This document shows, one piece after another, positions 1-64,000 of a stretch of DNA of 64,000 bases. The stretch covers positions 32,400-96,399 of the forward strand of contig JUEP01000004.1 in assembly GCA_000817105.1 (NCBI GenBank), read 5' to 3'. The notes beneath the pieces are model-generated. The model ran no database searches. It was not told where the DNA came from and saw only the letters and a list, made by a program, of their open reading frames with translations. The position numbers and the translations under genes are program-made. Numbering within the stretch: the stretch's first letter is position 1; every line of letters starts with the position of its first letter. The DNA comes from a marine actinobacterium MedAcidi-G3. Its GTDB lineage: Bacteria; Actinomycetota; Acidimicrobiia; Acidimicrobiales; Poriferisodalaceae.

Positions 1-272
1 TTCCAAAGAACCCAAGCCGTTGAAGGGCACCTGGCTGCTATGGCTTCGAATTCACGTCCCATTTCAAGAATTGATGATTCGACCCCACCTAATTCAGCCG
101 TCGCAGCCATGCGCATGACGTCGCTGCCGCGCAAGCCCTCTGTAACTTCGCTTGCGATAGTTCTAGTTCGGTCTGCGTTGCTCGCTTGGGCCTCAAGGGC
201 GCTCAAAACCGGAGCGACCAAGAGACTTGCTTCATTAGTTGGAAGAAATTGAGCGATGGCGTCCTCGTTCAT
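1..272 (-). CDS. Acyl-CoA dehydrogenase-like flavin monooxygenase (HsaA type), N-terminal part, runs off left edge
   Basis: The reverse strand is open from an ATG at 272 to the window edge, giving about 90 residues that the ORF track omits because the gene is cut. The translation (MNEDAIAQFLPTNEASLL..., then EAIAARCPSTAWVLW) looks like the N-terminal helical domain of the acyl-CoA dehydrogenase superfamily, in particular the flavin-dependent monooxygenases related to HsaA, which use reduced flavin from a partner reductase to hydroxylate aromatic or steroid-derived rings. It diverges from the flavin-binding PNPOx-like gene at 309 with only 36 bp between starts, so the two may share a promoter region. 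The catalytic C-terminal half is not in the window, so substrate and even the dehydrogenase/monooxygenase choice are open. Confidence 0.6.
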   Translation of the reverse strand, partial: MNEDAIAQFLPTNEASLLVAPVLSALEAQASNADRTRTIASEVTEGLRGSDVMRMAATAELGGVESSILEMGREFEAIAARCPSTAWVLW

Positions 273-308
273 TCACTGGACATTAGCTCAGGGGGCTACG
301 TTGGTTCC

Positions 309-962
309 ATGAGAGAGGTTCATGCAACTGCATCTGAGAGAACCACTGTTCGTCGCCTGCCCGAGAGGGCTCTTTATGACATCGCTGGTATTCATGCAAT
401 TTTAGATGAAGGATTGCTTGCACACGTCGGGATGGTTACCCGACACGGCCCAGTAGTAATTCCGATGCTGTACGCGCGGGACGGAGAAATGCTTTACCTT
501 CATGGATCTGCAGCAAGCCGTTTGCTGCGAGACGGCCGAGGAGTCGAGCTCTGTGTCACCGTCAGCATTGTGGACGGCTTAGTTGTAGCTAGGTCGCTAG
601 CCCATCACTCGATGAATTATCGCTCTGTGGTTGTCATGGGCGAGGCATTTCCGGTTGAAGACGTTAGCGAGAAGAGCCGTGTGCTAGATGTCCTAAGTGA
701 GCATGTGATTCCGGGGAGGGTCGCCGCCACGCGCCCTCATCACGAAAAAGAAGTCAAAGGGACTCTTGTGCTCGCTATGTCGATAGATGAAGCATCGGCG
801 AAAATTCGAACTGGTCCGCCAATCGATGACGAAGAGGATTACCTCCTCGACACGTGGGCCGGTGTGTTGCCACTAATGATTGGGGTAGGAGAGCCCATTC
901 CGGATCCGCGTCTTTCGCCGGATATCGAGATTCCAGAACACATAGCCGGATGGCTGCGTTAG
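309..962 (+). CDS. Pyridoxamine 5'-phosphate oxidase-related flavin-nucleotide-binding protein
   Basis: A 217-residue protein of the PNPOx-like split-barrel family. The core GLLAHVGMVTRHGPVVIPML, the strand ending LYLHGSAAS and the SVVVMGEAF segment match family members that bind FMN or F420 (Pyridox_ox_2 type). The ORF track extends upstream to a TTG at 186, but the extension overlaps the divergent gene starting at 272 and has no family character. The ATG at 309 (MREVHATASERTTVRRLPER) has a GGGGG stretch upstream and gives the expected N-terminus. Substrate is unknown. It could be an FMN-dependent reductase or simply a flavin-binding protein of the neighbouring monooxygenase. Confidence 0.75.
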   Translation: MREVHATASERTTVRRLPERALYDIAGIHAILDEGLLAHVGMVTRHGPVVIPMLYARDGEMLYLHGSAASRLLRDGRGVELCVTVSIVDGLVVARSLAHHSMNYRSVVVMGEAFPVEDVSEKSRVLDVLSEHVIPGRVAATRPHHEKEVKGTLVLAMSIDEASAKIRTGPPIDDEEDYLLDTWAGVLPLMIGVGEPIPDPRLSPDIEIPEHIAGWLR

Positions 963-968
963 AAGTTG

Positions 969-1991
969 TTAAGGAAGATGGGGAAGAACTTCCTCACCGA
1001 AGCGTCGAACAGTTTCCTCTAACTCATTGTCTGACACTCCCCCTAAATCAAACATAAATAGCTGTCGGTTGTGTCCAAGTAATTCATGTAGCTCCCCCAT
1101 GCGGTCGATGCACTCCTGAGCGCTTCCTGCCACCGCGGGTCCCGCTAGGAAGGATTCAAGATCAAAAGGCATTTGAACTTTGCCGCCGGTGTTGTCGCCG
1201 ATGAGCTGGTCCACAAAGTTCCAATAATGGCCGTAACGAGGCGCAAAGCGGCTTCGCATATCGGCGTGATCTAATCCAACGAACGCATGGCAACACGAGC
1301 CAATCACAATATCTTCGACGTTTCGTCCTGCTTGCACCCAAGCTTCTTTGTACTGCTCAACAATGGGAATAAACATTTTCGGGTGTCCGAAAACCGAAGG
1401 AAGCATAAGACGACACCCAAGTTTGGCAGCGAGTAAAGCGGACTCTTTTGATCCCGCACCTATCCACATTGGAATATCGCAAGTAGGTCGAGGACGTATT
1501 GTTATCCCCTCTAGTGGGTCTCGAAATTTCCCAGACCAAACTACGTTCTCCTCGGTAAGGAGAATCTGCAACAGTCCCAGTTTCTCGTCGAAAATTTCTC
1601 GGGCATCTCGGACGTCCAGCCCAAATGCCGGGTAACTGCGGCTAAAAAAGTTGCCTCGGCCAGTGACAATTTCAACGCGGCCTGGAAACAGATTCTCGAG
1701 AGTGGAGTAATCCTCTGCGGCGCGGACGGGATCTAGGGTCGGTACTAACGTGACGGCGGTGGACAGAATGAGATCCGGTACTCGTTCCCCAATGGCAGAA
1801 AGAACGACTGGAGGAGAACTCAGCATGTAATCGTTGAAGTGGTGTTCACCTATATGAACCGCATCAAATCCGGCTTCGGATGCCCAAACTGAATAACGAA
1901 TTAGCTGTCTATGGCGGTCTGCTTCGGACAACAATTCACCGGTTTTAGGATGGGCGAGGTTGTCTCCCAGGCTGAAGATTGCTGATTCCAC
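969..1991 (-). CDS. LLM-class (luciferase-like) flavin-dependent oxidoreductase
   Basis: A 340-residue TIM-barrel protein of the bacterial luciferase superfamily. Visible family features are the early EAGFDAVHIGEHHF segment, the strand LSTAVTLVPTLDPVRAAEDY, VEIVTGRGNFF and the late IPMWIGAGSKES. Such enzymes use FMNH2 or F420H2 for monooxygenation or hydride transfer, and the cofactor cannot be fixed from the sequence. It is in one minus-strand run with the next LLM gene (9 bp gap), suggesting co-transcription, and ends 6 bp from the convergent PNPOx gene. Its N-terminus (MESAIFSLGDNLAHPKTGEL) is a little longer than is usual. Its physiological substrate is not inferable. Confidence 0.8.
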   Translation of the reverse strand: MESAIFSLGDNLAHPKTGELLSEADRHRQLIRYSVWASEAGFDAVHIGEHHFNDYMLSSPPVVLSAIGERVPDLILSTAVTLVPTLDPVRAAEDYSTLENLFPGRVEIVTGRGNFFSRSYPAFGLDVRDAREIFDEKLGLLQILLTEENVVWSGKFRDPLEGITIRPRPTCDIPMWIGAGSKESALLAAKLGCRLMLPSVFGHPKMFIPIVEQYKEAWVQAGRNVEDIVIGSCCHAFVGLDHADMRSRFAPRYGHYWNFVDQLIGDNTGGKVQMPFDLESFLAGPAVAGSAQECIDRMGELHELLGHNRQLFMFDLGGVSDNELEETVRRFGEEVLPHLP

Positions 1992-2000
1992 GTTCCGTTC

Positions 2001-3056
2001 CTAGCGTTGGTCTGTCGTTTTAGCCAAATCAGCCATGAGGCGTATCGCTTCGTCTTGACCAGTGTTGATGTTGAGTCCAGTCAATCCACTGTCGGCCCAC
2101 TGAAGAAATCGTTGCTTTATTCGCTCTGGAGAGCCGTAAAGACCCGCTTCATCAACGTATTCATCTGGTATTGCTTCTGCCGCTTCTGCTTTTTTGCCCG
2201 CAAGATACAACTCTTGTACACGAGTTGCGACGTCGGGGTAACCCCTTTGCACCATATGTTGATTGTGGAAATTAACGTCTTTGTGTCCCATCCCACCGGT
2301 GTACAAAGCGATGTTGTCCTTCGCCCTGCGAAATATGGGCTCTAAATCATCGGTTATCTGAACTGGACATTGACCAATTATCTCAAAGTCTTCCCAGCCT
2401 TTAGAAATGCCACGTTTTCGCGCTCGCTCAAAGCCTTCTTCGATCCACGGACGAAAATGTTGCATGCGTCCAGGCACAAAGTGCATTGGGAGCCAGCCAT
2501 CACACAATTCGGCGGTTAATTTTACTGTTGCTTCCGAACCACTTCCCAACCAAATGGGAAGATCCGTATTCGTATGAAGTATGGAAGTGAGAGGCTTTCC
2601 TAGGCCAGTGGTTCCTTCGCCAACGAAAGGAAGCTGATATTCGCGCCCGTCGTGCACAACTGGTTCATCTCGGGCAAAGATTTTCCTCATAATTTGTATG
2701 TAGTCGCGTAGCCGCCAATAAGGCTTTCCCCAGGGCTGCCCATACCATCCTTCAACTATCTGAGGGCCCGATACCCCGAGACCAACGATCATTCGATTTC
2801 CACCAGCGAGAGCATCAATGGTTTGGGCTTGCATGGCGGCCATTGCGGGAGCTCGGCCAGCTAGTTGAATAATGCCAGTCCCAAGTTTGATTCGTTCTGT
2901 GTGAGCCGCAATGTAAGCGAGCGGAGTCATCGCATCGGAACCGTAGGCTTCGGCAGTCCAAACTGAGTGGAAACCAAGTTCTTCTGCCAGTTGGATTTGC
3001 TTGATTGGAAGCTCGAGTTTCCCACCTGAGTAACCGAGCATTAATGCAAGTTTCAT
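2001..3056 (-). CDS. F420-dependent LLM-class oxidoreductase, Rv3520c-like
   Basis: A 351-residue luciferase-like protein starting MKLALMLGYSGGKLELPI. The pattern LGFHSVWTAEAYGSDAMTPL, the TERIKLGTGIIQ strand and IVGLGVSGPQIVEGWYG are characteristic of the actinobacterial F420-dependent LLM group that includes mycobacterial Rv3520c. This group is thought to use reduced coenzyme F420, which fits an actinobacterial host. It lies immediately upstream of a second LLM gene on the same strand and downstream of an acyl-CoA synthetase, so a role in oxidation of an acyl or alicyclic substrate is possible but unproven. The start is an ATG with an ordinary N-terminus. Confidence 0.82.
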   Translation of the reverse strand: MKLALMLGYSGGKLELPIKQIQLAEELGFHSVWTAEAYGSDAMTPLAYIAAHTERIKLGTGIIQLAGRAPAMAAMQAQTIDALAGGNRMIVGLGVSGPQIVEGWYGQPWGKPYWRLRDYIQIMRKIFARDEPVVHDGREYQLPFVGEGTTGLGKPLTSILHTNTDLPIWLGSGSEATVKLTAELCDGWLPMHFVPGRMQHFRPWIEEGFERARKRGISKGWEDFEIIGQCPVQITDDLEPIFRRAKDNIALYTGGMGHKDVNFHNQHMVQRGYPDVATRVQELYLAGKKAEAAEAIPDEYVDEAGLYGSPERIKQRFLQWADSGLTGLNINTGQDEAIRLMADLAKTTDQR

Positions 3057-3171
3057 TGTTACGGTCCCGTCTTTTCTGCTGACGATTGTCTATCAAATTG
3101 CAACATTAGGACCCTCAGCGAGCCAGCGATCATTTATGACTGTTCAACCCCGTTGCCACTGACCTTCGCAA

Positions 3172-4656
3172 CTAGTTGATGGATCTATCTTTCCCTTCCC
3201 AGTAAGGGGCTCGCAGCTCGCGCTTTAAGACCTTACCCGGGCCAGATTTAGGTAATTCCGTAGAGCGAAACTCAACCGAACGAGGAAGTTTGTATCCACC
3301 CAACGACTCCCGGCAGAATTCAATTAAGTCTTCTGATGTCAAACTTTCGTCCCGAGGCACGACTACTGCATGAACTTGCTCGCCCCATTGGTCGTTAGGA
3401 ACACCAAAGACGGTCGCTTCTAAGACTTTGGGGTGTTGGTAAATCACTTCTTCGACCTCGGAGCAATAAACATTCTCTCCGCCTGAAATAATCATGTCTT
3501 TGGCACGATCGACTAAATACAAGTAACCCTCGGCGTCTAAGTAACCAATGTCGCCGGTGCGATACCAACCGTTTTGGAGCACAGCAGCTGTTTGCTCGGG
3601 TTTGTTCCAATAGCCCTGCATTACGTTAGGGCCTTGAACCATTACCTCTCCTGGTTCACCTGGTTCAGCATCAATCTTCAATGAGACACCGAGAGAAGGA
3701 TGGCCCACTGATTTTCCGCGGCTTGAACCGATGAGTTCCTCTTCGTGACGGAGCCCCGTTACCAAAGGAGCCGTCTCTGTTGCACCATAAAGGTGGAGGA
3801 GCTCCGCGTTAGGAAACTCTTCGTGAGCTCGTCGTAAGACTTGAGTAGCTATCGGGGAAGCCCCGTGGCAGATAAGGGCAAAACTTGAAATGTCTCTGGG
3901 GTTAGCTGACTGGGCTTCAACGAGAGCAGCAACCATCGTAGGAACAGCCAGAGTGGCAGAACATCGATGTTGCTCAATAAGGTCTAGACACAAGTTTGGT
4001 TCGAAAGCAGGCACGACTACTTGTGGAACGCCTAGTGCCAAGCACTGAAGAACAGAGTTTGACCCAGCTGCGTGAAACATAGGAGCGACCAACAGGTAGG
4101 TGTCGGCGTCGCTTAAAGGCATCGTCAGCTGGCTGTGCATAGTGTTAGCGATGAGATTCCTGTGAGTGAGCATCACACCCTTGCTCTGACCAGTTGTCCC
4201 ACCTGTATAAAAGAGGCCCGCTAGATCATCTTCATTGATGTCGGCGAATTCTGCAGGCGTGGATTCTGCGAGCAGAGTTTCATACTCGGTCAGGCTTATA
4301 ACCCGGTCTACTGACGCGGATAGTCCTCCCGGGTCTTGATCAGTTATGAGCAGCTTGGCTCCAGCGTCTTCCAAGGCGTATGCCAATTCAGGTTCAGCCC
4401 ATCGGCTGTTTAGCGGCACAATTGCACGACCTGCCGCGGGTACGCCGCAATATAGCTCTGCGTAAATATCTGAGTTGCTGGCTAATAAACCGACCCGGTC
4501 ACCCATGTTGATATCTAGATCTTGAAGGAGCGGACCAACCTTTCGGCACCGTGTCACGAACTCACCAAACGTTCTGGTTCGCTCTTCGCAGATAAACGCT
4601 GTTTTCTCAGCATGCATTGATTCAGCGCGTTGTAGCGGGTCAGAAATGGTTCGCAT
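3172..4656 (-). CDS. AMP-dependent acyl-CoA synthetase/ligase (FadD-like)
   Basis: A 494-residue member of the acyl-activating ANL superfamily. The ATP-binding P-loop-like motif LFYTGGTTGQSKGVMLTH is near residue 150, the A5 motif LLHLYGATETAP near 290, the hinge region WYRTGDIGYLDAEGYLYLVDR near 370-390, and the C-terminal catalytic lysine motif LPKSGPGKVLKREL near 475. The enzyme adenylates a carboxylic acid and transfers it to CoA. The length is slightly short but all motifs are intact. It precedes the LLM oxidoreductases on the same strand, 115 bp upstream, a gap with no clear structure. The acid substrate cannot be told from sequence. Confidence 0.88.
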   Translation of the reverse strand: MRTISDPLQRAESMHAEKTAFICEERTRTFGEFVTRCRKVGPLLQDLDINMGDRVGLLASNSDIYAELYCGVPAAGRAIVPLNSRWAEPELAYALEDAGAKLLITDQDPGGLSASVDRVISLTEYETLLAESTPAEFADINEDDLAGLFYTGGTTGQSKGVMLTHRNLIANTMHSQLTMPLSDADTYLLVAPMFHAAGSNSVLQCLALGVPQVVVPAFEPNLCLDLIEQHRCSATLAVPTMVAALVEAQSANPRDISSFALICHGASPIATQVLRRAHEEFPNAELLHLYGATETAPLVTGLRHEEELIGSSRGKSVGHPSLGVSLKIDAEPGEPGEVMVQGPNVMQGYWNKPEQTAAVLQNGWYRTGDIGYLDAEGYLYLVDRAKDMIISGGENVYCSEVEEVIYQHPKVLEATVFGVPNDQWGEQVHAVVVPRDESLTSEDLIEFCRESLGGYKLPRSVEFRSTELPKSGPGKVLKRELRAPYWEGKDRSIN

Positions 4657-4780
4657 AGCAGGTCTCCGAAGTCCTTTTCACATTTCTATTCTCGTCGCTC
4701 CAGCTCGCCAGAACAATTCTTATGTTGAGAGCATCTTTGGCTTACTCACTCCCAATCATTGGACACTGAGATCAAGGTGT

Positions 4781-6679
4781 TTAATGACAGTGACTTGAGT
4801 GGCTGGGGGCAACGTCGATAGCTGGGTTTCGATCGAAAAATCCGTCCGGTACGAGCATGAAACCCGCGTACTCGGTTGGCATTACTGGATAATCCTCAAC
4901 GCGAACATCGTGGGTTAGACCAAACGTGTGCCACACGGTGAGATCAGTATCAGCCAAAGAGCGGTCGTTCGCAGTGAACTTCGGCAGACCCTCCCCAGCG
5001 TTCCGCTGAGTGGGATAATCGCCTGCTGCATAACGTTCTGACTGTGTTGTAGGCGTAACCCACAGATTGTGTTTAGCGAACATTGCTCTTTGTGCATGCG
5101 GAGAGTTTTCCGCCGCGAACATCGTTGCCGTTGAGGAAGGTAAGAGGCGATAAGCAGTCGGACGTCCCAGCCGGTTCGTCTTTCCCGAGTTCTCAATTCT
5201 CCAATATCGGCTGCTTGTGGAATTAGTATTTCGCATCGCTGAATGTTCACTCTCTAAAAGAGTTTCCCGTGCAGCAAAAGCAGTGTTATGTGGGTTAGCT
5301 GGCCCTGCTGGAAGCGGTTCTGTATTGACTTCGACGATGTTATTTTTGTTCCCATCAATCGCCATGTCGAGTCGTACACAGAACAGATGCTGGTGAATAG
5401 GACCAGCAACGTTCGGCGCTACGAGACGAGCAAACGTTAGATCGTCGCCTTCGGCATGAGCTCGAGTAGTGAGGATGCCAGTTAATTTGATTTCTAATTT
5501 GATTGACCCATCCAAGTGGAAGTACCAAAAAAAACCGTACTCATAGTTACCCACTGTCGAAATGCTGCTGACAACTAGGCGTCGGGACCTGCGAACCTCA
5601 ACTTCCCCAGTGTTCATATCGGTGTGTTTCCAACCGATTCCGAAATCCTCTTCGTGAATGCAAATGGCATTACCGGTAGTCATGACGCTCCCGTCGTCGA
5701 GCATTTGAACGGCGTCAAGGTAAAAGATTTCTCCCAAACAATCGCAGCCAAGCGTCAAGGAGTTGGCGGTCATTCCAAGCCCGTACTCGCCCGAATCCAG
5801 AGCATGTTTAAAGGTCTGGCTAGGTCGAGTATCACCGTAAGGAACCACCATCTCAGCTAAAGAAGCCCTATCAATGACTGGACGTTCAACTCCATCTTGG
5901 GTGTAACTAACACGATGCAGAACTAAGCCCTCGGTATCGTCAACAACCATCCGAAAACGCCACTTCTGCCAAATGATCTCATTGTCATCCACGCTAAAGC
6001 TGACCCCTTCAGGCTGCGTTATCTCTACAGGCTTAAGGTCATCCCGTATAGGCCCGTAATCACTTGCTACTGACTCAACGTCGTAGTTGCCCCGTTCAGT
6101 CGCCATAGGCCACGTACCAAAATCTTCTATGTGTAATACAGCCAGACTGTCCACATCAACGTGAACCATGAGGCCATCGATAGGGAACGCATACCCGTTA
6201 TCGTTGGGGTTGGGCCGGTAAAAGGCAATGCAACGCTGGACCCTGCGTCCATCCTCAAATTCGAAGCCATAGTCGCCCGTTGGCCATGGGTCTATCTGAA
6301 CTTTCGAAGCGTCATCAATACCCCGATCCTTGAGAGCTTTCTGGAAGTTAGGATCATTTCTGCAGGCGTCCATTACCTTGAATAGCTCTACAAACCCGAC
6401 ACGAGGGACTACGTCTGGAACTACCTCCCATCGATCTACCTCACCTCGGGTGACGGAAACTCGGGCTTCGTAGACTTCACCTTCATGTCGGATCACCAGA
6501 TCTAAGCGTCGATCAACAGGGTCGCCTGGCTGCCAAGAATTAACTTCTTCCTTGGCTGGTTCGTAGATGCAACAGCCGTGGACTGTGGAACTGTCATCTA
6601 TACGACCAGAATCGCGCAGAACTGAAATGCTCGCATCTAGTTCTTCCGCTGTCATCATCGAGAGTGGGTGCATGAACAA
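4781..6679 (-). CDS. Copper-containing primary amine oxidase (TPQ enzyme)
   Basis: A 632-residue copper amine oxidase, full length for the bacterial phenylethylamine/tyramine oxidase type. The topaquinone precursor is Tyr379 in STVGNYEYGF, the catalytic base is the Asp of ALDSGEYGLG (about residue 295), two copper histidines are in GPIHQHLF and the third in the C-terminal FGLTHDVRVEDYPVMP, followed by the conserved GFFDRNPAIDV. It converts primary amines to aldehydes with release of ammonia and hydrogen peroxide. No signal peptide is apparent, so it is probably cytoplasmic. A peroxiredoxin gene is transcribed divergently 90 bp away, a plausible peroxide link (inference). Of several near starts, ATG 6679 and the internal ATGs at 6673 and 6658 are all possible. 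Confidence 0.93.
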   Translation of the reverse strand: MFMHPLSMMTAEELDASISVLRDSGRIDDSSTVHGCCIYEPAKEEVNSWQPGDPVDRRLDLVIRHEGEVYEARVSVTRGEVDRWEVVPDVVPRVGFVELFKVMDACRNDPNFQKALKDRGIDDASKVQIDPWPTGDYGFEFEDGRRVQRCIAFYRPNPNDNGYAFPIDGLMVHVDVDSLAVLHIEDFGTWPMATERGNYDVESVASDYGPIRDDLKPVEITQPEGVSFSVDDNEIIWQKWRFRMVVDDTEGLVLHRVSYTQDGVERPVIDRASLAEMVVPYGDTRPSQTFKHALDSGEYGLGMTANSLTLGCDCLGEIFYLDAVQMLDDGSVMTTGNAICIHEEDFGIGWKHTDMNTGEVEVRRSRRLVVSSISTVGNYEYGFFWYFHLDGSIKLEIKLTGILTTRAHAEGDDLTFARLVAPNVAGPIHQHLFCVRLDMAIDGNKNNIVEVNTEPLPAGPANPHNTAFAARETLLESEHSAMRNTNSTSSRYWRIENSGKTNRLGRPTAYRLLPSSTATMFAAENSPHAQRAMFAKHNLWVTPTTQSERYAAGDYPTQRNAGEGLPKFTANDRSLADTDLTVWHTFGLTHDVRVEDYPVMPTEYAGFMLVPDGFFDRNPAIDVAPSHSSHCH

Positions 6680-6768
6680 ACACTAGGCGAAGTCGCGGAA
6701 GCCGCGTAATAACGTGCCGGCTACCGCGAATCGTTCTAAAGTGCCGGAGCACCCCTTGGAGGAAATGG

Positions 6769-7236
6769 ATGCTTGAAGTAGGCATTACTGCACCCGGATT
6801 TACCTTGCCCGATCAGCATGGAAGATCGGTATCGCTTGATGACTATAAAGGACAATGGATCTTGCTTTGGTGGTATCCCAAAGCAGCGACCCCCGGTTGA
6901 ACTCTTGAAGGCCAGGGACTCCGTGATCGAGTCCCCGAATTTGAATCAGCCAATATCGTTATTTTGGGAGCGTCCTTCGACACCGTCGAAGAACAAAAAG
7001 CGTTCGCGGAAAAAGAGAACTTTTCTTATCCGTTGCTCGCAGACACAGACCGGAGCACCGGTTTGGCTTACGGGGTTGGTCGAGATGCAGACGACAAATT
7101 TCCGGACTGGCCACGCAGGGCTAGCTTCTTGATCGATCCGGATGGAGTCATCGCGAAGGTGTATGACTTTGCCGACAAACCCGATCTATCAGAGCATGCA
7201 CAAAAAGTGTTGGACGATCTCAACGAACTGAGTTAG
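6769..7236 (+). CDS. bcp: Selenocysteine-containing peroxiredoxin (Bcp/PrxQ type), TGA read as Sec44
   Basis: Reading through TGA 6898-6900 gives one 155-residue frame from ATG 6769 (GGAGGAAATGG upstream) to TAG 7234. The ORF track shows only the downstream part (from 6964). The reading MLEVGITAPGFTLPDQHG, then YPKAATPG-U-TLEGQGLRDR, then VILGASFDTVEEQKAF and ASFLIDPDGVI is a complete Bcp/PrxQ peroxiredoxin. The TGA sits exactly at the peroxidatic cysteine of the family's TPGCT motif. The usual resolving cysteine five residues later is Gln, and the protein has no cysteine at all, so it would be a one-Sec enzyme resolved by an external thiol. A hairpin follows the TGA (separate entry). It reduces hydroperoxides. 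A GH13 gene follows 16 bp later. A pseudogene is unlikely because frame, length and flanks are intact. Confidence 0.9.
6898..6935 (+). promoter_or_regulatory. UGA Sec codon and putative bacterial SECIS hairpin of the peroxiredoxin
   Basis: After TGA 6898-6900 the bases GGGACTC (6915-6921) and GAGTCCC (6929-6935) form a perfect 7-bp stem with a 7-base loop CGTGATC. The loop starts 22 nt after the UGA and has G as its second base. This agrees with known bacterial SECIS elements, which lie in the coding region just downstream of UGA and carry a guanine in the first two loop positions for SelB binding. The fold is seen by eye. Function is inferred. Confidence 0.8.
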
Positions 7237-7252
7237 CTGACCGCGGTGAACC

Positions 7253-8893
7253 GTGATGTCCCTGGAAGAACAGATTTGTGAGCGGTTAGCGGGCCTTTAT
7301 CCCGGCCATGACCCAGAAGTGATATTTGAATCTTGTACTTCTATTGTCGGGCCCTATCAGTCGCCGAGTAAGAAATCTCGATGGTCTGAGAAGGATGCGA
7401 TATTGATCTGTTATCCAGACCAAGTCGTAGCCGATGGCCAAGCGCCTCTAGCAACTCTTAAGACTGTGCTATCTGAGTTCGGCGAAACGTTCTCGTTGGT
7501 TCACATACTCCCATTCTTCCCTTCTAGTTCTGATGGCGGATTCGCAGTAATCAATCACCTCGAAGTCGCGTCGGAAAACGGGACTTGGGAAGATATGGAA
7601 TCGATAGGTGCCGATAGTGGCGTTATGGCCGACTTGGTGTTGAATCACGTCAGCTCTAGCCATCGTTGGGTTCAAGAATTTCGTCGGAACTCTGAGCCCG
7701 GTTCGAAATGCCTCAAAACCGCATCGCCCGATGAGGACTTGTCAAGCGTTGTGCGCCCTCGAACTTCAGAATTACTAGTTGAGTGTTCAACGGATGCAGG
7801 CTTGAAATACCTTTGGTGCACTTTTGGGCCCGACCAAATAGATGTGGACTGGGCTGAACCCGAAGTGCTCCTAGAAATGCTTAGAGCTGTTGAACGAATG
7901 TTGAACGCAGGAATTCGTTGGATCCGATTAGATGCAGTCGCATATACGCAAAAAGTTGTGGGCACGAAATGCGTTCACCTTGAGGAAACTCACGAACTTG
8001 TCCGGTTAATCAGAGATCTGTTGGAATGGCGATGCCCAGAAGCGGTTTTGGTGACTGAAACCAACGTCCCGCACGAAGAAAACCTTTCGTACCTCCGAGA
8101 TGGGCAACAAGCTCACGCGGCATACAACTTCACGCTGGCCCCGTTACTCACCTTTTCGTTGTTGCTTGGTACCAGCAGACAGTTGGTGAGATGGTTGAGA
8201 GATGCAGAACCTCCACCTGCGGGAGCGACGCTCATTAATTTCTTGGGAAGTCATGACGGTATAGGGCTCAGACCTGTCGAAGGCGTCTTAAGTGTCGAAG
8301 ATGTGCGCGCGCTGATCGACGCCACAGTGCAAGCGGGCGGTACGTGGTCGGGTCACGTAAGTGGAGAAGAAATACACCCATACGAAATGAACGTTGCGCC
8401 AGCTTCTCTATTTGGAATGGATCGATTGCTTACTGGCCACACTCTGCTAGCGAGTCTTAGGGGAGTACCGGCCTACTACTTCCCGGCAGTCGAAGGCGAA
8501 CCTAACGATTTAGAAGCTGCCGAGAACGAGGGCCATAACCGGGCTATTAACAGACCTAAACGCACGACTGAGTCGCGAATTGAAGCGCTTGATGATGCTC
8601 GAACCAGCAGTCGTGACGAGTTAATCAGAAGACTGGCTCTGAGACGGACAATCTCTGCTTTCCATCCCGATGCTCAACAGCGAATTTTAGATCTGGAAGA
8701 TCCTTTATTGGGGATAGTGCGTGGTGAGGAACCAGCTTCGGTGACGGTTATCGCAAATCTTGGATTTGATGCGACCAACTACGTCGTTGAGGAACCCGCT
8801 TTCGATTTGCTGTCCGAGCAGCTGGTTCATGGCGAAGTGTCGGTGGCTCCATCAGAGATACTTTGGCTTTCGACCGCTGACATAAGTTCCTGA
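7253..8893 (+). CDS. GH13 subfamily 18-like glycoside phosphorylase (sucrose/glucosylglycerate phosphorylase type)
   Basis: A 546-residue alpha-amylase-fold enzyme. ILPFFPSSSDGGFAV and the region VMADLVLNHVSSSH near residue 130 (family region I), GIRWIRLDAVAYTQK near 225 with the nucleophile Asp, LVTETNVPHEEN with the acid/base Glu, and INFLGSHDGIGLRP with the transition-state Asp are the GH13_18 pattern. Members phosphorolyse sucrose, sucrose-6-phosphate or glucosylglycerate. The partner gene is a glycosyltransferase resembling glucosyl-phosphoglycerate synthases, which favours glucosylglycerate (inference). It follows the Sec-peroxiredoxin by 16 bp. The start is GTG 7253 or ATG 7256. Its 3' end overlaps the convergent glycosyltransferase by 67 bp. 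Confidence 0.82.
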   Translation: MMSLEEQICERLAGLYPGHDPEVIFESCTSIVGPYQSPSKKSRWSEKDAILICYPDQVVADGQAPLATLKTVLSEFGETFSLVHILPFFPSSSDGGFAVINHLEVASENGTWEDMESIGADSGVMADLVLNHVSSSHRWVQEFRRNSEPGSKCLKTASPDEDLSSVVRPRTSELLVECSTDAGLKYLWCTFGPDQIDVDWAEPEVLLEMLRAVERMLNAGIRWIRLDAVAYTQKVVGTKCVHLEETHELVRLIRDLLEWRCPEAVLVTETNVPHEENLSYLRDGQQAHAAYNFTLAPLLTFSLLLGTSRQLVRWLRDAEPPPAGATLINFLGSHDGIGLRPVEGVLSVEDVRALIDATVQAGGTWSGHVSGEEIHPYEMNVAPASLFGMDRLLTGHTLLASLRGVPAYYFPAVEGEPNDLEAAENEGHNRAINRPKRTTESRIEALDDARTSSRDELIRRLALRRTISAFHPDAQQRILDLEDPLLGIVRGEEPASVTVIANLGFDATNYVVEEPAFDLLSEQLVHGEVSVAPSEILWLSTADISS

Positions 8894-10002
8894 ATACAGT
8901 TTGGGAATTCCGTTGATAGCTGCTTCCAAGATGGCAAATTTGGAGGCAGCGGCGTTTGTGTCTCTCGAACGAGCTCCGCAAACAACTTTGCAGCCGAATT
9001 CTCAGCATCAGAATTTATTGGAATAGCGTTGCTGATCGCATTTGAACGATGGGAAAGCAGAGCATGATCAAGCCGAGCATCGAAATCTGGTCCCTCTATG
9101 TTCTCACGTCCGGAAATTGAAACGAGAGTGCTGATTATGTCCCGAGCCATCCGATGCAAACCCGACTCTGGATCATCGGGAGAAAGTATTTGGTGTTTGT
9201 GGTCGTAGCGGTCAGTCAAGTCTGTTTGAGCTACCCGAACTCCTAAAGAATGCACCTTGGCCAATAACGAGATATCTACCCCCCAATGCTCGGGAATCGT
9301 AATAGAGCTTGTTAAAGACGCTCGAGCTGCAAACTCTCCCGCTAGTGGGTACCTAAAAGACTGGAGGTATCTAATGCCGGGGTGACTGGGGTGAGACGAG
9401 GCCAAGGAATCTAGGAGGGGCCCCACAAGTAGCCGCGTAACTCGACCGTTCAGCCCTTGATGATCGAACCGAGGATAAAATCCCTTCACGAAATCGAACC
9501 CCATCTGGTCATCAACAATGGGGTGAGCAAGCCTCGCGACGAAGGATGACTCATAGGTGGAAATATCAGCATCGTGGACGACGATTGTGTGGATGTCCTG
9601 GTAGGAAGCAGCCGCTCCAAAGCAGCGCCACAAATTCCGTCCTTTGCCGGTGCCGGCCGAGAGACCTATGTTTTGGTCGAAAGACACCATCTTTTCGCTG
9701 TCATTCCAAATCACCGTGGTCTGTTGAGGAAGGGAAGCGAATAAGGCTTGCGCTGCTTTGAAAGAGTCTGCGTTAGCGCCATCAACACCAATAATTACTC
9801 TTCCTAACCAGCGAAGGCTCGATACTTGTCTGATAATTTCCGGTAGCGCTGAGCCTTCTAGTTCGCTGATTAGGCAGGGCAGCACCAGAGCTACTCCGCT
9901 TCCAACTGAAGGTTGAGAAACGAACGACAAAGCCTGTGTGTTTGCGCCCTCGGTTAGGCGGTGCAGTGTTGTGATGGGTCCCTGTTGATGAAAATCAGCC
10001 AT
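8827..10002 (-). CDS. GT-A family glycosyltransferase, glucosyl-3-phosphoglycerate synthase-like
   Basis: A 391-residue protein from ATG 10002, preceded by a good AGGAGCGAA ribosome site. The ORF track's start at 10290 would overlap guaB and is rejected. ALVLPCLISELEGSALPEIIRQ at the N-terminus, GRVIIGVDGAN, GKGRNLWRCFGAA, the DXD-like IVVHDADISTYE and HWGVDISLLAKVHSLG are the pattern of the GpgS/MpgS group, which move a hexose from a nucleotide sugar to 3-phosphoglycerate in compatible-solute or methylglucose polysaccharide synthesis. The adjacent GH13_18 gene supports a glucosylglycerate cycle, but no phosphatase (GpgP) is present here. The exact acceptor remains inferred. Confidence 0.7.
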   Translation of the reverse strand: MADFHQQGPITTLHRLTEGANTQALSFVSQPSVGSGVALVLPCLISELEGSALPEIIRQVSSLRWLGRVIIGVDGANADSFKAAQALFASLPQQTTVIWNDSEKMVSFDQNIGLSAGTGKGRNLWRCFGAAASYQDIHTIVVHDADISTYESSFVARLAHPIVDDQMGFDFVKGFYPRFDHQGLNGRVTRLLVGPLLDSLASSHPSHPGIRYLQSFRYPLAGEFAARASLTSSITIPEHWGVDISLLAKVHSLGVRVAQTDLTDRYDHKHQILSPDDPESGLHRMARDIISTLVSISGRENIEGPDFDARLDHALLSHRSNAISNAIPINSDAENSAAKLFAELVRETQTPLPPNLPSWKQLSTEFPNCIQELMSAVESQSISDGATDTSP

Positions 10003-10030
10003 TTCGCTCCTAACCTGGGGCCTACGGTAG

Positions 10031-11673
<1,643 letters not shown>

Positions 11674-11684
11674 GCGGACGGCTG

Positions 11685-14198
11685 TCATGACAGCGTTGTG
11701 ATGTTTGCCAGCTTCATCACTGCTTCGCCAACTTCTCTTGACTTCTCAAGATCTACTGTGCCGCTAATACGCCATTCGTTGAAACCTTCAGGATCGCAAA
11801 TGATCTGTTCAACTTCGTAGGTGTTGGTATCTCTACTATTAACAGTGAACCAATCTCTCGATCTAGCGTCGGGCCCGGTCAAAACTTCATCAAAGTCATT
11901 CCAGTACGGACTAGCAAGGTCTTCAAGCTGTTCAGGATCAGATAGGTCTCCAAGCGCTTCAGCGGCTAGTCCGGTGTAGTCAGCTTGAGCAAATAGCTGA
12001 ATCCACCTGAAGGCGCCGTTTCTGACCATGACTTCGAAAGCTCGGGTATGACTGGTGATATCGATCGACTGAGGACGAACCTCTTCAGTTAATGATTGAG
12101 GGCTTTGTAAGCGTTCCCACTCATCGATAAGGCTGCTATCGACTTGACGTATTAAAGCGCCAAGCCATTCCGTCAACTCAGATAGATCGTCATTCCATGC
12201 GCTATCTGGAACCGTTTTATTTAGTCCTTTGTACGTATCAGTTAGATAGCGGAGAAAAACTCCTTCTGAGCCTTTAATTCCGTAGTAGTTGACGTACTCG
12301 CGAAAGGTCATAGCGCGTTCATACAAGTCTCTGACAATTGATTTAGGTCGAAGATTTTCCTGACCGATCCATGGGTGATGAAGGGCCCATGCGTCAAAGG
12401 TCGTGTACAAAAAGTCTCGTAACGGCTTAGGCCACTCGACCTCATCGAGTCGCTCCATCCGCTCCTCGTACTCGACGCCGTCGCGTTTCAACTCAGCGAC
12501 CAACTCGTCTCGTGCTTTGTCTGCTTGTCTAGCCAAGATCACATTCGGGTTTTCCAAGACCGATTCAACAAGCGTGAGGACGTCTAGTGGGTAGCTGGAG
12601 AGCTCCGGGTCTAACAGCTCTACTGCATCGAGAACAAAGGGAGAGAGTGTCGCTGTGAGATCAAACTCTGCTTGAAGGTCCAGGTTTACTCGCACGAGAC
12701 GCCCCTCGGAGTCCGGTTTGTCTAACGTTTCAACGACTCCTGCTGCGGTAAGCGACCGATACATTGCGATGGCTTGTCTAATCTGTCGGCGTTGTTCTGG
12801 CCTTGGCAGGTGATTTTGGCTGAGTAATTCCTTGATACCGCGACACCCGTCGCCGGGCCTATCCAGAACGTTGAGCAACATTGAATGGGAGACTGTAAAG
12901 CTCGGATTTAAAGCTTCAGGATTGCTACTTCGTAATCGAGCAAAAGTTTTTTCATCCCAATGCGTGTAGCCCCTTAGCGGAGGCTTCTTACGCTGAACTT
13001 TTTTGTTTTTCTTGGGATCCGAGGCGGCCTTGGCTGAGGCCTTCAAGTTTTCTACGTGATGTTCAGGGGCTTGGCACCAGACAAACCCTTGATCGTCGAA
13101 ACCTTTGCGACCTGCTCTTCCGGCTATCTGATGAAAATCTCTAACGCCGAGAATCTTTGTTTCGTGTCCGTCGAATTTACATAGTTGGCTAAAGAGAACT
13201 GTTCGGATTGGGACGTTGATTCCGACCCCGAGGGTGTCTGTGCCGCATATGAGTTTTAAAAGCCCTTTTTGAGCTAAGCGTTCGACTAACAGTCGATATT
13301 TTGGCAGCAGCCCGGCATGATGAACCCCTATTCCCGCTTTAACAAATCGCGCGATGTCCTTGCCAAACGGAGAATCAAAACGAAAGTCCGCAATTTCTTT
13401 CTTGATTAATTGTTTCTCCTCGGCTGAAAGGACATTCAAACTTGTCAATGCTTGAGCTCTTTCAGTAGCTGCCCTCTGGGTGAAATGAACTATGTATATA
13501 GGGGCTTTATCCAACTGAACGAGGTCGTGGATCGAGTCCAACAATGTGGACTCTCGATATTCCCACTGCAAAGGAACCGGCCGCTCAGTGGCGGTCACCT
13601 CCACGGCGACACGGTTACTTCTGCGTTCGAGATCCTCCAAAAAGAAGTCAACTCGGCCCAAGGTTGCGCTCATTAGGAGGAACTGTGTCCCCGTTAACTC
13701 AAGAAGAGGAACTTGCCATGCCCATCCGCGGTCTCGGTCGGAATAATAGTGAAACTCATCGATGACGGCAGTGTCTACTGGCGCAGATGAACCATGTCTC
13801 AAGGCAAGATTCGCCAGAACTTCCTGAGTGCAACAAATAATCGGAGCGCTTGGATTCACTGAGGCATCTCCAGTGATCATTCCGACGTTATTTGCTCCGA
13901 ATTCCTCGCAAAGAGAAAAAAACTTTTCAGAAACCAACGCTTTGATTGGAGCCGTGTACCAACAGCGTTTCGAATTAGCTACAGCATCGAAGTGGGCTGC
14001 GGTAGCAACCAATGACTTGCCAGAGCCAGTGGGCGTTGTAAGCACGACGTGGTGTCCAGAAAAAATCTCTAGGACTGCTTCCTCTTGGGCTTCATAGAGG
14101 TCAATTCCGGCGGCCGTCGACCAATCTAAGAATCCTTCCAGCAAGTTCTCAGAATCGGTTTCGGTTGGAAGAAATTCTAGTAAACGAGGTTTGTTCAT
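11685..14198 (-). CDS. Ski2-like DEAD/DEAH-box RNA helicase with DUF3516
   Basis: An 837-residue superfamily 2 helicase of the actinobacterial DUF3516 type. Motif I TTPTGSGKSLVATAAHF is near residue 55, motif II is VIDEFHYYSDRDRGW, motif III LLMSATLG, motif V-VI GVGINVPIRTVLFSQL and FHQIAGRAGRKGFDD, and a basic linker DPKKNKKVQRKKPP precedes the long C-terminal DUF3516 region. It probably unwinds structured RNA. It starts with ATG overlapping the stop of the upstream lactone-oxidase-like gene by 4 bp, so those two are co-translated. Nothing in the sequence shows its RNA target. Confidence 0.88.
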   Translation of the reverse strand: MNKPRLLEFLPTETDSENLLEGFLDWSTAAGIDLYEAQEEAVLEIFSGHHVVLTTPTGSGKSLVATAAHFDAVANSKRCWYTAPIKALVSEKFFSLCEEFGANNVGMITGDASVNPSAPIICCTQEVLANLALRHGSSAPVDTAVIDEFHYYSDRDRGWAWQVPLLELTGTQFLLMSATLGRVDFFLEDLERRSNRVAVEVTATERPVPLQWEYRESTLLDSIHDLVQLDKAPIYIVHFTQRAATERAQALTSLNVLSAEEKQLIKKEIADFRFDSPFGKDIARFVKAGIGVHHAGLLPKYRLLVERLAQKGLLKLICGTDTLGVGINVPIRTVLFSQLCKFDGHETKILGVRDFHQIAGRAGRKGFDDQGFVWCQAPEHHVENLKASAKAASDPKKNKKVQRKKPPLRGYTHWDEKTFARLRSSNPEALNPSFTVSHSMLLNVLDRPGDGCRGIKELLSQNHLPRPEQRRQIRQAIAMYRSLTAAGVVETLDKPDSEGRLVRVNLDLQAEFDLTATLSPFVLDAVELLDPELSSYPLDVLTLVESVLENPNVILARQADKARDELVAELKRDGVEYEERMERLDEVEWPKPLRDFLYTTFDAWALHHPWIGQENLRPKSIVRDLYERAMTFREYVNYYGIKGSEGVFLRYLTDTYKGLNKTVPDSAWNDDLSELTEWLGALIRQVDSSLIDEWERLQSPQSLTEEVRPQSIDITSHTRAFEVMVRNGAFRWIQLFAQADYTGLAAEALGDLSDPEQLEDLASPYWNDFDEVLTGPDARSRDWFTVNSRDTNTYEVEQIICDPEGFNEWRISGTVDLEKSREVGEAVMKLANITTLS

Positions 14199-15436
14199 AT
14201 TGGACGCAACTGCCGGAGAGGGTCATTCAACAAAACTCCAGTCGGATCCACATTTTCTCTGACCGTCCACCACCTGTCCCAATGGTCGTAGCTGGCTGCT
14301 AAATCATCTCTATTTAGATAGTGAACTTTTCCCCAATGTGGACGTCCGCCGTATGACCTGAAAATCTTTTCGGCGTCCTGGTAGTAGGAGGTCTCATCAT
14401 TCCGGACGGATTCGTGTATCGAAATTGTCACAGTTGACCGCCCTCCGGTTGGAGATAGCCAGACATCGTCACCTGCAACGGTTCGATATTCGACTGGCCA
14501 TTCCACCTCCGGATGATGACGGCTCAACAAATTATTGATGTCTTCAATGCAAGCGGGACCATTCTCAGATGGCAGCGAATACTCCATCTCTGTATGAGGG
14601 TTTAACCGTTGGTTGGGCAGCACTTCAAAACTCCAAGCCCGACGTTGGCCTTCTTCTCCCAACGGGTACCTAGGAGGTTCTTCAGTTACATCAATTGACT
14701 TACAAACGGCTCGTTCTTGGCCGGGCCACCAGAAATATTCAAAATGTCGAGTTGCTTGCGTGAGCTCCTCGATTCTTTCCATAACACTCTCGAGCGGTTC
14801 GAGCCACTGGCGCTCTTCAAGTCGGTAGGCATCTCGGACTTGGATCGTGACTTCGATGACAACTCCGAGGGCACCCAATGACAGTCGGGCAGCTTCGAAC
14901 AGATCTGGCTCTACCTCATGGTTACAAGTCACGAATGAACCGTCGACTAGGACTAGTGACAACTGAGTCACCGCGCTAGACAAACTTCCGAGATTGATTC
15001 CCGTGCCATGAGTTCCGGTCGCGATGGCACCTCCGATCGACTGTTGATCAATATCACCTTGGTTAAGTAGACCCATCCCGTGTTCAAGAAGTGGTCGTCC
15101 GCAGGCATGAATTTTCGTCCCGGAGCGAAATGTCGCTGTCATTGCTGTTTTGTCAACAGAGACAAGTCCGGTCAGAGGACGAGTGTCGAGAAGTACTCCG
15201 TCGGTAGGCAACAGTGGATAGTGAGAATGTGCGGTGCCTACGGTTCGAACGTTCCATCCGCCCTCGCGCGCCGCTAGAAGCTCTCCTTGTATGGCCTCGA
15301 CGGTGCCCACCTGCGCGATATTTCTCGGTGCGGCAGAAAGTTTTCCGGACCAATTCATCCAAGTAATGTCGCTGCGATGCTCGTCTGCCATGAATAGGAG
15401 CTTAGAACTGAAAATGTTGGCCTGAGATGCGCTCAC
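14195..15436 (-). CDS. FAD-linked sugar-lactone/alditol oxidase-like protein (ALO family)
   Basis: A 413-residue flavoprotein of the vanillyl-alcohol oxidase superfamily. The FAD-binding half contains NVRTVGTAHSHYPL, the GLLNQGDIDQQSIGGAIATG segment followed by THGTG, and LGALGVVIEVTIQV. The C-terminal half has the ALO hallmark RPHWGKVHYL. Family members oxidise D-arabinono-1,4-lactone, L-gulonolactone or alditols, producing hydrogen peroxide or passing electrons on. The substrate here is unknown. The start is GTG 15436, though the internal ATG at 15391 (MADEHRSDITWMNW) is a reasonable alternative. It is coupled to the helicase downstream and lies 16 bp after the 2-hydroxyacid dehydrogenase gene. 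Confidence 0.83.
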   Translation of the reverse strand: MSASQANIFSSKLLFMADEHRSDITWMNWSGKLSAAPRNIAQVGTVEAIQGELLAAREGGWNVRTVGTAHSHYPLLPTDGVLLDTRPLTGLVSVDKTAMTATFRSGTKIHACGRPLLEHGMGLLNQGDIDQQSIGGAIATGTHGTGINLGSLSSAVTQLSLVLVDGSFVTCNHEVEPDLFEAARLSLGALGVVIEVTIQVRDAYRLEERQWLEPLESVMERIEELTQATRHFEYFWWPGQERAVCKSIDVTEEPPRYPLGEEGQRRAWSFEVLPNQRLNPHTEMEYSLPSENGPACIEDINNLLSRHHPEVEWPVEYRTVAGDDVWLSPTGGRSTVTISIHESVRNDETSYYQDAEKIFRSYGGRPHWGKVHYLNRDDLAASYDHWDRWWTVRENVDPTGVLLNDPLRQLRPI

Positions 15437-15452
15437 CGTCTTCTATAGCTGA

Positions 15453-16418
15453 CTATTGACCCGACCAAACCTCGGGGTTGAGGATATGCGACGGTTTGCT
15501 ACCAGCGAACGCAGTTAAGATTTGATCTAGCGCCATAGTGAAAATACGTTTCCTTCCAGCAGTAGTCGCAGACGCAACGTGAGGTGTCACCAGAACGCTT
15601 TCGTGTTCCAATAGTGGATGGCCAGCAGGCAGTGGTTCTGGATCCGTTACGTCAATCCCGGCACCACGAATCTTTCCAGCATTCAAGCCTTCGAGAAGAG
15701 CGTCGTCATCTACGAGGGCGCCTCGAGCTGTATTTACTATGAAGACTCCTTCAAGCATGTTGCTGATCAAATCAGTATCTACTAAGTGACGCGTTTCTGA
15801 ATTAAGGGGAGCGTGGATGGAGATAATTTGGGCCTCGGAGACGGCTTCTTGAAGGTCGTCGAAGCGTCTAACTCCAAGTGTTTCGAATAGCTCGGCGGAC
15901 TCGAATGGGTCATATGCGCTGACTCTGAGCCCTGCAGCGATAGCAACCCTAGCTACCCGAGAACCGATCCTGCCGAGACCGATCAAAGTGAGGTTGGCTC
16001 CGTCAAGCTCCAGTGCATTGTGGCGAGCGACGTAGTTGCCTTCTTGTCGTTGAAGTTGACGCTCACTTTCCTTTAGTTGTTTCGTTATTGCGAAGATGAG
16101 AGCTAGCGCGTGTTCCGCGGTAGAAATTGTGGGTCCGTCGGGGGTATTGCAAGCAGCTACTCCGGCCGCGGTTGCATCGTCCAGTACGACGTTGTCGAAT
16201 CCGATTCCCATACGCGCTAAGACGCGCAGGTCAGCTGCTCGTTTGAAGACAGATTCATCGTAAATGATTGACGCGCCGGCTATCAGTCCGTCCGCTTGCT
16301 CAATCCCGTCAAGATGATCGTCTGAATCGGACCACATGGCATTTATGTCGGCTGGCACTAGGTCTGCCAACTCTGGCGTGGGACGGCGATCAAACCAAAT
16401 AGTAAACGAATCAGACAT
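15453..16418 (-). CDS. D-isomer-specific 2-hydroxyacid dehydrogenase
   Basis: A 321-residue NAD-dependent dehydrogenase. The Rossmann motif LTLIGLGRIGSRVARVA is near residue 140, and the catalytic triad is visible as Arg in VNTARGALVDDDAL, Glu in GIDVTDPEPLPAGHP and His in VLVTPHVASATTAG. The family reduces 2-oxoacids or oxidises D-2-hydroxyacids. The sequence most resembles phosphoglycerate-dehydrogenase-like and CtBP-like members lacking the C-terminal regulatory domains. It is the first gene of a minus-strand run with the ALO-like and helicase genes. A P450 gene diverges from it 85 bp upstream. Confidence 0.88.
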   Translation of the reverse strand: MSDSFTIWFDRRPTPELADLVPADINAMWSDSDDHLDGIEQADGLIAGASIIYDESVFKRAADLRVLARMGIGFDNVVLDDATAAGVAACNTPDGPTISTAEHALALIFAITKQLKESERQLQRQEGNYVARHNALELDGANLTLIGLGRIGSRVARVAIAAGLRVSAYDPFESAELFETLGVRRFDDLQEAVSEAQIISIHAPLNSETRHLVDTDLISNMLEGVFIVNTARGALVDDDALLEGLNAGKIRGAGIDVTDPEPLPAGHPLLEHESVLVTPHVASATTAGRKRIFTMALDQILTAFAGSKPSHILNPEVWSGQ

Positions 16419-16503
16419 CTTGCAATTTTAAGTCTGTTGACTCCGCTCTACCCGACTTGCTAGCTGCTTTCTCATTACATTAGAAGTATTCCGGGGGGAA
16501 CTC

Positions 16504-17793
16504 ATGCGCGTTGACGAGGCAATTATCCACGACTTAGACAGGTATCGAACAGAGGGATACCCCTGGGCGGAATGGGATTTGTTTCGCGACGAAGCTCCTA
16601 TCTATTGGTATGAACGCGAGGGGATCAAGCCTTTTTGGTCGATCACTCGCTACGCAGACGTGCGCCGGGTTTCGGGCGATAATGAGAGCTTTGCTAATGG
16701 TGAAGGCAGACTCAGGCTTGATTTAGCCGAACGCGATAACCGCTTTTGGGATGGTTATCGAGAACGAATGAGTGAACGAGGATGGGATCCCGAAGAGCCT
16801 CCCGACTTCATTTATACCGACCGTCCTGTCCACTGGGACATGCGACGCCTCGTCGCCCCCGAGTTCACTCCCAAAGCTATGAGGACGCGCGAAGAATCGT
16901 TGACCCTCCACGCTCAGAAGTACGCCGATCAGTTCTGGGAGAAGGTAGCGACTAAAGGGACTGCAGACTTAGTCGAAGATTTGGCTGTGAAGCTTCCACT
17001 AGCAACTATCTGCGAGATGATGGGCGCTTCACCCGAAGATTGGGAGCAAGTTCACGCTTGGACTGCTGTCATGTTTGATGACCCGTCACTGATGAGGTTT
17101 GCTGAGAAAGGTGAATCAAAGAAAGAGATGCGACGCAGGATGTTCGTTGAGTTCGAAGACTGGATCTTTGAGCAGATTGCCGAGCGTCGTAGCACCGATT
17201 GCAGCGGCCCAGATTTAATTTCAATCTTGTTGCGTTCCGAAATTGAGGGTGAGCCGCTGACGCCGCAACAGCTACTGGGATACATACGAGTTCTGATAGC
17301 AGCGGGTAATGAAACAACTCGAAATGCAGCCACAGGTGGAATGATTGTGCTTCTCGAAAACCCAGGGGAACTGAAGTTTTTGTTGAACCACCTGGACGAG
17401 AGCGCTGTGATCGACGCTGGTGTCGAGGAAATCCTTCGCTGGACCTCACCTGTAATTCAGTTTGCCCGTGTTTGCACGCGCGACACGCAAATCAACGACC
17501 AAGTAATCAAAGCCGGTGATCATGTTGGTATCTGGCATGCCTCCGCTAATCGAGATAACCGGCAATTTGACGAGCCTTATCGTTTTGATGTCCAGAGGAC
17601 TCCAAATGATCATCTCGCATTCGGCCATGGAGCCCACTTTTGTCTTGGCACTCATCTGGCTCGGTGGGAACTTCGTTCCTTCTTTCGAGCGGTGATTCCT
17701 TTATTGCCCCAAGTGAGTCTTGATGGCCACCTAGAACGCGTCGGCCACCTTCATGTCGGCCCTATACAACGCCAAATGGTGGTCAAGGCGTAG
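16504..17793 (+). CDS. Cytochrome P450
   Basis: A 429-residue soluble bacterial P450. The I-helix oxygen-binding motif AAGNETTRNA is near residue 265, the K-helix EILRWTSP (ExxR) near 310, and the haem-ligand loop AFGHGAHFCLGTHLARWELR near 390, where Cys is the thiolate ligand. A GGGGGGA ribosome site precedes the ATG at 16504. It needs ferredoxin and reductase, neither of which is adjacent. The sequence resembles actinobacterial CYP families acting on terpenoid, steroid or fatty substrates, but the substrate cannot be fixed. It ends 5 bp from the convergent prmA gene. Confidence 0.93.
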   Translation: MRVDEAIIHDLDRYRTEGYPWAEWDLFRDEAPIYWYEREGIKPFWSITRYADVRRVSGDNESFANGEGRLRLDLAERDNRFWDGYRERMSERGWDPEEPPDFIYTDRPVHWDMRRLVAPEFTPKAMRTREESLTLHAQKYADQFWEKVATKGTADLVEDLAVKLPLATICEMMGASPEDWEQVHAWTAVMFDDPSLMRFAEKGESKKEMRRRMFVEFEDWIFEQIAERRSTDCSGPDLISILLRSEIEGEPLTPQQLLGYIRVLIAAGNETTRNAATGGMIVLLENPGELKFLLNHLDESAVIDAGVEEILRWTSPVIQFARVCTRDTQINDQVIKAGDHVGIWHASANRDNRQFDEPYRFDVQRTPNDHLAFGHGAHFCLGTHLARWELRSFFRAVIPLLPQVSLDGHLERVGHLHVGPIQRQMVVKA

Positions 17794-17798
17794 GAAAT

Positions 17799-18632
17799 TC
17801 ATCCCAAGGTTAAGCAGACCCAGGCTCCCTCTTCGGCATCACAGTTTCTTTTGGTAAGTAAACGTAGGGGATTAAAGGCATTGACCACCGAGTCGATTTG
17901 AGACTCTAAAAGACCTGAGACTACGAGCCGGCCTGCCGGACGGAGACTGTCGATCAACAACTCAGCCGATTCAATGAGAGTCGAGGCGAGCATGTTTGCA
18001 ACTACCACGTTGTACTCATCCGTGAGAGTGGTTAACGGAGCTGTTGACGCTTCAACAAAATCTCTTACGCCATTGGCTTTGGCATTGTCGAGCGTTATTT
18101 GAGGCGCGTCCGAGTCGATATCTATTCCGACCACATGAGTTGCTCCCAATCGGGCTGCTGCGACTGCAAGCACTCCACTACCGCAACCAAAGTCCAGAAC
18201 AGACTCGTTTCCTTCTAGCAGCTGTTCCAGTTGAGCCAAAGCAAGCCTCGTAGAGACGTGGCTACCGGATCCGAAGGAACGCCCAGGGTCGATCCATAGG
18301 ACCAGTTCACTAGCTTCAGGTTCATAGTGCACCCAAGGGGGCTTAACTACAAGACGATTACCAGCACGGTAGATCGAGGCGAAAGCTCGCCAAATATCCA
18401 AATAATCTCCTGAGCCGAATTCTTCGATCACCGTAAATTTTTCGAGTTGTCTAGCTGCTTCGTTAGCCGAGACAGCTGAGGCAAACCCAGCCAACAGAGT
18501 GATAGAAGCTCCGGTATCCACTTCTTGGACACCCAACGTCCCAAGTCGCCAAAGTTCGCCCGAAATAACGTCTACTTCATCGGGAGTAACCGTCATTCGC
18601 AGACGGGCTTCTTGGCGGCTCAGTTCTCCCAC
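17799..18632 (-). CDS. prmA: Ribosomal protein L11 methyltransferase
   Basis: A 277-residue class I SAM-dependent methyltransferase of the PrmA type. The N-terminal substrate-binding part (LGVQEVDTGASITLLAGF) is followed by the linker motif WVHYEPEASELVLWIDPGRSF, then GSHVSTRLALAQLE and SAM motif I SVLDFGCGSGVLAVAAARLG near residue 145, motif II VVGIDIDSDA and the catalytic-site VVVANMLASTL. It trimethylates ribosomal protein L11. GTG start at 18632. The SMP-30 gene diverges 67 bp away. Confidence 0.87.
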   Translation of the reverse strand: MGELSRQEARLRMTVTPDEVDVISGELWRLGTLGVQEVDTGASITLLAGFASAVSANEAARQLEKFTVIEEFGSGDYLDIWRAFASIYRAGNRLVVKPPWVHYEPEASELVLWIDPGRSFGSGSHVSTRLALAQLEQLLEGNESVLDFGCGSGVLAVAAARLGATHVVGIDIDSDAPQITLDNAKANGVRDFVEASTAPLTTLTDEYNVVVANMLASTLIESAELLIDSLRPAGRLVVSGLLESQIDSVVNAFNPLRLLTKRNCDAEEGAWVCLTLG

Positions 18633-18699
18633 GCCTAAGAACGCTAGCTTCGGTTTAGCTGATCGATCGATTTTTCTATGAGTCAGTTTTGGAGTTTAA

Positions 18700-19536
18700 A
18701 TGAAAACAGAAATTGTGTTGACGGGATTGGCGTTTGGTGAAGGGCCACGGTGGAGAGATGGGCACCTGTGGTTCTCGGACTTTTATCGACACGGCATATT
18801 CCGAATGGATGAAAGTGGTAACGAGGATTTAGTACTAGAGGTTCCAACCCAACCATCGGGTCTCGGATGGCTTCCTAACGGTGACTTGTTATTTGTCTCA
18901 ATGCTCGACAGAAGCATCAAACGAATGGACAGCTCTGGTGCGGTCTTTCTCCATGCAGACCTATCAGAAATAGCTGGTGGGCCTTGTAATGACATGGTTG
19001 TGTCGACTGAGGGCATCGCATATGTAGGCAACTTCGGGTTCGAAGAAGGAAAAAAGTTTTCTCAGGCCACACTTGCTGTGGTTGGGGCGGATGGCCAAGC
19101 CCGCAAGGGTCCCGATGGCCTTGATTTTCCTAACGGCACAGTGATCAACCCCGAAGGCGATCGGCTAATCATCGCTGAATCCTACGGCTCTCGTCTGCTT
19201 TCCTTCGACATCGAAGGGGATGGCTCCTTGAGCGGGAGACAACTGTTTGCGGATTTAGGTTCACGGGTACCAGACGGTATTTGTCTCGACGCGGAAGGGG
19301 GTATCTGGGTTGGTGACCCAGCCAATCACTCGGTGTTCAGAGTGATTGAAGGAGGAGAAGTCACCCACCACATCGATCTCGATTTGAACTGTTATGCGTG
19401 CATGCTTGGGGGTCAGGACCGAAAGACGTTGTACCTGGTAACTGCTCCAAATTCGGGCAGAGGTGGTGCCGCTAAACTTCGTGAAGGACGCATAGAGCGG
19501 GTCCGCGTAGACATACCGGGAGCTGGAACTCCGTAG
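18700..19536 (+). CDS. SMP-30/gluconolactonase family hydrolase
   Basis: A 278-residue six-bladed beta-propeller of the SMP-30/gluconolactonase/LRE family. The metal-site residues typical of the family can be placed in GLAFGEGPRWRDGHLWFSD (Glu), DFPNGTVINPEGDRLIIAES (Asn) and VPDGICLDAEGGIWVGDP (Asp). Such enzymes hydrolyse sugar lactones or other small lactones with a divalent cation. The closest use in this neighbourhood would be ring opening in a degradation route, but that is inference. It stands alone on the plus strand between two minus-strand blocks and converges on an SDR gene 18 bp downstream. Confidence 0.85.
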   Translation: MKTEIVLTGLAFGEGPRWRDGHLWFSDFYRHGIFRMDESGNEDLVLEVPTQPSGLGWLPNGDLLFVSMLDRSIKRMDSSGAVFLHADLSEIAGGPCNDMVVSTEGIAYVGNFGFEEGKKFSQATLAVVGADGQARKGPDGLDFPNGTVINPEGDRLIIAESYGSRLLSFDIEGDGSLSGRQLFADLGSRVPDGICLDAEGGIWVGDPANHSVFRVIEGGEVTHHIDLDLNCYACMLGGQDRKTLYLVTAPNSGRGGAAKLREGRIERVRVDIPGAGTP

Positions 19537-19554
19537 TTTTCTGCCACCAGTTCC

Positions 19555-20523
19555 CTAGAACCTAAGAGGGTTCTCAGCACTCCATGCCAGATGTTCCTCC
19601 GCAAGATTGAATTTCACTTGGCGCCAGGTGAGCTCGATATCGGCATCGTCATCTGATGGATCAACCATTAATTCGAACATCCCATTGTCCGTCTCTTCCC
19701 CTGGGCGCGCTAATAGAGACATAAACGCTTGTGCCATCTCGCTTGGCTCCAGCATTCTTGGTTGCCACCGTCCGAAAACCCGGTCGTTGTCTGCGTACTG
19801 ATCAGTCATTCCTGTGCGGATGAATGGGAACATCAAAGAGAAACTTTGAACTAGATCAGCGCTCCTACCGAGGTTGACTTTCAACACTCTAGGTAGCTGC
19901 AAGACCGCCCAATTACTGATTGCGTAGCCTGGTACTGACTGCCCGGGGTCGATTGCTTGGCGCGATGACACGTATACGAACTGGATTGGTTCGTTGGCGT
20001 GAACGGCCTCGCCCGCCCAGAGATGTGTTGAGGCCAGAAAGCCATCGACTTTTGTATCGAGAACTAAGCGAGACTCGTCCAGATTGTCAAGAAAGTGCTG
20101 CCGGACCCTTGCACGACGAACGGCACTGGGTTCCCCTTCTTCTTCTTTGAGAGCTCGACCAAAGCTATAGCCTGACTCGGTTAACCCCGAATTGCAGATT
20201 ACGAGGTTGGGTGGGAGGCCGCCCATTTGTTCGATGACGTAGCTTCTGGAAGCCCATAGGTCGCGCAGGTTGGTAACGTCCGCTTGGACCGGGAAGGCAT
20301 TAACTCCTTCCGCACGCAGTTGGTTGACAAGATCAAACCCATCTTCATAGCTGCGATGAAAGTGCACGCCAACCGAAGCAGCTCCGTTGAGTCCCGCTGA
20401 TAGGGCGAACGCCTGGCCGATACCTCCGTCTTTGCCTGCGCCGGTGATGAAGACGCGCTTTGCTTCGACCGCCGACCTGTATTGGTCAAAACGGAAAGCA
20501 TCTGTCGGAGCCGTGTAGGTCAT
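19555..20523 (-). CDS. Atypical SDR-family oxidoreductase lacking the YxxxK lysine
   Basis: A 322-residue Rossmann-fold protein from ATG 20523 (MTYTAPTDAFRFDQYRSAV), preceded by TTGGAG. The ORF track start at TTG 20571 is less likely. The nucleotide-binding loop RVFITGAGKDGGIGQAFAL and the serine strand FVYVSSRQAIDPGQ are clear, but the catalytic tyrosine is followed by AISN (GYAISNW), so the lysine of YxxxK is Asn. It resembles the enoyl-ACP-reductase-like end of the SDR superfamily with a long insertion after CNSGLTESG. It is the last gene of the minus-strand run LEH - UGSC - partner - MaoC - SDR. It may still bind NAD(P) but catalysis is uncertain. Confidence 0.75.
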   Translation of the reverse strand: MTYTAPTDAFRFDQYRSAVEAKRVFITGAGKDGGIGQAFALSAGLNGAASVGVHFHRSYEDGFDLVNQLRAEGVNAFPVQADVTNLRDLWASRSYVIEQMGGLPPNLVICNSGLTESGYSFGRALKEEEGEPSAVRRARVRQHFLDNLDESRLVLDTKVDGFLASTHLWAGEAVHANEPIQFVYVSSRQAIDPGQSVPGYAISNWAVLQLPRVLKVNLGRSADLVQSFSLMFPFIRTGMTDQYADNDRVFGRWQPRMLEPSEMAQAFMSLLARPGEETDNGMFELMVDPSDDDADIELTWRQVKFNLAEEHLAWSAENPLRF

Positions 20524-20612
20524 CGCTAACACTCCAAAGTGGGGCAGTGGACTGCTGACGATATCTGCCAAAACTAATAATTCCCTCCAAGTATTTTGTT
20601 AGAGGGTCTTCT

Positions 20613-21086
20613 TTAGCCCGGCTCCTTCCACATGAGGGCATTCCGTCTCATTGTTGCTACCAAGACGTCATTTTGGTTGTGGGATCGATGTTCGAACAAA
20701 ACAATCCCTTGACTTGGCTTGCTAGAAGATTCGCGGGCGGTGATTACTTCAGACTCCACTCGAAGAGTGTCTCCGTGAAAGACTGGGGCAGGGAAATTCA
20801 TTTGTTCGAAGCCCAAGTTGGCAACCGTGGTCCCGTGTGTCGTTTCGTGGACAGATATTCCGACGATAAGAGCAGCGGTGAACATCGAGTTCACTAGAGG
20901 ACGCCCGAACTGAGTCTCCTTTTCTGCGTAGTCAAAATCGAGATGTAGCGCAGCTGGATTCATGGTCATCGTCGTGAACATGATGTTGTCGGTCTCGGTG
21001 ACTGTTCGACGCAGGCGGTGACGTATTACTAATCCAGGAGTTAGTTCTTCGAACCAAAGTCCTCCGTGGGGTCGTTCATCGGTCAA
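20613..21086 (-). CDS. MaoC-like hotdog-fold hydratase
   Basis: A 157-residue MaoC-family protein. [29 protein letters not shown] and the catalytic Asp-His region [24 protein letters not shown] are typical, and [16 protein letters not shown] follows. These proteins hydrate enoyl-CoA type double bonds, with members acting on mesaconyl-CoA or other branched intermediates. The start is TTG 21086 with GGAGAGGA eight bases upstream. It lies 19 bp after the UGSC partner gene on the same strand, so the selenoprotein operon probably works on CoA thioesters or a similar unsaturated substrate (inference). Confidence 0.85.
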
Positions 21087-21105
21087 GACAAATCCTCTCC
21101 GTGAT

Positions 21106-22221
21106 CTAGGTTGTTAAATCGTTCATTCCAGGAATCTCACAGGCCTGATCTAATTCAATGCCTGCGTGGACTACCGCGTTTTGATGAGGGCCGGCACACC
21201 ATGAAGGCATAACCATTGTGTATAGGCCACTCCCACCTGCTTGCAACACCAGTATTCGGTCTGGATCTTTTAACACGTGAATGCGGTCTTCGTCGGCTGC
21301 TTCATCGCTGACGGCTTCGTTGTCGTTCTGCATTGTTTGGGAATAAAACGTTGGGCTAATTCGCCGCATCGTTCCAACGGATATGGTTGCGCGACTTGCA
21401 AGTTCGGCCTGAACGTCTTGGCGGGAAAGGCCAGCGCGCTTAATGACTTCTGTATGGTCAGGGTTCATTATGACGGTGATAGCGCCATTCCTTAAATGAA
21501 CATTGTTGCTACCTGGATTGGCCATCACTAACGCGATCACATCCAGTAAGGCTTCTACCGATGCAGGGTCGTCTCTATCCCCTGTAAAAAATGTTGAGTG
21601 AGGAGCTTCAGCACCGGTGATTATGACTGCACTTTCGTCCGGTTCATAACCGAAGGTGGTGTGCAATCCCGGAAAGGGGCTGTTCTCTTCATCCTCCGCT
21701 ATGCAGTAGGTGAATTTGCCTGGATGCCCGTGCAGTGCCATGTCTGAAGAGCCTGGCCGGGCTCCACCGATATTGATCATCGCGAGCCTCAAGGCACGTC
21801 CGATGGAAGCATTGGCTCGATGGCCAGGCCCCATAGCGCCGAATCCCGAAGCGATTTCGCCACACGCATTTCTCGCAGGGCCGCAGACAATCATCAAGGG
21901 AGCGGTGCAGTGTGTGGTCGCTTGCATTTCGGTGAGATCAAATTCGGGTTGGCAGACTGCTCGAATAGCAGCGACCACAACTGGGATGTGATCGGGTAGA
22001 CACCCTGCCATCACTGCGGCAGTCGCTACCTTTTCGATAGTCGCAGCACCATAAAGCGGCCCCATGACACCAAGCACTAAGTCGGGTTCATATCCGGTTG
22101 AAAGGACCATCCGAGCCACTCGGTCGGCGGTCGGAATGACCACCGGAAGACCATCAGTGCAGCCGAGTTGGTGCAGGCGCTCTAGAGCGTCATGTTCCGA
22201 GGCTGCTTCAAGCAAACTCAT
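21106..22221 (-). CDS. Conserved protein paired with the UGSC selenoprotein (TDGLPVV motif), function unknown
   Basis: I do not recognise an enzymatic family. The likely start is ATG 22221 ([20 protein letters not shown]), 22 bp after the selenoprotein stop. The ORF track start at 22323 would run back into the selenoprotein gene. The 371-residue product carries [20 protein letters not shown] near residue 20, a glycine-rich stretch [20 protein letters not shown], and conserved-looking cysteines ([41 protein letters not shown]). It has no signal peptide or membrane span. The cysteines and position suggest it is a subunit or redox partner of the UGSC protein, which is inference. Confidence 0.7.
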
Positions 22222-22243
22222 TTTTGAACCGATTCCGTTCTGC

Positions 22244-22774
22244 TTAAGAACTGAGAAATTCGACGATGGATGGGGTGATTTCAGATGCGACTTCGGCCAT
22301 TTTGTCTTCACCGGTCCCGGCAACCGGGTGCGGTAGTTTCACCCTAGGAACCGCCGGCATACCCGAAGAGTTCGCAAAAAAATCACCTTGGGGCCAAAAT
22401 TCTTCTGTAACTAACGCCACAGATGGAATTCCTAGCCGAGCTACTGAAATGCTGTCACGCACGGTGCCAGAAGTGCAGCTGCCTCAATGGCCGTAGGCAG
22501 CAACTACTGCCTGACATTCGGCTTGGATGTCTTCGAGCATCTTGCCACCTACAACTGACGAGGCATCGCCTTTGTCATATCGAACAAATGATGCTGTAGG
22601 AACTGCCTGCGCAAGCGTTTTCTCTACATGATCTAAAAATCGAACGCTGTCAGGAAATCCATTGGCTACAAGCCCAATAGTCAGTGGCTTATTTAAATCA
22701 ACTTTAATTTCGTACGGCTCGGCAACCGCTTTCGGTTGAGCCCGAGGATCGTGAAACTCAGTTGCTGTAATCAT
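22244..22774 (-). CDS. UGSC-family selenoprotein, TGA read as Sec97
   Basis: The ORF track shows two pieces (22484-22774 and 22244-22462). Reading TGA (plus coordinates 22484-22486) as selenocysteine joins them into one 176-residue protein from ATG 22774 with AGGGG upstream. The junction reads QAVVAAYGH-U-GSCTSGTVRDS, so the TGA falls exactly at the U of the U-G-S-C motif after which this family is named. UGSC proteins were described as selenoproteins from ocean metagenomes; other members have Cys there. U-x-x-C suggests a redox centre. The flanking halves are normal alpha/beta sequence (PLTIGLVANGFPDSVRFLDH, IPSVALVTEEFWPQGD). The enzymatic reaction is unknown. Confidence 0.9.
22452..22486 (-). 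promoter_or_regulatory. UGA Sec codon and putative bacterial SECIS hairpin of the UGSC gene
   Basis: On the minus strand, after the UGA, CUGGCAC and GUGACAG pair as two 3-bp helices (CUG/CAG and CAC/GUG) around one G-A mismatch, with the loop CGUGC. The loop begins 21 nt after the UGA and has G as its second base, nearly the same geometry as the peroxiredoxin element (22 nt, loop CGUGAUC). The stem is weaker than in the peroxiredoxin. The identification rests on position, loop and the UGSC context. Confidence 0.65.
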
Positions 22775-22832
22775 GGTCCGCCCCTGTCAATGTGATGCGC
22801 TTCAACTATTACACATCTCAGTCGGTTCCATC

Positions 22833-23222
22833 TTAGCTCTCGTCCTTCAGCTGTCGAAGAAACATTCCGTTATCGAAATAATCTCGCCAGAAGGTAATCA
22901 GACCTTCGTTTACCTCAAATACTCCCATTACAGGAATTTCAATGCTGCGACCGCTCGCCGTATTGAAGCGATCAAGGCGCTCGTTCATAACCGTGTTGCC
23001 GGAGCAGGTCTGGCGCACCACCTCAAATTCCACTGGCCCTTCACCCTTTAATAGACCACTTAAAAATTGCAGCATGTCTTCTTTGCCGTTCATATCGCCT
23101 ATGGGAACGTTGTCGTAATAACAATCATCCGAAACGTGTTCCAATGCGGCATCAAGCTCACGTGACTCGATCTTCGAAATGAATAAATTTACTATGTCTT
23201 CGGGGTTCTCTACATCGCTCAT
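22833..23222 (-). CDS. Limonene-1,2-epoxide hydrolase-like protein
   Basis: A 129-residue protein from ATG 23222 (MSDVENPEDIVNLF); the longer ORF-track start lies in the divergent promoter region. The active-site residues of the limonene epoxide hydrolase family can be matched: Tyr and Asn in DCYYDNVPIG, the Arg-Asp pair in NERLDRFN and the Asp in FWRDYFDNG. Such enzymes add water to an epoxide in one step. The fold is that of the SnoaL/NTF2 superfamily, so an isomerase or cyclase is the alternative, but the intact catalytic set favours the hydrolase. It is the first gene of the minus-strand selenoprotein operon, 58 bp ahead of the UGSC gene. Confidence 0.8.
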   Translation of the reverse strand: MSDVENPEDIVNLFISKIESRELDAALEHVSDDCYYDNVPIGDMNGKEDMLQFLSGLLKGEGPVEFEVVRQTCSGNTVMNERLDRFNTASGRSIEIPVMGVFEVNEGLITFWRDYFDNGMFLRQLKDES

Positions 23223-23279
23223 ATTCGATGATTCTTGCAGGATCTCGTAAACCATGCTCATCCATGGGAGGCTGTGGTC

Positions 23280-24053
23280 ATGCGTTTCCAAGACAAGGTT
23301 GTAGTTGTAACAGGGGCAGCTGGCGGAATCGGACTAGCTGCCGTGCGCCGATTCGCTTCGGAAGGAGCCCGTATTTTGGCAGTAGACCTAGAGGGGTCGA
23401 GTCTGGATGCAGCTGCAGCCGAAGCTCATTCGTTTGGAACTGAAGTGTTTACTCACGCAGCCGATTGCAGTCTCGCTGACGACGTCTCTGGCTATGTTGA
23501 CCGATGCGTACGCGAGTTCGGCCGCTGTGATGTGCTCTTCAACAATGCAGGAATTGAGGGTCTAATCATGAACCTCACTGAGTATCCCGAGGAAGACTTT
23601 GACCGCGTTATCAGCGTAAACCTTCGCGGTGTCTGGCTTGGAATGAAATACGCCGCCCCAGCGATGTTTGCCAGTGGCGGTGGATCCATAGTTAATACCG
23701 CCTCAACTGCGGGGCTCATCGGCGCTCGGGGTCTGTCGGCTTATGTCGCAAGCAAGCATGGAGTCGTCGGGCTGACGAAGTCCGCAGCCCTAGAACTGGT
23801 TCCCCAAGGTGTCAGAGTTAATGCAGTATGCCCATCACCAATTGAGACAAGAATGATGCGAAGCCTTGAAGAGGGATTTGGAGGCGATCAAGCAGAAATG
23901 ATCCGCAAAGACCTAGCCTCTAGAAACCCTATGGGCCGATACGGTGAACCGGAAGAGGTAGCAGCCCTGGTCGCCTTTCTCGCCTCTGACGACGCCAGCT
24001 ATATCAACGGCGGTATATACACCGTCGACGGCGGTTCGACAGGTGGCAGATGA
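23280..24053 (+). CDS. SDR-family oxidoreductase
   Basis: A 257-residue classical short-chain dehydrogenase. The start is ATG 23280 with GGGAGG 8 bases upstream, not the earlier ORF-track start. It has the cofactor loop VVVTGAAGGIGLAAV, NNAG in LFNNAGIEG, the catalytic Ser in IVNTASTAGLIG, YVASKHG (YxxxK) and the C-terminal YINGGIYTVDGG. It reduces a ketone or oxidises an alcohol with NAD(P). It diverges from the LEH gene by 57 bp and its stop overlaps the nitrile hydratase beta start by ATGA, so it belongs to the nitrile hydratase operon. Confidence 0.92.
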   Translation: MRFQDKVVVVTGAAGGIGLAAVRRFASEGARILAVDLEGSSLDAAAAEAHSFGTEVFTHAADCSLADDVSGYVDRCVREFGRCDVLFNNAGIEGLIMNLTEYPEEDFDRVISVNLRGVWLGMKYAAPAMFASGGGSIVNTASTAGLIGARGLSAYVASKHGVVGLTKSAALELVPQGVRVNAVCPSPIETRMMRSLEEGFGGDQAEMIRKDLASRNPMGRYGEPEEVAALVAFLASDDASYINGGIYTVDGGSTGGR

Positions 24054-24763
24054 ATTCAGCACATCGCGTTCATGACATTGGAGGAGTTGAAGGATGGGGA
24101 GCGGTCCCATACGAGCCTGACGAAGAGGTCTTTCATTACGATTGGGAACGCAGAGTTTTTGGTCTCATGTTTCAAGTGCTTTCCGAGACAGCTAAACGGC
24201 CGGGAGAGTTCCGACATGCTCTTGAGAGGTTGGCGCCCGAAGACTATTTCTGTTCCGATGGATACTACGGGCGATGGCGGGCCGCAATGGAAGTGCTCTT
24301 AGACGAATATGGCCATGTCGCTAAAGACGAGCTAGATGACCTTCTAGGAGTTGAGCGAGGAACGGGTCCGGGGCATCGAGTAGCGGGAGTCGCTGAAGTA
24401 GATCCTCAAAACCTGCCACCAGATCGATTGACACCAAAACCAAACCACCGGACCGTAAGACGTGAGCTGGAAGAGGCATCACAATTCGAAGTAGGCGACC
24501 GTGTCATTGCCGTTGGCAACAATGGAATGGGGCACACCCGTCTGCCCGAGTACGTGAGAAATATTCTTGGGACAGTGGTGAAGCTCCACCCGGCAGAAGT
24601 TTTGCCAGATAGCACAGCCCACAATCTTGGTGAACGGCCTCAACATGTTGTGTGTGTCGCCTACCGGGCTAAGGACTTGTGGGGCCAGGACGCTGAAGAA
24701 GATGTAGTCATAAACGTGGACTTGTACGAGAATTACTTGGCGATGGAAACGGAACTCTCATGA
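24050..24763 (+). CDS. nthB: Nitrile hydratase beta subunit
   Basis: A 237-residue beta subunit, with the signature N-terminus RVHDIGGVEGWGAVPY, the helical FRHALERLAPEDYFCSDGYYGRW and the C-terminal SH3-like domain beginning FEVGDRVIAV and continuing RLPEYVRNILGTV. With the alpha subunit it hydrates nitriles to amides. Gene order beta-alpha-activator is that of the cobalt-type enzymes of actinobacteria such as Rhodococcus, which agrees with the alpha-subunit motif. Both ends overlap neighbours by four bases (ATGA), so subunit synthesis is translationally coupled. The middle segment (LLGVERGTGPGHRVAGVAEV) is acidic and variable. Confidence 0.92.
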   Translation: MNSAHRVHDIGGVEGWGAVPYEPDEEVFHYDWERRVFGLMFQVLSETAKRPGEFRHALERLAPEDYFCSDGYYGRWRAAMEVLLDEYGHVAKDELDDLLGVERGTGPGHRVAGVAEVDPQNLPPDRLTPKPNHRTVRRELEEASQFEVGDRVIAVGNNGMGHTRLPEYVRNILGTVVKLHPAEVLPDSTAHNLGERPQHVVCVAYRAKDLWGQDAEEDVVINVDLYENYLAMETELS

Positions 24764-25368
24764 ATAAGCAAGATGATCATCACCACGGAGTTGACCCGAA
24801 CTCACCTGAAGTACGAACAGAAGCACTTGAGGACCTTCTTGTAGAGAAAGGTCTGATCGACAGAGGTCGAGTCGACGCATTAATTGAACGGTTTGAACAT
24901 GATTTGGGGCCCATGATTGGTGCTCGCCTAGTTGCCAAATCTTGGCTTGAGCCACAGTTCCGGAAGAGCCTTCTGGAAAATGCTGATCGAGCCTTAGAAG
25001 AAGAGAACATTAAAGGAGCAGAGATAGAACACGTGGAGGTTAAAGCAAATGAACCGGGCGTCCACAACGTCGTTGTTTGCACTCTTTGCTCCTGCTACCC
25101 CTGGGCTCTTTTGGGACTGCCACCAAGTTGGTATAAAAGCCCAGAATATAGATCGCGAGTAGTGCGCGAACCGCGCAAGGTTTTGCAAGAAATGGGGCTT
25201 TCCCTTGACGCTGAAACAGAAATCCGAGTGTGGGATAGCAGTTCAGAAACAAGGTTCCTCGTCCTACCAGAGCGACCAGAGGGAACTGAACAGCTCGGTC
25301 TCGAAGAGTTAGCCCAGCTTGTCACCAGAGACTCGATGATCGGCGTTGCTAAGGCCAAAGTCTCGTGA
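24760..25368 (+). CDS. nthA: Nitrile hydratase alpha subunit, cobalt type
   Basis: A 202-residue metal-binding subunit. The claw motif VVCTLCSCYPWALLG places the metal ligands at Cys107, Cys110 and Cys112, with Ser111. Threonine after the first Cys (C-T-L-C) marks the low-spin cobalt enzymes, while iron enzymes usually have Ser. Two cysteines are oxidised to sulfinic and sulfenic acid in the mature enzyme (family knowledge). A histidine-rich N-terminus (MNKQDDHHHGVDPN) is visible, as is often seen in this family. It lies between the beta subunit and the activator with 4-base overlaps on both sides. Confidence 0.95.
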   Translation: MNKQDDHHHGVDPNSPEVRTEALEDLLVEKGLIDRGRVDALIERFEHDLGPMIGARLVAKSWLEPQFRKSLLENADRALEEENIKGAEIEHVEVKANEPGVHNVVVCTLCSCYPWALLGLPPSWYKSPEYRSRVVREPRKVLQEMGLSLDAETEIRVWDSSSETRFLVLPERPEGTEQLGLEELAQLVTRDSMIGVAKAKVS

Positions 25369-25703
25369 GTGGTGTCGAAATTTTGGATGGTTCGTTGGCG
25401 GCTCCGCCTCGAACCAACGGAGAGTTACTTTTTGAAGCCCCTTGGCAAAGCAGAGCCTTCGGTGTCGCAGCGGATCTTGTTGAATCAGACTGTTTTAGTT
25501 GGAGTGAGTTTCGAGGTTCCCTCATTGATGCCATACAGACATGGGAAAATCTGGAAACACAGAATCAGCCGCCTTGGGATTATTACGCTTGCTGGGTTGC
25601 AGCATTGGAGCAACTGGTTTTCAGGAAAGTCCTGCTCAAACCGGCCGAGGTAGACCTTCGATCAAGAGAATATGTTGATCGACCGCATGGTCATGACCAC
25701 TGA
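25365..25703 (+). CDS. Nitrile hydratase activator/accessory protein
   Basis: A 112-residue protein starting GTG, overlapping the alpha stop as GTGA. It resembles the beta-subunit N-terminal domain (LFEAPWQSRAFGVAADLVES, then PWDYYACWVAALEQLVFRK), as the small cobalt-type accessory proteins (P14K-type, NthE-like) do. These accessory proteins escort the alpha subunit for cobalt insertion and cysteine oxidation. It ends with the histidine-rich RPHGHDH, which could help metal binding. Position and size support the assignment. Confidence 0.82.
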   Translation: MSGVEILDGSLAAPPRTNGELLFEAPWQSRAFGVAADLVESDCFSWSEFRGSLIDAIQTWENLETQNQPPWDYYACWVAALEQLVFRKVLLKPAEVDLRSREYVDRPHGHDH

Positions 25704-25732
25704 TAGCAGCCTCGCATTCGCATAACTCAGTA

Positions 25733-26437
25733 TTAAAGATTTCCTGAGTTTTCTTCCCACCACCAAGAGGACTTAAGCATGTAGCAGCGTCGCCGAGGGC
25801 CCTTCGCATCGAGATCTAAAGATTCATAAGACACATCACCGGCGTAGAAGGCCACCATCCCAGGGTCTGCACCTTCTACCTCCTTAATGTGTGTGTGAAA
25901 GCACTTAGGTTGACGAACAGCAGAACATGCTTCGAGAACAGAACTAAAGCCTCGGAGCCAATCCAAGGTGCAGAAGGTAGGAGTCACCATCTCTATTTCG
26001 CCGTCAGAGCGTCTCTGTAATGCTTCTGTAGGGGTCATCCAGTGGTGATCGGTAATTTCACCGTGGTCGATAGAAATGTCGAGCCCTTCTGGTGCCGCAG
26101 CCAGGAAGAATTGGGTCGAAAAGCGTTTGGGGCGAACAGCTGGAGGAAGCCAATGCGCGAAATGATGCAGTTCTGTGCCCGACAGATCAATTCCCGCTTC
26201 TTCTTGAGCCTCGCGAATGGCTGCGGCGTGGAAACCCCTGCCGTCACCTTCGTCGCATACAGCAACCGCCGTGCTATCAGCACGGTCAGCTGGGTCAACC
26301 TTGCCGCCAGGAAAAACCCACATTCCTCCAAAGTAAATTTTGGAGTTGCGGCGAAGCATAAGCACTTCTAAGCCTTCGGTGCTATCACGCGCAACCACCA
26401 CCGTAGCGGCGTCAATGGGTTCTGCTATCTCGGTCAA
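25733..26437 (-). CDS. Nudix hydrolase with long insertion in the Nudix box (NUDT19-like)
   Basis: A 234-residue Nudix-fold protein. GGMWVFPGGKVDPAD and, about twenty residues on, AAIREAQEEAGIDLSG form a split Nudix box (REAQEEAG keeps the metal-binding glutamates), the arrangement of the NUDT19/CoA-diphosphatase-like group. It probably hydrolyses a nucleoside diphosphate derivative, with CoA esters as one candidate. TTG start at 26437 overlaps the stop of the nucleotidase gene as TTGA. The C-terminal half is family-variable. Confidence 0.82.
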   Translation of the reverse strand: MTEIAEPIDAATVVVARDSTEGLEVLMLRRNSKIYFGGMWVFPGGKVDPADRADSTAVAVCDEGDGRGFHAAAIREAQEEAGIDLSGTELHHFAHWLPPAVRPKRFSTQFFLAAAPEGLDISIDHGEITDHHWMTPTEALQRRSDGEIEMVTPTFCTLDWLRGFSSVLEACSAVRQPKCFHTHIKEVEGADPGMVAFYAGDVSYESLDLDAKGPRRRCYMLKSSWWWEENSGNL

Positions 26438-27084
26438 GATTGTTCCTTAGTCTTATGAACTAATCGCTCAGAACCGGCGTCTAGGCCAGGTAGCTGTTGG
26501 GTTACAGAACCAGCATGGTCTGCAGCGAGCTTCAGAACCACTCCTTCCAACTCAGCCCAAGAAGTAACTCTCGGACCTTCGATATGGCGGTTGTACGGCT
26601 GGTCAAATGTGATGACTTGATTCCCAGCTTCGCGAAGGCCTTCCACGTTGTGAGGGCCATCGTCCACATAGGCGTGGGCTGCGACGTCCGGTTTCTCTCC
26701 AACAAAACAGACATCTCTGTATGGGATCCGTTTTTGGTCCAACCATTGCGCAGTATCGGCTATTGCGACAGCATGCCCCCAATTTACGTATAGGCGGTGA
26801 GTAACTACTCGAATCCAGATGCCTGCATCCGAAAGGCGCCAAAGAGTTTCGGCGCAGCCCGGCACCACTTCCATATCTCTGAACATGCGGTGTTCCATAA
26901 CAGCAACGCGATGAAGTCGTTCGAAGTCATCTGGGCCAAAACCCCATTCCCTAAAGTCCCAGCTTCGTTCTAGCGGGAGCGACTGTTCATCTACCCCCAG
27001 TTCTTGAGCAACAATTTCTCGAAAAATTTCGGTGTGCAATCCGCAGACCCCGTCCAGATCAACGCCAAAGATAAATTCGCTCAT
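26434..27084 (-). CDS. 5'-nucleotidase/deoxyribonucleotidase-like HAD protein (NT5C family)
   Basis: A 216-residue HAD-fold protein. The nucleophile motif FGVDLDGVCGLH (DxDGV) begins at residue 7, WIRVVTHRLYVNW carries motif II-like residues, and AHAYVDDGPHNVEGL provides the acidic motif IV. The layout matches the 5'(3')-deoxyribonucleotidase family, which dephosphorylates nucleoside monophosphates. The start overlaps the preceding Tiki-like gene by ATGA and the end overlaps Nudix, so the three are probably one operon. Substrate is not certain. Confidence 0.75.
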   Translation of the reverse strand: MSEFIFGVDLDGVCGLHTEIFREIVAQELGVDEQSLPLERSWDFREWGFGPDDFERLHRVAVMEHRMFRDMEVVPGCAETLWRLSDAGIWIRVVTHRLYVNWGHAVAIADTAQWLDQKRIPYRDVCFVGEKPDVAAHAYVDDGPHNVEGLREAGNQVITFDQPYNRHIEGPRVTSWAELEGVVLKLAADHAGSVTQQLPGLDAGSERLVHKTKEQS

Positions 27085-28205
27085 GTTCGGCGCTTCCGAA
27101 ACTTATTTCGTTTTGCTGGAGGCTCCTCGATGATTGGGAGTTTTAACCAGGAGTCCGAGAGCTTCGTTTGACCGTCGATCCGAATTTGTTCAAGCTCAGA
27201 CTGTGTCCATGGTTCAGAGCGAGGATCGATAGCTCGATAGCGGGCTTCAAGATATTCGAAGTTCTCTTCGGTAATGACATTTTCAATTAGCTGGCAAGGG
27301 CTCCAGCTTTCGATATTGCCCAGCCAGATGTAGCTGTCAGCCACGTCTTTAAGGCGTAAAGATGTTTCTTTGCCGTCGACGGAGCCAACGACTTCGTTCA
27401 AGCCCACATTTCCCAGAGTTGCAAGGTCCAGCGCAATGCCGAAGGTATCGGGCTTTTCGGGCGCCGCAGCTATTAGTGCCTCAACGCGCTCCGTAGCTTG
27501 GCTGTCGGCAACCGATCCGTGAAATAGTACGCGAGCCACTCCTTCCGCCATCCAACGGTGGAGGAGGTTACCGACAGTAACTGTGGGCAAACCGTCTTCC
27601 CATTGAATGAGTCCGGTCGTGGTGCGCTCGCCGGACATCAATACAACTGCGCGTCCGCCTGAACGAAGTACTTCATTCGTCAAAGTATTGGCCATATGAA
27701 ATGCCGCTACATCGCGGTAATTGCCACCCATCCACCAATTTCTAAGCTCTAATTCAGCGGCTGATCTTCCTTCAAGAAGCGATGGGTCCTCTACATAGGT
27801 TGGGAGACCTAGACCAACGACCCGAAAGCAGGGGGCTTGCGATTCGAGGCTTCGGTTAAGAGACCATGCGCTCTTTAAAACCTCAGCATATTCGAAGTAT
27901 GTGAATCCAATTCCAAGCAGATCGATAAACAAATTTGTGCAGGCGGCATCATCCCAGGACTCTGCAGTGAGCAATTGGTCAAGAGATTCCTGAGTCCGCG
28001 AATTGGTGAATTCCCAAGCCAGGTTATGGACGCCGGCTTCGTAGAGGTCGGGCAAAATTTGGGAAATGAACCGTACGTGTTCTGCTATTCCGGTTTGGTC
28101 ACCCAAGAGCACCAGTTGTTTAGACTGGGCTAATTCAACCAGGTGTTCACTGGCTGATTGCAGGGCTGAGGTCTCTTCTTGATTCTCTACTGGTGAAGTG
28201 TTCAT
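27081..28205 (-). CDS. Tiki/ChaN-like or erythromycin-esterase-like protein, paralogue 2
   Basis: A 374-residue protein without a recognisable named function. After a short N-terminus it has KQLVLLGDQTGIAEHVRFIS, NLAWEFTNSRTQESLDQLL and CFRVVGLGLPT, a pattern of G-D/H followed by a Glu strand seen in the Tiki/ChaN/EreA fold. It is clearly related to the next gene, sharing order and many positions such as WSLNRSLESQAPCFRVVGL versus WAINRTQASGSAPFRIVAL. It carries a basic C-terminal tail (AKRNKFRKRRT). No signal peptide is seen. A metal-dependent hydrolase or haem-handling role are both possible. Confidence 0.55.
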   Translation of the reverse strand: MNTSPVENQEETSALQSASEHLVELAQSKQLVLLGDQTGIAEHVRFISQILPDLYEAGVHNLAWEFTNSRTQESLDQLLTAESWDDAACTNLFIDLLGIGFTYFEYAEVLKSAWSLNRSLESQAPCFRVVGLGLPTYVEDPSLLEGRSAAELELRNWWMGGNYRDVAAFHMANTLTNEVLRSGGRAVVLMSGERTTTGLIQWEDGLPTVTVGNLLHRWMAEGVARVLFHGSVADSQATERVEALIAAAPEKPDTFGIALDLATLGNVGLNEVVGSVDGKETSLRLKDVADSYIWLGNIESWSPCQLIENVITEENFEYLEARYRAIDPRSEPWTQSELEQIRIDGQTKLSDSWLKLPIIEEPPAKRNKFRKRRT

Positions 28206-28223
28206 TTGATGCCTGCCATAACT

Positions 28224-29444
28224 TTAAACAATCTGTGTCCAACTGAGTTCAGCTGCCGCGGCAGCATTCTGTATCGCGATATCAAAGTCCCTGATAGTTG
28301 AATTAGGTTGCCTCAGCATTGGGTCGAGTGACCACTTTCGTGCTTCGGCAATATTTGTTTCATCGACCAATCCTCGGAGAGGAGTCGGTCCTCTGACATC
28401 TTTAGGACGTTCGAGAAAAATCCATCCGTTACATAGCTGGGAAATATCACCATTATCAATTGAAGTGGCGCAGGGAAGTCTCCCGATAGATCCTGAACTT
28501 ACGTCGAAAGCGACTGGAAAGTGAGGATTGTTTGTATGAGCGAAGGCGGCATCTAAGTAGCCATCTGCTGGGAGAGTAAAAAGTCCATGCTCTCCATCAG
28601 CAGTTAGCGGTTGGTGAAGGAGAACCGTCGCTGCTCGGTCGGCGATCGCGCTATAGACGTAGTTTCCGCAACCGACCACCTTACCGTCGACAATCTGCGT
28701 ATCAATTTGATCCATCGTCGGGTGAGGTCGTCTCCTCATTCGAGTTAACGCATTTCCAGTTTTAGTGAGAACGAGTGCCTTATGTCCATGTCTCACGAAC
28801 TCTGTAAGTAAGACATCAGCCATATGTTTCGAAGCTGGACCTCTCGGACGTAAGTGCTCCCAAGCATAAGGTGACAACAAGTCGGCGTTGTCTGTTACGG
28901 CCTCAATATCGATGTCATAGTCAAGCGCCACTATTCGAAATGGAGCTGAACCCGAAGCTTGGGTTCGGTTTATAGCCCAAACAGCGCGCAGAATATCCAA
29001 GTATTCAACGAAGGCGAAGTGGTACCGCAAACCCCAACGAAACAAAGCGGACCTTGCTATTCCTTCGTCAAATTGATCTGCATTCACCAGCTCATCAAGT
29101 AGAGATTGATCATCCATACAAGCCCACTCGATGCCGAGCAGATAGACGCCCGCTTTGTTTACCGCTGGTATTAATTGCTGCAGAAAAAGGCCAGTTTTTC
29201 TGGAAGGTAGATTGTGTCCGACGAAAACGATCTCATGGCTACTGAAGAGATTCGATATGTAGTTCACTGGCTCGAGCCCGGTTAAGGAAATCTCATCGAT
29301 AACGAGATCTAAATGTTCTGGATCGATGGATGTAAGCCGATGGCGCTCTCGGAAATGCTCGATTGTTTCGAGCATCGCTTCATCGCCGTGAATAGTCACT
29401 TGGTTGAGAGTACCTAGCGATAGAGCTGCTGGGATGGCTGCCAC
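28224..29444 (-). CDS. Tiki/ChaN-like or erythromycin-esterase-like protein, paralogue 1
   Basis: A 406-residue protein from GTG 29444, 18 bp upstream of its paralogue, so the pair look like a tandem duplication. The homologous core starts at EIVFVGHNLPSRKTGLFLQQ, continues LLGIEWACMDDQSLLDELVN and FAFVEYLDILRAVWAINRT, and includes KALVLTKTGNALTRM. Compared with paralogue 2 the N-terminal 80 residues are extra. The conserved Gly-His and Trp-Glu positions in the core could be metal or acid/base residues. I cannot assign a function. The mshC gene diverges 45 bp away. Confidence 0.55.
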   Translation of the reverse strand: MAAIPAALSLGTLNQVTIHGDEAMLETIEHFRERHRLTSIDPEHLDLVIDEISLTGLEPVNYISNLFSSHEIVFVGHNLPSRKTGLFLQQLIPAVNKAGVYLLGIEWACMDDQSLLDELVNADQFDEGIARSALFRWGLRYHFAFVEYLDILRAVWAINRTQASGSAPFRIVALDYDIDIEAVTDNADLLSPYAWEHLRPRGPASKHMADVLLTEFVRHGHKALVLTKTGNALTRMRRRPHPTMDQIDTQIVDGKVVGCGNYVYSAIADRAATVLLHQPLTADGEHGLFTLPADGYLDAAFAHTNNPHFPVAFDVSSGSIGRLPCATSIDNGDISQLCNGWIFLERPKDVRGPTPLRGLVDETNIAEARKWSLDPMLRQPNSTIRDFDIAIQNAAAAAELSWTQIV

Positions 29445-29489
29445 TGATATTCGGAGCTTCCTTTGTGTCAGCTAACCCTTCTGCGACCT

Positions 29490-30695
29490 ATGGTGATGTG
29501 GCCGCTGCGAGATGAGAAAGTGAAGTACTTCATGACGATGCGTCTCTACGACACTGCGCAAGTAGCTGTAGTTGATATCGAGTTGGACGATCATGTCCGC
29601 ATGTATGTATGTGGGATCACACCTTATGATTCAACTCATCTTGGTCATGCTGCTACTTACCTGACTTACGACCTAATCATTCGCAGACTTGAGGATTTGG
29701 GACATACCGTTCAACTAGTTCGAAATGTGACAGATGTAGATGACAGCATCCTGCCCAAGGCACGAGAATTAGGAATTGATTTTCTTGAATTAGCTGAGAC
29801 GGAGATGAACCGATTTAGCGAAGACATGGTTGCTTTGAACGCACGACAGGCAGATTCAGAACCTCGGGCAACAGAATCGATTAAGGGAATAGTTGATCTC
29901 ATCGGCACGCTGGTAACTCGCGGCCATACCTATACGACGGAGGGAACGACCTATTTCGATGTCACTACCTTTCCCGCTTTTGGGAAGCTGTCTCATTTGA
30001 CTGACCAAGAAATGGTTGCGTTAGCAGCCGAAAGAGGTGGCCGGCCGGACGACCCTAAGCAACGCAATCCATTGGATTTCGTGTTGTGGCAGCCCAGTGC
30101 AAATGGAGAACCAAGCTGGGATTCGCCCTATGGGTCGGGTCGACCGGGGTGGCATATTGAATGCTCGGCTATGAGTATGAGTGCTTTGGGTCCAGCTCTA
30201 GATATCCATGGTGGTGGCGCTGACCTTATTTTCCCTCACCATGAATGCGAGATTGCGCAAAGTGAATCCGTGAGTGGCGAACCTTTTTCGAAGTACTGGG
30301 TTCATGCAGGCTTAGTCGCTTACCAAGGTACAAAGATGTCCAAGTCTCTTGGCAACTTAGTTTTTGTATCTGATTTGAGAAAAGAAATTGATCCGCGTGC
30401 GATTCGGCTTGCTCTTATGGCGCACCACTATCGATCTGGTTTCGAGTGGTTCGATGACGAAGGACCTCGAGCACAAAAAGACCTTGAACTGCTCGTCCGA
30501 TCTGCCGGAGGAGCTGAACCAGTCAAAGTAGGACCATTGATTGACCAAGTGCGTAACGCGCTGGATGATGACCTCGACACTCCGCGAGTTCATCAACTGC
30601 TACTCAATGAGGCTCAAGCCATTGAAGGAGGTGTGGCTTCCGCGTCCCCGGGGTGTCTTGTCGCGTCGGCATCTTTGTGCGGAATAGAACTTTGA
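29490..30695 (+). CDS. mshC: L-cysteine:GlcN-Ins ligase (mycothiol biosynthesis)
   Basis: About 400 residues, resembling cysteinyl-tRNA synthetase without the anticodon-binding domains. VRMYVCGITPYDSTHLGHAA provides the zinc cysteine and HIGH-like motif, GRPGWHIECSAMSM, FPHHECEIAQ, and KMSKSLGNLVFVS the KMSKS loop. The spacing and LNVVF-type end match MshC rather than CysS. MshC joins cysteine to glucosaminyl-inositol in mycothiol synthesis, a pathway restricted to actinobacteria, so this is the strongest lineage marker. The start is uncertain: ATG 29490, ATG 29532 or GTG 29463; 29490 gives the usual N-terminal length before RLYDT. Confidence 0.92.
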   Translation: MVMWPLRDEKVKYFMTMRLYDTAQVAVVDIELDDHVRMYVCGITPYDSTHLGHAATYLTYDLIIRRLEDLGHTVQLVRNVTDVDDSILPKARELGIDFLELAETEMNRFSEDMVALNARQADSEPRATESIKGIVDLIGTLVTRGHTYTTEGTTYFDVTTFPAFGKLSHLTDQEMVALAAERGGRPDDPKQRNPLDFVLWQPSANGEPSWDSPYGSGRPGWHIECSAMSMSALGPALDIHGGGADLIFPHHECEIAQSESVSGEPFSKYWVHAGLVAYQGTKMSKSLGNLVFVSDLRKEIDPRAIRLALMAHHYRSGFEWFDDEGPRAQKDLELLVRSAGGAEPVKVGPLIDQVRNALDDDLDTPRVHQLLLNEAQAIEGGVASASPGCLVASASLCGIEL

Positions 30696-30756
30696 TGGAG
30701 TATTAGGGCTTCTAGGTTGCCCGCTGCAACAGCTTCACGGGGTTACCCTGTCACTA

Positions 30757-31590
30757 ATGCAGTCAATCGCAATTGTTAACCAAAAAGGCGGCGTGGGTAA
30801 AACCACTATCACCTTAGGTATAGCCGAAGCGGCCGCTGCCTCCGGGTTGAGGGTTCTAGTAGTTGACTTAGACCCTCAAGCTAATGCTTCGAGCGGCTTG
30901 GGTGTCTGGAATGGCACACCCTCAATTGATGATGTTATGAGCGAAGCTAGGGCAGGCTCAGCACTAGAGGCCATATGTTCTTCTCGTTGGCCCCAAGATG
31001 GACCGATTCCAGATCTGATACCAGGCAGCCATCTTCTTGCCAGCCGAGAACCCCTCTTGGCAGCAGACCCGGTGGGCGCTCAAGACCGCATGAGACTTGC
31101 CTTAGCAGGGGTCGGCCATGATCTAGTGCTGATTGATTGCCCGCCATCTCTCGGTTTGCTGTCTATAAATGGGCTTTTTGCGGCTGACCGAGCTGTAATC
31201 GTGACTGAACCAGCGGCTTGGGCGGCTGATGGAGTTGATCTGATGCACAACACTGTTGAGCGCGTATCAGGCCGATTGGGGACTCCACGACTAGCTGGAA
31301 TTGTTGCGAATCGGGTGGGTCGAACACGTGATAATCGTTACTGGAGTGAACAGCTCGAAGAACGCTTTGGAACGATGTTGCTTCCGCAAATCCAGCTAAG
31401 AGCGGCGATAGCAGAAGCCTCGGGCCAGTCAACGACACTTCGAGCCTTAGGAAAGCGCCCGGGCGCCGCCGAGGCAGCTGCGCAATTCGATGCGCTATGG
31501 GTTGAACTAGGCCGTGACTTGAGCTTGAGAGAAAGCATTGGACGTCCGGAGCAAGCCTTTGAAACTCCAAGCACTACTATTGAATCTTGA
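30757..31590 (+). CDS. ParA/Soj-like ATPase
   Basis: A 277-residue deviant Walker ATPase. The N-terminus IAIVNQKGGVGKTTITLGIA has the KGGxGKT motif, followed by VLVVDLDPQANASSGLGV and VLIDCPPSLGLLSINGL. ParA-type proteins form ATP-dependent dimers on DNA or membrane to position chromosomes, plasmids or other cargo. No parB or centromere-like repeats are nearby, so this is probably an orphan ParA. It is followed 10 bp later by a single-span membrane protein, possibly a localisation partner (inference). A 61-bp gap separates it from mshC. Confidence 0.9.
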   Translation: MQSIAIVNQKGGVGKTTITLGIAEAAAASGLRVLVVDLDPQANASSGLGVWNGTPSIDDVMSEARAGSALEAICSSRWPQDGPIPDLIPGSHLLASREPLLAADPVGAQDRMRLALAGVGHDLVLIDCPPSLGLLSINGLFAADRAVIVTEPAAWAADGVDLMHNTVERVSGRLGTPRLAGIVANRVGRTRDNRYWSEQLEERFGTMLLPQIQLRAAIAEASGQSTTLRALGKRPGAAEAAAQFDALWVELGRDLSLRESIGRPEQAFETPSTTIES

Positions 31591-31600
31591 AGGAGTTGCG

Positions 31601-31897
31601 ATGGCCGGCTACGACACGAACCGACCCAGACCCACCGATAGTGGATCGTTTGTCGGACTTCCCGGTGATGCCGCACTTGCTCATGGGGCGGATAACCATC
31701 AGACATTCGAAAAAGATAAACCCAAAGTGGTTACGGCCACTGAAGGAGAGGACGATACCGGACCGACCCTTCAAAGCGTTCCTCAAGCAGTGCCGCCTTT
31801 GGATCGAAGAGTGTCGATGTTGGCCATTTTGGGGAGTCTTGGCGGTCTAGTTATAGCTGTACTGGTGTGGCGCCGTCTTATAGGAAGACGTGGATAG
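31601..31897 (+). CDS. Single-span membrane protein downstream of ParA, unknown
   Basis: A 98-residue protein from ATG 31601 with an AAGGAG site 4-5 bases upstream; the earlier ORF-track start lies inside parA. The first 65 residues are hydrophilic and acidic, with a proline-rich stretch (VPQAVPPLDRR), then a C-terminal transmembrane helix MLAILGSLGGLVIAVLVWR and basic end LIGRRG. The orientation would leave the N-terminal part in the cytoplasm or periplasm depending on the positive end. I do not recognise a family. Confidence 0.6.
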   Translation: MAGYDTNRPRPTDSGSFVGLPGDAALAHGADNHQTFEKDKPKVVTATEGEDDTGPTLQSVPQAVPPLDRRVSMLAILGSLGGLVIAVLVWRRLIGRRG

Positions 31898-31936
31898 TGG
31901 GTTTCAACGTCTCTCCCCGGTTCCAAGATTAAGATT

Positions 31937-32746
31937 GTGAATTCTGTTCAACCTCAGTCTTCGGCTTTCCGCCCTCGCCACTTGAGTCCCAGTTCTGCTT
32001 CCACGTTTCGCCAATGTCCGCGCCGGTGGCGACTGAGATATATTGACAAGCTGCCCGATCCTAAAGGTGAGCCTGCGGTGCTTGGCACCTTTGTTCACGA
32101 GATACTCGAAGAGCTTTTAAGTCTTGAAGCTAAGGATCGGTCGATTGATACCGCAAAGGGAATTGCACGTCGACTGTGGGATCGAATTCTCGATGACGAA
32201 GATTTCGTTGGCTTATGTCTTTCGGAAAGCGAGGTCAAGTCTTTTATGTGGAAGGCCTGGCGACTCATTGAGAGGTATTTTGCCCTTGAAGACCCAGCAG
32301 AAGTTGATGTGGTTCGTGCTGAACAAGAATTGTCGGTTGAGATTGGCGGAGTTCCCTTCTTCGGAATAGTAGACCTTACTGAGCGCGTTTCTTCTGGCCT
32401 TCGCGTCGTCGACTATAAGACTGGTAAGGCACCGCGATCCAGGTACCTGGATGACAAATTGTCCCAAGTTTGGCTTTACGCTGCGGCGTTAGCTGAAAAA
32501 GATTTCGACGTCAGCGAAGTGCGCCTCATGTACCTAACGAGTGGTTCAATTGATCGGCCCCTCGACTCCACGGCGGTTACCAGTGCCGTAGAAAATCATC
32601 GGCAAACTTGGGACCGCCTATGTGCGGCAATTGACACTGAAAACTTTTCTTATAAAACCGGTCCGCTGTGCAATTGGTGCCCGTACCTAGATCATTGCCC
32701 TGAAGGGGCGGCCGAAGCCGAAAGACGCTACGGACCGCGAGACTGA
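31937..32746 (+). CDS. RecB-family PD-(D/E)XK nuclease, Cas4-like
   Basis: A 269-residue PD-(D/E)XK nuclease. LSPSSASTFRQCPRRWRLRY carries the first cysteine, LGTFVHEILEELL the helix, the active site IEIGGVPFFGIVDLTERV and VVDYKTGKAP (Asp...DYK), and the C-terminal LCNWCPYLDHCPEG the remaining cysteines. The four-cysteine pattern suggests an iron-sulfur cluster, as in AddB, Cas4 and related nucleases. No cas genes or CRISPR are nearby. A DNA repair or recombination role is likely. The GTG start has no strong ribosome site. It is 14 bp ahead of mutM. Confidence 0.84.
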   Translation: MNSVQPQSSAFRPRHLSPSSASTFRQCPRRWRLRYIDKLPDPKGEPAVLGTFVHEILEELLSLEAKDRSIDTAKGIARRLWDRILDDEDFVGLCLSESEVKSFMWKAWRLIERYFALEDPAEVDVVRAEQELSVEIGGVPFFGIVDLTERVSSGLRVVDYKTGKAPRSRYLDDKLSQVWLYAAALAEKDFDVSEVRLMYLTSGSIDRPLDSTAVTSAVENHRQTWDRLCAAIDTENFSYKTGPLCNWCPYLDHCPEGAAEAERRYGPRD

Positions 32747-32760
32747 GGATTTGGGGTCGA

Positions 32761-33570
32761 GTGCCTGAACTCCCTGAGGTAGAAACAATACGTCGGCAGC
32801 TTCGTACCGAGATTGTCAGCCAGACAGTTCTCCGAGCTGGCAGTCATCAATCGCAAAAATTTTTACCCGCAAGGAAAACTAGGGGCCGACGCTTTATCGG
32901 ACTAAGCCGGCGCGGTAAGTATTTGATCGGAGAGTTCGATAATGAGACGGAACTAATCATCCACCTCGGTATGACAGGTCAACTGCTGATCGATAAGAAC
33001 GAAAAATTTTCCAAGAACCTGGATCAATACTGCCGAGCGTGGTGGTCATTGGCTAACGGCAAGACGGTTGTCTTTAGAGATGTGCGGAGATTTGGCCGTA
33101 TAGCTGTCGTTGATAAAGGTGATTATTCGCAAATCCCGACGTTGCGGGATATGGGCCCGGAACCTTTTTCGGACGGCCTCACTGGAAACGATGTTTGGCT
33201 TCGAACGAAAGGACGAAAAAGCCGAATAAAGACTCAACTGCTCAGCCAACGCCTAATTGCGGGAGTCGGAAATATTTATGCCGACGAAGCACTATTCCTC
33301 GCTCGAATCAACCCTGCTTTGAGATCGATTAGCCGGAGTCAAGGAGAGAGACTTCTCGAAGCCGTCCGCACTGTCTTTTCTGAGGCGATCGAGAGGGGCG
33401 GGACAACGTTGCGTGATTACCGAAATCTTGAGGGCGAAGGCAGAAACCAACACCACCTCAAATGCTATGGCAGGTCAGGTGAGTCCTGTGTTGTCTGTGG
33501 CTCCACTCTTCGTCTGCGGGTCATTGATGCTCGCTCAACAACATGGTGTCCTCAATGTCAGGCTCGCTAA
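32761..33570 (+). CDS. mutM: Formamidopyrimidine-DNA glycosylase (Fpg/MutM family)
   Basis: A 269-residue Fpg/Nei enzyme. After the GTG start it reads PELPEVETIRRQLR, exposing the catalytic N-terminal Pro and Glu. The conserved lysine lies in GLSRRGKYLIGEF, the helix-two-turn-helix in IAGVGNIYADEALFLARI, and a C-terminal zinc finger (CVVCG then WCPQCQ). It excises oxidised purines such as 8-oxoguanine. It is co-directional with the RecB-like nuclease and lies near a second Nei-type glycosylase at 35042, so the organism carries at least two. Confidence 0.92.
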   Translation: MPELPEVETIRRQLRTEIVSQTVLRAGSHQSQKFLPARKTRGRRFIGLSRRGKYLIGEFDNETELIIHLGMTGQLLIDKNEKFSKNLDQYCRAWWSLANGKTVVFRDVRRFGRIAVVDKGDYSQIPTLRDMGPEPFSDGLTGNDVWLRTKGRKSRIKTQLLSQRLIAGVGNIYADEALFLARINPALRSISRSQGERLLEAVRTVFSEAIERGGTTLRDYRNLEGEGRNQHHLKCYGRSGESCVVCGSTLRLRVIDARSTTWCPQCQAR

Positions 33571-33577
33571 TTCCTAG

Positions 33578-34966
33578 CTAGCCGATGGTTGGTTTCGAAG
33601 TTTTGACCCGTGAAACCAACACGCAAGCAACAAGAGAACTGAGCATAATGAAACCAAACGCCCACTTATAAAGATCGTAAGCCTCGCTAGCGTTAGATGG
33701 CTCACCAGTAATGGCGAACATCACGGCTAAGCCGAGCGCGCCACCGAATTGTCGTGCTGTTTGTGTAACGCCACCTGCGAGACTGAAGTACTCAGGCGAC
33801 ACCTGCGAGACGCCAGCGGCAGCAAGCACCCCTAAAGTCATTCCCATTCCGGTGGCGCTTAGGAGCAGCCCCGGCAGATAACCAGACCAATAGTTGGCTT
33901 GCTCGCTGAGCATGATGATCCACCAAAACATGCCAACTGCGCAGATGAAGGTTCCGGGTCCGGCTACGGATCTATGACCGTAACGGTCGGCGAGAGGCCC
34001 GGCGAATGTGGCGCCGATAGTGACCGCTAGGGCACCCATGGCGGTCGATAAACCAGTCACACCTATTGAATATTCCCATGCATCTGTCAAAAACAGGACT
34101 AGGGAGAGCATCAACGCATACATCCCTAAAGTGAAAACAAACAATGCGACCGATGCTCGCCGAAATGACTGAATATGGACTAATGCTTTGGGGAGTATTG
34201 GTTCGGGATGCCGTTTATTTCGATAGGCGAAAGAAGCAAACAGAATAATTCCGACTGATACTGAAATTATTGTCCCGGTTGATAACCAACCCCATTTGCG
34301 GCCTTGAACAATAGCCAACACGACTAGCGCGGTTGCGAATGAAAGAAGGGCGCCGCCGGTGATGTCTGGTTTGGCGGCCGAAGTGTCTTTAGGAGTTTCG
34401 TCGAAGACCCGTTTACTTAAGGCAAACGCGAACACACCGATCGGTAAATTGATGAGAAAGGCCCATCGCCAATTGGCTAATTCGATGATCCCAGCCCCTA
34501 TTGCTGGGCCGAAGGCATTAGCAGAAGCAAAGCAAGCTCCCCAAAGTGTTACCGCTGTTGCTCGGCGTTCGGTCGGCCATGAGGCAATGACCAGCCCCAT
34601 CGAAGCAGGAGTGATTAAGGCCGCACCGACTCCTTGGAAAGCTCGCATGACGACCAGGAAAAACGGAACTGGCGCTGCTGCAACTCCAACCGATGCCAAC
34701 ACAAAAATAGCCAACCCGAAAGACATAACACGGAGGCGGCCAGCTCGATCTGCGAGGCGACCGCTTACAACCAGGAGTGCGGCATAAACGAGCACGTAAG
34801 CGTTGAGTACCCAAGACAACTGTGCATTCGTGACGCCATCAAAATCTTGTCGAAAGCTCGGGAAGGCAACATTAACTATCGATCCGTCGACACCTACCAA
34901 GAACATGGCTAGGCCGGCAGCGACGAGAGCTAACCAAGCTTTTCTTGGAATAGATACATTGGACAT
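33578..34966 (-). CDS. MFS transporter, DHA2-type drug efflux
   Basis: A 462-residue integral membrane protein with many hydrophobic spans. The start MSNVSIPRKAWLALVAAGLA is followed by LVGVDGSIVNVAFPSF, the family's early motif D-like pattern, then VVSGRLADRAGRLRVMSFGL (motif A) and a motif C-like GPAIGAGIIELANWRWAF. The layout is that of 12-14-span drug:proton antiporters. It converges on mutM (7 bp) and lies 75 bp downstream of nei. Substrate unknown. Confidence 0.88.
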   Translation of the reverse strand: MSNVSIPRKAWLALVAAGLAMFLVGVDGSIVNVAFPSFRQDFDGVTNAQLSWVLNAYVLVYAALLVVSGRLADRAGRLRVMSFGLAIFVLASVGVAAAPVPFFLVVMRAFQGVGAALITPASMGLVIASWPTERRATAVTLWGACFASANAFGPAIGAGIIELANWRWAFLINLPIGVFAFALSKRVFDETPKDTSAAKPDITGGALLSFATALVVLAIVQGRKWGWLSTGTIISVSVGIILFASFAYRNKRHPEPILPKALVHIQSFRRASVALFVFTLGMYALMLSLVLFLTDAWEYSIGVTGLSTAMGALAVTIGATFAGPLADRYGHRSVAGPGTFICAVGMFWWIIMLSEQANYWSGYLPGLLLSATGMGMTLGVLAAAGVSQVSPEYFSLAGGVTQTARQFGGALGLAVMFAITGEPSNASEAYDLYKWAFGFIMLSSLVACVLVSRVKTSKPTIG

Positions 34967-35041
34967 GTTCGAACCTTAAGTGCAATTGGCAGGGAACAGG
35001 CACTCTAGAAGGTGAGTTGGTGTGAGCTAAATAGGATTGCC

Positions 35042-35833
35042 CTATTCCGGCTGGCATTTCTCGCACCACCAGCAACTTCTCCCGGCAAGTTTGGTGATTT
35101 TGATTGAAGAATTGCAGCGGCGGCAAGGTTTTCCGGCTCGCTTATATACGTATAGGGCATCTCTAGGTTTTAAACGGCCTGGAGTGGTTCCAGAATCTGC
35201 TTGGCTGACCGTAACGATTCGGTTCAACCGAACTCCCTGACGTAATAGTGATGCCGACAAGCCCCACAAGTCTTCGGTTTCTTGCTGCGTGAGGTCATGC
35301 GAGGGGCGTTCAGGATGAATACCCGACAAGAAAAGAAACTCGGCGCGGTAAACGTTGCCGATCCCTGCGATTACTGACTGATCTAAGAGAGAGATAGCTA
35401 TGGGAGTTTTTCGGTTGGTCAGGCCAGAGGCGAATTCTTCCCATTTTCCACCCCGACGCAGTGGGTCAGGCCCCAAGGTGTTAACAACTTTTATCAGCTC
35501 CTCTTTAGGTATCAGAGCACATTTTTGTGGCCCTGTGAGATGCCATGCTCTGGCGCCCTCTAGTCGCAGACGTACTGTGTCCGAAGGCTGAGAGTCAAGA
35601 GGATGAGGCCGGAACTTGCCTATCAATCCTAAGTGGATGTGGAGAATCGCCTCTTGAGAAAAAGTAAGAAATAGATGTTTCCCAAAAGCTTCGCTTTTCA
35701 GCAAAGGTTTTTGATCAATAACTGAGGCCCCATGTTCAAACCGACCTTGCGGCGAACAGGATGTGACGAGACCTGTCCCCAGGTCAGTTCGTAAATCTTT
35801 CGATAAGCGATGAATGGTGTGACCTTCAGGCAC
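35042..35833 (-). CDS. nei: Endonuclease VIII-like DNA glycosylase (Nei/Nei2)
   Basis: A 263-residue Fpg/Nei enzyme starting GTG, reading PEGHTIHRLSKDLRTDLG, the N-terminal Pro-Glu-Gly-His that marks the actinobacterial Nei group. LLKSEAFGKHLFLTF holds a lysine in the position of Fpg Lys57, SVIAGIGNVYRAEFLFLSGI is the helix-two-turn-helix, and the zinc finger reads PCRRCNSSI and CWWCEKCQ. It removes oxidised pyrimidines. It diverges from the P1 peptidase gene at 35873 by 39 bp and is 75 bp upstream of the MFS gene. It likely complements MutM. Confidence 0.88.
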   Translation of the reverse strand: MPEGHTIHRLSKDLRTDLGTGLVTSCSPQGRFEHGASVIDQKPLLKSEAFGKHLFLTFSQEAILHIHLGLIGKFRPHPLDSQPSDTVRLRLEGARAWHLTGPQKCALIPKEELIKVVNTLGPDPLRRGGKWEEFASGLTNRKTPIAISLLDQSVIAGIGNVYRAEFLFLSGIHPERPSHDLTQQETEDLWGLSASLLRQGVRLNRIVTVSQADSGTTPGRLKPRDALYVYKRAGKPCRRCNSSIKITKLAGRSCWWCEKCQPE

Positions 35834-35872
35834 TCTATATTTCTAGTGCTTGTGGAAACGTGAGGTCGACAT

Positions 35873-36769
35873 ATGGCGCTCGGAATTAAAGAAGTGCTGG
35901 TGGGTTGCTGGACGGATGATGAAAATGCTACCGGTGTGACCGTGATCCTTCCGCCGAGCGGCTCCCTTGGGGCCATAGCAGTGCGGGGGGGAGCGCCTGG
36001 AACGAGAGAGGCAGCAGCCTTGGGACCTAATGGCTCTGGAGTGGAATGCCACGGAGTCGTATTGTGTGGCAACAGCGTCTTTGGTTTAGCTGCAGCAGAC
36101 GGTGTCGTGGAATGGTGTGTGGAGAAAAGCCGTGGCCTGAAATTGGCTGGTTCTTTCGTTCCGGTGATCGGCGCCGCAGTCATTTTCGACATAACTGGAC
36201 CGGATAACCCGAGACCTGGGCCCGTCGCAGGCCGTTTAGCTTGTGACGCTGCGAATAACTTGGACCCAACATCGAAAAGCATTGGTGTCGGTAGAGGTTG
36301 CACCGTAGGTAAAGCCGCTGGCCGGGCTCATGGAAGGCCAGGTGGCCAGGGAATTGGAGTTGTTCAGTCGGGGGAACTCACAGTTGGAGCAATCGTTGCT
36401 GTGAACTCGTTCGGCGATGTCCTCAACACCGATGGTTCAGTCATGGCTGGCTCTTCAGCCCCACCTGAAGCTCCCAGGTACCCCTATGTGCCGATTGAAG
36501 AAATTTCTGCCTGGGAAGCGGGTGAGGAGAAAGCAAATACAACTATTGGGTGCATAGTCACGAACGCTCGACTAACGAAACCTGAAGCTTGCCGAGTAGC
36601 GGATCTTGCGCACACCGGAATTGCAAGAGCAATTGACCCACCCCACACCTCAGTTGATGGGGATGCGTTGTTCCTTCTTTCCACTCAAAATGTCGAAGCA
36701 ACACCTGACCTAGTCGCTGAGCTTGCGACGAAAGCAGTCACCTTGGCCATCCGAGACGCTGTGAGCTAG
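35873..36769 (+). CDS. P1-family (DmpA/BapA) N-terminal-nucleophile peptidase/amidohydrolase
   Basis: A 298-residue protein with the P1 layout: VLVGCWTDDENATGVTVILP, then VRGGAPGTREAAALGPNGSG, VLCGNSVFGLAAADGVVEW, GVGRGCTVGKAAGRAHG and the predicted self-cleavage point VAVNSFGDVLNTDGS, where Ser becomes the N-terminal nucleophile after chain cleavage. Family members hydrolyse beta- or D-aminoacyl amides, nylon oligomers or peptides. Two chains form from one gene. ATG start; nothing else of this function is adjacent. The gene has good ordinary length. Confidence 0.85.
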   Translation: MALGIKEVLVGCWTDDENATGVTVILPPSGSLGAIAVRGGAPGTREAAALGPNGSGVECHGVVLCGNSVFGLAAADGVVEWCVEKSRGLKLAGSFVPVIGAAVIFDITGPDNPRPGPVAGRLACDAANNLDPTSKSIGVGRGCTVGKAAGRAHGRPGGQGIGVVQSGELTVGAIVAVNSFGDVLNTDGSVMAGSSAPPEAPRYPYVPIEEISAWEAGEEKANTTIGCIVTNARLTKPEACRVADLAHTGIARAIDPPHTSVDGDALFLLSTQNVEATPDLVAELATKAVTLAIRDAVS

Positions 36770-36861
36770 TAAGAGGCGCCGCAATAAGAAAGTGTTGTGC
36801 CACCTAATTCCTGAACGATTGTGTCAACATCGGAGTACCAGAGAAAGGAGGTGGTCCAGAA

Positions 36862-36903
36862 AATGCCAATACTAAATAGGACTCTGGAGGTGGTCGGGCG
36901 CTG
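36862..36903 (+). CDS. Possible 13-residue leader peptide
   Basis: ATG 36862 to TGA 36901 encodes MPILNRTLEVVGR, placed four bases after the AAAGGAGGTGGTCC Shine-Dalgarno-like tract. The tract is unusually long and strong for so short an ORF, and the ORF itself contains a second GAGGTGGTC. It may be a leader peptide, a decoy or a translated small ORF. There is no evidence for a product beyond the ribosome site. Confidence 0.3.
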
Positions 36904-37057
36904 AAGCGGCCTACCAACTTGGGAGGAAGCTTCCTTTGTTTTTTAACGAAGAGGTGGCGACTCCAACCCGGATCATCCCGTCTGCTGGTGTGCGTGCCGG
37001 TCCTCACGCAGTTAAGCCCTAGCTATCTCAGTTAGGCAACCCGCCTCAGATGAATCA

Positions 37058-37088
37058 AAGCGCCCTCGCTCTTGTGGCGAGGGCGCTT
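37058..37088 (+). terminator. Strong GC-rich terminator hairpin
   Basis: AAGCGCCCTCGC and GCGAGGGCGCTT form a perfect 12-bp stem around a 7-base loop TCTTGTG, followed by CTATT. The stem is GC-rich and the U-tract is weak but present. It closes the transcript candidate upstream. Confidence 0.75.
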
Positions 37089-37577
37089 CTATTACAAGGA
37101 GTTGCTTTCAAGGCGGCAAATCCTTCTCAAATCTGTCTTAAATCTGCCAGGGAAGACTATTCCTCTAGTTCTTTTGGGTCTCATCTTGTAGACGTGGTAG
37201 AGAGGTTTTGGGCAATTTGTCGACCACGGAGGCACAGCTATCTTCAGTCCATTAGTGGACTAGTGATAGAGGTACCGACCCGACTAGCAAAATATTATTC
37301 CAGCGCTTTCTATGAAAGTAGCGGGCTCGGACAGCTGCATATTGCTCGCGGAGAAGGTCCGCTTCGCAAGGATCACATTTGAGGATGACTGAAATGATGC
37401 CGGAATTTGACGGAAGGAGAGCAAACATTTTCTCCCGACTTTGAAGACGAATACATGTTGGCCAAAAGGGAAATCCTCAAGGGCTTCAGGCTGCACTAAG
37501 CATGTGTGCACTGAGAGCTCTCGAGTCGTTCTTGCCCCATTCCACAATCAGGGCATCTGAGGTGCCACTATGCGACG
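37089..37577. other. About 490 bp without a convincing gene
   Basis: Neither the plus ORF 37050-37382 nor the minus ORF 37284-37547 has a credible protein character, and the first starts inside the terminator hairpin. A 30-codon frame beginning TTG 37407 and ending TAA 37499 (product ending DEYMLAKREILKGFRLH) has a helical, protein-like composition and could be a very small gene or a remnant. Otherwise I see no repeat or RNA structure. Confidence 0.4.
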
Positions 37578-37775
37578 GTGACGAATAGTAATGCGATGCT
37601 CGAATTTGAATGTCCGCGGTGTTCAGGAGCAGCCACTGAATCCTTCTATGGACCATGCGGTGTCTGTCGCGATGAGCTGCGACAGAAGTTTGCATTTGGG
37701 CCTGGTGCTGTCGAAAGTAAACGCTATGAGCCAAAGATGAATGTGGCTCCCAACGCTGTAGCAACAAAGGATTGA
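37578..37775 (+). CDS. Small zinc-ribbon protein
   Basis: A 65-residue protein with one compact zinc ribbon, FECPRCSGAATESFYGPCGVC, whose two CxxC knuckles fit a zinc site, followed by a charged tail (YEPKMNVAPNAVATKD). GTG 37578 or ATG 37596 (MLEFECPRCSG) may be the start. The family is small and function unknown; such proteins often contact nucleic acid or act as assembly factors. It converges on the aminotransferase gene, with a terminator between them. Confidence 0.6.
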   Translation: MTNSNAMLEFECPRCSGAATESFYGPCGVCRDELRQKFAFGPGAVESKRYEPKMNVAPNAVATKD

Positions 37776-37791
37776 GAGTAATGGTTCATCG

Positions 37792-37822
37792 TTGCTCCGC
37801 TCGATCGATGACGGCGGAGCAA
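37792..37822. terminator. Bidirectional terminator between convergent genes
   Basis: TTGCTCCGC (37792-37800) and GCGGAGCAA (37814-37822) form a perfect 9-bp stem with a 13-base loop, in the 80-bp gap between the zinc-ribbon gene (plus) and the aminotransferase (minus). It can serve both directions; no long U-tract is present. Confidence 0.65.
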
Positions 37823-37855
37823 GTCGTGTCCTTGAACCTTAAACAGGATCGAAAG

Positions 37856-39007
37856 TCATGGTTTAGATGACCAACTATTTAACTTCTTAATTGTTTCAAC
37901 TGACTCTCGAGTCGAGCCGGCAAACGAAAATCGGATGAACCGGTGTCCTTCCCTAGGGTCGAAATCAATGCCTGGCGTCACCGCTATCCCCAGCTCGGCT
38001 AACCATTGTCGGGCTAAGACTTGGCTGTCATCACATAAGTGATCGACCTGCGCCCAAATGTAAAAAGCGCCGTCAGCCGGAGCGAGCTTGTCGACTCCCA
38101 CCTCAGGCAAACCATCTAAAAGAATCTGTCGATTAGCGTTGTAGCGAGCAAGGTTCATCTCAAGCTCTGCGTGGCTGTCAAATGCGCCAAGCGCCGCGTG
38201 TTGAGAAACCGAAGGTGCAGCGATAAAAGCATTTTGAGCTAGACGTTCAACGGGTGACACCAAAGCGTCCGGCAATACCAGCCAGCCGACTCGCCAACCT
38301 GTCATCGAAAAATATTTGGAAAAACTGTTAACTATTACAGCTTCCTCCCAAAATGATGCTGCGGTGGGAGCATCGGTCCCGTAAGTCACGCCGTGATAAA
38401 TCTCATCTGAGATAAGGCGAACATCATTCGTTTTACACCAGTTAACTATCTCCAAAAGTTCGTTGTCCAGAAGCATCGTCCCGGTTGGGTTGGACGGGCT
38501 GGCTATAACGAGCCCGTCAATCTCGCCGAGCGACTCAAGCCCTTCTGGGGATGGTTGAAAACGTGTTTCTGGCCCGACTGGCAGGTCTACAACTTCGACA
38601 TCTAACGCTTGAAGAACATTGCGATAACAGGGATAACCCGGCGTTGGAACAGCTACCCGGTCACCAGATTCGAAACAAGCCAAGAAGGCCAAAGTAAATG
38701 CACCGCTAGCTCCCATGGTGACCGCGATACGAGAGGGTGAGACTTCAGTCTCGTACCACTCCAGGTAATGGTGACTTAAACGTTCTCGAAGAGGTTGCAT
38801 TCCCAGAGCCGATGTGTAGCCAAGAATTTCCTCTTCTATTGCCTGAATAGCTCTTCGCTTTGCTCCTAGAGGGGCAGATGTAGAGGGTTGACCGACCTCA
38901 AGATGGAGGACCTCTTCCCCCATGCTTTCCCTCTCCGCTGCTGATCGCATCACCTCCATAACATAAAAGGGAGCAATGTCCGATCGGTTCGATATTTTGA
39001 TTGCCAT
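37856..39007 (-). CDS. PLP-dependent aminotransferase class I/II
   Basis: A 383-residue fold-type I aminotransferase. The PLP-binding pattern has MGASGAFTLAFLACFESGDRV, DGLVIASPSNPTGTML, RLISDEIYHGVTYG, and the Schiff-base lysine in IVNSFSKYFSMTGWRVGWLV. The closing Arg lies in FIRFSFAGST. The family transfers amino groups between amino acids and 2-oxoacids; aspartate, aromatic or other specificity is undetermined. ATG start at 39007. It diverges from pncB by 142 bp, a plausible promoter region. Confidence 0.9.
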   Translation of the reverse strand: MAIKISNRSDIAPFYVMEVMRSAAERESMGEEVLHLEVGQPSTSAPLGAKRRAIQAIEEEILGYTSALGMQPLRERLSHHYLEWYETEVSPSRIAVTMGASGAFTLAFLACFESGDRVAVPTPGYPCYRNVLQALDVEVVDLPVGPETRFQPSPEGLESLGEIDGLVIASPSNPTGTMLLDNELLEIVNWCKTNDVRLISDEIYHGVTYGTDAPTAASFWEEAVIVNSFSKYFSMTGWRVGWLVLPDALVSPVERLAQNAFIAAPSVSQHAALGAFDSHAELEMNLARYNANRQILLDGLPEVGVDKLAPADGAFYIWAQVDHLCDDSQVLARQWLAELGIAVTPGIDFDPREGHRFIRFSFAGSTRESVETIKKLNSWSSKP

Positions 39008-39149
39008 ACCAAGGAGTGTGGCGCTTATTAGTCCCAGTGACAGGTCTTTTGAATTTTCAGAGTCGCTTTAAAAGCCATTAACGCCGCAAAACAGGCTTGT
39101 CCAAGAAACAGCCCTTTCTCCAACTCGTCTCATAGACCATGCTGTAGAT

Positions 39150-40442
39150 ATGAGCACCGCCTTAATGACTGACCTGTACGAGGTCACCATGCTAGATGCA
39201 GCCCTCCGATCGGGAGTGGCCTCGCGGCGCGCCACCTTTGAGGTTTTCGCGCGGCGGCTACCCGCCGGACGCGGCTACGGCGTTGTGGCCGGACCGGGCC
39301 GCCTAGCCGAGCAGTTGACCGATTTTCATTTCTCTGATGATCAAATCCAGTACCTGCATGGTCTCGGTCGTTTCACCGACGATCTGTTGGGATATCTCGA
39401 GTCTTTTCAATTCGAAGGAGAGGTCTGGAGCTACAGAGAAGGCGACTTTTATGTACCAGGTAGTCCGGTATTGAGGGTTGATTGTCCTTTTGGCGCTGGG
39501 CTTCTTCTCGAGACCTTGGTTTTGTCAGTCCTAAACCATGATTGCGCAGTAGCTTCAGCTGCCGCTCGAATGCACGATGTAGCTAACGGTCGACATCTCA
39601 TCGAGATGGGTGGCCGAAGAACCCATGAGGAAGCGGCGGTAGCTGCTGCAAGGGCGGCTTGGCTAGTTGGCTTTGACACCACCTCTAACATGGAAGCGGG
39701 AATCCGTTTTAATGTGCCAACAGCGGGCACATCAGCGCACGCGTTCACGCTTGCACATGACGACGAAGAGTCTGCATTCGAAGCCCAGATCGAAGCGCAC
39801 GGTCTAGAAACGACGCTGCTCGTCGATACATATGAAATAGATACCGGTATCGACCGGGCATTAGCCGCAGCAAAACGGTTGGGTGGAGTCCCTGGCGCTA
39901 TTCGAATTGACTCAGGTAATCTCGCGAAAGAGGCCCTGAGAGCTCGTGAAAAGTTAGACGCGAATGATGCCGAATCAACACGAATCGTCGTCTCAGGTGA
40001 CCTCGACGAATACCGAATTGCCGATCTAGCTCATCTGCCGATCGATGGATACGGGGTAGGAACGCAATTGGTCGTTGGGTCGGGCCACGCGACGGCTGGA
40101 ATGGTTTACAAATTAGTGGCCATCGCCCGAAGATCCGGAGCCTATGAGCCTGTCGTTCCGGTTGCGAAGTCCTCTGAGGGTAAGGCCACTAGAGGTGGAG
40201 TCGTGCGTCCCTACCGGATTATCGATCAAGGAACTGCAATTGATGAAATTCTTGTTCAGCACGATCGGCCAGGTCCTCCCGATGCTAGAGCGCTGCACGT
40301 TCCATTATTTAGGGCCTCGGGGTCTGTTTACCCCTACGAGCTTGAGGATGATCGGAGTTTCCACCTTCGTGTTCGAAAGGAGTTGCCAGACTCGATGCGG
40401 CAGCTCGATTCGGAACCGTTGTTCGAAGCACGCACTTTATAG
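39150..40442 (+). CDS. pncB: Nicotinate phosphoribosyltransferase
   Basis: A 430-residue PncB-type enzyme that makes nicotinate mononucleotide from nicotinate, PRPP and ATP in NAD salvage. LMTDLYEVTMLDAALRSG starts the family, then FEVFARRLPAGRGYGVVAG, the phosphorylated histidine region VPTAGTSAHAFTLAH, IRIDSGNLAKEALRAREKL, and DGYGVGTQLVVGSGHA. ATG start at 39150. It converges on an ATP-NAD kinase-like gene 36 bp downstream, a neighbour that also concerns NAD metabolism. Confidence 0.95.
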   Translation: MSTALMTDLYEVTMLDAALRSGVASRRATFEVFARRLPAGRGYGVVAGPGRLAEQLTDFHFSDDQIQYLHGLGRFTDDLLGYLESFQFEGEVWSYREGDFYVPGSPVLRVDCPFGAGLLLETLVLSVLNHDCAVASAAARMHDVANGRHLIEMGGRRTHEEAAVAAARAAWLVGFDTTSNMEAGIRFNVPTAGTSAHAFTLAHDDEESAFEAQIEAHGLETTLLVDTYEIDTGIDRALAAAKRLGGVPGAIRIDSGNLAKEALRAREKLDANDAESTRIVVSGDLDEYRIADLAHLPIDGYGVGTQLVVGSGHATAGMVYKLVAIARRSGAYEPVVPVAKSSEGKATRGGVVRPYRIIDQGTAIDEILVQHDRPGPPDARALHVPLFRASGSVYPYELEDDRSFHLRVRKELPDSMRQLDSEPLFEARTL

Positions 40443-40478
40443 ACGCAAGTGGCCTAACCCTGGACTCGTACCGATGAA

Positions 40479-41489
40479 TCAACGGTTGATAAAAACACCT
40501 TGAGAGGCGCCTGCCTCCAACGCTCGGCTTACGTCAATTACTCGCGGGCCATCGCGTCTCACGACAGCAATGGCAGGAGTATCAGAAGATATTTGATGTT
40601 CCCGGTCTCCATCAAAGGCCAAAGTAGAGGGACCGAACAACTCTACTTCTTCTTCTAGATTGACCTTTTGGACACCCTTAACTGGTACCTCTCTGTAGAG
40701 ACCGGGAGCTATTGGAGCATTGGTCGGCGCCCCACCCGAGCCACAGGTCACGAGGATCGCTGAATCTTCATCCGCTCTGCATATTGTATGGAGGCCTGCG
40801 ATAGAGGAAACGCCGATGGTGTCAGGCCTAGCAGTCGTGACGAGCAACTGGCGGAGATTTGTCGCATCAACTGGTAGGCGGTTACCAACAAAATCATTGG
40901 CGAGAGTGGCAGCATCTATGAGGGCAATATCTTGTGACCCATCAGAAAGGGTCAAGTGAATCACCTTTGACTGAGGCGCCACCAAGTGGAGATCGACCAA
41001 ATTTGTTGCCACTAATCCAGCAGCCGCACCGGCAACCGTTGGTTCAACATGTGAAGGGAAAACATTGTTTGTCCCCGTAGACATCGGAACCAAAACCGCT
41101 TGGGGCCACGCCCGAGCTATGGTCCGATTAGTTCCATCACCGCCCAAAGTTATGACGACTCTGATACCGCGCTCCCTCATTGCTAGCGCAGCCCGTTCCG
41201 TGTCCCTTGGATCAACCCGGGCCCCAATATCAAGAATCTCGAGATCAGCATCAACTGGTAAATCGGCTAACGCGCCGCTTGCAATGCCGAAAGGTTCTTT
41301 CATAGCAACCACGTGTTTTGCACCAGCTGCCACCGCGCCGATAACAGCCCTCGCTATTCGATTACGTTTGTCCTCAGCGCTTGATACCCCGCCTCGGGCT
41401 GCCACTCGGCGGATGTCACGACCAGAAACTGGGTTGGCGATGATGCCAATACTCTCTGAGTGATCCGTCACACAGACCACCCTAGGCAA
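40479..41489 (-). CDS. ATP-NAD kinase-like protein (AcoX type)
   Basis: A 336-residue protein of the NAD/diacylglycerol kinase superfamily. GIIANPVSGRDIRRVAARGG is near the N-terminus, VVITLGGDGTNRTIARAWPQ carries the GGDGT motif, and VPMSTGTNNVFPS follows. AcoX-type members resemble NAD kinase and accompany acetoin dehydrogenase genes; none of those genes is here. The start is TTG 41489, though the GTG codons 9 or 18 bases inside (reading VVCVTDHSESIGII) may be used. It diverges from thiD by 32 bp. Confidence 0.78.
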   Translation of the reverse strand: MPRVVCVTDHSESIGIIANPVSGRDIRRVAARGGVSSAEDKRNRIARAVIGAVAAGAKHVVAMKEPFGIASGALADLPVDADLEILDIGARVDPRDTERAALAMRERGIRVVITLGGDGTNRTIARAWPQAVLVPMSTGTNNVFPSHVEPTVAGAAAGLVATNLVDLHLVAPQSKVIHLTLSDGSQDIALIDAATLANDFVGNRLPVDATNLRQLLVTTARPDTIGVSSIAGLHTICRADEDSAILVTCGSGGAPTNAPIAPGLYREVPVKGVQKVNLEEEVELFGPSTLAFDGDREHQISSDTPAIAVVRRDGPRVIDVSRALEAGASQGVFINR

Positions 41490-41521
41490 GGAATCTGCTC
41501 GATATCTGCTACAACAAACTT

Positions 41522-42340
41522 GTGACTCAACCTCCAGTGGTGCTGACTATCGCGGGATCGGATTCAGGAGGAGGCTCTGGACTCCAAGCGGATTTGCGAA
41601 GCTTTGCCGCTCGGTCAGTTCATGGTGTGTGCTCATTGACTGTCATCTCTTCTCAAAACACAAAAGAATTTCGATCTGCACTGCCGGTTCCGGCGTTAGT
41701 GGTGCGCTCCCAAATTGAAGCGATTTTGGATGATTTTGATGTCAAATCTGTAAAGACAGGGCTGCTTTACTCTGAAGAAAATATTGAGCTAATTGGTGAG
41801 ATGGCTGATGCGGACTTGCTTCCCTCGTTGATCGTAGACCCAGTCATTGTTAATCGCCATGGCGAACTGTTGTATGACAGTGCAACCATCGCGTTGATGC
41901 GCCAACGCTTAATACCTAAAGCTTTGGTAATAACTCCCAACCACATAGAGGCGATGCACATTTTGGGCGCTGAAATAGAGGATGACGTTGACTCATTAGC
42001 GAAAGCCGCACTGGAGCTAGCGGCCATGGGGCCTTCAGTTGTGGCGCTGACCGGAGGTCGCCGTAATGCGCCTTCAATGGTGGACGTCGTCGCGTGTAAC
42101 GGCCAAGTGACTTTCTTAGAAGGCGAGCGTTTTTTGACGAACAATGTCCGTGGTACAGGCGACACTTTCTCGGCGGTAATTGCTGCAGAAGTAGCAAAGG
42201 GAACCTCACTCCTTGACTCCGTGCAAAAAGCGCAAACGTTCACTGCAGAAGCAGTGCGTCGAGCCGCGACCTGGAAACTGGGTTCAGGTTCGGGGCCAAT
42301 CGACCATCTAGGTCAGTTGAATGAAGCCCGCCTAGACTGA
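41522..42340 (+). CDS. thiD: Hydroxymethylpyrimidine/phosphomethylpyrimidine kinase
   Basis: A 272-residue ribokinase-fold protein. TIAGSDSGGGSGLQADLRSF, VKTGLLYSEENIELIGEMAD, IVDPVIVNRHGELLYD, ITPNHIEAMHILGAE and the anion-hole motif VRGTGDTFSAVIAAEVAKG are all family features. It phosphorylates HMP then HMP-P for thiamin synthesis. GTG start at 41522, 37 bp ahead of the mutase gene on the same strand. No TPP riboswitch is seen in the short upstream gap. Confidence 0.93.
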   Translation: MTQPPVVLTIAGSDSGGGSGLQADLRSFAARSVHGVCSLTVISSQNTKEFRSALPVPALVVRSQIEAILDDFDVKSVKTGLLYSEENIELIGEMADADLLPSLIVDPVIVNRHGELLYDSATIALMRQRLIPKALVITPNHIEAMHILGAEIEDDVDSLAKAALELAAMGPSVVALTGGRRNAPSMVDVVACNGQVTFLEGERFLTNNVRGTGDTFSAVIAAEVAKGTSLLDSVQKAQTFTAEAVRRAATWKLGSGSGPIDHLGQLNEARLD

Positions 42341-42377
42341 GGACGCTCCAACCTACCTGAGCCTTTGGGAGAAACTA

Positions 42378-44021
42378 GTGACGCGACAGCAGTGGCGAGA
42401 AGAATACGAGGCCGGCAAAGTCCGAGACCTTGACTACGAGACTATGAGCGGTGTTCCGCTAGAACCGCTTTACGCACCCGAAGATAATGAGGTTGACGAA
42501 TCCATAGGTTGGCCAGGTCAATATCCGTATACACGCGGAGTGCACCCAAGTGGCTACCGAGGGCGTCTATGGACGATGCGAATGTTTGCGGGCTTCGGAA
42601 CGCCCGAAGATACAAACACAAGATTTAAAGAAATTCTCGCAGCTGGAGGCGGGGGTTTATCAACAGCGTTCGACATGCCGACGCTTATGGGGCTTGACAG
42701 CGACGATGTCTTATCAGTCGGCGAAGTAGGTCGATGTGGTGTTGCCGTGGACACCATCGAAGACATGAGAATCCTCTATAACGACATCGACCTTGGACAG
42801 ACAACAACGTCCATGACCATAAATGCTCCGGCAGCGCCCGTATGGGCCATGTTTGTTGCTAATGCCGAAGAACAAGGCACCGACAGGAGCTGTCTTGGTG
42901 GAACGCTTCAAAATGACATTCTCAAGGAGTACCAAGCTCAAAAAGAATGGGTCTTTCCTCCACGACCCTCAATGCGACTCGTAGCTGACACCATCGAGTT
43001 CACTAAAAATGAGATGCCACGATGGAATTCCGTGTCCATAAGCGGCTATCACATTAGAGAAGCGGGCTCGACCGCAGCCCAAGAGTTAGCTTTCACATTG
43101 AGCAATGGATTTGCCTACGTCGAAGCAGCCCTCGAGCGGGGACTGGCGGTAGACGATTTTGCTCCAAGGCTGAGTTTCTTTTTTAATGCCCATATCGATT
43201 TCTTCGAAGAAATCGCCAAATATAGGGCAGCTCGTCGGATATGGGCGCGGTGGATGAAAGATCATTATGGGGCTCAGGACCCCAAGTCAATGATGCTGCG
43301 GTTCCACACGCAAACTGCAGGCGTGTCGCTTACAGCGCAGCAACCTGAAGTAAACGTCGCAAGAACAGCAATTGAGGCCCTCGCCGGAGTGCTCGGAGGC
43401 ACCCAAAGTTTGCACACCAACTCCATGGACGAAGCACTCGCTCTACCGACCGAAAAAGCCGCTCGAATAGCGTTGCGCACCCAGCAGGTTATTGCTCATG
43501 AAACTGGGGTCACCGATGTAGTGGACCCGCTAGGAGGAAGTTGGTTCATAGAAGAATTAACTGATCGCTTAGAGGCAGAAGCGGAAGCAATGTTCAGTCA
43601 CATCTCTGAAGCTGGAAGCGGTTCGATGCTGGAAGGCGCATTCGAACTAATTGACGAAGGCTGGTATCAGGGAAACATTGCCGACGCAGCCTATGACTTT
43701 GAAAAGAAAGTAAATGCTGGCCGTCGGATTGTTGTAGGAGTTAACGACTTCACCGAAGGGAACGAAGAAGATCAAATTGATCTTTTGAAAATCACCAGAG
43801 AAGACGAACAACGCCAGATCAAAAATCTGCAGCAAATAAAAGTTGATCGGAACCAAGCAGCTGTTGATGAATCTCTCGTTGCATTAAGTCGGGCCGCTGA
43901 AACCGACGCGAATCTGATGTTGCCATTAATAAATAGTGTCAAAACGCGAGCGACGGTCGGCGAGATCATGAATACCATGGCCGAGGTCTTCGGCCGCTAT
44001 CAAGAAAAGCCTTTTATCTGA
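42378..44021 (+). CDS. B12-dependent acyl-CoA mutase large subunit, IcmA-like
   Basis: A 547-residue large subunit without the C-terminal cobalamin-binding domain. The catalytic TIM-barrel is intact: MRMFAGFGTPEDTN, SISGYHIREAG (Tyr-His of the active site), RFHTQTAGVSLTAQQPEVN, GGTQSLHTNSMDEALALP. Two substrate-specificity positions of methylmalonyl-CoA mutase are altered: Tyr89 is Phe70 and Arg207 is Gln188, as in isobutyryl-CoA mutase (Phe80/Gln198), so the enzyme is probably not a methylmalonyl-CoA mutase. The position of Asp in 2-hydroxyisobutyryl-CoA mutase is Ala here. The small B12 subunit is not adjacent. GTG start with GGGAGAA upstream. Confidence 0.9.
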   Translation: MTRQQWREEYEAGKVRDLDYETMSGVPLEPLYAPEDNEVDESIGWPGQYPYTRGVHPSGYRGRLWTMRMFAGFGTPEDTNTRFKEILAAGGGGLSTAFDMPTLMGLDSDDVLSVGEVGRCGVAVDTIEDMRILYNDIDLGQTTTSMTINAPAAPVWAMFVANAEEQGTDRSCLGGTLQNDILKEYQAQKEWVFPPRPSMRLVADTIEFTKNEMPRWNSVSISGYHIREAGSTAAQELAFTLSNGFAYVEAALERGLAVDDFAPRLSFFFNAHIDFFEEIAKYRAARRIWARWMKDHYGAQDPKSMMLRFHTQTAGVSLTAQQPEVNVARTAIEALAGVLGGTQSLHTNSMDEALALPTEKAARIALRTQQVIAHETGVTDVVDPLGGSWFIEELTDRLEAEAEAMFSHISEAGSGSMLEGAFELIDEGWYQGNIADAAYDFEKKVNAGRRIVVGVNDFTEGNEEDQIDLLKITREDEQRQIKNLQQIKVDRNQAAVDESLVALSRAAETDANLMLPLINSVKTRATVGEIMNTMAEVFGRYQEKPFI

Positions 44022-44096
44022 ACCAGAGAGTCCGGTCTGCTTGAGCTCCAAAGACAGGTAGTGTCAGATCAAGCGAAACTGGTCGATGAGGAAGCA

Positions 44097-44615
44097 ATGC
44101 TGCAGTCAAAGCCACATAAATTGCTCATCGCGATGCTTGGAGTCGCACTCACTGCAGCCTCCGCGTGTGGTGGAGGGAGTGATCAAACTCAACTTGAACG
44201 GGAGCTGCAGGACAAAGCAGGAAGCGACATTCTTCCGGTCGAGCTTGGGTTGGTCGACTGCCCCGAAGACGTAGTGGTAACGCCGGAGTCAGTTTTTATA
44301 TGCGCTAGCGAAGTGGCTGGTCAGTACTACGAATTGCAAGTACGTATTATCGATAAGCAAGGACAGTACTCTTACGCTCACAAGCACCACCCATTACAAC
44401 TGGTGAATACAGAAGCGCTGCTGGCTGATCAGGTTGCTTATGAAGTCGGTTTTGACGTCATGATCGATTGCGGCGATGACGAATATCTGGTCGCACCGAT
44501 TGGGAGTTCTTTCAATTGCTTAGCGACTCGAGTCGACGGCGGAGCCGAGGCCACTATTGAGGTTCGCCTTGAGGACGCGCAAGGTCGGGTTAGTTGGGAC
44601 CTTGTCCGGGCTTAG
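44097..44615 (+). CDS. Lipoprotein with two DUF4333-like domains
   Basis: A 172-residue secreted lipoprotein from ATG 44097 with GAGGA upstream; the ORF-track start at GTG 44061 is rejected. The signal peptide KPHKLLIAMLGVALTAASAC ends in a lipobox (ASAC). Two similar units follow: VDCPEDVVVTPESVFICAS and IDCGDDEYLVAPIGSSFNC, each a strand-loop with two cysteines ending in QGQYSY or QGRVSW, as in the actinobacterial DUF4333 family. The four cysteines could form one disulfide per unit. It is anchored outside the membrane; function unknown. Confidence 0.78.
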   Translation: MLQSKPHKLLIAMLGVALTAASACGGGSDQTQLERELQDKAGSDILPVELGLVDCPEDVVVTPESVFICASEVAGQYYELQVRIIDKQGQYSYAHKHHPLQLVNTEALLADQVAYEVGFDVMIDCGDDEYLVAPIGSSFNCLATRVDGGAEATIEVRLEDAQGRVSWDLVRA

Positions 44616-44645
44616 CGCTTTTATAGCTGCCTACTGCTCAACGTC

Positions 44646-46370
44646 ATGAATCTGCTGGATGTCAGCAATATTTCCCTGTCTTTCGCTGACAAAAACCTTT
44701 TTTCTGATCTTTCATTCACAATCGGCCCCAAAGACCGACTCGCTGTATTGGGGATCAACGGATCTGGCAAATCGACGCTATTAGCAGTTCTAGCAGAAAG
44801 AGAAAAGGTAGACAGCGGCCTCATACGTCGCCAAAAGAACTTAACCCTGTCGCTGCTTCTGCAACGCCCCCAATTGGGCGATGAAACAGTAAGCGGCGCT
44901 GTTGGCGAGAAATGGGAAGGAAGAGCAGCGATGGATCGTCTCGGCCTTGCCTCGCTGTCCGATAAGAAGATTTCGTCACTTTCAGGGGGTGAACAAAAGC
45001 GAGCAGCGTTAGCAGCGATCCTCCATGATCAAAACGCCGACCTACTGCTATTAGATGAGCCAACGAACCACTTAGACATCGAAGGAATTGAATACCTGGA
45101 AACTGTGATGACCAATTTTGCGGGGGCCGTTGTTTTCGTATCCCACGATAGGCACCTGATAAACCGCGTAGCGACGAAAACCCTTGAGATAGCGACTGAT
45201 GGTTGCTACATGACTGAAGGGGGGTACCAAGAACATTTAGCAGCTAAGGCCGACCGCACCGAGAAGGCCGAACGCGATGAGTCGACCAGGCTTATTTTGG
45301 CGCGAAAGGAATTAGCGTGGTTACAACGAGGGGCGAGAGCACGTCGGAGAAAGCCTAAATCCAGAATTGCTATCGCTCATCGAACTTTGGAAGTCGAGGA
45401 AAAAAAGGATTTTCGGAAGAGTTCACTCGCTCTCAACGAATTCCAGCAGCAACGTTTAGGTCGCAAAGTTGTCGATCTTGAGCTGGTCTCAATGTCCGCC
45501 GGTGGTAATCCGTTATTCGAAGACGTAAACCTGAGCCTTTCCTCTAATGACCGACTCGGAGTAGTAGGTCCAAATGGCTCCGGTAAATCGACACTTCTGA
45601 GTTTGATCGCCGGGGTAAGAACGCCCGAAAAAGGAATGGTTACTTACGGATCAACTGTTCGCATCGGATATTTCGACCAGATGGGGGAGATACTGGATCG
45701 AGATCTCACAGTTGAGGAAGTGATTGCGGGACCGGGTGCGCGCCTTGATTACAAGCAGGCGTCTTTGCTCCGTCGCTTTTGGTTTGAACCGGCCACCTAT
45801 CGGGCACAGATTCGAACTCTCTCTGGCGGCGAGCAGAGACGGTTGCAGCTGTTAGAGGTCCTGGCAGCGGAGCCGAATGTGTTGCTGCTTGACGAACCGA
45901 CTAATGACCTAGATATAGATACACTGCGCGCACTCGAAGATTGGCTAGACACATTCGACGGAGCATTGGTGGCGGTCACCCATGATCGCGTCTTTCTGGA
46001 ACGTGTGGTTGACCATGTAGTAGCTGTAGGAACTGATGGCTTCAGAGAATTAGGGGCGGGAGAAGCAGTATGGGAACAAGCGCGATCTAAGCCGAAAATC
46101 ACCCCTCGCACTAAGAAAGATCGTGCAGCAAGTTTGAATTCGAGTGGACGCTCGATGCCTACTCTGCGACACGAAATCAAAGAACTCGAAGTAGATCTAG
46201 ATCGACTAGGCGGCGAACGAGATGTACTTATTGCCCGGTTAGCTCAGAAGGAACTTAGTCATGAAGCTCGACTCGAAACCTCAACCAGACTTGCAGAAGC
46301 TTTGGAACAGTTGATGCTTCTAGAGGATAAATGGCTCGCTATATCGGAAGAGATAGAGGGACGGGGATAA
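44646..46370 (+). CDS. ABC-F family ATP-binding protein
   Basis: A 574-residue soluble protein with two ABC domains. The first has VLGINGSGKSTLLAVLAER, LSGGEQKRAALAAIL and LLLDEPTNHLDIEGIEYLE; the second VVGPNGSGKSTLLSLIAGV, LSGGEQRRLQLLEVL and LLLDEPTNDLDIDTLRAL. Each ends in a switch histidine. A basic linker (RGARARRRKPKSR) and a coiled-coil end (DRLGGERDVLIARLAQKE) resemble Uup. ABC-F proteins act on the ribosome in translation or antibiotic resistance, and Uup-like members on DNA-related processes. No membrane spans, so not a transporter. Confidence 0.92.
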   Translation: MNLLDVSNISLSFADKNLFSDLSFTIGPKDRLAVLGINGSGKSTLLAVLAEREKVDSGLIRRQKNLTLSLLLQRPQLGDETVSGAVGEKWEGRAAMDRLGLASLSDKKISSLSGGEQKRAALAAILHDQNADLLLLDEPTNHLDIEGIEYLETVMTNFAGAVVFVSHDRHLINRVATKTLEIATDGCYMTEGGYQEHLAAKADRTEKAERDESTRLILARKELAWLQRGARARRRKPKSRIAIAHRTLEVEEKKDFRKSSLALNEFQQQRLGRKVVDLELVSMSAGGNPLFEDVNLSLSSNDRLGVVGPNGSGKSTLLSLIAGVRTPEKGMVTYGSTVRIGYFDQMGEILDRDLTVEEVIAGPGARLDYKQASLLRRFWFEPATYRAQIRTLSGGEQRRLQLLEVLAAEPNVLLLDEPTNDLDIDTLRALEDWLDTFDGALVAVTHDRVFLERVVDHVVAVGTDGFRELGAGEAVWEQARSKPKITPRTKKDRAASLNSSGRSMPTLRHEIKELEVDLDRLGGERDVLIARLAQKELSHEARLETSTRLAEALEQLMLLEDKWLAISEEIEGRG

Positions 46371-46392
46371 TCGCTCCGCTACTCTGCGCCTT

Positions 46393-46530
46393 ATGAAGAG
46401 GCACACCCATGATTCTGCTGGACAACTACTATCGCTTCGCCATCGTCGGCCGTTTATCCACTGGACTGCCGTCATAGTTTCAGCCGCCATGGTTTTGGCT
46501 GGCTTTTCTGCTCTGGTCGCGGCTTTGTGA
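46393..46530 (+). CDS. Small membrane protein overlapping ElaA (45 aa)
   Basis: Too short for the ORF track. ATG 46393 to TGA 46528 encodes MKRHTHDSAGQLLSLRHRR followed by PFIHWTAVIVSAAMVLAGF and SALVAAL, a basic N-terminus and one hydrophobic helix ending at the C-terminus. Its stop overlaps the GTG of the ElaA gene (GTGA), a sign of coupling, and it starts 23 bp after the ABC-F gene. No function is known. The layout resembles the small ORF after guaB. Confidence 0.5.
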   Translation: MKRHTHDSAGQLLSLRHRRPFIHWTAVIVSAAMVLAGFSALVAAL

Positions 46531-46967
46531 GTGAGATAGAAGAAGCATCGTTTGATGGCTTATCTTTAGAATGTCTCTACGATATTTTGCGCCTGCGGGT
46601 TGAAGTTTTTGTGGTGGAGCAACAATGCCCTTATCCGGAAATTGACAACCTTGACTTTGAAGCTATCCATGTATGGATCAACGATGAGCAAGGCTTAGCT
46701 TCATACCTGCGAGTAATAGAAGAAGAAGATACTTGCAGGATTGGTCGCGTAGTTACGAGACCTGATGCACGTTCTAGAGGCTTAAGTCGGCGACTAATCC
46801 ATCATGTATTAGATAGAACAGATGGCCCGTGGGCCCTATCTGCTCAATCGTATTTGAGGGATTGGTATACAAATTTGGGGTTTGATCAAAATGGTCCCGA
46901 GTTCCTCGAAGATGGTATTCCCCACATTCCTATGTTCAGAGAGATCGAGGGAATCGGCAAAAGCTAG
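46527..46967 (+). CDS. elaA: GNAT acetyltransferase, ElaA-like
   Basis: A 146-residue GNAT protein. FDGLSLECLYDILRLRVEVFVVEQQCPYPEIDNLDFEAIH, read in segments, is the ElaA signature, and RIGRVVTRPDARSRGLSRRLI carries the acetyl-CoA loop (R-x-x-G-x-S variant). It acetylates an amine substrate from acetyl-CoA; substrate unknown. The GTG start overlaps the small membrane ORF by GTGA. The next gene (AcuI-like) converges from the other strand 13 bp away. Confidence 0.85.
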   Translation: MSEIEEASFDGLSLECLYDILRLRVEVFVVEQQCPYPEIDNLDFEAIHVWINDEQGLASYLRVIEEEDTCRIGRVVTRPDARSRGLSRRLIHHVLDRTDGPWALSAQSYLRDWYTNLGFDQNGPEFLEDGIPHIPMFREIEGIGKS

Positions 46968-46979
46968 ACGTTCAGGCGG

Positions 46980-47963
46980 CTATTTATTGAGATCTATGAC
47001 TGTCCGTCCTTGAACCTTTCCCGCAAGAATCTCTGAGCCCAAATGCGGGACGTCCGCCAGGCCGACTGTGGTGGTCATTGCAGATAGGACATCTCGATTC
47101 AACAACTCATCAAGTCGTCCCCACGCTTGAACTCTTTTCTCGAATGGGCACATTACAGAATCAATGCCTAAGAGATTTACGCCTCGAAGTAGGAACGGAA
47201 TTACGGTGGTGTCGAGAGCGTTACCGCCGGCAAGACCACATGCCGCAACACTTGATCCGTACTCCATCTCAGTTAGTACGTGTGCGAGAGTCGTATCACC
47301 AACCGCATCAATGCAGCCGCCCCAACGCTCTGACGAAAGTGGTCCGGAAGGTAATTCAGCCAATTCCTGTCGGGAGACAATTTGTTTAGCGCCGAGTTGG
47401 GTTAAGTACTCAGATGTTTCCGGCCTGCCGGTAGAAGCAGCAACCTCATAGCCGGCTTGGGCGAGAAGGTGAACAGCGACGCTACCTACTCCACCAGCTG
47501 CTCCTGTAACTAGCACCGGCTGACTGCCAACTCCCTGCTCCTCGAGCGACTGCATTGCCAACATCGATGTGAGTCCAGCTGTTCCAACGCTCATAGCGTC
47601 TAACTCAGATAGGCCCTCAGGAAGTTTTACAAGCCAATCAGCGTTTACCCGAGCTTTTTCTGCATAACCGCCCCAATGGGCTTCGCCGACGCGCCACCCA
47701 GTTAGAACAACCCGGTCCCCTTCGACATAACGGTCATCGTTGGAAGCGCTAACCACACCAGAAAAATCTATGCCTGGCACATGCGGGTAATCACGAACTA
47801 GCCGTCCGACCCCATTCAGAATCATTCCGTCCTTGTAGTTCAAAGTGCTGTAGGCGACGTCAACGGTTACGTTCCCATCCGGTAGTTGACTCTCGTCTAG
47901 TTCAGTTATTTCTGATGAGACAGCTTTGTCAGCTTGAGATAGAAGTAATGCCCGGAATGTCAT
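46980..47963 (-). CDS. acuI: Acrylyl-CoA reductase-like zinc-free MDR oxidoreductase (AcuI/YhdH family)
   Basis: A 327-residue quinone-oxidoreductase-like protein. The N-terminal groES-like part (NYKDGMILNGVGRLVRDYPH then VPGIDFSGVV) and the Rossmann loop VLVTGAAGGVGSVAVHLLAQ, with LTSMLAMQSLEEQG, mark the AcuI/YhdH branch. Family members reduce acrylyl-CoA to propionyl-CoA with NADPH, important for DMSP breakdown in marine bacteria. Substrate not proven here. ATG start with AGGTGAGG upstream; 115 bp from the divergent Nfu gene. Confidence 0.8.
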   Translation of the reverse strand: MTFRALLLSQADKAVSSEITELDESQLPDGNVTVDVAYSTLNYKDGMILNGVGRLVRDYPHVPGIDFSGVVSASNDDRYVEGDRVVLTGWRVGEAHWGGYAEKARVNADWLVKLPEGLSELDAMSVGTAGLTSMLAMQSLEEQGVGSQPVLVTGAAGGVGSVAVHLLAQAGYEVAASTGRPETSEYLTQLGAKQIVSRQELAELPSGPLSSERWGGCIDAVGDTTLAHVLTEMEYGSSVAACGLAGGNALDTTVIPFLLRGVNLLGIDSVMCPFEKRVQAWGRLDELLNRDVLSAMTTTVGLADVPHLGSEILAGKVQGRTVIDLNK

Positions 47964-48078
47964 AAAACCTCACCTAATTCTTGTCTGTTTATAAGGAACT
48001 TGAGCTGAGCTTGGACCTTACTCTTCCACTCGGCTTCTGTCCCATGTCTCACCGGCTAGAGATCTGTAGACTGGAATT

Positions 48079-48696
48079 ATGTCGGAGAGACAAATCGTTG
48101 ATGTTACCGAAATAGCACTTGAAAGAGTTCTTGAACTGCGTGCCGGAGAAGAAGATGCAAGCGAGCTTGCATTAAGAATCGAAGTGGTCGGAGTTCAAGG
48201 TGTCGACTACTCCTATGATCTTGCCTTCGAGGTTCTCAGCGAAGCTGATTCTGAAGATGTTCCCACGCACGTGGGTGGAGGGTTAACGGTCCTAGTTCCC
48301 GGTCGAGACGCTTCTAAACTTGAGGGGGCGACGTTAGATGTCCCCAGCGATAGCGCGCAGGCAGGGTTAGTGCTGCGTAATCCCAATCGTCCGGATCTTG
48401 GACCGAACGCGACCCTAGACCTTGATGGAAGTATCGAAGAACAAGTTCAAGAAGTGCTTGTCAAGAGAATCAATCCATCCATTGCAGCCCATGGTGGATA
48501 TGCAGAATTAGTGCGGGTCGAAGGTTCTACCGTCCTCGTCAAATTAGGCGGTGGTTGCCAGGGCTGTGGAATGGCGAATGCCACGGTGACGGCGGGAATT
48601 GAAAAAACTTTGACTGAATTGATAGATGGCGTTGATCATGTGCTGGATATCACGGATCACACGTCAGGCGACAATCCATACTTCGCCGCAACTTGA
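48079..48696 (+). CDS. nfuA: NifU/NfuA-type iron-sulfur cluster scaffold
   Basis: A 205-residue protein with an N-terminal HesB/IscA-like domain (about residues 1-100, VGVQGVDYSYDLAFEVL) that lacks the usual cysteines, and a C-terminal NifU domain with the CxxC in VKLGGGCQGCGMANATVTAGI. It carries or transfers a 4Fe-4S cluster to client proteins. The fusion is the NfuA architecture. ATG start at 48079; an HMG-CoA-synthase-like gene follows on the same strand with an 88-bp gap. Confidence 0.88.
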   Translation: MSERQIVDVTEIALERVLELRAGEEDASELALRIEVVGVQGVDYSYDLAFEVLSEADSEDVPTHVGGGLTVLVPGRDASKLEGATLDVPSDSAQAGLVLRNPNRPDLGPNATLDLDGSIEEQVQEVLVKRINPSIAAHGGYAELVRVEGSTVLVKLGGGCQGCGMANATVTAGIEKTLTELIDGVDHVLDITDHTSGDNPYFAAT

Positions 48697-48784
48697 CCGA
48701 TGCCGCTAGAGAAGTTCGTGGCGTGTCTTGAGTAGCGCAGCCTAGACTCTGGTCAGATCGGACTTCTTCTTATTTGGGGGCTGC

Positions 48785-50182
48785 GTGCGAGGCATTATTG
48801 GATACGGGACTTATGTTCCCTACTATCGGCTAGATCGGGCCAAAATTACTTCTGCTATGGGCGCAGGCGGAGGTAGGGGTCACCGAGCCGTAGCGGGATA
48901 TGACGAAGACACTACGACGATGGGGGTAGAAGCGGCCCGCAATGCGTTGCGATCCGGCAACTTGACGCCATCGTCGATTTGGTTTGCGACAGCCAATCCA
49001 GCGTATTTGGATAAAACTAATGCCACCGCCATACAAGCCGCCTTGGATTTACCCCAAGAGACTTGGGCAGTCGATGCCGGTGGATCAGCTCGGTCAGCGG
49101 AAGCGGCAATTTTAGGAGCGCGCGGTTCCTCGGGTATTTCTATGGCAGTTGTGTCTGATTTGCGAACCGGTAATCCAACAAGCAACGATGAGAGCAGCGG
49201 CGGTGATGCCGCAGCGGCTGTCTTATTCGGAGATGACGAGGACGCTCCAGTTATTGCCTATGCACTTGGACTTGCTGCGTCTACCGGTGAATTCCTCGAC
49301 CGCTATAGGTTGCCGGGGGAAAGTGCCAGCAAGATCTGGGAAGAACGATTTGGAGAACAGGCCTACATTTCTCTCGCTGAAGATGCTATCGAGCGGGCGC
49401 TCAAGGACGCAGACATAGCCCTAGAGGATGTAGACAAAGTTGTTATCGCTGGACTTCACTCGCGAGCGGTAAGGAGCCTCTCCAAGATTGCTGGGGACAA
49501 ATTGGTTGATGATCTCAGTGGGCAAATAGGTAATCCAGGTGCAGCTCAATTCCCTCTGTTAGTTGCATCGGCCTTAGATGATGCTGATCCGGGGGAGACC
49601 ATTCTCTGTGTTCACCTTGCAGATGGTGCCTACGCCAGTGTTCTTCGCACGACAGACGCCATAGCTAAGTATGAGCCTTTTTCAACTGTCGAATCTCAGA
49701 TAGAAAACGGTAGTGACAGTCTCGACTACAACTTGTATCTAACATGGCGAGGGTTTCTTGATAGAGAATCGCCTCGTCGCCCTGATCCTGATCGTCCCGG
49801 AGCGCCTCCAGCATTTCGTTCAGAAGACTGGAAATATGCTTTCGTAGGCTCTCGTGACCGCTCTTCAGGAGCTATCCATTTGCCACCGATGAGGGTTTCT
49901 ATGGATGGTGGTGCCGTGGATGAAATGGAGCGCGTCAGAATGGCAGATACCCCAGCAACTATCGCAACATTTACAGTTGACTACCTAGCATTTTCTCTAT
50001 CGCCGCCTACCGTTGCGGTCGTGATCGACTTTGACGGAGGCGGTCGCTTCCAAGCAGAAATGACGGATGTAGACCCGAACGAGGTAAAAATAGGAGATCG
50101 GGTGGAGATGAGCTTCCGCCGATTATTTACCGCTCAAGGAATACATAACTACTTTTGGAAGGCTCGACCACTCGCAGAGTGA
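48785..50182 (+). CDS. HMG-CoA synthase-like thiolase-fold protein fused to an OB domain
   Basis: A 465-residue protein with a KAS III/HMG-CoA synthase-like N-terminal part and a C-terminal DUF35-type OB fold. GIIGYGTYVPYYRLDRAKI starts the synthase, EAARNALRSG and TWAVDAGGSARSAEAAILGA follow, and the C-terminal SPPTVAVVIDFDGGGRFQAE with FRRLFTAQGIHNYFWKARP is OB-like. At the family's active-site position AVDAGGSARS has no Cys, so it may not condense acyl groups. A thiolase follows by 76 bp, like the archaeal and actinobacterial thiolase-HMGCS-OB clusters. GTG start. Confidence 0.78.
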   Translation: MRGIIGYGTYVPYYRLDRAKITSAMGAGGGRGHRAVAGYDEDTTTMGVEAARNALRSGNLTPSSIWFATANPAYLDKTNATAIQAALDLPQETWAVDAGGSARSAEAAILGARGSSGISMAVVSDLRTGNPTSNDESSGGDAAAAVLFGDDEDAPVIAYALGLAASTGEFLDRYRLPGESASKIWEERFGEQAYISLAEDAIERALKDADIALEDVDKVVIAGLHSRAVRSLSKIAGDKLVDDLSGQIGNPGAAQFPLLVASALDDADPGETILCVHLADGAYASVLRTTDAIAKYEPFSTVESQIENGSDSLDYNLYLTWRGFLDRESPRRPDPDRPGAPPAFRSEDWKYAFVGSRDRSSGAIHLPPMRVSMDGGAVDEMERVRMADTPATIATFTVDYLAFSLSPPTVAVVIDFDGGGRFQAEMTDVDPNEVKIGDRVEMSFRRLFTAQGIHNYFWKARPLAE

Positions 50183-50195
50183 GTGAAATTGTTTA

Positions 50196-50213
50196 GTATC
50201 CCTGCAGGGATAC
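50196..50213. promoter_or_regulatory. 18-bp perfect palindrome upstream of the thiolase gene
   Basis: GTATCCCTGCAGGGATAC is its own reverse complement, 45 bp ahead of the thiolase ATG and 13 bp after the synthase stop. There is no loop, so it is more like a dimer-protein operator than a terminator. The regulator is unknown; a TetR-type repressor is one possibility. Confidence 0.4.
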
Positions 50214-50258
50214 GTTCGTATCTAGCAAACTAGTAATACACAACAAAGGAAAAGTGAC

Positions 50259-51449
50259 ATGGCCTCACATGGCATAAAGGACCAGGTCGCCATCATCGGT
50301 ATGGGCTGCACGCCCTTCGGTGAGCACTGGGATAAAGGCGCCGATGACATGCTCATCGACGCAGCGCACGAGGCTTACGCCTCGGCGGGAGTGAAGCAGG
50401 ACGATATTGACGCCTTCTGGTTAGGAACCATGGGGTCAGGAGTTTCTGGGCTAACACTGTCGAAGCCGCTACAAATCGACTACAAACCCGTCAGTCGTCT
50501 GGAAAATATGTGCGCCACAGGTTCGGAAGCTTTCCGTAACGCCTGTTACGCGGTTGCTTCCGGTGCTTATGACGTAGTTATGGCAATTGGCGTCGAAAAA
50601 CTGAAGGACAGCGGATACTCGGGCTTGACTGGTAGTAAGCCCCCAAGTGACGGCACAGATTCGTCACTAACAGCACCAGCCACTTTCAGTCTTCTAGCTC
50701 CGGCTTATGCCCATAAGAATGGTCTCGATGACGAAACCATGAAAGAGGTTCTGACCCGTATTGCTTGGAAGAACCACAAAAATGGAGCGCTTAACCCTCG
50801 GGCCCAGTTCCGTAAGGAAGTAGCGAAAGAGACCATTGCCGGCTCCCCTCTGGTAGCAGGGCCTTTGGGCATATTTGACTGTTCGGGTGTTAGCGATGGT
50901 TCAGCTGCAGCAGTGATAGTCCGAGCAGAAGATGCTCACCGCTACACCGACAAACCCCTATATGTAAAGGCTTTGAGCTTTTCTTCGGGACCTGCAACAG
51001 GTGCTCTAGACCCAAGCTATGACTACACAACGTTCCGAGAGGTTCGTGCATCAGCGGAAGAGGCATATAAGCAGGCGGGTATTGATGATCCCAGAAGCCA
51101 AATAGCGATGGCCGAGGTCCATGATTGCTTTACTCCCACGGAGTTGGTCTTGATGGAGGATCTAGGATTTGCTGAAGAAGGAACTGCCTGGAAAGAGGCG
51201 CTAAATGGAGCGTTTGACCTTGATGGAGATCTGCCAGTAAACCCAGATGGAGGTCTCAAGAGCTTTGGGCACCCAATAGGGGCTTCCGGTTTGAGGATGC
51301 TTTTTGAATGTTGGTTACAGCTTCGCGGTGAGGCGCCTCCCGAGCGTCAAATCGAGTCTGACAAAACACTTGGGCTAACTCACAACTTGGGCGGGCAGCC
51401 CGGGGCTTGCGTGTCGTTCGTCTCAGTCGTTGGGTCTGAACTTGGTTGA
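50259..51449 (+). CDS. Thiolase-family acyl-CoA acetyltransferase (SCP2-like)
   Basis: A 396-residue thiolase-like protein from ATG 50259 with AAAGGAAAAG upstream. The nucleophile region is SRLENMCATGSEAFRNAC, with VAMIGVEK-type strands later, IAMAEVHDCFTPTELVLMED, and the C-terminal GGLKSFGHPIGASGLRMLFE holds the His; the last Cys lies in GGQPGACVSFV. Such enzymes cleave or form beta-ketoacyl-CoA, and SCP2-type members act on sterol or side-chain substrates. It lies after the HMGCS/OB gene, together probably one acyl-CoA operon. Confidence 0.9.
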   Translation: MASHGIKDQVAIIGMGCTPFGEHWDKGADDMLIDAAHEAYASAGVKQDDIDAFWLGTMGSGVSGLTLSKPLQIDYKPVSRLENMCATGSEAFRNACYAVASGAYDVVMAIGVEKLKDSGYSGLTGSKPPSDGTDSSLTAPATFSLLAPAYAHKNGLDDETMKEVLTRIAWKNHKNGALNPRAQFRKEVAKETIAGSPLVAGPLGIFDCSGVSDGSAAAVIVRAEDAHRYTDKPLYVKALSFSSGPATGALDPSYDYTTFREVRASAEEAYKQAGIDDPRSQIAMAEVHDCFTPTELVLMEDLGFAEEGTAWKEALNGAFDLDGDLPVNPDGGLKSFGHPIGASGLRMLFECWLQLRGEAPPERQIESDKTLGLTHNLGGQPGACVSFVSVVGSELG

Positions 51450-51472
51450 TTCGCACAATCAAGCATAATTTC

Positions 51473-51511
51473 GATGACCGTTCATTCGAGCCATGTGAAT
51501 GAACGGTCATC
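51473..51511. terminator. 15-bp inverted repeat between convergent thiolase and dxs
   Basis: GATGACCGTTCATTC and GAATGAACGGTCATC form a perfect 15-bp stem with a 9-base loop, GAGCCATGT. It lies in the 98-bp gap between the ends of thiolase (plus) and dxs (minus), so a bidirectional terminator is the simplest reading. Its half-site TGACCGTTCA also looks like an operator of TetR-type regulators, a possibility I rate lower because no promoter is nearby. Confidence 0.65.
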
Positions 51512-51547
51512 GCGCGTCCATAGTTGACTCAGAAATCGGCCGTATGC

Positions 51548-53413
51548 CTATCTGTGGTTAGATTTGATTGATTTAATGATTTGGGACGCGATGCCAGACG
51601 CATCGAGGCCCAATTCACTATGAAGTTCTGAGTCAGTTCCGTGAGGCAAATAGTCATCAGGCGTACCTAGCTGCAGTAACCGGGGAACTGAACCTGAGCG
51701 TCGTTGTAAAACATCCGCTACTAGGCTCCCGAATCCACCTAATCGAGTTCCGTCCTCGATAGTGACCACCAAGGGAAAATCGATGATTGATCGGATCATC
51801 TCTTGGTCGACCGGTTTTAAAATTCGAGGGTCCCAGAGGGCGGCGTCTACTCCCTCTTCGGCTAGTAAATTGACAGCGGTATTTGCTGCCGACAACATTT
51901 TGCCGGCGGCCAATATCGCGACATCTTTTCCTTCATGAACTAGTCGGGCGTTCATCCCCTCACCGACGTCTTCTGATTCCGTGGCATTACCTCTAGGCCA
52001 CCGAATTGCAACTGGTCCATCGTCTATCTCGAGAGCTTGATTTAGCATTACGGGCAGTTCTTGGAGTGATGATGGCGCGAAAATTGTCATACCGGGCACC
52101 CGTGCATACATTGCTATGTCGTGGACGCCGTGATGGGACGAACCATCTGGACCAGTCACTCCTGCTCTGTCGACACATATAACAACGGGCAGCGAATGGA
52201 GTCCAATGTCGTACATCACCTGGTCAAAGCCGCGTGCCAAAAAGGTTGAATACACAGCTACAAAAGGTCTAAGGCCAGCACGTGCCATGCCCGCGGCAGA
52301 CGTCAAGGCATGCTGCTCGGCTATACCGGTATCAAAAAATCGTTCTGGATAGCGTTGCTGAAACGGGATTAAGCCTGTCGAACCTGGCATTGCAGCGGTA
52401 ATTGCTACGACGTCATCACGACGATCGGCGATGTCCATAAGGACTCTGCTGAACTCGGAGGTAAATGTATTTCCCCCCTTTGAAGAGGAGTTTCCAGTTA
52501 GTGGATCGAACGAACCAATATCGTGCAAATGCTTTTCGTGATCTTCTTCGGCAGGCGCGTATCCGCGCCCTTTGTCGGTGAGAACGTGCACGACTATTGG
52601 GCCTTCTTCGTACGAGGATGCGTCGCGAAGAGCGGACTCGAGGGCCTCGATATCGTGACCGTCGATGGGACCGAGATATCGAACCCCGAGGGTTTCAAAA
52701 AAGGCGGGAGGTTCCCACATTTCGCGCATAGCTGCGGCAGCTCCGGATAAACCTCTCTTCACCTCGTGGCCGAGGGGTAAACGATCAAGAATGCTCGTAA
52801 CCGCTTGGCGTCCCTTTAAGTAGTTGGGTGACTGTCGCAGGCGCGACATTACTGTGGCCAGACGACTAACCGTTGGAGCGTATGACCTTCCGTTGTCATT
52901 GAGAACAATGACGGCACGCTGTCCATAATGACCGAGATTGTTGAGCGCTTCAAAGGCCATACCCCCGGTCATGGAGCCATCACCGATGATTGCTACGACC
53001 TGCCTGTGTTCGTGGCCTGTCAACTCAAAGCCGGCAGCTAGCCCCGAAGCCCAACTGAGCGACGTCGAAGCATGACTATTTTCTACTACGTCATGTTCTG
53101 ATTCAGCTGCACTCGGATAACCGGATAATCCGTGTCTTTGACGGAGAGTCGTAAATTCTTGGGAGCGCCCAGTAATGATCTTGTGCACATAACTTTGGTG
53201 ACCAGTATCCCAGAGGATGACGTCCCTTGGTGACTCGAAGACCCGGTGAACAGCCAGAGTTAGCTCTACTGCACCTAGGTTGGACCCTAAATGACCGCCC
53301 GTTCGAGAAACGGCTTCAACTAAAAACTCTCTAATTTCGACGGAGAGTTCTTGTAGTTGGTCGTTATCAAGCGCACGTAAATCTGCTGGGCTTTTGATTT
53401 GTTCGATATGCAT
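51548..53413 (-). CDS. dxs: 1-deoxy-D-xylulose-5-phosphate synthase
   Basis: A 621-residue DXS, full length. Thiamin diphosphate binding is at AIIGDGSMTGGMAFEALNNLG and VLNDNGRSYAPTV, the His of the N-terminal GGHLGSNLGAVELTLAVH, and the central pyrimidine-binding domain has FDTGIAEQHALTSAAGMA and DRAGVTGPDGSSHHGVHDIA. It condenses pyruvate with glyceraldehyde 3-phosphate, the first step of the MEP isoprenoid pathway. The presence of DXS agrees with an actinobacterium. Its upstream neighbours are PAP2 and a flippase-like membrane protein (80 bp gap). Confidence 0.96.
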   Translation of the reverse strand: MHIEQIKSPADLRALDNDQLQELSVEIREFLVEAVSRTGGHLGSNLGAVELTLAVHRVFESPRDVILWDTGHQSYVHKIITGRSQEFTTLRQRHGLSGYPSAAESEHDVVENSHASTSLSWASGLAAGFELTGHEHRQVVAIIGDGSMTGGMAFEALNNLGHYGQRAVIVLNDNGRSYAPTVSRLATVMSRLRQSPNYLKGRQAVTSILDRLPLGHEVKRGLSGAAAAMREMWEPPAFFETLGVRYLGPIDGHDIEALESALRDASSYEEGPIVVHVLTDKGRGYAPAEEDHEKHLHDIGSFDPLTGNSSSKGGNTFTSEFSRVLMDIADRRDDVVAITAAMPGSTGLIPFQQRYPERFFDTGIAEQHALTSAAGMARAGLRPFVAVYSTFLARGFDQVMYDIGLHSLPVVICVDRAGVTGPDGSSHHGVHDIAMYARVPGMTIFAPSSLQELPVMLNQALEIDDGPVAIRWPRGNATESEDVGEGMNARLVHEGKDVAILAAGKMLSAANTAVNLLAEEGVDAALWDPRILKPVDQEMIRSIIDFPLVVTIEDGTRLGGFGSLVADVLQRRSGSVPRLLQLGTPDDYLPHGTDSELHSELGLDASGIASQIIKSIKSNHR

Positions 53414-53493
53414 AGAGTGCTTACTGACCGTCTCGAATACTGGTCACACTATCGGCTAAAAACCAACTGACATCACCGTCCATATGAGTCTCA

Positions 53494-54261
53494 TTACCTG
53501 AAACGGATTCTTGATATCAACTTTGCGCATTCCATTCCAAGAATTAGGACAACGAGACCAGCTAGGCCATCAATCCAGTAGTGGTTAGCGGTGACAACTA
53601 TGCCAAAACTGGTGGCAATGGGGTAGCTCCACATCGTTAAGCGAGCCCACCGAGAATTCAGGACTGGGATCAGTGCTAGAGCACACCATGCAGCCCAGGC
53701 AAGGTGAAGGCTAGGCATGGCAGCCCATTGGTTTGAAATGGCTTGAAGAGTGCCGGAATCGAAAGACCACAAACCTCCGTGCACCGCAAGCGTGTCAACA
53801 AAAGCGAACTCAGTCATTGACCCACCGTAAGGAGGAGGTGTTGACAGCAACCGGGGGGGCATCAAAGGAAACGCTGCGAAGCCGACAAGACCCAGCGCAG
53901 TTGTTATAGCTAGTCCTGTTCGGTACCTCAGAAAGCGCGCTGGAAACTTTCTAAACAAAAATATGCCAGTACCAATAGTTACGACGAAGTGGAGACTTCC
54001 GTAGAAAACATTCCAGAACCATAAGAACCAACCCCAGTCGATAAAGAAGCTTTGGAGCTGTTCCTCGAAAAATAAACCGATTTTTTTTTCTAGGTTGATG
54101 ACAGTCCGAGCGTTGTCAGCTGCTGTCGTCGTATCTGCCGCGAATAAGCCATTGGAACCAAACTGATTTCTGATTCGTGCATAGACCAAGTAGAACCCGA
54201 GAATGAAGAGGATCTCTTTCCACCAGCGCCTTTGATCAACGACTTTTTCTAGCGATGTCAA
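53494..54261 (-). CDS. PAP2/inositolphosphotransferase-type membrane phosphatase
   Basis: A 255-residue membrane protein with about six spans. The conserved C-terminal region WAAMPSLHLAWAAWCALAL followed by GIVVTANHYWIDGLAGLVVL matches the SxxH and HxxxD parts of the PAP2 superfamily, as in the inositolphosphorylceramide-synthase-like branch. The first conserved motif is less clear. It dephosphorylates a lipid phosphate or transfers a headgroup. The TTG start overlaps the stop of the flippase-like gene by TTGA, so the two are co-translated. Confidence 0.8.
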   Translation of the reverse strand: MTSLEKVVDQRRWWKEILFILGFYLVYARIRNQFGSNGLFAADTTTAADNARTVINLEKKIGLFFEEQLQSFFIDWGWFLWFWNVFYGSLHFVVTIGTGIFLFRKFPARFLRYRTGLAITTALGLVGFAAFPLMPPRLLSTPPPYGGSMTEFAFVDTLAVHGGLWSFDSGTLQAISNQWAAMPSLHLAWAAWCALALIPVLNSRWARLTMWSYPIATSFGIVVTANHYWIDGLAGLVVLILGMECAKLISRIRFR

Positions 54262-55247
54262 AGCCGCCCCCCGGAGTTCTGTCGGCGTGGACCAAAGATG
54301 AATGGCACCACTCCAGCGAGACTCGCAATGAGAGTAACAGCGTAAGTCAGGAGTCCTAAGACGACGCTTTGGCTACTTGCAATGTACGAACTGCCGAGAA
54401 AAAAAACCAGTGCCGCTTCTCTGACGCCAAGTCCGCCAATAGCGATCGGTAGAACCTGGGCCACAAAGACCATAGGAAGAAAAGCAAACCAAGTCGACAT
54501 GTCAAGCCTTATGCCGATTGAGTTAGCGATGCAGATAACAGCAAATATAAGACAGGCCTGAAATGCCACTGCTACGGCTAGCAGCCGAAACATTGAGCCG
54601 GGAACTTTGCGATAGATCGCTAGGCCTTGGTGAACGGCCGCAAGTGAAGCTGTTAAACCGTTTTGACCTTTGAGTCGCCCACCGATGCTTGGGTGTTGGG
54701 CTACAAAAATTAAGAGTGATAGCAATACGAGTGTTGCTACAGAGGCAGCGAGAGCAACCATTCCTGTTCGGTCTGATATTAAGTCTGGCTTAAGCATCAG
54801 GGTGAACAGAGTTATTACAGGGAGAACCAACCAGCCGGTTGATCTTTCAATAATCACTGAGGCGAAAGCTCGCGAATGGTTGTTTGTTGCGGTACCCATT
54901 CGGGTTACCCGCAAAATATCGCCACCCACTGTCGTCGGTAGAAAGTTTCCTACAAATTGGCCCGCTAAAAAGTACCCGAATATTTGAGAAAATTTCAGCC
55001 TCTCGCCGAGGGTCCTACAGACTTCAAGCCAACGAACTGAAGCTAGAGCAAATGCTCCGAGCGTCAAAAGCAATGAGGCGCTTAGCCATAACCAACTTGT
55101 TGGTTCCCAGTCAGGCCACCTCGCCTCTAGGTCATCGGCTGGAAACTGAGTCAGTAACAGCGTCAACATCACCGAACTTGCTATTAAGCGAAGTCCGAGG
55201 GAAGCCTTTTTCGGCAAACGGAAGGAGTAGTTGCGCTTCGGTATCAC
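54258..55247 (-). CDS. Lysylphosphatidylglycerol synthase TM region/UPF0104-type flippase-like protein
   Basis: A polytopic membrane protein of the UPF0104/AglD/LPG-synthetase membrane family. FLAGQFVGNFLPTTVGGDILRV and FVAQVLPIAIGGLGVREAALVFF are the diagnostic loops. The ORF track starts at 55415, but that overlaps tldD, so I take GTG 55247 (VIPKRNYSFRLPKKA), which gives 329 residues, the usual size. It may flip or transport a lipid-linked substrate. It pairs with the PAP2 gene, suggesting lipid or glycan-lipid remodelling. Confidence 0.75.
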   Translation of the reverse strand: MIPKRNYSFRLPKKASLGLRLIASSVMLTLLLTQFPADDLEARWPDWEPTSWLWLSASLLLTLGAFALASVRWLEVCRTLGERLKFSQIFGYFLAGQFVGNFLPTTVGGDILRVTRMGTATNNHSRAFASVIIERSTGWLVLPVITLFTLMLKPDLISDRTGMVALAASVATLVLLSLLIFVAQHPSIGGRLKGQNGLTASLAAVHQGLAIYRKVPGSMFRLLAVAVAFQACLIFAVICIANSIGIRLDMSTWFAFLPMVFVAQVLPIAIGGLGVREAALVFFLGSSYIASSQSVVLGLLTYAVTLIASLAGVVPFIFGPRRQNSGGRL

Positions 55248-55353
55248 GAGAGTTCGAAGATTAGGCCGAACGGGCGGCCCTGAGAAGTCTAAAACGTGAA
55301 TGTTCAGGGTACTGTGTCGACGGAACTTTGATTTAAGACAGGGAGATGCGAGT

Positions 55354-56757
55354 GTGAAACCCCTTTCCTCGCTATTGGACCGAGAACTCATCCAAGAAAC
55401 TCTTGCTGAGGCCATATCGAACGGAGGTGAGTGGGCAGAAGTTTTCGTAGAGGACCGACAGAACGCTTCCGCAGATTTCGACGAAGGACGGGTTGAAGCG
55501 ATGGTTTCGAGTAGAGACCTCGGTGCAGGAATTCGGGTGACGGTAGGCGAAGTGACAGGATTCGCTCATACCTCTGACTTAACGCGCGGTGGCCTATCGG
55601 AGGCTGCCCAAGCTGCTGCTGCTGTTGCTAAAGGCGGGGGCCAAGTTAAACCAGTAGCTCTAAATGGAGATGGAGTGGCTGAAAGCAATGCGCGAATATT
55701 GCCGGAAACTATTTCAAAAACTCGAAAAGTGGAGTTGCTGGAGCAAACCAACTCCGCTGCCCGGGCTGAGAACCCAGCTATCACCCAAGTAAATGTCCGA
55801 TATTCGGAAGGCCGTCGCCGAGTGTTGATCGCTAACTCGGAGGGACTCTTCAACGCTGACGACCAAACGCGAACTTTGTTATCGGTGAATTGTGTGGCTA
55901 CTGGTGATCAAGGACTACAAACAGGTCGAGAAACTGTGGGGTACACCGTCGGATTCGAACTTTTCGAAGACCACGACATTGAGGCTATGGCGCGACGAGC
56001 TGCCGGTCGAGCAATAACTAAATTAGCTGCGCGCCCAGCGCCCAGCGGCCAATTACCGGTCGTAATAGAACGAGGTGGAGGAGGCGTGCTTTTCCACGAG
56101 GCCTGCGGCCACGGTCTCGAGGCAGATCTCGTAAATAAAGGGGCATCAGTGTTCCGTGATCGTCTAGGAGAACTCGTTGCCGCTCCATCCGTCACACTCG
56201 TTGATGACGGAACCATGGGGGTTGAATGGGGCACCATAGCTATCGACGATGAAGGGTGCCCTACTCAGCGGAATGTCCTTATCGAAGATGGTGTTCTTAC
56301 CGATTACATGTGGGACCACTTGCGCAGTCGAGCAGCCGGAAGACCGGCTTCAGGAAATGGAAGGCGGCAAAGTTATCAACACTTACCTATGGTGCGCATG
56401 ACCAATACCTTTGTCACTAATGGGGATGCTGAGCCACGAGACATCATTGCGGACACTAAAAATGGGGTTTATGTCGCCCAATTGGGCGGAGGTCAAGTCA
56501 ACACGGCTACCGGTGATTTTGTTTTCGGTATGACTGAGGCCTACCTCATTGAAAACGGCGAGATAACAGCGCCGTTGCGCGAAGGAAATCTCATCGGTAA
56601 CGGTCCAGAGGTTTTACAAAACATAGAGGTGATCGGAAACGACTTTGCCATGGGAAGCCCAGGTACCTGTGGCAAAGACGGGCAGGGTGTCCCAGTCGGA
56701 GATGGCCAGCCAACACTGCGAGTCGGAGCATTAACTATCGGCGGTACCGCAAGTTGA
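55354..56757 (+). CDS. tldD: TldD-type metalloprotease/modulator
   Basis: A 467-residue TldD from GTG 55354 with GGGAGATG upstream; the ORF-track ATG at 55300 lies in the flippase region. The HExxxH-type zinc site is in GVLFHEACGHGLEADL, and DFVFGMTEAYLIENGEI and the C-terminal GNDFAMGSPGTCGKDGQG are family features. TldD works with TldE/PmbA as a peptidase, for example on microcin precursors and CcdA. The stop overlaps the TTG of the partner gene as TTGA. Confidence 0.93.
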   Translation: MKPLSSLLDRELIQETLAEAISNGGEWAEVFVEDRQNASADFDEGRVEAMVSSRDLGAGIRVTVGEVTGFAHTSDLTRGGLSEAAQAAAAVAKGGGQVKPVALNGDGVAESNARILPETISKTRKVELLEQTNSAARAENPAITQVNVRYSEGRRRVLIANSEGLFNADDQTRTLLSVNCVATGDQGLQTGRETVGYTVGFELFEDHDIEAMARRAAGRAITKLAARPAPSGQLPVVIERGGGGVLFHEACGHGLEADLVNKGASVFRDRLGELVAAPSVTLVDDGTMGVEWGTIAIDDEGCPTQRNVLIEDGVLTDYMWDHLRSRAAGRPASGNGRRQSYQHLPMVRMTNTFVTNGDAEPRDIIADTKNGVYVAQLGGGQVNTATGDFVFGMTEAYLIENGEITAPLREGNLIGNGPEVLQNIEVIGNDFAMGSPGTCGKDGQGVPVGDGQPTLRVGALTIGGTAS

Positions 56758-58103
56758 GTAAACCTCTTGAACTGCCGGAGATAGCCGACAAGCTCGTGTC
56801 GCTAGCGCAGCGAAATGAGCAGGTAGAGGTCTGCCTATCAAGAAGCCGTTCAACGACGGTAAAGGCCTACTCCGCTCAGGTTGAATCAGTCCGATCTGGT
56901 ATGTCTGAAGGTGTCGGGATCAGAGTAATCGTCAACGGTCAGCAAGGTTTTGCTACCGCCGGCTCGCTCGATTACGAGGTCTTAGCTCAAGTCATTGAAG
57001 AAGCTCGAGGCAATTTACAGTTCGCGGAGAGCGACCCTGACCAAGGACTTGCTGAGCCTGATGGAATAAAATCTCCCAATCTTGATCTGGTTGACTCTGC
57101 AGTTCTCAAGATGAGCGACCAAGAGAAATCATCTATAGCGATTGAGTTAGAGCAGCGATGTCTATCAGCAGATCGACGAGTAAGCAGCGTGCGTTCTGCT
57201 GCATGGTCCGACGGCTGGGGTGAATTTGCTTTAGCTTCGACGAACGGGATTTCGGTATACACCGAAGGCGGAAGTTGCTCGGTAGGTGTTCAACCGCTCG
57301 CCGTAGAAGGAAATGAAACTCAGATTGGCTACGCGGGAGATGCTGCTCGGCGGCCCGACTTACTCGATATGGACCGAGTCATAGCTGAAGCAGTCGAGGG
57401 CGCGACAGGAATGTTGGGGGCCAGCAAACCGGTATCCGAGAGGGTCACGGTGGTTTTTGAGCCTGGAGTGACGTCCGCGTTCCTTGGAACGGTTGCGGGT
57501 GCCCTTACCGGCGATCGTGTTGTAAAGGGAAGGTCGCCGTTTGCGGATCGTCTGGGTGAACAAGTTGGCGCTTCAAAGTTGACGTTGTTTGATGACCCAA
57601 CAAACATCGAGTCTTTAGGAGCCGACAACCATGACGGCGAAGGTCTGGCCGCTCGAAAAAATATGATTATTGAAAATGGGATGTTGTCGCAATTTCTGCA
57701 TAATTCATACACGGCACGACGATTGGGGGCGAGCTCTACTGGCTCAGCCGTTAGGGGTGCTCGTTCGACACCTAGCGTCGGCCTGCATGCTTTGTGCCTG
57801 AAGCCAGGGACGCTTGACCGAGAAGCTCTATTTCATAAGGTTGGCAACGGAATTTTTGTCCGTGGTGTAAACGGTCTGCATAGTGGGGTTAACCCGGTTA
57901 GCGGAGATTTCTCAGTTGGGGCATATGGACACAAGATAAGAGACGGCGTCCTCGCGGAACCTTTTAGGGAAGCAACAATCGCTTCAACTCTTCAACGAAT
58001 GCTGCTTGATATAGCAGTAATTGGCGGAGACTTTGAGTTTTTGCCAAATGGCTCAGGCATGTCATCTATAGCAATAGACGACATTGCACTGTCGGGTATG
58101 TGA
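56754..58103 (+). CDS. pmbA: PmbA/TldE-type metalloprotease partner
   Basis: A 449-residue TldE homologue, translated from TTG overlapping the tldD stop. It shares VEVCLSRSRSTTVKAYSAQVE near the N-terminus, FADRLGEQVGASKLTLFDDP in the middle and DFSVGAYGHKIRDGVL and SGMSSIAIDDIALSGM near the end with the family, and as expected it lacks the HExxxH zinc site. TldD and TldE form a heterodimeric protease. The pair is expressed together. Confidence 0.92.
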   Translation: MSKPLELPEIADKLVSLAQRNEQVEVCLSRSRSTTVKAYSAQVESVRSGMSEGVGIRVIVNGQQGFATAGSLDYEVLAQVIEEARGNLQFAESDPDQGLAEPDGIKSPNLDLVDSAVLKMSDQEKSSIAIELEQRCLSADRRVSSVRSAAWSDGWGEFALASTNGISVYTEGGSCSVGVQPLAVEGNETQIGYAGDAARRPDLLDMDRVIAEAVEGATGMLGASKPVSERVTVVFEPGVTSAFLGTVAGALTGDRVVKGRSPFADRLGEQVGASKLTLFDDPTNIESLGADNHDGEGLAARKNMIIENGMLSQFLHNSYTARRLGASSTGSAVRGARSTPSVGLHALCLKPGTLDREALFHKVGNGIFVRGVNGLHSGVNPVSGDFSVGAYGHKIRDGVLAEPFREATIASTLQRMLLDIAVIGGDFEFLPNGSGMSSIAIDDIALSGM

Positions 58104-58146
58104 TTCGTGAAGGTAACTGAACGGGGTCTGTTGATACCCTTCACCC

Positions 58147-58869
58147 GTGCCTTCTTTGCCCACACCGGAAGCTCTTGAGCGTCATCCTCACTTAGCTGAA
58201 CCTTGTCCTGAAGGCTGGGTTCGCGTCGATTTTCACTCCCACACCATGTGGTCTGGAGATTCAACCACCACTCCTGAGGAACTTCACGAGTGCGTCACGG
58301 CGTCCGGAATAGACGTTCTGTGTATTACCGATCACAACGCGATCAAAGGAGCGGTTGAACTTGCTGATGAACTCCCGTGTCGAGTAGTGGTAGGCGAAGA
58401 GTTGAAAACTCATGCCGGTGAAATAATTGGGCTTTTCTTACGGGAACGAATCCCGCAGGGAATTCCACCGCTGGAAGCTGCGCTTGATATTCGCGATCAG
58501 GGTGGAATTGTCTACGTGCCTCACCCGTTTGACCCGATGCGGAATAATTTACGATTAGATGTTTTAGATGAGCTAGTTGCGTCAGATCTAGTTGATGGCA
58601 TTGAAGTACTTAACGGAAAAACGAGCCTCAAAAGCCTCAACCAAAAAGCTGTCACATATGCCGCTAAGCACGATCTGGCAATTGGAGCCGGCAGTGATGC
58701 ACACGTTGCTGAAGCGATAGGGGCTGTTTACTTAGAAATGCCAGACTTCGATAGCCCCGAAGATTTCTTGAGTTCAATGCGCCAAGGGCGGCCCGTGGGT
58801 CACTATTACGACCCTCCGAGGCGCTGGCGACCCCGTATCGTTCCTTCAACAGCCGATGGATTTCTCTAA
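58147..58869 (+). CDS. PHP-domain phosphoesterase
   Basis: A 240-residue PHP-fold protein. WVRVDFHSHTMWSGDSTTTP is the metal-binding first motif (HxH), then VLCITDHNAIKGAVELAD with His-Asn, the glutamate strand VVVGEELKTHAGE, IVYVPHPFDPM, and the late GAGSDAHVAEAIG (Asp-His). Metal-dependent phosphoester hydrolysis is the likely activity. The size and motifs resemble small PHP proteins similar to YciV and HisK-like phosphatases. GTG start; a 20-bp gap separates it from uppP. Confidence 0.85.
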   Translation: MPSLPTPEALERHPHLAEPCPEGWVRVDFHSHTMWSGDSTTTPEELHECVTASGIDVLCITDHNAIKGAVELADELPCRVVVGEELKTHAGEIIGLFLRERIPQGIPPLEAALDIRDQGGIVYVPHPFDPMRNNLRLDVLDELVASDLVDGIEVLNGKTSLKSLNQKAVTYAAKHDLAIGAGSDAHVAEAIGAVYLEMPDFDSPEDFLSSMRQGRPVGHYYDPPRRWRPRIVPSTADGFL

Positions 58870-58889
58870 CTGCAAACTGCTGAACGAAT

Positions 58890-59717
58890 ATGCCAATTTT
58901 TCACGCAATCGTCTTAGGTGTTACTCAGGGACTTACCGAGTTCCTGCCCATCTCGTCTAGCGGTCATCTCGGCATAATTCCATGGCTGTTCCAATGGAAT
59001 CACTTTGATGGTGACACCAGGATGGAAAATACCTTTGACGTGGCAGTTCACTTTGGGACATTAGTCGGGTCAGTTATCTGTTTGTGGGGAGATGTTCGTA
59101 GGTACTCGAGCGCTGGACTTTTAGCTCTTGTCGGACGCAGGCCTTGGAATAATCAAGCAAGGTTTGCTTGGTTTTTATTGTTGTCGGCGTTGCCTGCTGC
59201 CATATTGGCAGCGTCTTTTGAAGGCTTTTTCCTAACGCAAAGCAACCGCATTGGTTTAATTGCTTTTGGTTTAGCTGGCTTCGGTGTTTTGTTGTGGGCA
59301 GCTGATCGGAGACCCCAAACCAAGGCCGTCGTTAAAGATCTCACAATGCGGCGTGCCGCGCTGCTGGGATGGGGTCAATGCTTTGCATTGTTACCTGGTG
59401 TGAGCCGCTCTGGGATAAATATCACAATCGCCAGAACTCTGGGCTACCGGCGATCGGATGCTGCTCGTATTGCGTTTCTTATGGGCCTACCGATTATCGG
59501 GGGAGCTGCCATTTACAGGCTATTCGGAGTCATTTCCGATGGTTTGCCGAATGGCATGTGGAGTGTTTTGGCTGTCGGGGCCTTTTCCTCAGCGGTTACC
59601 GGTTGGTTCGCCATCCATGTGGTGCTCCGATGGGTGAGGACCCATAGTTACGCCGGTTTCGCCGCATACCGCCTCTGCCTAGCATTGGCGATAGCGATAG
59701 TGTTATGGAGTCGTTGA
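58890..59717 (+). CDS. uppP: Undecaprenyl-diphosphate phosphatase
   Basis: A 275-residue integral membrane protein. GVTQGLTEFLPISSSGHLGI at the N-terminus (E/QxxxE region and PISSSGH), VHFGTLVGSVICLWGD, and PGVSRSGINITIARTLGYR hold the two catalytic loops, and FLMGLPIIGGAAIYR follows. It converts undecaprenyl pyrophosphate to the monophosphate carrier for peptidoglycan synthesis and causes bacitracin resistance when raised. ATG start at 58890; 20 bp after the PHP gene. Confidence 0.95.
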   Translation: MPIFHAIVLGVTQGLTEFLPISSSGHLGIIPWLFQWNHFDGDTRMENTFDVAVHFGTLVGSVICLWGDVRRYSSAGLLALVGRRPWNNQARFAWFLLLSALPAAILAASFEGFFLTQSNRIGLIAFGLAGFGVLLWAADRRPQTKAVVKDLTMRRAALLGWGQCFALLPGVSRSGINITIARTLGYRRSDAARIAFLMGLPIIGGAAIYRLFGVISDGLPNGMWSVLAVGAFSSAVTGWFAIHVVLRWVRTHSYAGFAAYRLCLALAIAIVLWSR

Positions 59718-59769
59718 ACCAATGTCAGATTGGTGAAAATCTAATTCCATGGCAATTTTTGACTTCTAA

Positions 59770-60114
59770 TTAGTCCTTAGCTGCCTTTGATGAATTAGAG
59801 CTCGAAGATTTGTCTGTGGAGCTCGAAGATTTGTCCGCGGATCCGGAAGACGAAGACTCACTCTTCGAAGAAGTAGTTTGCTCTTTGCTGCTTCCGCCAG
59901 AACTAGAAGAATCTGACTGTTTGCTGTTTCCGGCACGACTGTCGTTTTTGTAGAAGCCGTTGCCTTTAAACGCAATTCCGACATTTCCAAAAACTTTCTT
60001 CACCTCACCACCACAGGTGTCAAGCGGACAGACAGTAATTGGGTCATCGGAGAAAGACTGACGGATTTCGAATTGGTCTTCACAAGCTGTGCAGCGATAT
60101 TGATAGGTAGGCAT
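59770..60114 (-). CDS. FmdB-type zinc-ribbon protein with Ser-rich repetitive tail
   Basis: A 114-residue protein. The N-terminal zinc ribbon MPTYQYRCTACEDQFEIRQ with CPLDTCGGEVKKVFG is the FmdB family signature; FmdB proteins were first linked to regulation of formamidase and amidase genes. The last 45 residues are Ser/Lys/Asp-rich (SSGSADKSSSSTDKSSSSNS), a disordered tail made by a tandem 21-bp repeat. It diverges from moeA by 120 bp. Function in this organism is unknown. Confidence 0.85.
   Translation of the reverse strand: MPTYQYRCTACEDQFEIRQSFSDDPITVCPLDTCGGEVKKVFGNVGIAFKGNGFYKNDSRAGNSKQSDSSSSGGSSKEQTTSSKSESSSSGSADKSSSSTDKSSSSNSSKAAKD
59798..59839. repeat. Two tandem 21-bp copies in the FmdB tail
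   Basis: GAGCTCGAAGATTTGTCTGTG is followed directly by GAGCTCGAAGATTTGTCCGCG, with two mismatches. They encode the repeated DKSSSS block of the disordered tail, so the gene tail may expand or contract by slippage. Confidence 0.75.
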
Positions 60115-60234
60115 ATGTATGCGTAGCTCCTGACCCGATTTGAAGGCCGCTCAAGATACTACCGACGACCAGCGAGGGAGACACCTGCCGATAACAAACG
60201 ACAGACAGGCTCTAGCGCCGCTAGATTCCAGAAT

Positions 60235-61428
60235 ATGATTCCGATTGAAGAGGCCCGGACCTATGTGATGGACCGGTGTCGACCACAACCTGCTGTAGGA
60301 ACCGACGTAGCAGACGCCCTTGGGCTGGTCACTTCCGCCGATGTAATTGCAAACGAGTCTCTACCGCCGTTCGCAAATACCGCAATGGATGGCTTTGCTG
60401 TCCGGTCTGCCGACTTAGATACTGTTCCCGTCCGGTTAGAAGTTATTGAAACAATTGCAGCGGGGCACAATCCCACACGTGAGGTGGGTTTGGGTCAAGC
60501 GAGCAGAATTATGACTGGAGCGCCTATTCCAGATGGCGCGGATGCAATTGTGATGGTCGAAAAGACTTCGGTTGATGGAGATGTTGTAACTATTGAAGCT
60601 CAAGTGGAGCCCGGTAATCACATCCGTCCAGCGGGCGACGATGTGAAAGAAGGAGATCTAGTTTTTCCAGCAGGAACACGACTGAGCGCTGGCCATCTAG
60701 GAGTTCTTTGCAGCTTGGGTTTTCAAAAAATTGATACCTTTCCGCGGCTCAGAGTGGGAGTTATATCTACCGGAGATGAGCTGGTAGATGATGGGGGAGT
60801 TCTGGAACCAGGACAAATACGTGATTCGAATCGAAGAACGTTGCTTTCGTTACTTAGCGGAGATGCCTTCTCGCCTGTTGATCTAGGGCTTGTCGCCGAT
60901 AATGAACTTGCTATCGAAGAGGCTCTGTCGCAGGGTGCGCAAGACTGTGACGCGGTAATTACCTCTGGCGGAGTCAGCATGGGTGACTTTGACTATGTCA
61001 AGGCTGTTCTTGACCGGATAGGTGATATGAGATGGATGCAAATTGCCATCAAGCCGGCAAAACCACTTGCATTTGGCACGATCGGCGGAACACCTATCTT
61101 TGGTCTTCCTGGAAACCCTGTCTCGTCGATGGTCTCCTACGAGTTGTTTGCTCGGGCAGGGCTTCGTTCGATGATGGGGTTCAGAGAGCCGATCAGGCCA
61201 ATAATTAAGGGCGTTGCAGCGAAGTCAATGAGGAGAAGAGCAGACGGGAAAATCCATTACGTTCGGGTAATTGCCGAACAGGAGAATGGAACAACTGTTG
61301 TATACCCGGTTTCCGGTCAAGGCTCTCATATGTTGGCATCAATGGCGCGCTCGAATTCGCTTGCTGTTTTGCCAGACGGAGAAGGTTGTGAAGCAGGAGA
61401 ACAGGTCGACGTTTTGCTCCTTGATTAA
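60235..61428 (+). CDS. moeA: Molybdopterin molybdenumtransferase
   Basis: A 397-residue MoeA. ESLPPFANTAMDGFAVRSAD, RIMTGAPIPDGADAIVMVE, VISTGDELVDDGG and GQIRDSNRRTLLSLL, the MoeA/MogA-fold active-site loop VITSGGVSMGDFDYVKAVL, and PIFGLPGNPVSSMVSYEL are all present. It inserts molybdate into adenylated molybdopterin. ATG start at 60235; moaA and moaC follow on the same strand, making a Moco gene cluster. No Moco riboswitch was recognised upstream. Confidence 0.95.
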   Translation: MIPIEEARTYVMDRCRPQPAVGTDVADALGLVTSADVIANESLPPFANTAMDGFAVRSADLDTVPVRLEVIETIAAGHNPTREVGLGQASRIMTGAPIPDGADAIVMVEKTSVDGDVVTIEAQVEPGNHIRPAGDDVKEGDLVFPAGTRLSAGHLGVLCSLGFQKIDTFPRLRVGVISTGDELVDDGGVLEPGQIRDSNRRTLLSLLSGDAFSPVDLGLVADNELAIEEALSQGAQDCDAVITSGGVSMGDFDYVKAVLDRIGDMRWMQIAIKPAKPLAFGTIGGTPIFGLPGNPVSSMVSYELFARAGLRSMMGFREPIRPIIKGVAAKSMRRRADGKIHYVRVIAEQENGTTVVYPVSGQGSHMLASMARSNSLAVLPDGEGCEAGEQVDVLLLD

Positions 61429-61483
61429 GCTATAAAGAGCTGAGCAGGTGTCAACAGCTACGGATCGCTACCCTTGAGTCATC

Positions 61484-62482
61484 ATGCACGAAGAAGTTAC
61501 AGCCCAAGATCTAATAGACCCACATGGTCGAACAGTTCGCGACCTTCGTATTTCCGTCACTGATCGATGTAACTTCCGATGCCAGTACTGCATGCCAGCA
61601 GAGGGGATGCAATGGCTTCCGAGAGAAGAAATTTTATCCTTTGAGGAAATAGAGCGGTTTGCTCGCATCTGTATTGAGCATTTTGGGTTTAGTGGTATCC
61701 GGCTCACCGGTGGCGAACCTTTGGTTAGAGCTCACCTCCCTGAGTTGGTCCAACGATTAGCTCGTTTGGGAGTCGATGTTGCGTTGACAACTAATGGAGC
61801 AACGTTGCGACTGCATGCAGCGGCACTTGCCGACGCTGGTCTAAAGCGCATCAACATAAGTCTCGATTCGCTGCGTAAAGACAGATTTTTGGAGTTAACG
61901 AGACGCGACGAGCTTGACCGTGTTTTGAGTGGAATTGATGCTGCGATTGAGGCTGGGCTTAACCCCGTGAAGATAAACGCAGTCATGATGCGGGGAATCA
62001 ACGATGACGAAATATTAGATTTTGCCGAATTTGGAAGAGAAAAAGGTGTCACCGTTCGCTTTATTGAGTTCATGCCGCTTGAAGCTGGGGATGTATGGAA
62101 CGAAACTGTCGTGGTTCCGGCGCAAGAGATAGTCGAAACTATTAACCAGGCCATCCCCTTAGAGCCTGTTGTGCGTGGAAGTGAGCCCGCTGAAAGATGG
62201 CGGTACGCCGATGGCGGCGGCGAAGTAGGAGTTATAGCTTCGGTTACCAAGCCGTTCTGCGGTAACTGTGACCGGGTTCGCTTGACCGCAGAAGGTCAAT
62301 TTCGGACTTGTCTTTTCGCCGTAGATGAATTTGATATGCGCTCACTTCTTAGGAGCAGCGCCGGAGATGATGCGGTGGCTTCTGCGATAGCAACTGCAGT
62401 CGGAACCAAATGGGCAGGGCACTCTATTGGCCAAGTTAATTTTATTCGCCCTAAACGAACGATGAGCCAGATCGGAGGTTGA
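61484..62482 (+). CDS. moaA: GTP 3',8-cyclase (molybdenum cofactor)
   Basis: A 332-residue radical-SAM enzyme. The N-terminal cluster cysteines are Cys29, Cys33 and Cys36 in VTDRCNFRCQYCMPAEG; a GIRLTGGEPLVR strand follows; the C-terminal cluster cysteines are in KPFCGNCDRVRLTAEG and FRTCLF. It ends in Gly-Gly, the C-terminal tail that reaches the active site. With MoaC it makes cyclic pyranopterin monophosphate from GTP. ATG start; the moaC start follows by 3 bp. Confidence 0.97.
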   Translation: MHEEVTAQDLIDPHGRTVRDLRISVTDRCNFRCQYCMPAEGMQWLPREEILSFEEIERFARICIEHFGFSGIRLTGGEPLVRAHLPELVQRLARLGVDVALTTNGATLRLHAAALADAGLKRINISLDSLRKDRFLELTRRDELDRVLSGIDAAIEAGLNPVKINAVMMRGINDDEILDFAEFGREKGVTVRFIEFMPLEAGDVWNETVVVPAQEIVETINQAIPLEPVVRGSEPAERWRYADGGGEVGVIASVTKPFCGNCDRVRLTAEGQFRTCLFAVDEFDMRSLLRSSAGDDAVASAIATAVGTKWAGHSIGQVNFIRPKRTMSQIGG

Positions 62483-62485
62483 AAG

Positions 62486-62971
62486 GTGGCTGGGTCCAAA
62501 GATCCGGAATTAACGCACCTGGATTCATCCGGTCAGGCGCGTATGGTTGATGTTCTCGGAAAGGATGTGACTCGACGTCGAGCAGTGTCGAAATGTCGTA
62601 TAGAAATGGCTGCTGCTACTGCTTCCATCATCGCGAAGGGAGATGCAACCAAAGGTGATGTCTTGGCTGTAGCGAGAGTCGCCGGAATTCAGGCTGGAAA
62701 GCGTACTTCTGAGTTGATCCCGTTATGCCACCCATTAATGATTGGATCGATTTCGATCGAGTTTGAAATAGAAGAAAGTTACGTTTCTATTACTGCGGAG
62801 GCTGAGACTCTCGATCGAACCGGAGTCGAAATGGAAGCTCTAACTGCCTGTTCTGTTGCTGCACTGACTATCTATGACATGTGTAAATCGGTAGACAAAA
62901 ACATGGTGATCAGCGACTTAGCACTATGGGAAAAGACCGGTGGAAAGTCCGGCCCGTACAGTCGAAGCTAA
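62486..62971 (+). CDS. moaC: Cyclic pyranopterin monophosphate synthase
   Basis: A 161-residue Moa[61 protein letters not shown] and [21 protein letters not shown] are the conserved parts, containing the catalytic Lys and Asp-Lys residues. It completes cPMP formation from the MoaA product. GTG 62486 with GGAGG 8-12 bases upstream. It is the last recognised gene of the Moco cluster. Confidence 0.97.
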
Positions 62972-63038
62972 CTCCGTTGAGAACTAATTTCTTGGTAATG
63001 GAAACGAGCATTGCATCTAACGCTGTGGCTCGTAATAC

Positions 63039-63674
63039 TTGGTTGGCCGTATCCGGATTTGGGTATCGTTTCTTATAAGGCTCATTCTTGTATGCGCCTT
63101 AGTAATTTTTGCAAGATCGCTAGCTTATTTGTGGACGAAAGGTAGGAGGAGAATCGACTTGACCGAGATAGTTCTCCTCGTACTTGCGTTTGTGTGGGCT
63201 CTGGTGTTGGTCCCGGGTTGGATACGTGCGTTTTTGTATCGCGGAGGTCGCCGAACTCCAATGATGGCCTGGCAACGGCAGCTAAATACGCTGTCTCATT
63301 CATCTCCGGCCGCCGGTGTGCCAGCGCCCTTCGGAGCTCGTGTGGCAACGGTTGACCGAAGAGGAATTTATCGGCGACCGAGAAGTTCAATTCCCAACAA
63401 CAGTCGCGAGGCAGCTGTGCGCCGGCGCGATGTGCTGCGCCTTCTGGCTTTAGGTTCTGGCATGACTTTGTTCGGGTGGGTCGCAGGAGGCCTCGCAATT
63501 GTGGGAGTGACCCACATAATTTTTGACGCATCCCTGGTTGCGTACTTGGTCCTTTTGAACCAGCGACGTAAAAAAGAGATTGAGCGGCTTGCTCAAATCC
63601 ATTATCTAAAGCCACAAATAGCTATAGCTGGCGAGCTTGCAGACGATGGCACTGGGCGAAGCGCCACCAAATAG
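63039..63674 (+). CDS. Conserved actinobacterial-type membrane protein, unknown
   Basis: A 211-residue protein with about four membrane spans: SFLIRLILVCALVIFARSL, VLLVLAFVWALVLVPGWIRA, and two near the end (LALGSGMTLFGWVAGGLAIV, DASLVAYLVLL). The middle is basic, hydrophilic and cytoplasmic (RRTPMMAWQRQLNTLSHSS...). This layout, two N-terminal helices with a P/R-rich loop then a C-terminal pair, is seen in uncharacterised actinobacterial proteins. The start is TTG 63039 and uncertain. It follows moaC by 67 bp. Confidence 0.6.
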   Translation: MVGRIRIWVSFLIRLILVCALVIFARSLAYLWTKGRRRIDLTEIVLLVLAFVWALVLVPGWIRAFLYRGGRRTPMMAWQRQLNTLSHSSPAAGVPAPFGARVATVDRRGIYRRPRSSIPNNSREAAVRRRDVLRLLALGSGMTLFGWVAGGLAIVGVTHIIFDASLVAYLVLLNQRRKKEIERLAQIHYLKPQIAIAGELADDGTGRSATK

Positions 63675-63750
63675 ATGCAGCGGCTCGATTAAGTCGCCCC
63701 CTCAACGTCCTGCATCGATCAGTTTTGCTGTATCGTCCAAAGGTCCCTAT

Positions 63751-63823
63751 GGGGGTGTAGCTCAGTTGGTAGAGCGCTTCGGTCGCATCGAAGAGGCCAG
63801 GGGTTCAATTCCCCTCACCTCCA
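63751..63823 (+). tRNA. tRNA-Ala (anticodon CGC)
   Basis: The cloverleaf is complete: acceptor GGGGGTG/CACCTCC, D arm GCTC/GAGC, anticodon stem CTTCG/CGAAG with loop GTCGCAT (anticodon CGC), and T arm AGGGG/CCCCT with TTCAATT. The third acceptor pair is G-U, the alanine identity element. No CCA is encoded (discriminator A, then CGCC). It reads the GCG codon. Confidence 0.95.
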
Positions 63824-63840
63824 CGCCATTCAGAAAGATT

Positions 63841-64000
63841 CTGTCGCGCAGTCTCACTGGCGGACCTCTGTTAATAGCGCTGATGTTTGTGTTCCTCATA
63901 AGCGGTTGTGCTGAGACTGCCGCTGAGAGCACTTACTCAGGCTTAGAGGTAAAGCAGCCTCAAATCATGCCGGACCCAGTTCTCATAGATACTCAAGGCC
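63841..64000 (+). CDS. N-terminal part of a lipoprotein gene, runs off right edge, start unclear
   Basis: One frame runs open through the edge and reads SRSLTGGPLLIALMFVFLISGC, then AETAAESTYSGLEVKQPQIM. It is a signal peptide with lipobox LISGC ahead of the acylated cysteine, so the mature part would be outside the membrane. There is no ATG or GTG before the basic region; the start may be CTG 63841, ATT 63838 or, less likely, the internal ATG 63883. Only about 34 residues after the Cys are visible. The protein family cannot be named. Confidence 0.5.
   Translation, partial: MSRSLTGGPLLIALMFVFLISGCAETAAESTYSGLEVKQPQIMPDPVLIDTQG

Follow-up and report, generated by a model that had tools for sequence, protein, structure and literature searches.

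A near-obligate partner of the UGSC selenoprotein and its possible role in a two-component selenol reductase

D-proline reductase combines PrdA, which binds the substrate, with PrdB, whose selenocysteine (Sec) attacks the alpha carbon. The resulting selenide-sulfide is then reduced, a step which in glycine reduction runs via thioredoxin; both GrdE and PrdA form a pyruvoyl group from a cysteine (PMC3091704). For fluoroacetate, cleavage of the C-F bond by way of GrdB/GrdE-like genes has also been proposed (PMC10838667). The UGSC selenoproteins were reported in 2008, in the GOS selenoproteome, to be among the commonest selenoprotein families of ocean and freshwater metagenomes (PMC2398784). They were called likely thioredoxin-like (Trx-like) in that study, which gave no function, fold or partner rule for them, and which noted but did not explain a fusion of UGSC to an undescribed conserved domain, "Unknown_1". 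A protein of this same family is encoded in the window analysed here, i.e. the whole stretch of 64,000 nucleotides taken from a marine Acidimicrobiales genome (G000:C3:32400-96399). The gene following it, referred to as the partner, is the main subject of this work. The features of the locus are presented in Table 1.

Table 1. Features of the UGSC/partner locus. Positions are those of the window; counts out of 109 refer to partner representatives at 80% identity.
Feature	Position	Strand	Evidence or remark
SDR-family oxidoreductase	19555..20571	-	PF00106 E=1e-9
MaoC-like hydratase	20613..21086	-	PF01575 E=2.8e-20; next downstream of partner
Partner gene (main subject)	21106..22221	-	ATG to stop, 371 aa; ORF and homologues
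Partner codon E176	21694..21696	-	E in 108/109 representatives
Partner codon C173 (YCIAE; [10 protein letters not shown])	21703..21705	-	C in 98/109
Partner codon R142 (IGRA)	21796..21798	-	R in 109/109 representatives
Partner codon C74 (AGCLP; AGCLPDHIP)	22000..22002	-	C in 103/109 representatives
Partner codon D23, invariant DGLP motif	22153..22155	-	D in 108/109 representatives
UGSC selenoprotein gene	22244..22774	-	176 aa including one in-frame UGA; PF24696 E=7.1e-40
SECIS-like hairpin CNG-G-CAC-[CGUGC]-GUG-A-CNG	22452..22470	-	short distance 3' of UGA
UGA read as selenocysteine (U97)	22484..22486	-	UGA in 145/148 UGSC genes
Limonene-epoxide-hydrolase (LEH)/SnoaL-like protein	22833..23291	-	PF07858 E=3e-23; upstream of UGSC
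Nitrile hydratase beta, alpha and accessory genes	24050..25703	+	TIGR03888, TIGR01323, TIGR03889 over cut-off

The gene upstream of the partner carries the motif UGSC and scores 137.4 bits against its Pfam model (cut-off 25); against the NCBIfam model NF041046 it reaches 103 bits, which is below the equivalog threshold of 125. Its UGA is a genuine recoding site, since the codon is conserved almost throughout the UGSC genes, since selB and tRNA-Sec are both found over cut-off in the host genome, and since the hairpin downstream of it is conserved. The UGSC genes hold no in-frame UGA besides this one. In the alignment, the hairpin has 98.3% of its cells paired and shows one double change, from C-G to U-A; it is kept from Acidimicrobiia to Gammaproteobacteria; RNAalifold gives the same stem. 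It is visible only by alignment, as single-sequence folding of the region gave no signal (z +1.6). The AF2 model of the protein (pLDDT 95.9), whose best matches are flavodoxin-like FMN proteins, predicts a flavodoxin-like alpha/beta fold in which Sec97 would be located at the N-terminus of the helix that follows strand 3. This model contradicts the Trx-like suggestion in PMC2398784, and a thioredoxin-like fold for UGSC was discarded on that basis.

The relation of UGSC to the reductases introduced above was assessed by profile comparison. In hhalign, the UGSC profile matches the Sec-containing end of GrdB at E=2.4e-5 and PrdB-like proteins at E=1.3e-5, Sec being placed on Sec in both alignments. 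Masking of the CGSC motif left the GrdB match at 7.4e-5, while the PrdB-like one fell to 1.2e-3; for the controls, the reversed profile gave 0.17 and the best of 60 column shuffles 0.015. These values indicate that UGSC is related to the C-terminal, Sec-bearing domain of GrdB/PrdB and exists as a protein on its own; a test for full-length, two-domain GrdB gave no PF07355 match. The host genome also encodes three short PrdB-like proteins, corresponding to the C-terminal part of PF07355 and with the motif PVUPVC where read, L186 (G000:C6:22987-23334, C31:59670-60038 and C3:24714-24911). The last of these lies about 7.5 kb before the window. No PF09338 (GrdE/PrdA) gene was found in the host genome alongside these three, so that PrdA seems dispensable for the marine "PrdB"; of 41 relative genomes searched, 40 likewise lacked GrdE/PrdA. 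The PrdB-like (PVUPVC) selenoproteins occur, as a rule, without the present partner. In a Cellvibrionales MAG, UGSC, the partner and a PrdB-like PVUPLC selenoprotein are encoded in a row (L064:3122-6030).

The partner reading frame is real, and belongs to a large and well conserved family for which there is neither a Pfam nor an NCBIfam model. An earlier note on this DNA, made from the sequence alone, had read the same frame as lying directly after the selenoprotein. This reading holds: all the motifs it quoted are present, and the partner starts 22 nt past the UGSC gene. The note was also right that the product is not a recognised oxidoreductase, since scans against Pfam and NCBIfam returned no family for it or for any of 74 aligned homologues. 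PDB sequence searches with the protein and with the partner profile gave no credible match, nor did a search of a viral structure library give any. As for the reductase subunits, a relation to GrdE/PrdA (PF09338) was considered and rejected (hhalign E of 0.52, and no Pfam match for the 74 members), and so was one to GrdB, with which no profile relation is detectable. The AF2 model has a pLDDT of 94.3; in Foldseek it comes closest to class I fumarate hydratases (E=4.2e-4, TM-score 0.22, rmsd about 17 Å), followed by cyclic amide hydrolases. Despite the high confidence of the prediction, no PDB structure is a convincing relative.

Of the 100 loci found with the partner alone as the query, 95 have a UGSC gene on the same strand, and the five others are either contig ends or Chloroflexota/Bacillota loci. 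The gaps between the two genes are mostly 36-134 nt, and they occur in either order, depending on the clade. Among 397 Actinomycetota genomes, 27 contain both genes, 3 the partner only, 2 UGSC only and 365 neither (Fisher 3e-36, a value inflated by shared ancestry); two of the three partner-only cases are weak fragments, and both UGSC-only cases are below the cut-off. Partners without UGSC nearby were found in Chloroflexota/Bacillota (L089, L091, L093 and L095), and two of the three genomes behind these loci encode UGSC elsewhere. In addition, the two proteins are naturally fused. A fusion was accepted only if its span contained 0 or 1 UGA, read-through frames with 5-31 UGAs being false fusions. 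Single-frame fusions were found with CGSC (L177) and with Sec (L178), as well as three times with Sec in a Bacillota genome (L319, L321 and L322). In three others, from Sporomusa (L288), Vibrio (L293) and the Actinomycetota genome G196 (L254), DMGTS stands in place of UGSC. The association of the partner with UGSC is near-obligate, and the designation as an unknown UGSC partner in the earlier note is strongly supported by adjacency, genome co-occurrence and fusion. The "Unknown_1" domain may be this same protein.

Several loci depart from the simple pair. Haloarchaeal plasmids carry a Cys version of UGSC, often in the arrangement partner-UGSC-partner, and in three of these (L295, L297 and L299) the two partner copies differ, which suggests a heteromer. 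In Haladaptatus (L298), the same operon lacks UGSC and contains a single partner. L253 (G242:C272) shows partner domains in tandem and fused, with no UGSC found nearby. A striking expansion is seen in G048, a genome of the same order, where UGSC is present in ten copies and the partner in nine. The DMGTS fusions of Sporomusa and Vibrio adjoin aconitase X and DUF126 genes.

Besides the conserved residues listed in Table 1, G73 and G114 of the partner are found in all 109 representatives. Of the 76 non-redundant partners, 72 have C74 and 72 have C173, while C105 (THC) is found in 23, C113 (VCG) in 4, C120 (NAC) in 26 and C21 (LGCTDGLP), a position usually occupied by W, in 23. The conserved-looking cysteines to which the earlier note had drawn attention therefore have to be separated: C74 is conserved in the homologues beside UGSC, C105, C113 and C120 are not, nor is C21, and C173, which the note did not name, is. 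The losses of C74 and C173 are mostly single and spread over many lineages. Both residues are retained in the DMGTS fusions, in which neither Sec nor Cys is left in the UGSC domain, and both are missing from pairs in which UGSC keeps its Sec (L255) or Cys (L292). The suggestion that the cysteines bind a metal or form a relay to the Sec is thus mostly unsupported, as three of the quoted motifs are not conserved and the loss pattern of C74 and C173 is contrary to it. In particular, a pair of cysteines lost one by one would fit a metal site poorly.

A dithiol relay through C74 and C173, by which thioredoxin would supply the UGSC Sec with electrons, would agree with the near-invariance of the two residues and with the trxB and trxA genes that neighbour some of the pairs (see below). 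We nevertheless consider it distinctly unlikely: in addition to the mostly single losses, a simple relay is unsupported because Sec-free fusions keep both cysteines and some Sec-bearing pairs lack both. Alternatively, the partner could be catalytic by itself, perhaps as a hydratase or dehydratase built on a fumarase-like core and maybe binding an Fe-S cluster or a metal via C74 and C173, and UGSC would serve it as a repairing or activating accessory. Its best structural matches and the DMGTS fusions, with both cysteines in place and, in Sporomusa and Vibrio, aconitase X next to them, are in favour of this. Class I fumarases, however, have three cluster cysteines, whereas in the partner only C74 and C173 are conserved, each of them lost singly in several lineages. 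Fumarase kinship is moreover unsupported by profile, as hhalign finds no match of the partner to fumarases, and is weak by fold, given the low TM-score and large rmsd, so that a stand-alone enzyme appears unlikely. The cysteines also bear on the possibility that the partner is a self-cleaving subunit which forms a pyruvoyl group from C74 or C173. While this would be analogous to GrdE and PrdA, the partner being likewise the companion of a GrdB-like protein, it is highly improbable, considering that neither cysteine is strictly invariant and that profile similarity to GrdE is lacking. The loss pattern suggests that C74 and C173 contribute to the active site or the fold of the partner itself, rather than to a Sec relay that is obligatory.

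In the clade of the window, the pair is flanked by the MaoC-like hydratase, the SDR-family protein, the LEH/SnoaL-like protein and the divergently transcribed nitrile hydratase operon. The MaoC-like hydratase is a conserved neighbour there and likely shares an operon with the partner; the nitrile hydratase genes are conserved neighbours across the Acidimicrobiia clade. Over the whole family, the neighbours include CoA transferases, CitE-like CoA-ester lyases, MaoC and enoyl-CoA hydratases, along with TRAP/TTT carboxylate transporters, LLM oxidoreductases and LysR regulators. The CoA enzymes, hydratases and TRAP/TTT transporters point to a catabolic pathway for organic acids of small size or for acyl compounds. 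In Arthrobacter and Natrinema, the surroundings of the pair include phosphosulfolactate-synthase-like genes (L294:4674-5462 and L289:4844-5311), a possible hint of organosulfur substrates. Genes of the thioredoxin system adjoin a minority of the loci, and none is found in the window. On an Arthrobacter plasmid, trxB, trxA, the partner and UGSC form one run; in Roseovarius and Variovorax, trxB is near the pair on the same strand, and TrxB-like genes adjoin the Neorhizobium and G377 copies. The pair could also be an antioxidant, peroxide or thiol-disulfide system instead of a catabolic reductase, considering that the majority of orphan selenoproteins carry a redox annotation (PMC13188914) and that GrdB has been connected with a peroxidase activity, judging by a paper cited in PMC3091704. 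This is very unlikely given the surrounding genes, which are those of substrate transporters, CoA enzymes and LysR regulators and not stress genes, and the predicted fold of UGSC, which is not Trx-like.

We propose, with about even chances of being right, that the pair is a selenol reductase of two components, coupled to thioredoxin, whose substrates would be organic acids or acyl compounds bound and activated by the partner. Sec97 of UGSC would attack the activated substrate carbon from its helix N-terminus, Cys100 would resolve the resulting selenoether or selenenyl-sulfide, and thioredoxin and thioredoxin reductase would then reduce the resolved species. These steps are suggested by the mechanism of GrdB/PrdB and by the trxB/trxA neighbours. 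The partner would do the job of GrdE/PrdA by means of an unrelated protein, with the invariant R142, D23 and E176 possibly holding and polarising the carboxylate or acyl substrate. The DMGTS fusions carry neither selenol nor thiol in the UGSC domain, which implies that part of the family acts otherwise or by another route. Somewhat more tentatively, and with chances below even, UGSC and its partner may represent a new class of selenol (or thiol) reductases in aerobic and halophilic microbes, which would split a carbon-heteroatom bond of organic acids and have their substrate activated by a subunit that is no relative of GrdE/PrdA, the two being fused in some lineages and reaching beyond selenium chemistry.

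The function of UGSC, unexplained since its discovery in the 2000s, becomes directly testable through its kinship with the GrdB/PrdB domain, a near-obligate partner that no family model describes, and a short list of invariant residues. Selenol chemistry of the GrdB type, known from anaerobes that ferment amino acids, may be widespread in aerobic marine bacteria, with a Cys form in haloarchaea. Compared with GrdB/PrdB (PF07355), UGSC is homologous to the C-terminal Sec domain, with UxxC in register, and shares with these systems the linked thioredoxin-system genes and the combination of a selenoprotein with a second subunit. It differs from GrdB in being a single domain without the N-terminal one, with a Pfam family of its own, and from both GrdB and PrdB in its distribution, since it is found in marine Acidimicrobiia and in halophilic archaea, where it is Cys-based in the plasmids examined. 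The partner resembles GrdE/PrdA in its proposed role only, as the substrate-activating companion of a GrdB-like selenoprotein; it has no sequence similarity to them and no conserved cleavage cysteine, and since no relation to either GrdE/PrdA or GrdB is detectable, the role is assigned by analogy. The partner family and UGSC would be a new variant on the theme of the two-component selenol reductase.
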